A DNA stretch of 39,488 bases from Cytophagales bacterium. GTDB lineage: Bacteria > Bacteroidota > Bacteroidia > Cytophagales > Cytophagaceae. Positions 1 through 39,488 of this stretch are shown in pieces (position 1 is the first letter of the stretch; every line of letters starts with the position of its first letter). Under the pieces are notes generated by a model that worked only from the letters and a program-made list of their open reading frames with translations, had not been told where the DNA came from and did no database searches. Position numbers and translations under genes: made by a program. Location: contig JAAFID010000013.1 in NCBI GenBank assembly GCA_013297765.1, positions 1-39,488 of the forward strand, read 5' to 3'.

Positions 1-97
1 TTCAGTAAAAGTAAAAGTAGCTGATAAAAAAATTACCCTACCAACTATAACAATAGCTGATGGTGTAACAATTTCTGCTGATATCACTCTACCATAA
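1..97 (+). CDS. C-terminal end of an unidentified protein (partial)
   Basis: Reading from base 2, 31 codons are open and end at TAA 95-97, just before a strong terminator. The peptide is Thr/Ile/Val rich and ends in ADITLP, which looks like the last strands of a beta-rich extracellular or cell-surface domain. The start lies outside the window and I cannot name a family. The support is the open frame plus the terminator 25 bases downstream in the right orientation. Confidence 0.5.
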   Translation, partial: SVKVKVADKKITLPTITIADGVTISADITLP

Positions 98-119
98 TCT
101 ATTCAATATACTGGGCATA

Positions 120-150
120 AAAAAAACCTCGGCAAGCCGAGGTTTTTTTA
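120..150. terminator. Bidirectional rho-independent terminator
   Basis: A 6-bp CCTCGG/CCGAGG stem with a CAAG loop (127-142) has an A-tract on the left and a T-tract on the right. It can end transcription of the partial gene from the left and of the sulfatase gene (165-2054, minus strand) from the right. Confidence 0.9.
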
Positions 151-164
151 TGGAGAAAAGAGTG

Positions 165-2054
165 CTATCGAAACCACTTGTTGTCTAGCAATCCATTATT
201 ATGCACTTGCTGTATGGCTTTTATTTCTTGGCCGTAGCGGTGTTTTAATAATTCAATTTGGGTGCTATTTAAGGAATCTTTTTTTGACAATTCACTGGTC
301 GAAAATTCAACTTTGTCATCGGGTCGCAGCATGGTTACCCATTCTTTGTGAAACAGCATGGTCGTTTCCGATGCACCATCATACACTATGGCTCTACCGC
401 TGTAGGTACTATCAAATATGCTGTGTCCAAATAAGGAAGGTGATTTTTGAGAAATGTGGAGTATGTCCAACACCGAAGGGGCAATATCTACATGTTGGGT
501 AATTTTAGAATCTACTACATAAGGTTTAATTTGTTTGGGAGCATAAAATAGCAAGGGAACGTGAAAATCATTGTAAAGACTCCAAGGCTGTATTTTCTCT
601 TGCGTATGGTCGGCAGTAAGGATAAACAAAGTATTGTCAAACCACGGTTGCTGGCGGGCTGTTTCAAAAAACATTTTCAAGGAATAATCGGCATATTTGA
701 TGGCTCGAATAATGGGAATAGGCCCTGCTGTAAATTGCTTTTCAAACTCTGGCGGAATGGTATAGGGTTGGTGCGAACTGAGCGTAAAAACTGCACTTAA
801 AAATGGTTGCTGCGTTTTACCTAAGTTTTTACACACATATTGCCAATAATGGTGGTCAAATATTCCCCAATTGCCATCGTAGTGGCTATCAGAACCTGTG
901 TATTCATTTCTTCCATAGTAATTTGTGAATCCAGCATTTTTAGAAAACATATCAAAACCCATGGTACCATTGCTGCCGCCGTGATAAAAACTGGTGTGAT
1001 AGCCTTGTTGCCTCAGCACGTCAGCCAAACCCTCTATATGATTGCTTTGATAGGTAGAGGTAATGTAGCTTTCCACCATCAATGCTGGGATAGAAGCAAT
1101 GATAGCTGGCAATCCTTCAATAGAAGTACGACCATTCGAAAAGTGATTTTTGAAAAATAATCCTTGTGCAGAAATAGAATCTAAAAATGGGGTATAGCCT
1201 TTCCAAGGATTGCCAAAGCCAGTATATTCCGATGAAAAGCTTTCTAAAATAATAATGACAATATTGGGCTTGCCCGAAAATGTGGGCGTGTAGCCGGCAC
1301 GTTTCCCATACTGCACTTTCATGGCTTGAATACTTTCAGCATCGTCTTTAAAATATTGTAACCGCTTCACTACTGGTAGCTGCGAGGTTTGTATCATTAC
1401 AAAAGGAGTGTTCAGCACTAGGTTGCCCAAAACATTGGGCTTTTGTACAAATGCCATATTGGGTCGAATAGGTTTTAACTGCAACCCTCCCCTAATGCCT
1501 AAAACTATAATGCCGATGAGCAATAAAAATATTCCCCAAGAATACCATGGAGAGCGGGAAAGATACTTATCCTCAGATTTTGTCAATCTTGGATATTTCC
1601 ATAAAATTAAAAAAAGAAAAAGTAAAGTAATTACCACAATATACCAATAGTGCAGAAAAAGTTGCAGCGACTGCTCTATCACATCGTTCACTATCCCAAA
1701 CACCTCATAGGTAGTACGCTTGCCTTTAAAGCTGAAATAAGAAGCATCTGCTAGATTGATAAACACAGCAGGGAGATTGGTGATTACAAATAGTATCTTT
1801 AGCACGCACTGGTATGTTTTATTAAAAAAAATAGCAATGGGTATTAGAGATAAAAATAAGAACAAACTATTTAGCAACAGTATGGTAGAAACATCAAACC
1901 TTATACCCAAAACAAACGATTCGAATAGTGCCACAAAAGAAGCTATAGAAAAGACATCCCAATTAAACGCCAAAAATATACCTCTACAAATGGTATAAAT
2001 GAATAGCATAAGCCCAATACGAAGTGAGGTAATGAGCAATTGTTGTTTGTACAT
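165..2054 (-). CDS. LtaS/MdoB-like membrane sulfatase-family phosphoglycerol transferase or phosphatase
   Basis: This 629-residue protein has about five membrane segments in residues 9-190 and then a large extracytoplasmic alkaline-phosphatase-superfamily domain from about residue 263, the layout of the LtaS/OpgB group. Visible metal and active-site elements are Glu271 in the ILESFSS motif, a putative nucleophile Thr310 in NGRTS, and Asp482-His483 in LTADHT. Known members transfer or cleave phosphoglycerol or phosphoethanolamine groups on lipids or glycans; the substrate here cannot be read from sequence. The gene follows the PBP gene after 39 bases, so the two are probably cotranscribed, which suggests envelope modification. 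The ATG is at 2054. Family assignment is firm, exact activity is not. Confidence 0.85.
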   Translation of the reverse strand: MYKQQLLITSLRIGLMLFIYTICRGIFLAFNWDVFSIASFVALFESFVLGIRFDVSTILLLNSLFLFLSLIPIAIFFNKTYQCVLKILFVITNLPAVFINLADASYFSFKGKRTTYEVFGIVNDVIEQSLQLFLHYWYIVVITLLFLFLILWKYPRLTKSEDKYLSRSPWYSWGIFLLLIGIIVLGIRGGLQLKPIRPNMAFVQKPNVLGNLVLNTPFVMIQTSQLPVVKRLQYFKDDAESIQAMKVQYGKRAGYTPTFSGKPNIVIIILESFSSEYTGFGNPWKGYTPFLDSISAQGLFFKNHFSNGRTSIEGLPAIIASIPALMVESYITSTYQSNHIEGLADVLRQQGYHTSFYHGGSNGTMGFDMFSKNAGFTNYYGRNEYTGSDSHYDGNWGIFDHHYWQYVCKNLGKTQQPFLSAVFTLSSHQPYTIPPEFEKQFTAGPIPIIRAIKYADYSLKMFFETARQQPWFDNTLFILTADHTQEKIQPWSLYNDFHVPLLFYAPKQIKPYVVDSKITQHVDIAPSVLDILHISQKSPSLFGHSIFDSTYSGRAIVYDGASETTMLFHKEWVTMLRPDDKVEFSTSELSKKDSLNSTQIELLKHRYGQEIKAIQQVHNNGLLDNKWFR

Positions 2055-2093
2055 ATTTGCAAATAAAATTTGAAGTTCAGAAAATATTAGAAA

Positions 2094-4415
2094 CTAGTCT
2101 ATTTTAGGGCTTGTGGCTGGCTTCAAACTGTCTATACCCTCGCTCAATACTGGTGCTTCAAGGGCTACAGAATCTAACCTAAAATGATCTGGGCGGTAGG
2201 GGCAGTGCAAGTTTACGGTGTATTTCTTTGGTCGCTTAAACCAACCTTTGGCAATGTTAATGGAAGTATCTTTGTACACGCTTTCAAGAAAAATACCAAA
2301 GATGGGCAATGCAGTTTTTGCCCCTTCGCCCAGGGCACTGCTACGAAAATGTATGCTGCGGTCTTCGCCACCTACCCAAGTTCCTGCCACTATGCTACGG
2401 GTAAGCCCCATAAACCAACCATCCGAATGGTTGGAAGTAGTGCCAGTTTTACCACCAATCTCATTACCTCTAAAGATATCGTAAGGGTAAAGTGCTTGTG
2501 AAGTGCCGCCACGTTCTTCGGTACCACCTTTGAGCATGTGTACCATAGAATAGGCCGTTTGCTCGTTTACAGCATCTCTAGTTTTGGGCACTACTTCGTG
2601 AAGAATGTTTCCATTTCGGTCTTCAATTCTAGTGATAAATACTGGCTCTACCCATACCCCACTATTGACAAATGCACTATAGGCTGCAGTCATTTCATAA
2701 ACCGATACGTCGCTACTGCCTAGGCATACCGATGGCACAGCTTTAAGCGGACTTTCGATACCCATTTTCTTAGCATAGCGAATCACTTCATTAATGCCCA
2801 CCAGTTGCATGGTACGGGCAGCAATAGTATTGATAGAGCGTGCCATTCCCTTACGCAACGACATAGAGTCGCCAGTAAATACCCAATCAGCATTTTTGGG
2901 CGACCAAGTTTTCTTCTCTCCATTTTCTTCATATCGGAAAGTAATGGGCAAATCTGGTAAGGCATAGCATGGGGAATACCCTTTATCAATGGCGGCCGTG
3001 TACACAAATGGTTTGAATGCCGAACCTGGCTGACGGCGGCTCTGCTTCACATGGTCGTATTTGAAATATTTATAATTGATACCACCCACCCAAGCCTTGA
3101 TAGCACCAGTGTATGGGTCCATAGCCATAAATCCTGCTTGCAAAATATATTTGTAATACCGCAGCGAATCCATGCTGCTAAACAAGGTATCTTTCTCACC
3201 ATCCCACGAAAAAACTTTCATTTTCTTAGGCTTATTCAACAGTATGCGGATAGAGTCGTTGCCCACACCGTACTTGGCAGCGAGCATTTTGTAAGCGTCA
3301 GTTTTACGAATTGCTTCTTCAATATAAAGCGGTATTTCTCGCCCATTTTCATACACCCATGGATTTTTGCCTTCCCAGTGCTTATAAAATTTTCTTTGCA
3401 AGTTGCTCATGTGATTATTTACTGCATTTTCAGCATGTTCTTGCATGCGAGAATCTATGGTGGTGTATATTTTTAACCCATCGCCATACAAATCTTTATC
3501 ATGTTCTTTGCACCATTGTAGCAACCACTTGCTTAGCACCCCCCTGAAATAAGTAGCACTACCGTCATTATGGTCTTCTATTTTGAATGTTAATCCTATG
3601 GGTTGTTTTGCAAATTGTTCATATTGGTCTTGGGTTATTTTTTTGCTCTCTACCATCAATCGCATCACTACATTGCGTCTTTCTATCGAATTGGTGGGAT
3701 TAATAATTGGGCTATATGAAGTAGTTGCTTTAAGTAAACCTATCATGGTGGCAGCTTGCGGTACAGTAAGGCTATCGGCAGAGGTATTGAAGTATGTACG
3801 TGCCGCAGTTTTGATGCCATAAGAGCCACTACCAAAATCTACCGTGTTTAGGTAAAGCTCAATAATTTCTTTTTTGGTATAGGCTCTTTCTAGTTTTATG
3901 GCAGTAATCCATTCTTTGGTTTTGCTTACTAATATTTTTACCCCAGGAATGTAACTCAATATTCCAACGCTAGAATTTTTGCGGGTTTTAAAAAGATTCT
4001 TTGCTAACTGTTGGGTAATGGTGCTACTGCCCCGCTGATTGCCTTTTGCAGCATAGTAAAATATAGCAAACACGGCTTTCAAATCTACCCCACTATGCTC
4101 TTCAAATCTTAAATCTTCGGTACTCACCAATGCATTGATTACATTGGGCGATATATCTTTGTAGCTTACGGGGCTTCTGTTTTCTCTAAAATATTTTCCA
4201 AGCAAAATATTATCTGCGGAATATATCTCAGAGGCCTGTTCGCTTTGTGGGTTTTCTACATTTTCTACATCAGGCAGGGCACCAAATAGCCACAGAAAAT
4301 TAATATTTACAAAAAAGATGAACAAGAAAAAATTATAGCAAACGCCTGCAAACACTAGCCAGCAACGCTTCTTTATCTCATTAAATTTATGTTGATTTTC
4401 TATATTTTGCTCCAA
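2094..4415 (-). CDS. Class A penicillin-binding protein (bifunctional transglycosylase/transpeptidase)
   Basis: This 773-residue protein polymerises and cross-links peptidoglycan at the outer face of the inner membrane. After a cytoplasmic N-terminus and one membrane anchor (about residues 19-45), the glycosyltransferase domain shows the catalytic Glu100 in STEDLRFEEHSG and the STITQQLAKN motif (about 130-140). The transpeptidase domain carries all three active-site motifs: SAFK with Ser465 and Lys468, SIN at 527-529, and KTGT at 656-659. The length fits PBP1A-type enzymes. It starts 14 bases after ispF and precedes the LtaS-like gene by 39 bases, so these look like one operon. The ponA/mrcA-type assignment is certain at family level; a symbol is withheld because several paralogues usually coexist. 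Confidence 0.96.
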   Translation of the reverse strand: MEQNIENQHKFNEIKKRCWLVFAGVCYNFFLFIFFVNINFLWLFGALPDVENVENPQSEQASEIYSADNILLGKYFRENRSPVSYKDISPNVINALVSTEDLRFEEHSGVDLKAVFAIFYYAAKGNQRGSSTITQQLAKNLFKTRKNSSVGILSYIPGVKILVSKTKEWITAIKLERAYTKKEIIELYLNTVDFGSGSYGIKTAARTYFNTSADSLTVPQAATMIGLLKATTSYSPIINPTNSIERRNVVMRLMVESKKITQDQYEQFAKQPIGLTFKIEDHNDGSATYFRGVLSKWLLQWCKEHDKDLYGDGLKIYTTIDSRMQEHAENAVNNHMSNLQRKFYKHWEGKNPWVYENGREIPLYIEEAIRKTDAYKMLAAKYGVGNDSIRILLNKPKKMKVFSWDGEKDTLFSSMDSLRYYKYILQAGFMAMDPYTGAIKAWVGGINYKYFKYDHVKQSRRQPGSAFKPFVYTAAIDKGYSPCYALPDLPITFRYEENGEKKTWSPKNADWVFTGDSMSLRKGMARSINTIAARTMQLVGINEVIRYAKKMGIESPLKAVPSVCLGSSDVSVYEMTAAYSAFVNSGVWVEPVFITRIEDRNGNILHEVVPKTRDAVNEQTAYSMVHMLKGGTEERGGTSQALYPYDIFRGNEIGGKTGTTSNHSDGWFMGLTRSIVAGTWVGGEDRSIHFRSSALGEGAKTALPIFGIFLESVYKDTSINIAKGWFKRPKKYTVNLHCPYRPDHFRLDSVALEAPVLSEGIDSLKPATSPKID

Positions 4416-4429
4416 TTGAATTTGTCATT

Positions 4430-4906
4430 TTATTTTTGAATAAGCACCACCGCATGGGCAGCAATTCCCTCTTTACGCCCCACGAAACCCATAAGTTCTG
4501 ATGTAGTCGCTTTTATTGATATATCCTCTATCGAAATTTTCAACAATGGTGCCAGCACATTTTTCATTTCTGGAATGAATGCATTGATTTTAGGCTCTTG
4601 TAGGCATATTGTGCTGTCAATATTATTGATGGTATAGCCTGCCTGTTCTATCATTGCCATTACCTCGGTCAGTAGCAACTTACTATCTACATTTTTATAT
4701 TTGGGGTCTTTATCAGAAAAATGAAACCCAATGTTTCGCATATTGGCAGCTCCCAGCAAAGCATCGCATATTACGTGAACCAATACGTCGGCATCAGAAT
4801 GCCCATCGCCACCGTGGGTATGTGGCACTAGTATTCCACCTAGCCAAAAAGGGCGACCTTCTTTTAGGCGATGTACATCGTAGCCTAGGCCTATACGTAG
4901 TTTCAT
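4430..4906 (-). CDS. ispF: 2-C-methyl-D-erythritol 2,4-cyclodiphosphate synthase
   Basis: IspF converts CDP-ME 2-phosphate to MEcPP in the non-mevalonate isoprenoid pathway. From the ATG at 4906 the protein is 158 residues, the normal length. It begins with the hallmark GYDVH motif, giving metal ligands Asp10 and His12, with the third ligand His44 in SDADVLVH. The C-terminus keeps the TSELMGFVGRKEGIAA segment that forms part of the CDP pocket. An in-frame ATG ten codons upstream (4936) is rejected because it would translate part of the terminator hairpin that follows asd. The gene lies 64 bases behind asd and 14 bases before the PBP gene. No consensus promoter is visible between asd and ispF, so some expression may come from read-through. 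Confidence 0.96.
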   Translation of the reverse strand: MKLRIGLGYDVHRLKEGRPFWLGGILVPHTHGGDGHSDADVLVHVICDALLGAANMRNIGFHFSDKDPKYKNVDSKLLLTEVMAMIEQAGYTINNIDSTICLQEPKINAFIPEMKNVLAPLLKISIEDISIKATTSELMGFVGRKEGIAAHAVVLIQK

Positions 4907-4920
4907 GTGGATGTTAATAT

Positions 4921-4954
4921 AAAAAAAGCCATTCATTTCTGAATAGCTTTTTTT
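4921..4954 (-). terminator. Terminator/attenuator between asd and ispF
   Basis: GCCATTC/GAATAGC form a 7-position stem with one C/A mismatch (4928-4947), flanked by seven A and seven T that extend the pairing. On the minus strand it ends in a T-run, so it terminates asd transcription. It is imperfect and may let some transcription continue into ispF. Confidence 0.75.
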
Positions 4955-4969
4955 AGTTAAAATTAATTT

Positions 4970-5986
4970 TTAAGCCAAGGCCAATTTAGCATTTACATCT
5001 ACCAGTTTGTGGGCGATGAGGTACTCGGCAATTTGGATAGCATTGGTGGCAGCACCTTTTCTTAGGTTGTCGGCAACTATCCACATATTTAGCGTTTTTG
5101 GTTGCGTTTCGTCACGTCTTAGGCGACCTACCAATACTTCATCTTTTCCATGTGCGTCTTTAGGCATAGGGTATTGAAGGTTTTTTACGTCATCTACCAA
5201 AATCAGACCAGATGTATTGGCCAATATTTTCTTTACTTCTTCCAAATCATATTCGTTGGCAAATTCCACATTCACAGATTCTGAATGTCCACCCATTACA
5301 GGAATACGCACCGCAGTTGGGCTCACCGTAATAGTATCATCCATCATGATTTTTTTTGTTTCGTGCACCATTTTCATTTCTTCTTTAGTGTAGCCATTTT
5401 CCAAAAACACATCTATATGCGGTATCACATTCAAATCTATTTTGTAAGGGTACGCCATAGCTCCATCAATACCATTACGTTCATTCATCATTTGATCTAC
5501 AGCTTTCTTTCCCGTTCCAGTCACTGATTGGTAGGTAGAAACTACCACTCGTTTGATTTTATATTTCAAGTGAAGTGGGTTTAACGCCAATACCATTTGA
5601 ATAGTAGAACAATTCGGGTTTGCAATGATTTTATCCTCTTTGGTAAGGGTGTGTGCATTGATTTCAGGCACTACCAGCTTTTTAGTCACATCCATTCGCC
5701 ATGCGGAAGAATTGTCTATTACGGTAGTACCCACAGCAGCAAATTTAGGTGCTTGCTCTAGCGAAGTGCTACCGCCAGCAGAGAATATTGCTATTTCAGG
5801 TTGCATGGCTATTGCAGTGTCTATGCTTACCACCTTAAACTTATTCCCCTTAAAAGTGATTTCTTGCCCTACCGAACGCTCAGAGGCTACTGGAATTAAT
5901 TCTGTAATGGGAAGATTTCTTTCTTCCAAAACTTTTAGGATTTCACCGCCTACTAGGCCTGTAGCTCCTACAACTGCTAATTTCAT
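4970..5986 (-). CDS. asd: Aspartate-semialdehyde dehydrogenase
   Basis: This enzyme reduces aspartyl phosphate to aspartate semialdehyde with NADPH, the branch point to lysine/diaminopimelate, threonine and methionine. The 338-residue protein opens with the Rossmann motif GATGLVG (residues 8-14). It carries the nucleophile Cys126 in NPNCST and the catalytic His234 in VMGGHSE. Length and motifs are standard for the bacterial Asd family. A consensus Bacteroidota promoter sits 25-55 bases upstream and a hairpin terminator follows the stop, so asd can be its own transcription unit in front of ispF. Diaminopimelate supply links it loosely to the PBP gene two genes downstream. Confidence 0.97.
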   Translation of the reverse strand: MKLAVVGATGLVGGEILKVLEERNLPITELIPVASERSVGQEITFKGNKFKVVSIDTAIAMQPEIAIFSAGGSTSLEQAPKFAAVGTTVIDNSSAWRMDVTKKLVVPEINAHTLTKEDKIIANPNCSTIQMVLALNPLHLKYKIKRVVVSTYQSVTGTGKKAVDQMMNERNGIDGAMAYPYKIDLNVIPHIDVFLENGYTKEEMKMVHETKKIMMDDTITVSPTAVRIPVMGGHSESVNVEFANEYDLEEVKKILANTSGLILVDDVKNLQYPMPKDAHGKDEVLVGRLRRDETQPKTLNMWIVADNLRKGAATNAIQIAEYLIAHKLVDVNAKLALA

Positions 5987-6010
5987 ATATTTATTTTATT
6001 TTAAGGATTA

Positions 6011-6041
6011 CAAATTTAATGTATCGCACATGGGAATCAAA
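6011..6041 (-). promoter_or_regulatory. Bacteroidota-type promoter for asd
   Basis: On the minus strand TTTG (6038-6041) is followed after exactly 19 bases by TAAATTTG (6011-6018), a full match to the TTTG-N19-TAnnTTTG pattern of the Bacteroidota primary sigma factor. The expected start is near 6004, giving a leader of roughly 18 bases to the ATG at 5986. Confidence 0.75.
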
Positions 6042-6083
6042 GGTTTTAATTTATTTTTGTAAATACACTTTAACCATCTGTTT

Positions 6084-7787
6084 TTGAAAACACCACATTA
6101 TTACTTTTCCTACATTTTATTATTGTTTGGCTTTTACAAGCCTTGCATGCCACTTGCCGCTCAGTCATTAGCAGCAAAAGCAATCGTTATTTCTGAAATA
6201 TTTCCCGACCCTACGCCTTCTTTGGGGCTGCCCGAAAAAGAATTTGTAGAATTGTACAATGCACAGCCCGACACTGTGCAGCTTGCTCAACTTTCGCTTT
6301 GCGATGCCGACAAATGCTACACTTTACCTGCTTACCCATTTCCTCCCAAACATTTTTTGATTGTTTGCAAAACAACCGATGTAGAAACCTTCAAGCCTTA
6401 TGGCAACACTCTTGGGCTACCTAGCTTCATTTCCTTAAACAACGATGGAGATGAAATTTTCATAAAAAATAATCAAGGATTAATCATCGACAACATCAGC
6501 TACACTGCCAGTATGGTAAAGGAAGGAAAATCGCTAGAAATAATTAGTCTTCTGAACCAATGCAACACTGCCTCAAACTATAAACCTACCACTGCCGCAC
6601 AAGGAGGTACACCAGGAAAAGCAAGCACAGAGCAACAAAATCAGGCGTTGCCAACAAAACCTCAGATACAAAATGTGGAATTGAAAAATGATAGTTTGGC
6701 AAAAATATGGATGACAGATGCAGTGGATTCTTCATCTATTATTCAACTGGAAATTTCCCTAGACAATGAAAAAATACTGGCAAAGAAAGTGAGTATTGAT
6801 AAGACCGACAATAGTATTGAAATTGATTTCTCTAAACCATTTGTCGAAAATTTTTATTATCAATTGCAATTAAAAAATTTAAAAGATTGCTTCGCTCGTA
6901 CGGTTTTGCAAGACACTACTTTAGTACTCATTTTACCCTCCATTGCCGACTCAATGGATATTGTGATTAATGAAATATTATTCAATCCAAAAGTGGGTGG
7001 CGTTGATTTTATTGAGCTACACAATGCAAATAAAGAAAAAATAATAGACCTAAAAAATTGGAGTATTGCCAATTTTCAAAATGGAGCAATCAGCAACAAA
7101 AAAATTATTACCACAAAACCACTATTGCTAAAACCTAGCCAAACCCTTGCCATTACTAGCGATACTGTAATTTTAAAAAATAATTATCCCACAACTGGAT
7201 ATTTAATTTCTGCCGATTTACCTTCCTTCAACGACGACAAAGGCACTGCAATACTCACCAATCCACAAGGCAAGATGCAAGACAGGTTGGATTATGATGA
7301 AAATATGCACTTTGAAATGTTGAAAAAAACAGAAGGCATTTCCTTAGAACGCATCTATGTTCACTCGGCAACTAATGAGATTCAAAACTGGCACTCAGCA
7401 GCCGAGAATAGTGGCTTTGCAACCCCTGGACTTCCTAATTCCCAAGCTAGAGATTTTAAAAATAATATGGAAAACGAATGGAAAGTAGAACCAGTTGCTT
7501 TTAATCCATCGGGGGGCAGTAACAAAGATTTCACTACCATACACTATCAATCGTCGCAGTTTGCCAATGCTGTCGCCAGCTTATCGGTCTTTGACGCAGC
7601 AGGAAGATTGGTAAAGAATATCGCCAAAAATACTACACTTTCTACCTTAGGTTTTCTTCGTTGGGATGGTACCGATAATGACGGGGGCTTAGTACCTATT
7701 GGTCAGTATATCTTGTATATACAAGTTGTGAAGTTAGACGGTACAGTGCAGGAATTAAAAAAACAAGTAGTAGTTACTTCTTTATAG
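6084..7787 (+). CDS. Secreted protein with two lamin-tail domains and a FlgD-like C-terminal domain
   Basis: This 567-residue exported protein has an N-terminal hydrophobic signal (about residues 7-26, cleavage likely near AAQS). A first lamin-tail-like domain follows at about 33-155 (VISEIFPDPTP...EFVELYN) and a second at about 292-440 (IVINEILFNPK...DFIELHN). The C-terminal 90 residues resemble the FlgD Ig-like fold found at the end of many Bacteroidota surface proteins (LRWDGTDNDG, IPIGQY-like VPIGQY). Lamin-tail domains in bacteria are extracellular modules often next to nucleases or adhesins, but no enzyme domain is seen here. The start used is TTG at 6084, which leads straight into the signal peptide; no ATG in this frame gives a better signal. 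A possible -7 element TATTTTTG lies at 6052-6059, without a good upstream partner. Confidence 0.8.
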   Translation: MKTPHYYFSYILLLFGFYKPCMPLAAQSLAAKAIVISEIFPDPTPSLGLPEKEFVELYNAQPDTVQLAQLSLCDADKCYTLPAYPFPPKHFLIVCKTTDVETFKPYGNTLGLPSFISLNNDGDEIFIKNNQGLIIDNISYTASMVKEGKSLEIISLLNQCNTASNYKPTTAAQGGTPGKASTEQQNQALPTKPQIQNVELKNDSLAKIWMTDAVDSSSIIQLEISLDNEKILAKKVSIDKTDNSIEIDFSKPFVENFYYQLQLKNLKDCFARTVLQDTTLVLILPSIADSMDIVINEILFNPKVGGVDFIELHNANKEKIIDLKNWSIANFQNGAISNKKIITTKPLLLKPSQTLAITSDTVILKNNYPTTGYLISADLPSFNDDKGTAILTNPQGKMQDRLDYDENMHFEMLKKTEGISLERIYVHSATNEIQNWHSAAENSGFATPGLPNSQARDFKNNMENEWKVEPVAFNPSGGSNKDFTTIHYQSSQFANAVASLSVFDAAGRLVKNIAKNTTLSTLGFLRWDGTDNDGGLVPIGQYILYIQVVKLDGTVQELKKQVVVTSL

Positions 7788-7831
7788 AAAAACAAGATTG
7801 GTTTTTACAAGCGAAATTGATATATTGAAAT

Positions 7832-8041
7832 ATGAGAGAATTTAAAGAATTTAACGCATTTCAAACATTGGCTGTGTTTGGCATCATATTTAGTGGTATT
7901 GTACAAATCATTCTGTATTTTATTGATAAAAATATAGAAACCCTCTGGGCTTTATACCCTACTTGGGTGGCTGTATTCATAGTGGGCAGCCTCATTAAAA
8001 AATATGTAAAATATGACGACGATCACTCGCATCAACATTGA
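7832..8041 (+). CDS. Small two-helix membrane protein, unknown function
   Basis: This 69-residue protein has two predicted membrane helices (about residues 12-31 and 40-57) and a short acidic, histidine-rich tail, DDDHSHQH. Its ATG is 44 bases behind the lamin-tail gene, and its stop directly abuts the frame of the next gene, so the three probably form one unit. The His/Asp tail could bind a metal, but this is only a guess from composition. I do not recognise the family. Confidence 0.7.
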   Translation: MREFKEFNAFQTLAVFGIIFSGIVQIILYFIDKNIETLWALYPTWVAVFIVGSLIKKYVKYDDDHSHQH

Positions 8042-8095
8042 TTGAGCAGTGAGAATATATTAGCAAAAAATAAATCCAATTTATATTTAGTACCA

Positions 8096-8848
8096 ATGCA
8101 ATTTCTCGTCGTGTTCTCAAGGCAATTTATCCTTATCATGCTCACCACTATTATGCTAAATAGTGCAGCTACAGCTCAAGAATACCAAGCATTTGAAACT
8201 TATAAAAGTCAAATTATTGGCGGTGTAAACCTAAACACCAATGCTGGTTTAATTGGTGGCATCATGATACGCTACTCAAGACATATTGTACGCAACAAAT
8301 ATCATTATTTTGGTTTGGAAGTTACCAATGTAAAACATCCCAAAGAAACTACTGGTGTTACTTCGGCAGGCAACTTATACACCCCCTATAAATTGAATGC
8401 TTTTATTCCCATAAGGTTGCAGTATGGGAGAGAGTTTTTAATTTTTCAGCCAGCCGAGGAAGAAGGTGTACAAGTTAATTTGATACTTGCTGGAGGGCTT
8501 AGTTTTGGTATTCTCAAGCCATATACCCTAGAATACGATTACAACGGGATAAGCAAAATAGAACAGTTTGACCCAGATTTAAATAATGGCATAATTGGTC
8601 GAGGCCCCATTTTAAGTGGTTTTGATAAAGCAAAGATTATTCCTGGCATCAACCTAAAGGCAGCGTTGAGCATTGAATTTGCACAATTTAGAGGCAACGT
8701 AACAGGCATAGAAGCCGGATTTTTGTTAGAAACTTATACCTCACAAATAAAAATGATGGCTATTTCAAAAAGTATTGAAGAGCAGCCTGCTACCCAAAAC
8801 ACCTTCACATCTGTTTTTCTAAATATCTTTTTTGGTTTCAGAAATTAA
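8096..8848 (+). CDS. Outer-membrane beta-barrel family protein
   Basis: From the ATG at 8096 this is a 250-residue protein with a signal peptide ending near TAQEYQ. A long series of alternating amphipathic strands rich in Gly, Tyr and Phe follows, ending in FFGFRN with an aromatic near the C-terminus, as in outer-membrane barrels. The frame is open from a TTG at 8042 that directly follows the previous stop; that start would add 18 polar residues before the signal peptide and is less likely. The gene probably belongs with the two upstream genes. Exact family and ligand are unknown. Confidence 0.75.
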   Translation: MQFLVVFSRQFILIMLTTIMLNSAATAQEYQAFETYKSQIIGGVNLNTNAGLIGGIMIRYSRHIVRNKYHYFGLEVTNVKHPKETTGVTSAGNLYTPYKLNAFIPIRLQYGREFLIFQPAEEEGVQVNLILAGGLSFGILKPYTLEYDYNGISKIEQFDPDLNNGIIGRGPILSGFDKAKIIPGINLKAALSIEFAQFRGNVTGIEAGFLLETYTSQIKMMAISKSIEEQPATQNTFTSVFLNIFFGFRN

Positions 8849-9052
8849 TTTGCGGCTTTTCTGATATAGTGCTTATTGTGCTTTTTTCATTCTGCAAACC
8901 GAGACAATCTACTTCAAAAACTTACATCAACTGGTACTTATTATATGTTCATCCGTTTAACTTGCTAGAAGAAAAAAAATCTATTGCTTATTTATCAATG
9001 TAAGCAAAAAATTAAAACAGATCATTTTCTAAAAATTAAAACTCAAGATAAA
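8849..9052. other. Noncoding gap of about 200 bases
   Basis: No convincing gene is present. An imperfectly placed hairpin TTGCTTA/TAAGCAA (8984-8990 with 9001-9007, ten-base loop) lies about 45 bases before the next start codon. No consensus promoter was found. Confidence 0.4.
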
Positions 9053-9346
9053 ATGAAAAAAATCATATATCTATCACTCCTATTGGCCTTCATATCCGTA
9101 GGAAATATAGTAGCACAAACAAGTGCTAGCAATCATGAACATGAAACTGAACCTCCAGAACCGAAAGAAGAAATACGGATGGAAAAGAAACATGCTAAAA
9201 TTCACGAACGCAAAGTGCAAAGAGAAAAGTTAAGACATGCAAAACACAATTTAAAAATGGAAAGATATAGGCAAAAACATACTCCAGCAATTACATCTGG
9301 TGCAGTAGGCTACGATGGTGTGGCACATAAAAGACGAAGAAAATAA
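9053..9346 (+). CDS. Short exported, highly charged protein of unknown function
   Basis: From the ATG at 9053 the product is 97 residues. It has a clear Lys-Lys plus hydrophobic signal peptide ending at VAQT (about residue 21), then an acidic stretch (HEHETEPPEPKEE), then a very basic helical stretch rich in Lys, Arg and His (about residues 45-80), ending in KRRRK. An in-frame TTA/ATG extension upstream adds 23 residues before the signal peptide and is rejected. Charge-segregated small exported proteins can bind polyanions or act in acid or metal stress, but nothing here proves that. It has its own terminator. Confidence 0.65.
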   Translation: MKKIIYLSLLLAFISVGNIVAQTSASNHEHETEPPEPKEEIRMEKKHAKIHERKVQREKLRHAKHNLKMERYRQKHTPAITSGAVGYDGVAHKRRRK

Positions 9347-9368
9347 CAAATAGCTTTTCCATGATTAC

Positions 9369-9405
9369 AAAAAAAACGGCAACAGCGATGTTGCCGTTTT
9401 TTTTT
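9369..9405 (+). terminator. Strong rho-independent terminator
   Basis: An 8-bp CGGCAACA/TGTTGCCG stem (9377-9396) with a stable GCGA loop is followed by nine T. The A-tract on the left means it could also work on the other strand, but no minus-strand gene ends here. Confidence 0.93.
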
Positions 9406-9445
9406 GTAAATGAGAATTTAAAAATTCCCCTACTACACCTAGCCA

Positions 9446-9493
9446 TTTTTAATCTCCAAATATATGTTTAAACATATATTTGGAGATTAAAAA
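9446..9493. repeat. Perfect 48-bp palindrome
   Basis: Bases 9446-9469 are the exact reverse complement of 9470-9493 with no spacer; the centre is GTTTAAAC. Arms read outward through AATCTCCAAATATAT. It lies in the gap between a terminator (9369-9405) and the cytochrome-like gene at 9581. It is too AT-rich and lacks the shape of an ordinary terminator. Confidence 0.95.
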
Positions 9494-9580
9494 ATATTTT
9501 ACATTCTTTACAAAAGAATATTTATTCTTGCAAAAATCATATTTCAACTTTCTAAACTTATTATCCTACCTATTTCGTAT

Positions 9581-10435
9581 ATGAAAATTAAATTCTCTAA
9601 AATCATAACTACTACAGCAGGGTGTGGCTTACTATTAGCCATGTGTGCCGCTGTATTGAAAGACGATGGCATAGCAGGTCGAACTGGTGCTCCTGGTGAA
9701 ACAAACTGTACCAATTGCCACAAAGCCGCAGTGAATTCTGGCGGCGGCTCTATTTCAATAAGTTCAAATATCCCTAAAGATGGATATAAACCAAATATAG
9801 TTTATAAAATGACTGTGACTATCTCACAAACAGGAGTTTCACTATTTGGCTTAGGTGTCGAGGCGTTAAATGACAACAATAGCAATGCTGGCACACTCAT
9901 CGTAACTAATTCGGGAGAAACAAAACTGCTTACCTCGGCAGGTAAAACCAATGTAGTACATCAATTGAACGGCGGCCAAGTATCTACCCCTGGGGCAAAA
10001 ACATTTACCTTTGACTGGAAAGCACCAGCAACAGATATAGGCAACGTAACATTTTATGCCGCAGGATTAGCGGCTAATGGAGATACCAAGGACGATGCTG
10101 GCGATAAAACATATACAACAAAATTCACTGTATCTGCTGCTTCTGTCGCTAGTGTATTGGAAAACAAAGAAATATCTGTTACCAATTTAGCTCTATTTCC
10201 TAATCCCTCGCAAGACAATGTAAATTTGAGATATGAATTAAAAAAAGATGGATTAGTAACCATAGAATTATATAACGCTAATGGAGATTTATTAAATACG
10301 CTTTTCTCAGATATTAAAAATGCAGGCTCATACACAGAAAATTATAATCTTAAAGCGAACTATGCATCTGGAATATATTTTATCAAAATAAAAACTGACA
10401 ATCAAATTACTGGTCACACCCTAATTCTTGAATAA
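9581..10435 (+). CDS. Secreted CxxCH protein with choice-of-anchor V-like domain and T9SS type A sorting domain
   Basis: This 284-residue protein has an N-terminal signal segment (about 5-25). A GRTGAPGETNCTNCH segment follows, with a CxxCH haem-attachment motif at about residues 43-47, then a reelin-like/choice-of-anchor V beta domain. The last roughly 75 residues, starting at LALFPNPSQDNV and ending in GHTLILE, are a type A sorting domain for the type IX secretion system. It is therefore expected to be exported across the outer membrane and attached to the surface or released. CxxCH suggests a covalently bound haem, although only one motif is present and no distal Met is obvious. It heads a run of same-strand genes (10528, 10914, 11810). 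A possible -7 element TATTCTTG lies at 9523-9530. Confidence 0.85.
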   Translation: MKIKFSKIITTTAGCGLLLAMCAAVLKDDGIAGRTGAPGETNCTNCHKAAVNSGGGSISISSNIPKDGYKPNIVYKMTVTISQTGVSLFGLGVEALNDNNSNAGTLIVTNSGETKLLTSAGKTNVVHQLNGGQVSTPGAKTFTFDWKAPATDIGNVTFYAAGLAANGDTKDDAGDKTYTTKFTVSAASVASVLENKEISVTNLALFPNPSQDNVNLRYELKKDGLVTIELYNANGDLLNTLFSDIKNAGSYTENYNLKANYASGIYFIKIKTDNQITGHTLILE

Positions 10436-10446
10436 AAATTACTTAG

Positions 10447-10490
10447 GCATTTCTAATCTTAAAAAATTATAGGTTAGAAATGCTACTATT
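10447..10490 (+). terminator. Hairpin after the sorting-domain gene
   Basis: A 13-bp stem with one G.U pair (10447-10459 with 10471-10483, 11-base AT loop) is followed by TACTATTTTTG. The T-run is short and interrupted, so termination may be partial. A -7-like TATTTTTG (10487-10494) overlaps its end and could start transcription of the next gene. Confidence 0.6.
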
Positions 10491-10527
10491 TTTGCCTTCA
10501 ATTTAAAGCAACTTATAAAATGGTTTT

Positions 10528-10893
10528 ATGAATATTAAAATAATACTGATGATTTTACTAGCTATGGCAATGACTTATTGTACTTTCAACAAGTACGACG
10601 ACTTGCACCCGAAGCAAAGTATAAATTGCGATACAAGTATAGTGATATCGTATGCCAAAACAATAGCTCCACTGATGGAAAAACATTGCAATAATTGTCA
10701 CAATGTAAATGATGCCGCCACTATCGGAGGCGGTACTTTCTTAGACAACTACGACGATGTCGCAAATAACATCGAAGATGTGTTGAAAAGTATTTCTGGG
10801 AAAAACTATAAAATGCCTAAAAATGGCCCCAAGCTAGACACTTGTGACATATATGCTATTCAAAAATGGATGAACAAAAAAATGCCATTATAA
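10528..10893 (+). CDS. Small monohaem c-type cytochrome-like lipoprotein or periplasmic protein
   Basis: This 121-residue protein has an N-terminal hydrophobic export segment ending at MTYC, which could be a weak lipobox with Cys18. One haem motif CNNCH follows (about residues 54-58), and a YKMPKNGPKL segment near residue 93 supplies a likely distal Met ligand. This is the layout of short Bacteroidota cytochrome c domains found alone or fused to other electron-transfer modules. It is 92 bases behind the surface CxxCH protein and 20 bases before the DUF5777 gene start, so it probably shares a transcript with the latter. Electron donor and acceptor are not known. Confidence 0.82.
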   Translation: MNIKIILMILLAMAMTYCTFNKYDDLHPKQSINCDTSIVISYAKTIAPLMEKHCNNCHNVNDAATIGGGTFLDNYDDVANNIEDVLKSISGKNYKMPKNGPKLDTCDIYAIQKWMNKKMPL

Positions 10894-10913
10894 AATTATA
10901 TTTAATCATTCTT

Positions 10914-11810
10914 ATGCAGAAAAATAATATTGCGTTAATCATTGGCTTTTGTTTATCTACACTACAAGTAACAGCACAAGACGACTTACTAGAGTCTCTT
11001 AATAATGAGCAATCAAAAAAGAAAAGTCTCACCATTGCATCGTTCAAAGGTACTAGGCTTATCAATTCTCCCACACTTGAGGTTGTAGGTCGCAGAGCAC
11101 TTGATTTTCGCATTGCACATCGTTTTGGACCATTCAACAGTGGATATCAAAATTTTTGGGGAATAGACGGGCCTGCAACCATAAAACTCTCTTTTGAATA
11201 TAGTTTTGATGGTAGATTTATGTTTGGCATAGGCAGAAGCTCGGCTCAAAAACTTTATGATGGATTTTTGAAGTATCGTTTATTGAGACAAACGACAAAA
11301 AACGAAATGCCTATTAGCGTTACTTTATATGCCTCTGCAAATATTAACGGTCAAAAGCAAGAATCGCTTCCCTACTACCATAATTTTACAGGCAGAATGT
11401 CTTATGCCTATCAAATCATTATAGGTAGAAAATTCAACGAACACCTAACACTTCAGGTAAGCCCAACAATTATTCATTACAACTTGGTAGAAAAATCTAC
11501 AGATAAAAATACCACTATGGCAGTAATAGGTGCAGGAAGATTAAAATTCACAAGAAGTATGGCACTTACTTTTGAATATGGTATGAGGCTGAAAGGAATG
11601 ACCAATGATTTCTCTAGTTATTTCAACACCGCTAGTTTGGGCATAGATATAGAAACTGGCGGACATATATTTCAAATGTTTGTAACCAACTCAACAGGAA
11701 TGAACGAGGTACAATACATCCCCTATACCAATACCTCTTGGAAAGATGGGGGTATAAGGCTTGGCTTTAATGTTTCTAGAGTATTTGCAATTGGAAATAG
11801 AAAAAAATAA
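10914..11810 (+). CDS. DUF5777-family outer-membrane beta-barrel protein
   Basis: From the ATG at 10914 the protein is 298 residues. A signal peptide ends near VTAQDD, and the rest is barrel-like with the DUF5777 features I recognise: IAHRFGPFNSG, a GIGRSS segment, YDGFLKYRLLRQ, and a C-terminal DIETGGHIFQMFVTNSTGMNE. An upstream in-frame ATG (10866) overlaps the cytochrome gene and would spoil the signal peptide, so it is rejected. In other Bacteroidota this family is found near YceI proteins and cytochromes, as here. Its stop overlaps the YceI start by one base (TAATG), so the two are translationally coupled. The function of the family is undetermined. Confidence 0.85.
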   Translation: MQKNNIALIIGFCLSTLQVTAQDDLLESLNNEQSKKKSLTIASFKGTRLINSPTLEVVGRRALDFRIAHRFGPFNSGYQNFWGIDGPATIKLSFEYSFDGRFMFGIGRSSAQKLYDGFLKYRLLRQTTKNEMPISVTLYASANINGQKQESLPYYHNFTGRMSYAYQIIIGRKFNEHLTLQVSPTIIHYNLVEKSTDKNTTMAVIGAGRLKFTRSMALTFEYGMRLKGMTNDFSSYFNTASLGIDIETGGHIFQMFVTNSTGMNEVQYIPYTNTSWKDGGIRLGFNVSRVFAIGNRKK

Positions 11811-12364
11811 TGAAAATGATATATAAAACTACACTTACTCTTTTATTGGCCTCTTCACTTTCGCTCAACTATTTGATAGGTCAGGTGGTAAAAAGCGAAT
11901 CGGCATCGGTCAATTTTTTATCCAAAACACCCTTGGAAGATATTGATGCCACTAGCAAAGAAGTAGTATCCGTTATCAATACCGAGAAAAATCAGATTGC
12001 CTTTTCCATTCCCAACAAAAGTTTCAAATTTGATAATTCATTGATGGAAGAGCATTTCAATGAAAAATATATGGAGAGTGAAAAATTTCCCAATTCTACT
12101 TTCTCTGGAACAATAAATGACGAAATAGATTATAAGCAAGACACTGATAAAAAGATTACTGTAACAGGAAAATTAAAAATTCACGGGGTAGAAAAAGTAG
12201 TCACTCTACCAGGATTTATAAGAATTGCCAACGGGAAATTAAATGTTCAAACCCAATTCATGGTAAAAACTGCCGATTATAAAATAGACATTCCTACACT
12301 AGTATTTGAAAAAATAGCCCAAGAAATAAAAGTTACAGTAAGTGGGATTTATCCTTTAAAATAA
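11810..12364 (+). CDS. YceI-family periplasmic lipocalin-like protein
   Basis: This 184-residue exported protein has a signal peptide to about residue 24 (cleavage near LIGQ). A YceI-type barrel follows, with typical segments FSIPNKSFKFDN, MEEHFNEKYMESEKFPNSTFSG and the C-terminal KITVTGKLKIHGVEK. Characterised YceI proteins bind polyisoprenoid-type lipids. It is coupled to the DUF5777 gene by a one-base start/stop overlap and follows a cytochrome gene, so a role in handling a quinone-like or isoprenoid molecule at the envelope is possible but inferred. The gene converges on purM with only 16 bases between the two stops and no visible terminator. Confidence 0.92.
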   Translation: MKMIYKTTLTLLLASSLSLNYLIGQVVKSESASVNFLSKTPLEDIDATSKEVVSVINTEKNQIAFSIPNKSFKFDNSLMEEHFNEKYMESEKFPNSTFSGTINDEIDYKQDTDKKITVTGKLKIHGVEKVVTLPGFIRIANGKLNVQTQFMVKTADYKIDIPTLVFEKIAQEIKVTVSGIYPLK

Positions 12365-12380
12365 ATTAGCGACTAAATCA

Positions 12381-13547
12381 TTAATATTCAAATACTCCAT
12401 TTACACTTTTTATGGTCAATCGCTTAGTTTCACAGGCTTCTACCCTACCAATTATTTGTGCTGATACCCCGAAAGAGTTAGCAATTTGAATTAAATCAGT
12501 GGCATATTTTCCATCAATATATATTTCCAATCGATGCCCCATATTAAACACCTTGTACATTTCTTGCCAGTCTGTTTGACTTTGCTCATGAATGATACGG
12601 AATAATGGAGGAATTTCGAATAAATTATCCTTTATCACGTGCAACTTTTCTATAAAGTGCAATACTTTGGTTTGTGCCCCTCCGCTGCAATGTACTACTC
12701 CACCTATTAGGCTTCTATACTCTTTCAATATTACCTGCATAATGGGTGCATAAGTGCGGGTAGGCGATAGCACCAGCTTTCCCATATCTATTTCAGGCTT
12801 GTAAGGGCATGTATCGGTAAGGCTATATTTGCCCGAATAAACCAATTCTGTAGGTACGCTAGGGTCGTAGCTTTCTGGATATGTACCAGATAATTGATGG
12901 TTAAACACATCATGCCTAGCCGAGGTAAGACCATTGCTACCCATTCCACCATTGTAAGATTGCTCGTATGTAGCCTGGCCATAAGACGCAAAACCAACGA
13001 TAACGTGACCTGCAGCAATTTTTTCATTGGTAATCACTTCACTTCTTTTCATACGGGCGGCAACGGTGCTATCTACAATAATGGTACGCACCAAATCGCC
13101 GACATCAGCTGTTTCGCCTCCTGTACTGTATATTTGCATACCGTGATCTCTCAGCATTTGCAATACTTCTTCTGTACCGTTAATTATTGCTGAAATTACC
13201 TCGCCAGGAACTAATCTTTTATTGCGTCCTATGGTAGATGATAGCAAAATATTATCGGTACAGCCCACACACAGCAAATCATCGGTATTCATAATAACAG
13301 CATCTTGAGCTATGCCTCGCCATACAGACATATCACCTGTTTCTTTCCAGTAAAGATAAGCCAACGAAGATTTTGTACCCGCCCCATCGGCGTGCATAAT
13401 GTTGCAATAATCTTTATCTCCACCCAATACATCGGGTGTTATTTTGCAAAAAGCAGTTGAAAAAATTCCTTTGTCTATATTTTTGATGGCTTGATGTACA
13501 TCTTCTTTAGAGGCCGATACGCCACGTTGTTGGTATCTTTCTGACAT
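12381..13547 (-). CDS. purM: Phosphoribosylformylglycinamidine cyclo-ligase (AIR synthetase)
   Basis: PurM closes the imidazole ring to form AIR in purine synthesis, using ATP. The protein begins MSERYQQRGVSASKEDVH and continues with the HADGAGTKSS segment that forms the nucleotide site. A GGETADVGDLVRT segment lies in the middle and GHRLEIYI near the C-terminus. The 388-residue length matches the longer Bacteroidota form. The ATG at 13547 is preferred over 13556 (three codons longer) because the family starts at MS-RY-QRGVSA. It stands alone on the minus strand, converging with the YceI gene. Confidence 0.95.
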   Translation of the reverse strand: MSERYQQRGVSASKEDVHQAIKNIDKGIFSTAFCKITPDVLGGDKDYCNIMHADGAGTKSSLAYLYWKETGDMSVWRGIAQDAVIMNTDDLLCVGCTDNILLSSTIGRNKRLVPGEVISAIINGTEEVLQMLRDHGMQIYSTGGETADVGDLVRTIIVDSTVAARMKRSEVITNEKIAAGHVIVGFASYGQATYEQSYNGGMGSNGLTSARHDVFNHQLSGTYPESYDPSVPTELVYSGKYSLTDTCPYKPEIDMGKLVLSPTRTYAPIMQVILKEYRSLIGGVVHCSGGAQTKVLHFIEKLHVIKDNLFEIPPLFRIIHEQSQTDWQEMYKVFNMGHRLEIYIDGKYATDLIQIANSFGVSAQIIGRVEACETKRLTIKSVNGVFEY

Positions 13548-13636
13548 ATTATTCAAGGGAGATAGAGGTTGTAAAGTTAAAAAAGAATTAATGTATTGAA
13601 TAGTTTATTTCCTAATTCAACCCTAGTTTTTTAGCA

Positions 13637-13666
13637 ACAAAAAAGCCATCAAAATTGATGGCCTTT
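13637..13666 (-). terminator. Terminator of tRNA-Asn
   Basis: An 8-bp GCCATCAA/TTGATGGC stem (13645-13662) gives, on the minus strand, a hairpin followed by six T, starting nine bases after the tRNA 3' end. Confidence 0.88.
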
Positions 13667-13670
13667 TATG

Positions 13671-13744
13671 CTCCCCCTCTTGGGCTTGAACCAAGGACCC
13701 CATGATTAACAGTCATGTGCTCTAACCAGCTGAGCTAAGGAGGA
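13671..13744 (-). tRNA. tRNA-Asn (anticodon GTT)
   Basis: The 74-base cloverleaf has acceptor TCCTCCT/AGGGGGA (one G.U), D arm GCTC..GAGC, anticodon stem CATGA/TCATG with loop CTGTTAA, and T arm CTTGG..CCAAG. The discriminator is G. The CCA end is not encoded (next bases CAT). It has its own consensus promoter and terminator, so it is a single-gene unit. Confidence 0.97.
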
Positions 13745-14089
13745 ATGTTTATTGCTAAACGGAGTGCAAAAATAGTTTAAGATTTTCAAAAAGCAAACTT
13801 TATTTCCCACTTTTTTAAAAATATTTTTTACACTCAATATTAAAAAATATAATCCAGTACATATCAATCAAAAAAAGATACTTTTTGACTCGTAATTTAA
13901 AAAAAACATAATGACATTATAATTTTAAATTCAACTAATTAAAATACATTTATTTGCAAAAAATAAATAAATTAAAGAAAATAACAAACGACATAATGGC
14001 TTGTTTGCTTACCAAAAATTGAATTGGCACAAATTTTACTAAATAGCAGGTACAAATTAAAAATTCTTCAACAAAACTTAGAAAAAATT
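13745..14089. other. AT-rich noncoding gap between tRNA-Asn and hsp20
   Basis: Besides the tRNA-Asn promoter, this 345-base gap is very AT-rich with no coding sign. Near its right end, TTGGCAC (14024-14030) and TTAC (14036-14039) have the spacing of a sigma-54 -24/-12 promoter, with one departure (A instead of G at the -12 GC). It points toward hsp20. Confidence 0.5.
13767..13797 (-). promoter_or_regulatory. Bacteroidota-type promoter for tRNA-Asn
   Basis: On the minus strand TTTG (13794-13797), 19 bases, then TATTTTTG (13767-13774): a full consensus match. It is directly followed by CACTCCGTTT, an element almost identical to that after the tRNA-Tyr/tuf promoter. The start is expected about 13760, some 15 bases before the tRNA. 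Confidence 0.82.
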
Positions 14090-14539
14090 ATGACACTCGT
14101 AGCCTCAAACCCAAAATTGTACAAAGATTTTGTACCTACATCATTTGCGGAATTAGTAGAGAATTTCTTCAAAGAAAATTCAGAAACCAAAACTACTTCT
14201 AATTCTGTTTTAAACTTTGTACCCAAAGTGGACATTGCCGAAACCGAAAAGCAATATGAAATAAGTTTACAAATTGCTGGCATTGACAAAGAAGACATTA
14301 AAATAGATTTTCAAGATGGAAAACTTACCATCTCTGGAGAAAGAAAATTTGAGAAAAAAGAAGAGGGCAAAAAATTTCATAAAATAGAAACTCAATACGG
14401 CTCCTTTCACCGGTCTTTTGTATTGCCTGAGCATACCAACCATGAAGCCATTGAGGCGACATTCAACAATGGTATCCTAAACATTGTTGTACCAAAAGAC
14501 GAGAAGAAAGTAACTAAAGCCACAATTGCAATTAAATAA
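14090..14539 (+). CDS. Hsp20/alpha-crystallin family small heat-shock protein
   Basis: This 149-residue small heat-shock protein is a chaperone that holds unfolding proteins in soluble oligomers. After a variable N-terminal arm (residues 1-45), the alpha-crystallin domain spans about 46-140. Features are VPKVDIAETEKQYEI, the DGKLTISGER strand and the conserved A-x-x-x-n-G-I-L motif (ATFNNGILNIVVPK), then a short Lys-rich tail ending ATIAIK with an IxI-type motif. The ATG at 14090 gives the usual family start MTLV; a TTG 22 codons upstream lies inside the putative promoter and is rejected. Its downstream partner is an HtrA protease, a sensible protein-quality pairing. Confidence 0.93.
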   Translation: MTLVASNPKLYKDFVPTSFAELVENFFKENSETKTTSNSVLNFVPKVDIAETEKQYEISLQIAGIDKEDIKIDFQDGKLTISGERKFEKKEEGKKFHKIETQYGSFHRSFVLPEHTNHEAIEATFNNGILNIVVPKDEKKVTKATIAIK

Positions 14540-14544
14540 CCAAA

Positions 14545-14575
14545 GAAGTCGTGGCAAGAAAATTGCCACGACTTC
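14545..14575 (+). terminator. Perfect 13-bp hairpin between hsp20 and the HtrA gene
   Basis: GAAGTCGTGGCAA pairs perfectly with TTGCCACGACTTC around a GAAAA loop, six bases after the hsp20 stop. There is no T-run afterwards, so it may be an mRNA-end stabiliser or a processing/partial termination site, not a simple terminator. Confidence 0.6.
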
Positions 14576-14647
14576 AAATATCACAAGAGCAAATTCGTTT
14601 ACAAGGAAATCTTCTAAAAAAACATTCCACCTTAAACAATTCTAAAT

Positions 14648-16147
14648 ATGACCAACACAAAGCAATTTTTATCTGTAGTAGCGGCATCAATATTGGGAGG
14701 AACAGCTACTTTATTTGGTTACAAAACATTTATAGAACAACCCAATCTACAATCATTCAATCAAAATCAGCCTGCTTATTTTACCAAATTTGAGTACGAT
14801 ACCGCAAAGTCGGTAGTACCCGAAGGACTCAATTTTATTCATGCTTCTGATATTGTGAGGCCCAGTGTGGTACACATTCGTACTTATTACGAAAATACAA
14901 CTGCTTCGTCACAAGGCACTCCATTTGATGAGATGCTTAAAGAATTTTATGGCGATCGTATGCCTCAAGACCGCAATCACCGTGGTGGTGGTGCCCCCCA
15001 AGAAGCTTCGGGTTCAGGAGTTATACTATCTAATGATGGATATATTGCAACCAACAACCACGTGATAGACAAAGCCGACAAAATAGAAGTGGTGCTGAAT
15101 GACAAGCGAAGCTACATCGCTAAATTAATTGGCACTGACCCTACCACAGATTTGGCATTATTAAAAATAGAAGAAAAAGGATTGCCTTTTGTAAAATATG
15201 GTAGTTCAGATAATTTGAGAGTAGGCGAATGGGTGCTGGCCGTAGGAAATCCTTTTAACCTTAACTCTACCGTTACAGCGGGTATAGTAAGTGCCAAAGG
15301 TAGAAATATCAACATATTGCGTGACAAAGATAATATGGCAATTGAGTCCTTTATACAAACTGATGCCGTAGTAAACCCAGGTAATAGTGGGGGTGCATTG
15401 GTAAATCTTAGAGGAGAATTAATTGGTATCAATACCGCCATAGCCAGCCCTACAGGCTCATACACTGGTTACTCATTTGCAGTACCAGTTACGTTGGTAG
15501 AGAAAGTAATGGAAGATTTGCTAAAACATGGCCAAGTGCAGCGTGCATTGTTAGGAATATCCATTATAGACCTCAATGCTGCGATGGCCAAGGAAAAAGG
15601 TATTAAAGATTTTGTTCATGGTATTTACGTGGGCGGTGTAAATGTAGGTAGTGCTGCGGCTGCGGCGGGACTTAAAGAAGGCGACGTAATCACTCATGTA
15701 AATGGTTTTCCCGTCAATTCGGCTTCAGAGCTACAAGAAATAGTTGCTAGAAATCGCCCTGGTGACAAAGTAAAAATAAAATATACCCGAGGCGAAAAAG
15801 TAAATGAAGTAGATGCTATATTAAAAAATAAGAGTGGTAATACTGATGTGGTAAAAAGAGAAGATAATGCGGTAAAATCGATTTTGGGTGCAGAATTTAT
15901 TGCTCCTAGTAAAAAAGATTTGGCAAAATTAAAAATTGATGGAGGAGCTATGGTACAACAAATTGGTGCTGGTAAAATGCGTGAAGCAGGCGTACCCAAT
16001 GGTTTTATCATTACCTCTATCGACAAAATCAAAATAGATTCTCCCATTCAGGCACAAGAATTGCTATCAAAAGATAGCAAAGAAGGCCATTTAATAGAAG
16101 GATACACCTTGAACGGTGAACATCGCTTTTATGGAATAGGATGGTAA
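14648..16147 (+). CDS. HtrA/DegP-family periplasmic serine protease (Do family)
   Basis: This 499-residue protease degrades misfolded envelope proteins. An N-terminal membrane or signal segment (about 8-27) is followed by a trypsin-like domain with the full triad: His138 in TNNHVI, Asp168 in TTDLALLKI and Ser247 in GNSGGAL. Two PDZ domains follow (about 285-390 and 410-495); the first has the LLGIS-type carboxylate-binding loop. Architecture and length fit the DegP/DegQ group; choosing between them is not possible from sequence. It lies 108 bases behind hsp20, separated by a stable hairpin, and has its own terminator. Confidence 0.95.
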   Translation: MTNTKQFLSVVAASILGGTATLFGYKTFIEQPNLQSFNQNQPAYFTKFEYDTAKSVVPEGLNFIHASDIVRPSVVHIRTYYENTTASSQGTPFDEMLKEFYGDRMPQDRNHRGGGAPQEASGSGVILSNDGYIATNNHVIDKADKIEVVLNDKRSYIAKLIGTDPTTDLALLKIEEKGLPFVKYGSSDNLRVGEWVLAVGNPFNLNSTVTAGIVSAKGRNINILRDKDNMAIESFIQTDAVVNPGNSGGALVNLRGELIGINTAIASPTGSYTGYSFAVPVTLVEKVMEDLLKHGQVQRALLGISIIDLNAAMAKEKGIKDFVHGIYVGGVNVGSAAAAAGLKEGDVITHVNGFPVNSASELQEIVARNRPGDKVKIKYTRGEKVNEVDAILKNKSGNTDVVKREDNAVKSILGAEFIAPSKKDLAKLKIDGGAMVQQIGAGKMREAGVPNGFIITSIDKIKIDSPIQAQELLSKDSKEGHLIEGYTLNGEHRFYGIGW

Positions 16148-16170
16148 TAGTTGTTTAGTTGTGAATGTTG

Positions 16171-16204
16171 CCTGTCTGCACGTAAGTGTAGGCAGGTTTT
16201 TTTA
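16171..16204 (+). terminator. Terminator of the HtrA gene
   Basis: An 11-bp stem with G.U pairs (16171-16181 with 16186-16196, loop GTAA) is followed by eight T. It lies between the HtrA stop and the aldehyde dehydrogenase start. Confidence 0.88.
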
Positions 16205-16240
16205 TTTATATTCACATATAATTTCCATTTCCCTATTTCT

Positions 16241-17791
16241 ATGAGCAATTTCACAGACACAAAATCTATCTTCAAGCAATTATTTATTAAAGATATAAAT
16301 TCCAGCTGTAGCACTGGGCGTATTTTTGCAGCTATTGATAAAAAAGAAATCTACCAAGTAATATCTCCTATTGATGGCGAAAAGCTGGCATCAGTCAATT
16401 GGGTTTCTTTAAAAAATTATGATAAAGTGATTGCGACCGCACAAGAAGGTTTTCTTTTTTGGCGTACCCTTCCTGCACCTGCACGTGGCGAGGTGGTAAG
16501 GCAAATTGGTAATGCACTTCGTGAAAATAAACACGCTTTAGGGGCATTGGTTTCTTACGAATGTGGCAAAATATTGCAAGAAGGGCTGGGCGAAGTACAG
16601 GAAATGATTGACATCTGCGATTTTGCAGTAGGGCTGTCACGACAATTGCACGGTAATACCATGCACTCTGAGCGTCCAGCACATCGTATGTATGATCAAT
16701 ATCATCCGTTGGGAATAGTAGGTATTATTTCTGCATTTAATTTTCCAGTGGCAGTATGGGCATGGAATGCCATGATAGCAGCCGTATGTGGCAATGTAAG
16801 CGTATGGAAACCATCAGAAAAAACACCACTGACTGCAATTGCTTGCCAGCAAATTATCCAAAAAGTATTGGAAGCAAACAATGTTCCTGAGGGGGTTTTT
16901 AGCTACGTGATAGGCAACGCCAACATTGGTGCAGCTATGGCCAATGACCATCGTGTTGCTTTAGTTTCTGCCACAGGCTCTACACTTATGGGCAAGAAAG
17001 TAGGTGCTGCGGTAATGGCTAGGCTAGGGAAATCATTATTAGAATTAGGCGGCAATAATGCCATCATCATTACTCCATCTGCAAACTTAGATTTGGCCAT
17101 TAGAGCGGTAGTATTTGGGGCTGTGGGCACTTGCGGGCAACGATGCACCACCACCAGAAGATTAATAGTACATGAATCAATGTATAAACAGGTAAAAGAA
17201 AAATTGATCAAAATCTATGAAAAGCTGCCCATAGGAAATCCGCTAGAAAAAAATACGCTAGTTGGTCCTATGATTGATATTGCAGCAGTAAACCAATTTT
17301 TAAATGCACTTAAAGCAGTTGCAAAAGAGGGGGGCAAAATAGCCATAGGCGGCAAGGTTTTAGCAGGCAAAAAATACAAGGGCGGAAACTATGTAAGCCC
17401 AGCCATAGTAGAGGCAGAGAATCACTACGCAACCGTTCAGGCAGAAACATTTGCTCCTATTTTATATTTGATAAAATACAAAGGCAATATTTTAGAAGCT
17501 ATAAAACTTCAAAACGATGTAAAGCAAGGATTGTCATCAGCCATATTTTCAAATGATATTATAGAAACAGAAACATTTCTCTCCCATCTAGGCTCTGATT
17601 GTGGGATAGCCAATGTAAATATAGGCACATCTGGTGCTGAAATAGGTGGTGCCTTCGGTGGTGAAAAAGAAACAGGCGGTGGCCGAGAATCAGGCTCCGA
17701 TGCCTGGAAAGCCTACATGCGAAGACAAACAAATACCATTAATTACAGCCCCAATTTGCCATTAGCACAGGGGATTCAGTTTGATATTTGA
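16241..17791 (+). CDS. ALDH7-family aldehyde dehydrogenase (aminoadipate semialdehyde / piperideine-6-carboxylate dehydrogenase-like)
   Basis: This 516-residue enzyme oxidises an aldehyde with NAD. Catalytic residues are visible: Asn167 in FNFPVAVW, Glu268 in LELGGNNA and Cys302 in GQRCTTTRR. The C-terminal signature IGGAFGGEKETGGGRESG and the GQRCTT context mark the ALDH7 (antiquitin) subfamily, whose known members oxidise 2-aminoadipate-6-semialdehyde in lysine breakdown. The ATG at 16241 follows the HtrA terminator; the frame is open further upstream through that terminator, which is not coding. No lysine-degradation partner is adjacent, although a class III aminotransferase lies at 34986. 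Family is firm, substrate is inferred. Confidence 0.93.
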   Translation: MSNFTDTKSIFKQLFIKDINSSCSTGRIFAAIDKKEIYQVISPIDGEKLASVNWVSLKNYDKVIATAQEGFLFWRTLPAPARGEVVRQIGNALRENKHALGALVSYECGKILQEGLGEVQEMIDICDFAVGLSRQLHGNTMHSERPAHRMYDQYHPLGIVGIISAFNFPVAVWAWNAMIAAVCGNVSVWKPSEKTPLTAIACQQIIQKVLEANNVPEGVFSYVIGNANIGAAMANDHRVALVSATGSTLMGKKVGAAVMARLGKSLLELGGNNAIIITPSANLDLAIRAVVFGAVGTCGQRCTTTRRLIVHESMYKQVKEKLIKIYEKLPIGNPLEKNTLVGPMIDIAAVNQFLNALKAVAKEGGKIAIGGKVLAGKKYKGGNYVSPAIVEAENHYATVQAETFAPILYLIKYKGNILEAIKLQNDVKQGLSSAIFSNDIIETETFLSHLGSDCGIANVNIGTSGAEIGGAFGGEKETGGGRESGSDAWKAYMRRQTNTINYSPNLPLAQGIQFDI

Positions 17792-17903
17792 TAATTTATA
17801 ACTTGCAATTCATAACTCGTTACTCAAAAAATATCATTAGAATTGCTTGCCAAACTAGAATTTAATACATTAATTGAACAAGACATACAAATTGAAATAT
17901 AAT

Positions 17904-18119
17904 ATGAGACAGGTAACCGTATATACCACTAATAAGGAATACAGCCATTTTGTGGAATTAGCTAAAAACCTGCATTATGTTAAAAAAATTGAAACAGATG
18001 ACGAGCCTACTAAAGAAGAGATTTTAAACAATATTAAAAGAGGTTTTGAGGAACTTAAATTAATAAAAAAAGGAAAATTAAAAACCACTTCCTTAAATGA
18101 TTTTTTGAATGAGCTATAA
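17904..18119 (+). CDS. Probable antitoxin of a RelE/ParE-type pair
   Basis: From the ATG at 17904 this is a 71-residue protein with a short beta-like N-terminus (MRQVTVYTTNKEY) and a charged helical C-terminal half, the usual antitoxin layout. A TTG ten codons earlier is possible. It overlaps the next gene by 11 bases and precedes a recognisable RelE-like toxin, which is the main support. It resembles small DUF2683-like antitoxins, but I am not certain of the family. Confidence 0.75.
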   Translation: MRQVTVYTTNKEYSHFVELAKNLHYVKKIETDDEPTKEEILNNIKRGFEELKLIKKGKLKTTSLNDFLNEL

Positions 18120-18435
18120 AATCGAACTTACGGACAATTTTAAAAAGGAAGCAAAAAATCTAATTAAAAAATATGCTTCGCTTCGTAAGGAAATTCAAAT
18201 ACTTGGCAAAGAGCTTGCACAAAAGCCAAATATAGGTACGCCTTTAGGTAATGATGTTTATAAAATACGCCTAGCCATTGCTTCTAAAAACAAAGCAAAG
18301 TCAGGAGGAGCGAGAGTAATAACTTTTGTAAAAATTATAGACGAAACCGTATTCTTATTATCGATCTACAATAAAGGGGAAATAGATACAATTTCTGACA
18401 AACAAATTGAAGAAATTTTAAAAGAGTATTTATAG
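18109..18435 (+). CDS. RelE/ParE-family toxin
   Basis: This 108-residue basic protein has the RelE/ParE fold pattern: N-terminal helices (NFKKEAKNLIKKY), then strands around VYKIRLAIASKNKAKSGGARVITFV, and a final strand FLLSIYNKGE. The KIRLA..KSGGARVI segment is typical of a Bacteroidota toxin group. Such toxins cleave ribosome-bound mRNA or inhibit gyrase; which applies here is not clear. The ATG overlaps the antitoxin stop, so the pair is cotranslated in the antitoxin-toxin order. It reads toward a bidirectional terminator. Confidence 0.85.
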   Translation: MSYKIELTDNFKKEAKNLIKKYASLRKEIQILGKELAQKPNIGTPLGNDVYKIRLAIASKNKAKSGGARVITFVKIIDETVFLLSIYNKGEIDTISDKQIEEILKEYL

Positions 18436-18562
18436 AAACATATATTTTACATTGATTATCAAATGCTTATTTACAATAAAATAGATGTAAATGATTTATA
18501 AGACATCATTTGCGAAAAAAATAAAAACTCAAAATCAACATTCAACAGATTTTATTAGGCAT

Positions 18563-18593
18563 AAAAAAACCCTCCGATTTGGAGGGTTTTTTT
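18563..18593. terminator. Bidirectional terminator
   Basis: CCCTCC/GGAGGG (18570-18586, GATTT loop) with A7 on the left and T7 on the right. It serves the toxin gene from the left and the lipoprotein gene from the right. Confidence 0.93.
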
Positions 18594-18613
18594 ATATATT
18601 GTTTTTTTTAATA

Positions 18614-19489
18614 TTATTTTTGAACTTTTACACTAATAGTAACACTACCATTAGTTTTAGTAGCATCTGATCCAGCAGTTAGTGCAGTGACATTAATTAA
18701 TCCTTTCTTTCCAGCAGCATTTACGAATTCATAAGTTCCATTGGTTGCAACAGTAACTTTTTGAGAAGTAGATGCAGAAATTGCAGCCAATTGGGCATCT
18801 GTTACAGTAGCAAAATTAAGTGAACTAGATTTAAAATAAGTCATAGATCCACCAGTACCAGTTGTTAATGTTTCAGTTGATCTTTGGGCAGATGATAAAA
18901 GAGTTGGTACTGTAGTAGTAGCACCTATTTCAGCAAAAGTAATATCTACTATATTTTTATCTGCTAATCCATTGAATTGTGTGCCAGAATAAACTGTACC
19001 TGTAGAAGAAGCAAAATATGCACCAGCTGCATTAGTTTGTGCACCTAGTAATTTTGCAGTATAGCTATTATAAGTCATTGCTGCACCAGCAGGATTTAAA
19101 GTAATAGTTACTGAAGAAGTTGCTCCTTTAGAATCTGTTACTTTTAAATCATAAAATACTTCAGAACCAGTTGATGTAACCACAATTGCACCAGCATCAG
19201 ATGTAGATGAAGTAAATTTAGAAGTTTTAGGAAATCCAGTAACTGGCTTTGTACTTGACCCAATTCTTTCGGTTACTTCGATTTTGTCTATATTTTCTCC
19301 TGTAGTTACACTATAAGTAATTGTAGCAGATTCACCTGATGCAACAGTTGCAGATTTCACACCACTTGTGCCAATGTATGCCGTAATTGACGGAGCTGGC
19401 TTTGGATCCTCTTTTTTATCCCCGCAAGAAGACAACATAGATACCACGGCAACCGCAGCAACACTAAATAAAAACGATAATCTTTTCAT
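18614..19489 (-). CDS. Secreted lipoprotein, Ser/Thr-rich, unknown function
   Basis: This 291-residue protein has a lipoprotein signal peptide with lipobox LSSC (Cys22) followed by GDKKEDPKP, a common Bacteroidota lipoprotein start. The mature part is very rich in Ser, Thr, Ala and Gly. It has an Ig/PKD-like first half (TITYSVTTG...YDLKVTDSKGATSSVTITL) and a C-terminal half that resembles repeated DUF-type surface lipoproteins (GTVYSG, YFKSSSLNFATVTDAQL, NGTYEFVNAAGKKGLI). It is an isolated transcription unit with its own promoter and terminator, lying between two toxin-antitoxin pairs. No enzymatic motif is seen. Confidence 0.82.
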   Translation of the reverse strand: MKRLSFLFSVAAVAVVSMLSSCGDKKEDPKPAPSITAYIGTSGVKSATVASGESATITYSVTTGENIDKIEVTERIGSSTKPVTGFPKTSKFTSSTSDAGAIVVTSTGSEVFYDLKVTDSKGATSSVTITLNPAGAAMTYNSYTAKLLGAQTNAAGAYFASSTGTVYSGTQFNGLADKNIVDITFAEIGATTTVPTLLSSAQRSTETLTTGTGGSMTYFKSSSLNFATVTDAQLAAISASTSQKVTVATNGTYEFVNAAGKKGLINVTALTAGSDATKTNGSVTISVKVQK

Positions 19490-19555
19490 AATTTTTTTGA
19501 TTAATTGATTGTTTGAAATAAAATTGTTATTGGTTTGTTATTAGAATTTAAAAGG

Positions 19556-19586
19556 CAAATATAAGCTAAATATTTTTATCTACATA
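19556..19586 (-). promoter_or_regulatory. Bacteroidota-type promoter for the lipoprotein gene
   Basis: On the minus strand TATG (19583-19586), 19 bases, then TATATTTG (19556-19563): perfect -7 element, one mismatch in the -33 element. The predicted start near 19549 gives a leader of about 60 bases. Confidence 0.65.
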
Positions 19587-19689
19587 TTATTGTAATATTA
19601 AATAATGATTGCCTTTCAGTTTTATGAGATAATTAAATAATGATGCCAGCAAAAGGATGAACAAAATTAAAAATCTGTCAAATCAGTTG

Positions 19690-19992
19690 CTAAATCTTAA
19701 TTGATAGTTCTAATTGGCCGCCAAAACCAATCTCGACAATTTTTTTTAGAGTGGAAATTCGTACTTCTTTTATGTTATTTTCTATTCTAGAAATATAAGA
19801 TTTGGTAGTACCACATTTATCAGCAAGCTGTTGCTGTGTTAGGCCTTTCTGTAAACGAGCCTCATGAATCATAGCACCCATCTTAAAATCTTTATACCCC
19901 TCTTCAAATGAATCACGTTGAGAAGTTCCTCTAACTCCAAAGTGTTCATCAATTACTTGAGCAAGTGATTTAATACTATTTTTTGTTTTCAT
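19690..19992 (-). CDS. XRE-family HTH antitoxin (HigA-like)
   Basis: This 100-residue protein has an N-terminal linker and a lambda-repressor-type helix-turn-helix at about residues 40-95 (ARLQKGLTQQQLADKCGTTKSYISRIENN). Its ATG overlaps the toxin reading frame by 17 bases, in the toxin-first order typical of HigBA. It is expected to bind the pair's own promoter and repress it. The HTH family is certain; the antitoxin role follows from context. Confidence 0.9.
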   Translation of the reverse strand: MKTKNSIKSLAQVIDEHFGVRGTSQRDSFEEGYKDFKMGAMIHEARLQKGLTQQQLADKCGTTKSYISRIENNIKEVRISTLKKIVEIGFGGQLELSIKI

Positions 19993-20317
19993 AATAATCT
20001 TTCATTATTGAAATGGCTTTATTAATTTCCTTCTTAGGTGTTTTTTGAGTTTTCTTTTGAAAACCATTGGCAAGTACAACTAGATTACCTTCGTCAAAGA
20101 AACAAAATATTCTAAAGATATCATTGCCAAATTGAATCCGTATTTCATATAACCCATTAGTTCCTTCAATGTATTTTAAATAGCTTTCAGGAACTTGCTT
20201 TATCTCTTCTATTAATAAGAAAGTCCATACAATTTTTTCCTTTATCTTTTGCGACAGGCTACATAGAAATTTATCAAAGTGATTCTCATAAGTAATTATC
20301 GTTCGAAATTTCTTCAT
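19976..20317 (-). CDS. HigB/Gp49-like RelE-superfamily toxin
   Basis: This 113-residue basic protein has the phage Gp49-like/HigB pattern: YLKYIEGTNGLYEIRIQFGNDIFRIFCFFDEGNLVVLANGFQKKTQKTPKKEI, a set of strands followed by the conserved G-F-x-K-K-T-x-K-T-P loop and a C-terminal helix. Such proteins are usually ribosome-dependent mRNA endonucleases. Start at ATG 20317; an in-frame GTG one codon earlier also exists. The predicted transcription start (about 20325) leaves a leader of only around eight bases. It is paired with the overlapping XRE gene. Confidence 0.9.
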   Translation of the reverse strand: MKKFRTIITYENHFDKFLCSLSQKIKEKIVWTFLLIEEIKQVPESYLKYIEGTNGLYEIRIQFGNDIFRIFCFFDEGNLVVLANGFQKKTQKTPKKEINKAISIMKDYYENKK

Positions 20318-20331
20318 CACAATTTACTTAT

Positions 20332-20362
20332 CAAATATAATAAAGTTGCATTAAAGTACAAT
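20332..20362 (-). promoter_or_regulatory. Bacteroidota-type promoter of the HigBA-like pair
   Basis: On the minus strand ATTG (20359-20362), 19 bases, then TATATTTG (20332-20339). The -7 element is perfect and the -33 keeps TTG. It lies immediately before the toxin start codon. Confidence 0.65.
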
Positions 20363-20403
20363 TTTGTAGTCAAAAAACATAGTATTTCTACTCCTATACA
20401 ACC

Positions 20404-20748
20404 CTAGGCCTCTCCCATCGTTCCACCAAAGTTGAATGGATAAGGTGGCATTTCTTGGGTATGTTTTATACCGCCAAAGGTTTCTTCGTACCTACGTATA
20501 TTATCGCTCAATGCCCCTAGTAATCTTTTGGCATGTTCGGGCGTAATCACTATGCGAGATTTAACTTTAGCTTTGGGAACACCTGGCATCAGGCGAATAA
20601 AGTCTATTACAAATTCGCTATTGGAATGGGCAATCATTGCTAAATTGGAATAAATTCCTTCGGCAACTTCTTCCGACAGTTCAATGTTTATTTGGTTTCC
20701 TTGATCTTGAACTTCTTCTGGTACTGGTGGTATATTTTTATCAGCCAT
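20404..20748 (-). CDS. DUF3467 family protein
   Basis: This 114-residue acidic cytoplasmic protein begins MADKNIPPVPEEV and matches the DUF3467 pattern: INIELSEEVAEGIYSNLAMIAHSNSEFVIDFIRLMPG, then KAKVKSRIVITPEHAKRLL and a C-terminal helix. The frame is open further upstream through the rpoC terminator, which is not coding; the ATG at 20748 is the family start. Family members commonly sit directly downstream of rpoC in Bacteroidota. The function is not established. Expression may depend on read-through of the rpoC terminator or on a promoter I could not identify. Confidence 0.9.
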   Translation of the reverse strand: MADKNIPPVPEEVQDQGNQINIELSEEVAEGIYSNLAMIAHSNSEFVIDFIRLMPGVPKAKVKSRIVITPEHAKRLLGALSDNIRRYEETFGGIKHTQEMPPYPFNFGGTMGEA

Positions 20749-20767
20749 AACTTTAAGATTTTTGGTT

Positions 20768-20805
20768 AAAAAAAAAGGCCGAAAACGAATCGCTTTCGGC
20801 CTTTT
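20768..20805 (-). terminator. Terminator after rpoC
   Basis: GGCCGAAA/TTTCGGCC (20777-20801) with inner CGA/TCG pairs gives a long hairpin; on the minus strand it is followed by nine T. It separates rpoC from the DUF3467 gene. Confidence 0.92.
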
Positions 20806-20818
20806 CACAATATTTAAA

Positions 20819-23800
20819 CTATTTTTCTTGCAACTCACCTTTTTTAGAGGCTGCAAATGCTTCTTTAGAGCTTACCAAGGTGTCGTACTCTTCTTTCGAG
20901 GCTACTACCATGCCGTTGTACTGTCTGATACCAGTTCCCGCAGGAATCAAGTGACCTACAATTACGTTTTCTTTTAAGCCTAATAGGTAATCTACTTTTC
21001 CTCTGATAGATGCCTCGCTTAAAACTTTGGTTGTTTCTTGGAACGATGCTGCAGAGAAGAAACTTTCTGTACCTAACGATGCTTGGGTAATTCCTTGTAG
21101 AATCGCAGTAGAAACAGCAGGTTCAGCATCTCGCACTTCTACCAATTTCAAATCTCTTCTTCTCAAGCTTGAGTTTTCATCTCTCAATTTTCTTGAAGAT
21201 ACTATTTGACCAGGTTTAAAGTTTTCAGAAGCACCAGCATCTGTAACTACTTTTTTATCCATAATAGCATCATTTTCTTTTCTGAAAGTGAGCTTGTTTA
21301 CAGCTTGATTTTGCAAGAAATTGGTATCACCCGCTTCGATGATTTGAACTTTTTGCATCATCTGCCTTACAATGGCCTCAATGTGTTTATCATTGATTTT
21401 CACACCTTGCAAACGGTAAACTTCTTGAATTTCATTTACCAAATATTCCTGCACAGCTGTCGGCCCTTTGATAGAAAGAATATCGTTAGGCGTAATAGCA
21501 CCATCTGACAATGGGAAACCAGCTCTCACGAAATCGTTATCTTGTACCAAAATGTGTTTAGACAATGGCACCATATAACGTTTGCGTACACCATCTCTCG
21601 ATTCTACATATATCTCTCTATTTCCTCTTTTTACACCACCATAAGTTACTACGCCATCTATCTCACTTACTACAGCAGGGTTTGATGGGTTTCTTGCTTC
21701 AAATAATTCAGTAACACGAGGCAAACCTCCAGTAATATCTCTAGTTTTACCTACAGCTCTTGGAATTTTTACTAATATCTGCCCAGCAGTTACTGCTTGC
21801 TTGGCATCAACTGCTAAGTGAGCTCCTACAGGAATATTATATCCTTTTGGTTCGCCTTTCTTTGGTTGAATAATGATGGCCGGATTTTTAGTTTTATCTT
21901 TTGTGTCAATAATTACTTTTTCTCTGTGACCAGTTTGCTCATCAGATTCTTCACGGAAAGTAATGCCTTCTTCAATAGCATCGTATTCTACAATACCATC
22001 AAATTCAGACAAAATTACCGCATTATAAGGATCCCAAAAGCAAATATCATCACCTTTTTTCACCTTTTGTCCGTCTTTCACTTTCAAGAAAGCACCATAG
22101 GGAACGTGGTTAGCAATAAATATTCTTTTTGATTCAGCGTCAATAATTCTTACCTCACCTGAACGACCCATTACTACGGTCACTTTTTCACCTTCCGAAT
22201 TGGTAGTTACTATTGTTTTTACTTCGTCAAATGATATTTCTCCATCAAATTTAGCTTTTATAGTTGCATCTACTGCAATGTTGGATGCGGTACCACCTAC
22301 GTGGAAAGTACGAAGTGTAAGCTGTGTACCAGGTTCACCAATGGATTGAGCAGCAATGACACCTACTGCCTCGCCCAATTGTACCATTTTCCCAGAGGCA
22401 AGATTTCTACCATAACATTTTGCACACACCCCTCTTTTAGATTCGCAGGTCAATACCGATCTTATTTCTACAGATTCAATACTAGTTGCGTCTAATTTTT
22501 TATTCAGTTCTTCCGTTATTTCTTGACCTGCTTCAATGATAAGTTCATTGGTAATAGGGTCATAAACATCATGTACAGTAACCCTACCTAATATCCTTTC
22601 AGACAAAGGTTCTACGATATCTTCATTGTCTTTCAATGCAGAAACTGTAATACCTCTAAGTGTACCACAATCTGTTTCATTAATCAAAACATCTTGAGCC
22701 ACATCCACCAAACGACGAGTTAAGTAACCAGCATCGGCAGTTTTTAAAGCTGTATCTGCAAGACCTTTACGTGCACCGTGGGTAGAGATAAAGTACTCCA
22801 AAACGTCCAAACCTTCTTTAAAGTTAGAAAGAATAGGATTTTCAATAATCTCACCAACAGATCCTTGTAAATTTTTCTGTGGTTTAGCCATCAAACCTCT
22901 CATTCCACCAAGTTGGCGTATCTGCTCTCTAGAACCTCTAGCTCCAGAGTGCATCATCATATAAATGGAGTTGAAGCCTTGGTTGTCATTTTCCAACTGT
23001 TTCATTAACGTTTCAGTAATCAATGAATTGACCCTTGTCCAAATATCAATTACTTGATTGTAACGCTCGTTGTCTGTAATTAACCCCATGAGGTAATTAT
23101 TCCAAACACCGTCAACATCTATTTTTGCTTGATTGACCAATCCCATTTTATCGGCTGGTACCATTACATCATTCAATCCAATAGATAACCCTCCTTTAAA
23201 TGCAGATTGAAAACCAAGAGTTTTTATATCGTCTAAAAATTTCGCAGTTCTTGCCATGCCAGAAACTTTAAATATCATAGCAATAATCTGCTGCAATTTT
23301 TTCTTGGTAAGCAATTCATTTACATAACCTACTTCTTCTGGAACGTGCAAATTAAATAAAACCCTACCAGCAACAGTTTCTACAATTTGAGTCTCTAAAG
23401 TGCCTTGTTCATTTCTCACTTTAGTTCTCACTTTTATTATTGCATGTTGCGAAAGTTTTCTTTCATTGAATGCAATGATAACTTCTTCAAAATTGTAGAA
23501 AATTTTACCTTCGCCCAATACAGGTTGCTCGGGAGTTCCTTTTCTACCTTTGGTCACATAATACAAACCCAAAACCATGTCTTGAGATGGTACAGTAATA
23601 GGTGCACCATTTGCAGGGTTCAAAATGTTATGCGAGGCCAACATCAACAAAGATGCTTCCAATATTGCTTCATGACCTAGTGGTACGTGTACTGCCATTT
23701 GGTCACCGTCAAAGTCGGCATTGAATGCAGTACACACTAAAGGATGTAACTGTATGGCTTTGCCTTCAATCAATTTCGGCTGAAATGCCTGAATACCTAG

Positions 23801-25135
23801 TCTGTGCAATGTTGGTGCACGGTTCAACATTACAGGGTGACCTTTCAACACATTTTCCAAAATATCCCATATTACGGGATCTTTTCTATCTACAATTTTC
23901 TTTGCAGATTTTACTGTTTTTACAATTCCTCTTTCAATCAGTTTCCTGATGACAAAAGGTTTGAAAAGTTCAGCTGCCATGTCTTTTGGCAATCCGCATT
24001 CGTGTAGTTTCAATTCAGGTCCTACAACAATTACCGAACGACCAGAATAATCAACCCTTTTACCCAACAAGTTTTGGCGGAAACGCCCTTGTTTACCTTT
24101 CAGCATGTCGCTAAGAGATTTCAACGCTCTGTTACCTTCAGCTCTTACTGCATTAACTTTTCTTGAGTTGTCAAACAACGAATCGACAGCTTCTTGAAGC
24201 ATACGTTTCTCGTTTCTCAAAATTACCTCTGGAGCTTTGATTTCGATAAGGCGTTTCAAACGATTATTTCTAATAATCACCCTTCTGTACAAATCGTTCA
24301 AATCTGATGTTGCGAAACGACCACCATCCAATGGTACCAATGGACGCAATTCAGGAGGAATAACAGGAACCATGCGGATAATCATCCATTCTGGTCTGTT
24401 CTCAATTCTCGTTTGAGCATCTCTGAAAGCTTCAACAACTTTTAGTCTTTTAAGTGCTTCTGCTTTTCTTTGTTGTGAAGTATCGTTAGCCGCAGCGTGA
24501 CGCAAACTATAAGATAAGTCATCTAATTTGGTTCTTGAAAGCAACATTTCCAAAGAATCAGCTCCCATTTTAGCGATGAACTTATTAGGGTCAGCATCAT
24601 CCAAAAGTTGATTTTCTCTTGGCAATTTGTCAATAATGTCCAAATATTCATCTTCTGTAAGGAAGTCTAAATAATTAACACCATCATCACCTTTTACACC
24701 AGCCTGTATTACTACATATCTCTCGTAGTAAATAATTTGATCCAATTTTTTAGTTGGCAAGCCCAGTAAATAACCTATTTTATTAGGCAATGAACGGAAA
24801 TACCAAATATGAGCAATAGGAACTACCAATTCGATATGTCCCATACGCTCTCTACGAACTTTTTTCTCGGTTACTTCTACACCGCAACGATCGCAGATAA
24901 TTCCTTTATATCTTATTCTTTTATATTTTCCACAATGACATTCCCAATCTTTTACAGGACCGAAAATACGCTCACAAAACAAACCGCCCATTTCTGGTTT
25001 GTAAGTTCTGTAATTGATAGTTTCTGGTTGAGTTACCTCTCCATGAGAACTCTCCAAAATAGATTCTGGAGATGCCAAACTGATCGTAACTTTGGTAAAG
25101 TCTTGGTTAATTTTCTTGTTTTTTCTGAAACCCAT
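20819..25135 (-). CDS. rpoC: DNA-directed RNA polymerase beta' subunit
   Basis: This 1438-residue catalytic subunit has the N-terminal zinc site Cys66, Cys68, Cys81, Cys84. The invariant catalytic loop NADFDGD (472-478) provides the three Mg-binding aspartates. The second zinc site is in [13 protein letters not shown] (about residue 835), and the trigger-loop region contains the [18 protein letters not shown] segment. The N-terminus [16 protein letters not shown] is the Bacteroidota form. It is separated from rpoB by 98 bases carrying two hairpins, and followed by a strong terminator. Complete, with no sign of insertion or damage. Confidence 0.99.
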
Positions 25136-25157
25136 TTCTTTTTATTTTTATGGTTGA

Positions 25158-25220
25158 ATGCACTTGGGTGCATAACTATTTATAAAAACCAATTGATGCA
25201 GTGAAAAATCACTGCATCAA
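25158..25220 (-). promoter_or_regulatory. Two tandem hairpins in the rpoB-rpoC gap
   Basis: The first (in transcription order) is a perfect 12-bp stem TTGATGCAGTGA/TCACTGCATCAA around AAAA (25193-25220); the second is ATGCAC/GTGCAT with a TTGG loop (25158-25173). The minus-strand sequence after the first stem is not a T-run, so these look like mRNA processing, stability or translation-control structures, not terminators. Confidence 0.6.
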
Positions 25221-25233
25221 TGTTACTTAATTA

Positions 25234-28200
25234 TTACTCTAAGGTTATTTCTAAAGCCAATCCTCTTAATTCATGGATCAATACATTGAATGATTCTGGC
25301 ACATTTGGTTTAGGCATATTTTCACCTTTAACAATGGCTTCGTAAGCTTTCGCCCTACCTACCACGTCATCAGATTTAACAGTAAGAATCTCTTGCAACA
25401 CGTTTGCTGCTCCAAAAGCTTCAATTGCCCAAACTTCCATCTCTCCAAATCGTTGACCACCAAACTGGGCTTTACCACCTAATGGCTGCTGTGTAATTAA
25501 TGAATATGGTCCAATAGAACGTGCGTGCATCTTATCATCAACTAAGTGACCCAGTTTAAGCATATAAATTACACCAACAGTTACTTTTTGATCAAAACGA
25601 TCACCGCTCAATCCATCATACAAGTAGGTACGACCGAATTGTGGTAAACCCGCCAAAGCCAATTCATTAGAAACTTCTTCTTCAGAAGCACCATCAAAAA
25701 TAGGTGTAGCGTATTTTTTACCCAATTTCAAGCCAGCCCATCCTAAAACTGTTTCATAGATTTGGCCTAAGTTCATCCTTGATGGAACACCTAGAGGATT
25801 CAAAACAATATCTACCAAAGTTCCATCTTCCAAGAACGGCATATCCTCATCACGAACCAAGCGGGCTACTACCCCTTTATTTCCGTGACGACCTGCCATT
25901 TTATCTCCTACTTTTAGTTTACGTTTTTTAGCAATGTAAACCTTTGCAAGTTGCACTATACCAGCAGGCAATTCATCGCCTACTTCTAGTGTGAAGCGTT
26001 CTCTCTTGAAATTACCACTTATTTCATTCTTAGCATTGTTATAATTTTTGACCATTTTCACTACCATATCATTGATAGCTTGGTCATTAGTCCAATTTTC
26101 AAGAATCAAATCGGCAATCAAATTGGCCTCTTCTGGTACATTGTAATTACTTTCATCTTTATAGATGTTCTTCTCAGGAAACAAATTCTCAGAAATATTT
26201 TTTCTATTAAATTTAACGCCTTTAGAAACAATCTCATCACCAAATTTATGTTTCACTCCTTGACAAGTTTTGCCATCAAGTAAAGTCACCAATTTTTCAA
26301 TCATTTTACCTTTATGAACTAGCAAATCTTTACCATATCTAGCTTTTAAGGTTTCTACCTGTTTTTTAGACTTGATACGAATATCTTTGTCTTTTTTAGG
26401 TCTTGAAAACAATTTGGTATCGATTACTACACCTTTCAATGATGGCGGTGCTTTCATAGATGCATCTTTTACATCTCCAGCTTTATCACCAAATATTGCT
26501 CTTAGCAATTTTTCTTCTGGTGTAGGATCAGTTTCACCTTTAGGAGTGATTTTACCAATAAGAATATCGCCTTCTTTTACCTCTGCTCCTATTCTAATGA
26601 TACCATTCTCATCCAAATGTTTCACTGCTTCTTCACTCACATTAGGAATCTCAGAAGTTAACTCTTCCTCACCACGTTTTGTATCTCTTACTTCTAATTC
26701 AAATTCTTCAATGTGAATAGAAGTGAAGATATCATCTCTAACAACTTTTTCAGAAATTACTATCGCATCTTCAAAGTTATAACCTTGCCAAGGCATAAAA
26801 GCTACTTTTAAGTTTCTACCTAAAGCGAGCTCTCCATTATTGGTAGCATAACCTTCGCACAATACATCATTTTTCTTAATTCGCTGACCTTTCAATACGA
26901 TAGGTTTCAAATTAATACAAGTATCTTGATTGGTTCTGCGGAATTTAATCAAATCATATACAATCGCATCATCGTCAAAAGAAACAAGTTTTTGTTCTTC
27001 TGTCAAATCATATCTTACAATAATTTTTGTTGCGTCCACATAATCTATAACACCATCACCTTCAGCGACTACTAAAGCTCTCGAGTCCATAGCAACACGT
27101 CTTTCTAGACCTGTACCCACAATTGGTGCTTCTGGTTTTAACAACGGCACTGCTTGACGTTGCATGTTTGAGCCCATCAATGCACGATTTGCATCATCAT
27201 GTTCCAAAAAAGGAATAAGTGAAGCCGCAACCGAAACAATTTGGTTTGGAGCAACATCCATATAAGAAAGTTTATCTGGATCAATTACCGGAAAATCCCC
27301 TTCATATCTAGATTTTACTTTCTCATTTACAAATACACCTTTATCATCAAAACGAGCACTTGCTTGAGCAATGTAATGGGTATCTTCTTCTTCAGCAGAT
27401 AGATAAATTACATTTTCTTTCAGAAGTAATTTACCGTCTTTAATTTTACGGTAAGGAGTTTCTATAAAACCCATACCATTTACTTTCGCATGTACACAAA
27501 GAGAAGAAATCAAACCAATATTTGGTCCCTCTGGTGTTTCAATCGTACAAAGACGACCGTAGTGCGTGTAGTGAACGTCACGAACCTCGAAACCAGCACG
27601 TTCTCTCGAAAGACCACCTGGTCCTAGTGCCGACATTCTTCTTTTATGCGTAATTTCAGCCAATGGATTGGTTTGATCCATAAACTGAGACAATTGATTA
27701 GTACCAAAGAAAGAGTTAATTACAGAAGATAATGTCCGTGCATTAATCAAATCCACAGGTTTAAAATCTTCATTATCTCTCACGTTCATTCTCTCTTTGA
27801 TGGTTCTTGCCATTCTGGCCAAACCCACACCAAACTGAGAATACAATTGCTCTCCTACAGTTCTTACCCTTCTGTTACTCAAGTGGTCAATATCATCAAC
27901 CAAGGCTTTTGAATTGATAAGTCCAATCAAATATTTAACAATACAAATAATATCTTGAGTAGTAAGTACCCTCACTTCTGAAGATATTTCTAAGCCTAAT
28001 TTTTTGTTAATTCGATAACGACCTACTTCACCTAAGTCATATCTTTTATCACTAAAAAATAAGTTTTGAATAATATCTCTAGCAGTCTGCTCATCTGGAG
28101 CTTCAGTATTTCTTAGCTGACGGTAAATTTGCTCTACTGCTTCTTTTTCAGAATTAGAATTATCTTTCTGCAAAGTATTATATATAATTGCATAATCTGC

Positions 28201-29106
28201 AATATTAATATCTTCTCTGTGAAGTATAATTGATTTAGAGCCAGAGGCCAATATCAAATCAATATCTTCTTCTTTTAGAATATAGTCTCTTTCTAAAACA
28301 ATTTCATTTCTGTCGATAGATACTACTTCTCCAGTATCTTCATCTACGAAATCTTCAGTCCATGTTTTTAAAACCCTGGCTGCAAGTTTTCTACCAACTA
28401 CTTTTTTAAGATTGGGTTTATTGGCAGTAATTTCTTCCGATAAACCGAACAAATCCAAAATATCTTTATCAGTACCGTAACCGATAGCTCTTAATAATGT
28501 AGTAACAGGAAATTTCTTTTTCCTATCTATATAGGAATACATTACATTATTTACATCAGTTGCGAATTCAATCCACGATCCTTTGAAAGGAATAATTCGT
28601 GCAGAATACAACTTTGTACCATTGGTATGTTTGCTTTGTGCAAAAAACACCCCTGGCGATCTATGCAATTGAGATACAATAACTCTTTCTGCTCCATTGA
28701 TTACGAAAGAACCTTTCGCAGTCATGTATGGGATATTTCCAAGAAAAACCTCTTGTTCAATTGTTTGAAAATCTTCATTATCTTCATCATTGCAAGATAA
28801 TCTCAATTTTGCTTTTAAAGGCAATGAATATGTAAGACCTCTATCAATTGATTCTCCAACACTATATTTAGGAGGATCAATCATATAATCTACAAATTCT
28901 AATACAAAATTTTCTCTAGAATCGGATATTGGAAAGTTTTCCATGAAAACTTTGAATAGACCCTCTTTTGAACGATTTTCAGCAGGAGTATCCAACTGAA
29001 AAAAGTCTTGAAATGATTGAACTTGCACATCAAGAAAATCGGGATAGTCTATTACGTTTTTGCTGGATGCGAAACTTATCCTTTCTGAATTATTACTTTT
29101 AGCCAA
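25234..29106 (-). CDS. rpoB: DNA-directed RNA polymerase beta subunit
   Basis: This 1290-residue subunit is complete. The rifampicin-pocket region [21 protein letters not shown]...[14 protein letters not shown] is intact, and the positions most often changed in resistant strains (Gln, Asp, His, Ser of this segment) carry the usual residues. The C-terminal part shows the conserved [16 protein letters not shown] and [20 protein letters not shown]-like segments. It is transcribed after rplL through a possible attenuator hairpin and followed by rpoC. Confidence 0.99.
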
Positions 29107-29186
29107 AGCTCTAAGAATTTATGTTTAAAACAATATAAAAATCAAATCAGGATTGTTGTAGGTGAAAACCTAGCTACAAATAGGAA

Positions 29187-29211
29187 AAGACCTGACTAAA
29201 AGCCAGGTCTT
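29187..29211 (-). terminator. Attenuator-like hairpin between rplL and rpoB
   Basis: An 11-bp stem with one G.U pair (29187-29197 with 29201-29211, three-base loop) is followed on the minus strand by TTTTCC. It lies in the 133-base gap between rplL and rpoB, the place where partial termination sets the ratio of L7/L12 to polymerase in other bacteria. A smaller AGGC/GCCT hairpin is at 29219-29230. Confidence 0.6.
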
Positions 29212-29239
29212 ATGGAATAGGCAAATGCCTGAGTATAGA

Positions 29240-29620
29240 TTACTTAACCTCTACTTCAGCACCAGCCTCTTCAAGTTGTTTTTTCAAAGACTCTGCTTCG
29301 TCTTTAGTTACACCTTCTTTTACAGGTTTTGGAGCACCATCAACTAAATCTTTAGCTTCTTTCAAGCCAAGACCTGTAAGATCTTTTACTAATTTCACGA
29401 TAGCTAATTTAGCACCACCTGGAGATTTCAAAATAACATCAAAAGATGTTTTTTCTGCTGCTGCTTCTGCAGAAGCACCACCACCACCGCCAGCCATCAT
29501 TACTGGAGCTGCTGCTGCTGGTTCGATACCGTACTCGTCTTTTAAAATTTTAGCTAGTTCGTTAACCTCTTTTACAGTCAAGTTTACCAATTGTTCTGCA
29601 AAAACTTTTAAATCTGCCAT
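29240..29620 (-). CDS. rplL: 50S ribosomal protein L7/L12
   Basis: This 126-residue stalk protein recruits translation GTPases. The N-terminal dimerisation domain (1-33), an Ala/Gly-rich hinge with a run of glycines (about 40-50), and the C-terminal domain with [32 protein letters not shown] are all present. It follows rplJ after 35 bases, as usual, so that four or more copies can bind each L10. Confidence 0.98.
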
Positions 29621-29655
29621 TGTATTGTTGTTTAGAATTTATTACTTAGTTTAAT

Positions 29656-30183
29656 TTACTCAGGTTTTTCTGAAAGAGTTTTCAGAATACCAGCCAATTT
29701 ACCGCCACCGCTGGTCAATCCAGAGATAACATTTTTAGCAGGAGATTGTAGCAATCCAATAATATCGCCGATGAGTTCTTCTCTTGATTTTAGGTTGATT
29801 AAAACTTCTAAGTTTTCTTCACCTATAAATAAAGAAGAATCTATGGAAGCACCTTTGAATTTTGGTTTATCCGCAACTTCCTTTCTAAAATCTTTTATTA
29901 ATTGGGCTGGCGTTTTGCCATTTTCTGAGAACATAATTCCAGAAAACCCTTTTAATACTTTTTCATCAAATGGAGTATAATCTGTAGCCAAGTTAGCCAA
30001 GGCTTTCTTGATAAGAGAATTCTTAAATACAGTATATTCTACTCCTTTATGATAACACAATTTTCTCAATTTGTTTACTTGACCCACGGTCATGCCTGAG
30101 GCGTCAGTAATGTAGAAGTGCGGAAACTGTGATAATTTTACAGTTAACTCTTCTACCAGTTTATGTTTTTCTTCGCGTGTCAT
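29656..30183 (-). CDS. rplJ: 50S ribosomal protein L10
   Basis: This 175-residue base of the ribosomal stalk starts [20 protein letters not shown], has the core fold (TVFKNSLIKKAL, FSGIMFSENG), and ends in the helix that binds L7/L12. Its ATG overlaps the rplA stop by one base (TAATG). There is therefore no room for a separate leader of the kind where L10 represses its own translation in other bacteria, unless the site lies inside rplA. Confidence 0.97.
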   Translation of the reverse strand: MTREEKHKLVEELTVKLSQFPHFYITDASGMTVGQVNKLRKLCYHKGVEYTVFKNSLIKKALANLATDYTPFDEKVLKGFSGIMFSENGKTPAQLIKDFRKEVADKPKFKGASIDSSLFIGEENLEVLINLKSREELIGDIIGLLQSPAKNVISGLTSGGGKLAGILKTLSEKPE

Positions 30184-30878
30184 TATATACCTAAAGAAGA
30201 TTTGTCAATGATAATACCTGTACTCATAGTACTTGATAAAGTAACACTCTTAAAGTAGGCTCCTTTAGAAGAAGATGGCTTTAATTTTTGAATTACTTGT
30301 ATCAACTCTTGAGCATTTTCTGCAATTTTTTCTGGAGAAAAAGATACTTTACCAATACTTGTATGTATGATTCCAGTTTTATCAACTTTAAAATCTATTT
30401 TACCAGCTTTAATTTCAGTAACAGCTTTACCAATATCCATAGTAACAGTACCAGCTTTAGGGTTTGGCATCAAACTTCTAGGTCCTAGAATTTTACCTAA
30501 TTTACCAACTTTGGCCATTACTGTAGGCATTGTGATGATAACGTCTATATCAACCCAACCGCCTTCTATTTTCTGAATATAATCATCCAAACCTACGTGA
30601 TCAGCACCTGCATCTTTCGCTTCTTGAACTTTGTCAGGAGTACATAATACAAGCACATTCACTTCTTTACCTATGCCGTGTGGCAATGAAACAACACCTC
30701 TAACCATTTGGTCAGCTTTCTTTGGATCAACACCTAATCTAATATCAACATCAACTGAAGAATCGAATTTGGTGAAGGTAATGTCTTTTACTAATTTGGA
30801 TGCATCAGCAAGCGTATACTCTTTTGCAGGATCTACTAGACCTGCAACTTTCTTTTGATTTTTAGTTAGCTTTGCCAT
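30183..30878 (-). CDS. rplA: 50S ribosomal protein L1
   Basis: This 231-residue L1 binds 23S rRNA at the exit-site stalk. Signature segments are [21 protein letters not shown], the [19 protein letters not shown] loop and the GKVSFS..I-A-ENA region. It lies 14 bases after rplK and overlaps rplJ by one base. Confidence 0.98.
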
Positions 30879-30892
30879 TTTTTAATTATTAA

Positions 30893-31336
30893 TTAATTAT
30901 CCCACGGAGCAGTACCCGTAACGGTAATACCCAAACTTCTCGCTGTACCTGCTACTTGTTTCATTGCTGAATCAATTTTAGCAGTATTCAAATCAGGAAG
31001 TTTAATTTCCGCAATTGACTTAATTTGATCCCAAGTTACAGAACCAACTTTGTTACGGTTGGGTTCAGAAGAACCTTTCTTCACTTTTGAGGCTTCAATA
31101 AGCAATATTGGAGCAGGAGGTGTTTTAATCACAAAGTCAAAAGACTTGTCTTTGTACATTGTAATCAAAACAGGAAGTAATACTCCTGGTTTATCTTGAG
31201 TTCTAGCATTAAACTGCTTACAAAACTCCATAATATTAAGACCTTTACTACCTAAAGCAGGGCCTACTGGTGGAGATGGATTTGCCGCACCTCCCTTAAT
31301 CTGTAATTTCAGATATCCAGAAATTTCTTTTGCCAT
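30893..31336 (-). CDS. rplK: 50S ribosomal protein L11
   Basis: This 147-residue L11 shows the N-terminal [25 protein letters not shown] segment (with the two-proline hinge) and the C-terminal rRNA-binding domain ending in RSLGITVTG. The ATG is one base beyond the nusG stop, so the genes are translationally coupled. Confidence 0.98.
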
Positions 31337-31337
31337 A

Positions 31338-31898
31338 TTATTGTACTTTTTCTACTTGCATGTAATTCAACTCAACGGGTGTATTTCTACCAAATATTTT
31401 CACCATTACGTTCAGTTTTTTTCTTTCTTCAAATACTTCTTCCACTATACCAGTGAAACCATTGAATGGACCATCCATTACTTTTATAGTTTCTCCTACA
31501 ATAAAAGGAGTATCTAATTTTTCTTCTTTATCATCTACCTCATCTACCCTTCCTAATATTCTGTTGATTTCTGAAAGTCTTAATGGAATGGGTTTTTTAT
31601 TTGGCAACTTGCCTTCTGCATCTCCTAAAAAACCAAGCACACCAGGTATGCTAGTTATGGTATGGTTTACTTCTCCATAATTCAAATCGGCAAAGATGAG
31701 CACATACCCTGGAAAGAAATTTCTTTCCCTTACTCTCTTTTTACCATTTCTCATTTCAAAAACCTTCTCAGAAGGAATCAACACTTGAGGAATATATTCA
31801 TCCAACTTTTGTCTTACGATTTCATTTTCGAGGTAGTTTTTTACCTTCCGCTCTTGCCCACTGACCGCTCTTACAACATACCAATTCAATTCTGCCAT
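31338..31898 (-). CDS. nusG: Transcription elongation/antitermination factor NusG
   Basis: This 186-residue protein has the NGN domain ([40 protein letters not shown]) and a C-terminal KOW domain from about residue 130 ([22 protein letters not shown]). It binds the polymerase clamp. It lies in the conserved secE-nusG-rplK order with 14-base and 1-base gaps. Confidence 0.98.
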
Positions 31899-31912
31899 CG
31901 CTGTCTAATTAA

Positions 31913-32104
31913 TTAAAAGTTGTTGTACAATGCACCTACTCCTTCTCTAAAGACAAAATCTACTGCTCCAATGATTAAAGCAAATATCAAAGAGGCTAGT
32001 AAAACTACAATAGAACTCGATTGTAGCGTACTGTAAGAAGGCCAATCTACATTGGTCTTTAATTCCTCAATAGAATCTGTAACAAAACTGACAATTTTTT
32101 TCAT
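31913..32104 (-). CDS. secE: Preprotein translocase subunit SecE
   Basis: This 63-residue protein has a short amphipathic helix with the conserved SIEELKTNVDWPSYSTLQSS segment, followed by one membrane helix (about 30-55). This is the minimal single-helix SecE form. It lies between tRNA-Trp and nusG. Confidence 0.96.
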   Translation of the reverse strand: MKKIVSFVTDSIEELKTNVDWPSYSTLQSSSIVVLLASLIFALIIGAVDFVFREGVGALYNNF

Positions 32105-32122
32105 GTCTTTATTTTTTTAATG

Positions 32123-32193
32123 CACGGGTGGAGAGATTCGAACTCCCATCAACGGTTTTGGAGACCGGTATTCTACCCTTGAACTACACCCGT
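32123..32193 (-). tRNA. tRNA-Trp (anticodon CCA)
   Basis: This 71-base tRNA has acceptor ACGGGTG/CACCCGT, anticodon stem CCGGT/ACCGT-type arm with loop CTCCAAA, and T arm GGGAG..CTCTC. The discriminator is G. The CCA tail is not encoded (CAT follows). It lies between tuf and secE, a classic position. Confidence 0.97.
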
Positions 32194-32240
32194 AGGTATT
32201 CCACTCCAAAATCGGACTGCAAAGCTACGTAATTATTTAT

Positions 32241-32280
32241 AAAAAACAAATGCGTTCTTGAAAAAAATCAAGAACGCATC
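32241..32280 (-). terminator. Terminator-like hairpin after tuf
   Basis: A perfect 12-bp stem ATGCGTTCTTGA/TCAAGAACGCAT (32250-32279) with an A6 loop; on the minus strand the downstream side is TTTGTTTTTT. It would end or reduce transcription between tuf and tRNA-Trp/secE. No separate promoter was identified for the downstream genes, so it probably acts as a partial terminator. Confidence 0.75.
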
Positions 32281-32295
32281 TCTATTTATTTGAAA

Positions 32296-33483
32296 TTATT
32301 TTAAAATCTCGGTAACCTGACCAGCACCTACTGTTCTACCACCTTCTCTGATTGCGAATCTAAGACCTTTGTCCATTGCAATTCCATTGATAAGTTTTAC
32401 AGTAATAGTGATATTATCGCCTGGCATAACCATTTCTACACCTGCTGGAAGTTCTATCTCGCCAGTTACGTCTGTAGTTCTCATGTAGAACTGTGGTCTG
32501 TATCTGTTGAAGAATGGGGTGTGACGACCACCTTCTTCTTTAGAAAGAACGTAAACTTCAGCTTTAAACTCTAAGTGTGGAGTAACAGAACCTGGTTTGC
32601 AGATAACCATACCTCTTTTGATTTGGTCTTTCTCAATACCTCTCAAAAGTAAGCCTACGTTATCACCTGCTTCACCTCTATCAAGAATTTTTCTAAACAT
32701 CTCAACACCTGTAACTGTAGATTTTAAACCTTCAGCACCCATACCTATGATATCTACTTGTTCGCCAGAGTTAATGATACCTCTTTCTATCCTACCTGTA
32801 GCAACTGTTCCTCTACCTGTAATAGAGAAAACATCCTCTACTGGCATCAAGAATGGCAAATCTGTCAAACGAGCTGGAATTGGAATATCGTTATCCACAG
32901 CTTCCATTAACTCTTCAATAAGTGCAACCCATTTTGGCTCTCCATTCAACCCACCTAATGCAGAACCTTTAATAATAGAAGTAGTATCGCCTGGATATTT
33001 GTAGAATGATAATAATTCTCTAATTTCCATCTCCACCAATTCTAACAATTCAGGATCATCTACTAAATCGACTTTGTTCATGAATACTACCAAAGAAGGT
33101 ACACCTACTTGGCGAGCTAGAAGGATATGCTCACGTGTTTGTGGCATAGGACCATCTGTAGCAGCAACTACTAGAATTGCACCATCCATTTGGGCAGCAC
33201 CTGTAACCATGTTTTTAACATAATCGGCGTGACCTGGACAATCTACGTGTGCGTAGTGTCTCTTTAATGTGGCATACTCTACGTGTGAAGTATTGATAGT
33301 AATACCTCTTTCTTTTTCTTCAGGAGCATTGTCAATTTGAGAAAAGTCTCTTTTCTCTGCAAGTCCTTTTTCAGATAACACTTTAGTGATAGCTGCTGTT
33401 AAAGTTGTTTTGCCGTGGTCAACGTGGCCGATCGTACCTATGTTTACGTGAGGTTTGGAACGGTCAAATGTTTCTTTAGCCAT
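32296..33483 (-). CDS. tuf: Translation elongation factor Tu
   Basis: This 395-residue GTPase delivers aminoacyl-tRNA to the ribosome. G motifs are GHVDHGKT (18-25 region), the [12 protein letters not shown] switch I, DCPGHADY and NKVD. Domains 2 and 3 follow at full length, ending in [11 protein letters not shown]. It is preceded by three tRNA genes and followed by a hairpin and tRNA-Trp. Confidence 0.99.
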
Positions 33484-33559
33484 ATTTGAAAATCCTCTGT
33501 TTTGGTTTTAAATTGTTGTTACTATTATATAATACTATTAGAGTATTCTGTTAAAATTG

Positions 33560-33631
<72 letters not shown>

Positions 33632-33701
33632 CTAGCTTTAGGTTTGACTCTAAGTTTGAAATTTACAAATATTGAGTAAAGATTAAACTTAAAATAATTA
33701 G

Positions 33702-33774
33702 AGCGGGAGACCGGGCTCGAACCGGCCACCTATAGCTTGGAAGGCTATCGCTCTACCAAATGAGCTACTCCCGC
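33702..33774 (-). tRNA. tRNA-Gly (anticodon TCC)
   Basis: This 73-base tRNA has acceptor GCGGGAG/CTCCCGC, anticodon stem ATAGC/GCTAT with loop CTTCCAA, and T arm GCCGG..CCGGT. The discriminator is T. CCA is not encoded. Confidence 0.97.
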
Positions 33775-33838
33775 TTTTTAAATTATGAACTATTAATTAT
33801 GAATGTTTTTAATATTCAGAACTGATTATTCCATGGTG

Positions 33839-33921
33839 TGGGGGAAATAGGATTCGAACCTATGAAGACATAAGTCAGCAGATTTACAGTCTGCCCCAGT
33901 TGGCCGCTTTGGTATTCCCCC
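33839..33921 (-). tRNA. tRNA-Tyr (anticodon GTA)
   Basis: This 83-base class II tRNA has a long variable arm (TGACTTATGTCTTC), acceptor GGGGGAA/TTCCCCC, anticodon stem GCAGA/TCTGC with loop CTGTAAA, and T arm ATAGG..CCTAT. The discriminator is A. CCA is not encoded. It is the first gene of the tRNA-tuf transcript. Confidence 0.97.
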
Positions 33922-33991
33922 ATACTTTTTTTAATATTTTAAAGAACTTAGTTTTCAGCTAAAAGATACATCCTTTTCCAAAAACGAAGTG

Positions 33992-34022
33992 CAAAATTAT
34001 AGGGTTTTTTGTATTTAACAAA
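33992..34022 (-). promoter_or_regulatory. Bacteroidota-type promoter of the tRNA-tuf operon
   Basis: On the minus strand TTTG (34019-34022), 19 bases, then TAATTTTG (33992-33999): full consensus. It continues CACTTCGTTT, shared with the tRNA-Asn promoter. The start is expected near 33985, about 64 bases before tRNA-Tyr. Confidence 0.85.
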
Positions 34023-34186
34023 GTATTTGCGAAAAATATTATTTTAATTTATTTACATGATTCTTATTTTCTCAATTCTCGCATTTAACTTGGCTTTTGC
34101 TAAAAAATGAACTTCAAATTATATTGAATACAATTGGGATTTGTCAAATTTAAAAAATATGAACTCTAACCAAAATTAAAATTTAA

Positions 34187-34217
34187 TTGGCTTTACCCAG
34201 TATCGCTGCTAATTTTA
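34187..34217 (+). promoter_or_regulatory. Candidate promoter of the prephenate dehydrogenase-like gene
   Basis: TTG (34187-34189), 20 bases, then TAATTTTA (34210-34217), which differs from TAnnTTTG in the last base. The start would be about 34224, twelve bases before the ATG. Confidence 0.45.
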
Positions 34218-34235
34218 CATTTCTAAATAATATTT

Positions 34236-34973
34236 ATGCAGCAATTAGGCTTTATTGGGTTGGGTAGTTTTGGCAGGTTCATCATTCCTCATTTACGACC
34301 CTATTTTAACATTACTGTTTTCGACGAGCGACCATTGCAGGAAGATGCCAAACAATTGGGGGTGGCATGGGGCAGCATAGAGGCAGTTTGTAGCAAAGAA
34401 ATAGTGGTTGCTGGTGTACCTATACACTTTATGGAAGCCCTGCTGATACAAATAAAAGACATGATAAAGCCAGACACTTTATTTATCGATATATGTTCGG
34501 TCAAGGTAAAACCTGTAACTTGGATACAACAATACCTGCACCCTGAAGTAGAGATTATTGCTACCCATCCTCTTTTTGGACCACAAAGTGGAAAGCACGG
34601 TATCAAAGGGTTAAACATGGTAGTATGCCCAGTACGACTAAGGTCTGCAAAGGTAAAAGCGATGATGCGTTTCTTTAGTGAAACATTACAGCTAAATGTG
34701 CTGGAACGTACGCCAGTAATTCACGACAAGCAAATGGCTTACGTACAAGCATTGACGCACTTTATAGGCCGTGCGGTAAATGAAATGGACATACCCGATG
34801 TAGAGCAAAAAACCCCAGCCTATCAGTTTCTACTCGATATCAAACGCAACCTAGGTCAAGATTCTTGGGATTTATTCTTGACCATAGAAAATGGAAACCC
34901 TTTTGCAAAAGAAGTGCGTGACCAGTTTGTAGAAGAACTACAAAAGCTGAATGAAATATTGGATAAAAAATAA
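34236..34973 (+). CDS. Prephenate dehydrogenase-like protein (TyrA family)
   Basis: This 245-residue protein has an N-terminal dinucleotide-binding motif GLGSFG (residues 8-13) and the TyrA-type segment ATHPLFGPQSG (about 110-120) with a conserved His. A shorter helical C-terminal domain contains the family motif QALTHFIGRA. TyrA enzymes oxidise prephenate to 4-hydroxyphenylpyruvate for tyrosine synthesis. At 245 residues it is shorter than typical full TyrA proteins (about 280-370), which fits a compact dehydrogenase core without regulatory domain. The next gene, an aminotransferase, starts 12 bases later, so the two are probably cotranscribed. Family assignment is good; arogenate versus prephenate specificity is unknown. 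Confidence 0.85.
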   Translation: MQQLGFIGLGSFGRFIIPHLRPYFNITVFDERPLQEDAKQLGVAWGSIEAVCSKEIVVAGVPIHFMEALLIQIKDMIKPDTLFIDICSVKVKPVTWIQQYLHPEVEIIATHPLFGPQSGKHGIKGLNMVVCPVRLRSAKVKAMMRFFSETLQLNVLERTPVIHDKQMAYVQALTHFIGRAVNEMDIPDVEQKTPAYQFLLDIKRNLGQDSWDLFLTIENGNPFAKEVRDQFVEELQKLNEILDKK

Positions 34974-34985
34974 TTTTATTGCCCT

Positions 34986-36179
34986 ATGTTGCCACTGCGA
35001 CAATTGTTTTTAAACCACGTAGGGCAAACCTCTACTACCCCACTAATGCTAGAGATTGCAAGCGCCGAAGGGGTGTACATGACCACTACCGATGGAAAGA
35101 AAATAATAGACTTAATTTCTGGAATAGGAGTAAGCAATGTGGGGCATAGGCACCCGAAAGTATTGGCTGCCATAGAGCAACAGCTAGGGAAATATTTGCA
35201 CTTGATGGTTTATGGGGAACTGGTACAATCGCCACAGGTGTTGCTGGCCAAGCGTCTGGTACAAACGCTGCCACCAACTCTTGACAATGTTTATTTTGTA
35301 AATTCTGGTAGTGAAGCTATAGAAGGGGCATTGAAACTAGCAAAGCGATTCACCAGGAAATCAGAAATTATATATTTTGAAAATTCATACCATGGCTCGT
35401 CGCACGGGGCACTCAGCATTATGGGCAACGAATATTTCAAACAAGCCTACCGCCCACTGTTGCCAGATACTAGAATGATTCGGTTAAATGAATTGGATGA
35501 TTTGGAATATATTTCCCAAAAAACAGCTTGCGTAGTGCTAGAAACCATACAAGGAGAAGCTGGCGTACGCATACCTAGTGCTGGTTACATGACCGCACTG
35601 GCCACTCGTTGCAAAGAGACCAATACTTTGTTAGTACTTGACGAAATACAAACAGGTTTTGGGCGTACGGGTAGGTTTTGGGCTTTTGAACACTTTGGCA
35701 TCTGTCCCGATATACTTGTTTGTGCCAAAGGAATGGGTGGCGGTATGCCTATTGGGGCATTTATTTCCTCTAAAGAAATGATGAATTCACTAAGCGAAAA
35801 CCCTGTATTGGGTCATATCACTACTTTTGGAGGGCACCCAGTTAGTTGTGCTGCTTCCCTTGCTGTAATTGAAGTTATAGTCAATGACCAATTATTAAAA
35901 GACATTTCTGATAAAGAAGCTTTATTTCACCAATTGCTGAAGCACCCTAAAATAAAAAACATCAGAAGTGTGGGGCTTATGATGGCAGTAGAATTTGAAT
36001 CTTATGCCGTTCTGAAAAAAATTATTGATAAAGCAATCGCCTTAGGTGTGCTTACTGACTGGTTTTTGCACTGTGACAATTCGATGCGGATAGCCCCACC
36101 ACTTACTATTACAATCGCAGAAATAGAATTTGCGTGTGCAAAAATTCTTCATGCAATAGATGCAGATGATTGTCTTTGA
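34986..36179 (+). CDS. Class III PLP-dependent aminotransferase
   Basis: This 397-residue fold-type I aminotransferase of the ornithine/acetylornithine group contains the [14 protein letters not shown] phosphate-binding segment, the [12 protein letters not shown] motif with Asp219 that contacts the PLP nitrogen, and Lys248 in VCAKGMGGG as the Schiff-base lysine. Members move amino groups from omega-amino acids such as ornithine, acetylornithine, lysine or GABA; the substrate here cannot be read. It follows the tyrA-like gene by 12 bases, but tyrosine aminotransferases belong to class I, so a direct role in tyrosine synthesis is not implied. Confidence 0.92.
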
Positions 36180-36335
36180 ATTTGATAAAATTAAAAAATC
36201 ACGAAATAAAATGGCAATCGATTTTCTCTTATTCTAAATTATTTTTAAGCGTAAAAATATTTTTTTGTAAATTGAAATTTAGTGCAAAAATTATACTAGC
36301 CTCGATACCACAGTAGGCTACGAAACCGATACAAC

Positions 36336-38060
36336 ATGACAACAAAAATAAAACTTAGAGGGGCAGAATACATAGTAAAATTAATAGAATTGCTCGATGC
36401 AAGAGATTTGTTTGCCTATCCTGGCGGAGCCATTTTACCTATATACGACGCCCTCGCATTTAGCAAATTAAATAATGTATTGGTTCGCCATGAACAAGGT
36501 GCAGCCTTTGCTGCCAATGGCTATGCACGCATCACAGGCAGGCCAGGGTTTTGTCTGGCAACATCTGGGCCTGGAGCTACTAATTTGGTTACAGGCATTG
36601 CCGATGCATTTGCCGATTCAGTACCCATGATTGCCATCACTGGGCAAGTGCAGTTTCACTTGATAGGTACTGATGCTTTTCAAGAAACCGATATCACAGG
36701 TATTTGCATTCCTATTACCAAAAAAACATATTTGATTTCTAAGCTAGAAGATGCTGCTGAAATTTTTCAAGATGCGTATCGTGTGGCTATTTCTGGTCGC
36801 CCTGGTCCTGTATTGATAGATGTGCCACGTAGTGTGCAGGGCAATTATGTTGACCTTGACGAAGATTGGGAAACTAAATTTAAAAAACCAGAAGCAACAC
36901 CTGTTTACAATGTTTCAGAAACAGATTTGCAGGCGGCTTTAAAACTAATCAAAGATGCTGAAAGGCCTTTAATTATTGCTGGCCATGGCATACTACTCTC
37001 TAGGGCTTGGGATGAATTAAGAGATTTCTCGCACAGGGAAAATATTCCAGTTATCTCGACCATTCTGGGACTGGGAGCTATGGAGCACAAAGATGAATTG
37101 TATTTTCAATGGCTAGGAATGCACGGTATGAAATATGCCAACCTTGCCGTACAAGAGTGCGATTTGGTGATTGCACTCGGCATTCGTTTTGACGATAGAA
37201 TAACGGGAACACTCAATACTTTCGCACCTTTGGCCAAAGTAATCCATTGCGACATTGATAGAAGCGAAGCTAGCAAAAATGTACCTACATCGGTATTCCT
37301 CCATGGCGATTTGAAAAAAGTAATTTCTAAACTTGCCGATACCCGTACCAAAGAAAATATAGCACATCGTGCGAACTGGTTCTCACACTTATCAGCATTA
37401 AGAAACGAGTTTCCACTTGGCGAGGCTGACGTAACTAAGTTTAGCCAAGTATCGGCATTGAAAACCCTAGCCGATTTAATGTCGGAGGATGCTGTAGTGA
37501 CTACAGACGTAGGGCAGCACCAAATGTGGGCAGCACAATATATTTTAAATTTGAAACCAAATCACTTTCTTACTTCTGGCGGTCTAGGTTCTATGGGCTT
37601 TGGCTTGCCAGCCGCTATGGGTGCTCAAGCTGGTGTGCCCAACAATGATGTGTGGTGTATCAGTGGCGATGGGTCGTTTCAAATGAATTTTCAAGAACTC
37701 ATCACCTGCGTACAAGAAAAATGGCCCGTGAAAATATTGCTGCTTGACAATGCTTATCTAGGTATGGTACGTCAGTGGCAAGAGCAATTTTACAAAGGAA
37801 ACTATAGCGGTGTAGAACTGCTGAATCCAGATTTTGTAATGCTTGCCAACGCCTTTGGAATGGATGCCATGCGTGTAGATACTGTGGAAGAATTGAAAGA
37901 AGCCATTCACCAGGCACACAAATCGACAAAGCCTTACCTAATTCATGCTAGGGTGGAGAAAGAAGAAAATGTATTGCCTATGGTAGCCCCTGGTACCAGC
38001 CTTTCCGATACAATTTACTATCCTGCCAAAGTGGTGAGGGAAAAAGCAGGAAAAGTGTAA
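36336..38060 (+). CDS. ilvB: Acetolactate synthase large subunit
   Basis: This 574-residue thiamine-diphosphate enzyme performs the first common step of valine, leucine and isoleucine synthesis. It has the catalytic Glu53 in RHEQGAAFAANGYAR, the FAD-region segment LGLGAMEH, and the ThDP motif from GDGS (444-447) to Asn472 in DNAYLGMV. Length and motifs match the anabolic FAD-containing form, not the catabolic budB type. No ilvN, ilvC or ilvD lies beside it. Upstream, 36211-36237 encodes an eight-codon frame rich in Ile, Leu and Phe that could be a leader peptide, but no clear terminator/antiterminator pair is seen. Confidence 0.95.
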   Translation: MTTKIKLRGAEYIVKLIELLDARDLFAYPGGAILPIYDALAFSKLNNVLVRHEQGAAFAANGYARITGRPGFCLATSGPGATNLVTGIADAFADSVPMIAITGQVQFHLIGTDAFQETDITGICIPITKKTYLISKLEDAAEIFQDAYRVAISGRPGPVLIDVPRSVQGNYVDLDEDWETKFKKPEATPVYNVSETDLQAALKLIKDAERPLIIAGHGILLSRAWDELRDFSHRENIPVISTILGLGAMEHKDELYFQWLGMHGMKYANLAVQECDLVIALGIRFDDRITGTLNTFAPLAKVIHCDIDRSEASKNVPTSVFLHGDLKKVISKLADTRTKENIAHRANWFSHLSALRNEFPLGEADVTKFSQVSALKTLADLMSEDAVVTTDVGQHQMWAAQYILNLKPNHFLTSGGLGSMGFGLPAAMGAQAGVPNNDVWCISGDGSFQMNFQELITCVQEKWPVKILLLDNAYLGMVRQWQEQFYKGNYSGVELLNPDFVMLANAFGMDAMRVDTVEELKEAIHQAHKSTKPYLIHARVEKEENVLPMVAPGTSLSDTIYYPAKVVREKAGKV

Positions 38061-38143
38061 TACAATACCCTTCTATAAATTTTATTGATTCGTTTCAAAT
38101 TCTTTACCTCATCTTGCTATTTGCAGGTGCTATATAAAAATAC

Positions 38144-38872
38144 ATGACCTACTGCCTAGGAATAAAACTTAAATCGGGCCTTGTTGCCATTGCCGATACC
38201 CGCATCACTACGGGCTCAGAGACTACCACTGCAAAAAAACTTTTTGTCCATCAAAGAGACCATCACTCCATATTTTTGATGACAAGCGGGCTACGCTCTG
38301 TACGTGACAAGGCGGTTACTTATTTCAATGAAATAATGGACGAAAAAGGCAACGAACTAAACAAACTATACAAAGCCGTAAACGCTTTCGGCGAGCAGTT
38401 GAGGCGTGTTGCAGACGAAGATAGAACAGCACTAGAGCGAAGTGGTTTGCGATTCAATTTACATACCATAGTAGGTGGGCAACTGAAAGATGACGAAGAA
38501 CCCAAAATGTTTTTGTTGTATCCCGAAGGAAATTGGGTAGAAATAGCCGACACGTATCCATTTGTAATTATTGGAAACTCGGGCTACGGCAAGCCCATAT
38601 TGAACCGTACACTCAATTACGAAACCAGCATGAAGGCTGCCCTTAAAGCAGGATTTTTGTCGTTTGACTCTACCCGTGTAAGTGCCAACGATGTTGATTT
38701 CCCTATAGACGTGGTGCTTTATGAAAACAATTCTTTCAACATTACCGAACATCGATTTGAGAAAAATGATTTGCAACAAATCTCTGAACAATGGGAAAAA
38801 GAACTGAAGGAAGCATTGCACAACATCCCTGACAACTGGATAGATGTGGTGCTGAATAAATTGCCTCATTAA
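38144..38872 (+). CDS. Anbu-type proteasome-like protease
   Basis: This 242-residue protein belongs to the proteasome beta-subunit superfamily (N-terminal nucleophile hydrolases), in the Anbu/BPH group, from its start MTYCLGIKLKSGLVAIADTR. After removal of Met1, Thr2 would be the nucleophile, with Asp18 in ADTR and Lys31/Lys32 in TTAKKLF as the other catalytic residues. Other group features are the MTSGLRSVRD segment and the FVIIGNSGYGKPILNR segment. Anbu proteins form open-ring or helical oligomers, and no confirmed physiological substrate is known to me. In many bacteria the gene sits with alpha-E, transglutaminase-like and ATP-grasp genes; here it lies between ilvB and a tRNA nucleotidyltransferase gene, so it appears alone. 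Confidence 0.9.
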   Translation: MTYCLGIKLKSGLVAIADTRITTGSETTTAKKLFVHQRDHHSIFLMTSGLRSVRDKAVTYFNEIMDEKGNELNKLYKAVNAFGEQLRRVADEDRTALERSGLRFNLHTIVGGQLKDDEEPKMFLLYPEGNWVEIADTYPFVIIGNSGYGKPILNRTLNYETSMKAALKAGFLSFDSTRVSANDVDFPIDVVLYENNSFNITEHRFEKNDLQQISEQWEKELKEALHNIPDNWIDVVLNKLPH

Positions 38873-38898
38873 TTTTTTTCTCTTGCACCATCATTCGA

Positions 38899-39488
38899 AT
38901 GAATTTTTTAGAAACATTAGACACCAATCCTATTTTTAAAATAGTATCTGCTGCTGCGGCCGAGCTAGGCATAGAAGCTTTTGCAGTAGGTGGATTTGTA
39001 AGAGATTTACTACTCAAAAGACCTTGCAAAGACATTGACTTTGTTTGCCTAGGTAGTGGCATTGCACTTGCCGAGGCAAGTGCTGCCAAGATAAGCGAGC
39101 ATATTAAAGTAGCAACATTTAAAAATTTCGGTACTGCTATGTTCAAGCACGGCGACTACGAAATTGAATTTGTAGGTGCTAGAAAAGAATCTTACAGAAG
39201 CGAATCACGCAAGCCTACTGTAGAAGATGGAACCCTTAGCGAAGACCAGCAACGCAGAGATTTTACCATCAATGCACTTGCCATCAGCCTTAGTCCTGCA
39301 AACTATGGGGAATTGATAGACCCTTTTGATGGCGTAAAAGATTTGAAAAGAAAATTTATACGCACACCACTTGACCCTGATATTACTTTTTCAGACGATC
39401 CGCTGCGAATGATGCGGGCTGTAAGGTTTGCCGCACAACTTAATTTTGATATCACGCCTGATACTTTCGATGCCATTATTAAGAATCA
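38899..39488 (+). CDS. CCA-adding tRNA nucleotidyltransferase / poly(A) polymerase family (partial, cut by window edge)
   Basis: Start ATG 38899, open to the last base (196 codons). This is a class II nucleotidyltransferase head domain: GGFVRDLLL (about 33-41), the metal-binding carboxylates in KDIDFV, the RRDFTINALA motif (about 116-125) and DDPLRMMRAVRFAAQ (about 166-180). These enzymes add CCA to tRNA 3' ends or poly(A) to RNA; the two are hard to tell apart by sequence. All five tRNA genes of this window lack encoded CCA, which fits a genome needing a CCA-adding enzyme. It starts 26 bases after the Anbu gene. Confidence 0.92.
   Translation, partial: MNFLETLDTNPIFKIVSAAAAELGIEAFAVGGFVRDLLLKRPCKDIDFVCLGSGIALAEASAAKISEHIKVATFKNFGTAMFKHGDYEIEFVGARKESYRSESRKPTVEDGTLSEDQQRRDFTINALAISLSPANYGELIDPFDGVKDLKRKFIRTPLDPDITFSDDPLRMMRAVRFAAQLNFDITPDTFDAIIKN

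Follow-up and report, generated by a model that had tools for sequence, protein, structure and literature searches.

Introduction

Electron transfer at the bacterial outer membrane has mostly meant multihaem conduits, and the MtrCAB type is a porin-cytochrome conduit with a multihaem cytochrome inside a wide barrel. In other systems, YceI-like proteins occur together with haem proteins. The known ligands of the YceI family are isoprenoids and ubiquinone-8, and in the BcnA-LcoA-PsrA system of Burkholderia, which detoxifies lipid peroxyl radicals, BcnA and a linked cytochrome b561 limit lipid peroxidation (PMC9113575). In Cellvibrio, Cbp2D joins a YceI-like domain to c-type cytochromes (PMC8981238). 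The COG4313 channels are 12-stranded barrels whose lumen contains an N-terminal segment, and they have been implicated in the uptake of hydrophobic molecules (PMC4493636).

Here we analyzed a locus in a 39,488-nucleotide stretch of DNA from a Cytophagales bacterium (contig JAAFID010000013.1; the whole stretch is called the window below), in which genes for a cytochrome, a DUF5777 protein, and a YceI protein stand side by side. Like the Burkholderia system, this cassette has a YceI lipocalin gene beside that of a haem electron carrier, but the BcnA-LcoA partner is an inner-membrane cytochrome b561 (PMC9113575), whereas the cassette partners are a lipoprotein (cytochrome c, Rieske protein, or cupredoxin) and an outer-membrane barrel; no cytochrome b561 gene was found among the four genes of the locus in the window. 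Cbp2D and Cbp2E likewise have a YceI-like X158 domain with c-type cytochrome domains, but they are secreted, carbohydrate-binding multidomain proteins of polysaccharide oxidation with no outer-membrane barrel (PMC8981238). DUF5777 resembles the COG4313 (Phenol_MetA_deg) channels such as Pput2725 in its predicted 12-stranded barrel, similar length, and segment before strand 1, but it has no PF13557 match and is tied to redox genes. An outer-membrane barrel encoded with a c-type cytochrome is also the arrangement of the MtrCAB-type conduits; the cassette differs from these in its monohaem carrier and its predicted 12 strands, where MtrCAB has a multihaem cytochrome in a wide barrel.

The association of YceI with a cytochrome was thus already known, and among open-licence PMC papers none was found that describes a cassette of three parts in which the carriers are exchangeable and an outer-membrane barrel is included. 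No paper in that collection named DUF5777, in agreement with a first-pass annotation of this DNA that had considered its function undescribed, and none was found there that combined YceI, a Rieske protein, a cytochrome, and the outer membrane.

Results

The first-pass annotation had reported four consecutive genes on one strand, and we located these open reading frames about where it had placed them, all on the plus strand and followed by a gene on the opposite strand (positions 12381 to 13556). The first (9581 to 10435) encodes a choice-of-anchor V protein (NF041895, 101 bits against a cutoff of 42) with a CTNCH motif and a T9SS type A tail (PF18962, 45 bits against a cutoff of 27). With this C-terminal sorting domain, and with SprA of the T9SS encoded in the genome as two pieces on two contigs, it qualifies as T9SS type A cargo. 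Upstream of it lies a perfect 48-nucleotide palindrome (9446 to 9493, assigned to no strand) that has no second copy in the genome and is either terminator-like or regulatory. The second gene (10528 to 10893) encodes the cytochrome. The 92 bp between these two genes hold a terminator-like, 14-bp hairpin on the plus strand (10446 to 10484; -17 kcal/mol, z -5.2), on account of which the choice-of-anchor gene is probably a separate unit and transcription of the cassette probably begins with the cytochrome gene. For the DUF5777 gene (10914 to 11810), the gene as first annotated was retained and its start was moved, since the ATG at 10914 yields a signal peptide and is therefore likelier than a start at 10866. 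Its stop codon shares A11810 with the ATG of the last gene (11810 to 12364), which encodes a secreted YceI-family protein.

We then consider how widely this arrangement recurs. DUF5777 was present in 115 of the 296 genomes in a sample of the phylum Bacteroidota and in 17 of 19 genomes of the window's family. The phylum and family searches gave 160 strong matches outside the window (150 bits or more, counted by hand); 140 of these loci were surveyed together with roughly 6 kb of flanking sequence in either direction, as far as the contig reached, the other 20 having been omitted blind to context. Together with the window they form a first set of 141 loci, which was examined with profiles that took the proteins of the window as seeds. 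A YceI gene lay within three genes on the same strand at 117 of the 141 loci, directly adjacent in 95, and a cytochrome of the family at 109 (115 if either strand is counted); both were present at 93. The chance of meeting a YceI gene in a random 7-kb stretch is about 0.8%, based on a mean of 5.0 YceI genes per genome in 72 of the genomes. Similar neighbors appeared within four genes in a second set, the best 80 named DUF5777 loci, which overlaps the first (L210, for example, is L189): YceI at 71, haem c at 58, and Rieske at 16 loci. In the reverse direction, a cytochrome profile had 59 matches in frames of up to 300 amino acids from 30 genomes, 47 of them within 4 kb of DUF5777, a count that favors linkage because the underlying alignment (A6, the window and 19 second-set loci) had been found via DUF5777. 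The genes are tightly packed, with median gaps of 3 nucleotides between YceI and DUF5777, 9 between cytochrome and YceI, and 6.5 between cytochrome and DUF5777. The linkage of cytochrome, DUF5777, and YceI exceeds chance, in loci that share descent and are not phylogenetically independent, with open reading frames called mechanically and profiles whose seeds came from the window or from relatives of it. The association of DUF5777 with YceI and CxxCH cytochromes in Bacteroidota, which the first-pass annotation had named, is borne out by this survey.

The cassette proper consists of three genes, those for the cytochrome, DUF5777, and YceI, and no inner-membrane electron donor is encoded within it. 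Gene order in the 141 loci differs from lineage to lineage, and it is this variability that led us to reject the fixed stoichiometry previously read from the one-base overlap of DUF5777 and YceI; the overlap indicates coupling at most. The choice-of-anchor V protein had also been counted as a member. Its identity as a T9SS-exported CxxCH protein held, and its place in the core was rejected, as it is encoded beside DUF5777 in only 4 of 141 first-set and 2 of 80 second-set loci (one locus being common to both) and is set off by the hairpin gap. In the window's genome, choice-of-anchor V does adjoin another cytochrome lipoprotein from this family, so that a looser tie may exist.

The cytochrome is a 121-residue protein with a lipobox cysteine (Cys-18), a CNNCH motif (Cys-54, Cys-57, and His-58), and Met-96 followed by Pro-97. 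Its score against PF13442, 25.5 bits, lies just below the gathering cutoff of 27. Cys-18, the residues of the CxxCH motif, and Met-96 with Pro-97 were invariant in all 20 aligned relatives, and the protein is predicted to bind haem as a monohaem cytochrome c with CxxCH and a distal methionine. More broadly, C-x(2-7)-CH occurred in 235 of 236 cytochromes, and Met-Pro followed within 70 residues in 232, which agrees with the earlier description of a small haem-motif protein with a likely distal Met. A cytochrome c assembly gene family is present in the window's genome.

Loci that lack the cytochrome often encode a Rieske protein at the same position. Across the 221 loci of both sets, the carrier was haem c at 175 (opposite-strand cytochromes included), Rieske at 26, and cupredoxin at 2, while the remaining 18 had no recognized carrier; four loci (L056, L131, L147, and L192) were labeled manually after inspection of their proteins. 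Rieske-DUF5777-YceI runs in Daejeonella, Dyadobacter, Runella, and others reproduce the window's order with the carrier exchanged, and L131 and L147 have a plastocyanin-like protein instead. On a DUF5777 tree (FastTree, 220 distinct sequences) haem c and Rieske changed at least five times, or six times with the cupredoxins. The carriers mostly share a lipobox-like signal (195 of 236 cytochromes, 24 of 27 Rieske proteins, and both cupredoxins), compared with 161 of 1,287 other neighbors and 13 of 210 YceI proteins; the cluster-binding pattern that we searched for was present in 20 of the 27 Rieske proteins. Cytochromes, Rieske proteins, and cupredoxins have unrelated folds and a common one-electron chemistry. 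Because such carriers, mostly predicted lipoproteins, interchange, the conserved job of the cassette is probably electron transfer at a membrane surface, and this replacement, together with the lipoprotein signals, is our strongest evidence for it.

A fusion points the same way. In L173, a single 421-residue frame joins an N-terminal domain of this cytochrome family (C-x4-CH and Met-Pro) to DUF5777 (residues 171 to 418). A cytochrome profile built without L173 matched this domain (E 4e-6, calculated for a database of 2,000), and Pfam named no cytochrome in the frame. This is one case, and the sole relative searched in the family of L173 gave a shorter match. The termini of such barrels are expected to be periplasmic, and the fusion would therefore place the cytochrome on the periplasmic side.

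DUF5777 itself matched PF19089 at 298.5 bits (cutoff, 23.1), and its AlphaFold2 model from 79 sequences (pLDDT 91, pTM 0.84) has 12 strands, consistent with its earlier assignment as the outer-membrane part. Residues 41 to 61, before the first strand, are predicted to be ordered (pLDDT 92 to 97). The fold search alone gave near ties by VIA-align, with KdgM at Z 17.8 (167 residues), FapF at 17.7, NanC at 17.4, and the COG4313 channel Pput2725 (PDB 4rl8) at 16.7 (213 residues, rmsd 3.9), and thus did not single out COG4313. Profile comparison does discriminate: hhalign of DUF5777 against Bacteroidota PF13557 (COG4313) proteins gave a probability of 95.5% (E 1.6e-8, 162 columns), random halves 96.0 and 96.3%, and alignment A4 87.3%, compared with 0.1% for reversed alignments, 20% for another outer-membrane barrel family, and 4% for YceI. 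The DUF5777 sequence matched neither PF13557 in Pfam nor solved structures at E values up to 1. By its profile, DUF5777 is a remote relative of the COG4313 hydrophobic-substrate channels and, lacking a direct PF13557 match, not a member of that family.

This relationship lends itself to another explanation, in which DUF5777 would import an external hydrophobic or aromatic compound, YceI would bind it, and the carrier would feed electrons to an oxidizing enzyme encoded elsewhere. Uptake of hydrophobic substrates is a role in which COG4313 channels have been implicated (PMC4493636), and ECF sigma genes lie near some DUF5777 loci. Nevertheless, no degradative enzyme recurred beside the cassette in the surveyed neighborhoods, and a family found in 115 of 296 genomes is too widespread for a single niche substrate, so we regard uptake as quite unlikely. 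Two histidines, His-69 and His-251, are invariant in DUF5777 (alignment A4) and could suggest that the cassette acquires, detoxifies, or assembles a metal, which the two residues would bind, whose redox state the carrier would set, and for which DUF5777 would be the channel; CusB-like or heavy-metal genes do occur near a few loci. We consider this improbable: metal genes are rare beside the cassette, both histidines look outward facing when judged by eye from residue alternation, and in the known cases YceI binds lipid (PMC9113575).

The YceI protein of the window matched PF04264 at 56.1 bits (cutoff, 23.7), and its AlphaFold2 model (pLDDT 91.6, 65 sequences) predicts a lipocalin fold. The closest solved structure was that of BcnA (5ixh; Z 20.1, rmsd 2.2, 151 residues), and the polyisoprenoid-binding domain 2x34 gave Z 18.4. 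In a tree of the window's YceI with 70 of 198 cassette YceI proteins drawn at random, the cassette proteins clustered apart from 20 unlinked YceI proteins (3 changes, against 18.4 when shuffled); the unlinked ones were the top scores from the same genomes and thus biased to canonical members, and L339, probably a wrong-strand frame, and L353, a long odd row, were both kept. Relative to this sample, the cassette YceI proteins form a subfamily of their own, whose ligand may therefore differ as well.

YceI was absent within three genes on either strand at 19 of the 141 loci. Six DUF5777 loci (L136, L139, L143, L144, L150, and L157), none of them with YceI, encode an NrfD/DsrP-like membrane quinone protein. 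In the representatives, it is accompanied by a DsrO-like 4Fe-4S protein and, for the most part, by further cytochromes and a haem-b protein of the EB_dh type. Known systems link DsrP- and QrcD-like proteins to menaquinone, and it thus seems that in this variant an inner-membrane quinone module takes the place of the lipocalin; the six loci may represent one lineage. They are the main support for a third alternative, an outer-membrane electron conduit that would run from the menaquinone pool through the lipoprotein carrier and a cofactor or quinone held by DUF5777 to external acceptors, or the opposite way; in some strains the choice-of-anchor CxxCH protein at the surface would be a station on this route. 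The presence of SprA in the window's genome fits such a route. However, the carriers are monohaem and the predicted 12-stranded barrel is small, which leaves no multihaem wire and too little width for one. Besides, linkage of the surface CxxCH protein is rare, and 30 top loci of its family had 23 CxCH, 3 CxxCH, 2 CxxxxCH, and 2 unreadable motifs, so that CxCH, not CxxCH, prevails in 23 of the 28 readable members. We therefore think this conduit rather unlikely.

Discussion

We propose that the cytochrome, DUF5777, and YceI make up one envelope redox module of Bacteroidota, which would handle an isoprenoid, quinone, or lipid by one-electron chemistry and keep the outer-membrane quinone or lipid reduced, a reading in which our confidence is about evenly balanced. 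The hydrophobic molecule held by the secreted YceI would most likely be an isoprenoid quinone (menaquinone, for instance) or some other lipid of the membrane. It would be reduced or oxidized by a one-electron carrier with a lipid anchor, a putative His/Met monohaem cytochrome in the window and a Rieske or plastocyanin-like protein elsewhere, and DUF5777, as a COG4313-type 12-stranded barrel, might either pass that molecule or dock the carrier. Counting against this reading are the loci with no recognized carrier or no nearby YceI, the separate subfamily of the cassette YceI proteins, the shared descent of the loci, and the lack of an inner-membrane electron donor in the cassette. The purpose that we think most likely is the maintenance of a reduced outer-membrane quinone or lipid, which would make the module a Bacteroidota counterpart of the lipid-radical protection by BcnA-LcoA.

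The first-pass annotation had proposed a system carrying electrons or a quinone-like lipid across the envelope. Its envelope redox part stands, on the linkage, the carrier replacement, and the fusion, and the lipid part is taken up here in conditional form. A wider claim would make the cassette a phylum-level class of redox conduit at the outer membrane, one without a multihaem wire, its lipid-anchored carrier exchanging electrons with a quinone or isoprenoid carried by the lipocalin and the DUF5777 barrel between the periplasm and the outer leaflet or the outside; we find this doubtful.

Through the carrier swaps and the fusion, DUF5777 turns from an unannotated barrel into a redox component of the outer membrane that can be tested. 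As a module acting on a quinone or lipid, the cassette could account for the protection or recharging of outer-membrane lipids and quinones in aerobic Bacteroidota, and it points to an unstudied system in which electrons would be passed to a fatty molecule at the outer membrane or taken from it.

A perfect palindrome at positions 9446 to 9493, consisting of two 24-nt arms with no spacer, lies 5' of the gene for the exported choice-of-anchor V protein (9581 to 10435, + strand), with a fold z-score of -10.8 and only one copy genome-wide. A second choice-of-anchor V protein, which also carries CxxCH, is encoded at another locus of the same genome (L195, contig C265), and the gene immediately 3' of it encodes another cytochrome lipoprotein belonging to the family of the cassette cytochrome; neither DUF5777 nor YceI was found inside this locus. 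Among the 30 top loci of the choice-of-anchor V family (L276 to L305), the motif was CxCH, not CxxCH, in 23 of the 28 that were readable.

On the 3' side, Hsp20-like, HtrA-like, and aldehyde dehydrogenase-like open reading frames, assigned by sequence reading only, occupy positions 14024 to 17791 on the same strand as the cassette, from which an opposite-strand gene separates them.

Six DUF5777 loci (L136, L139, L143, L144, L150, and L157) contain DsrP/NrfD-like and DsrO-like proteins together with cytochromes and, in most cases, an EB_dh heme b protein, and YceI is absent from all six. These gene sets possibly represent a menaquinone-linked envelope electron-transfer complex.

Besides, a small membrane protein (L121:5478-5864 and relatives) that matches the tRNA_anti-like OB fold (PF12869) was repeatedly observed inside the cassette; this family gave 31 matches in one neighbor survey and 40 in that of the second set. 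In some lineages, genes for an ECF sigma factor and an OMP_b-brl_2 domain protein (L163:2940-4742 and relatives) repeatedly occur just 5' of the cassette, with 40 and 19 neighbor matches, respectively, in the survey that gave the 31 matches above. This recurrence suggests that the cassette is under envelope-signal control in those lineages.
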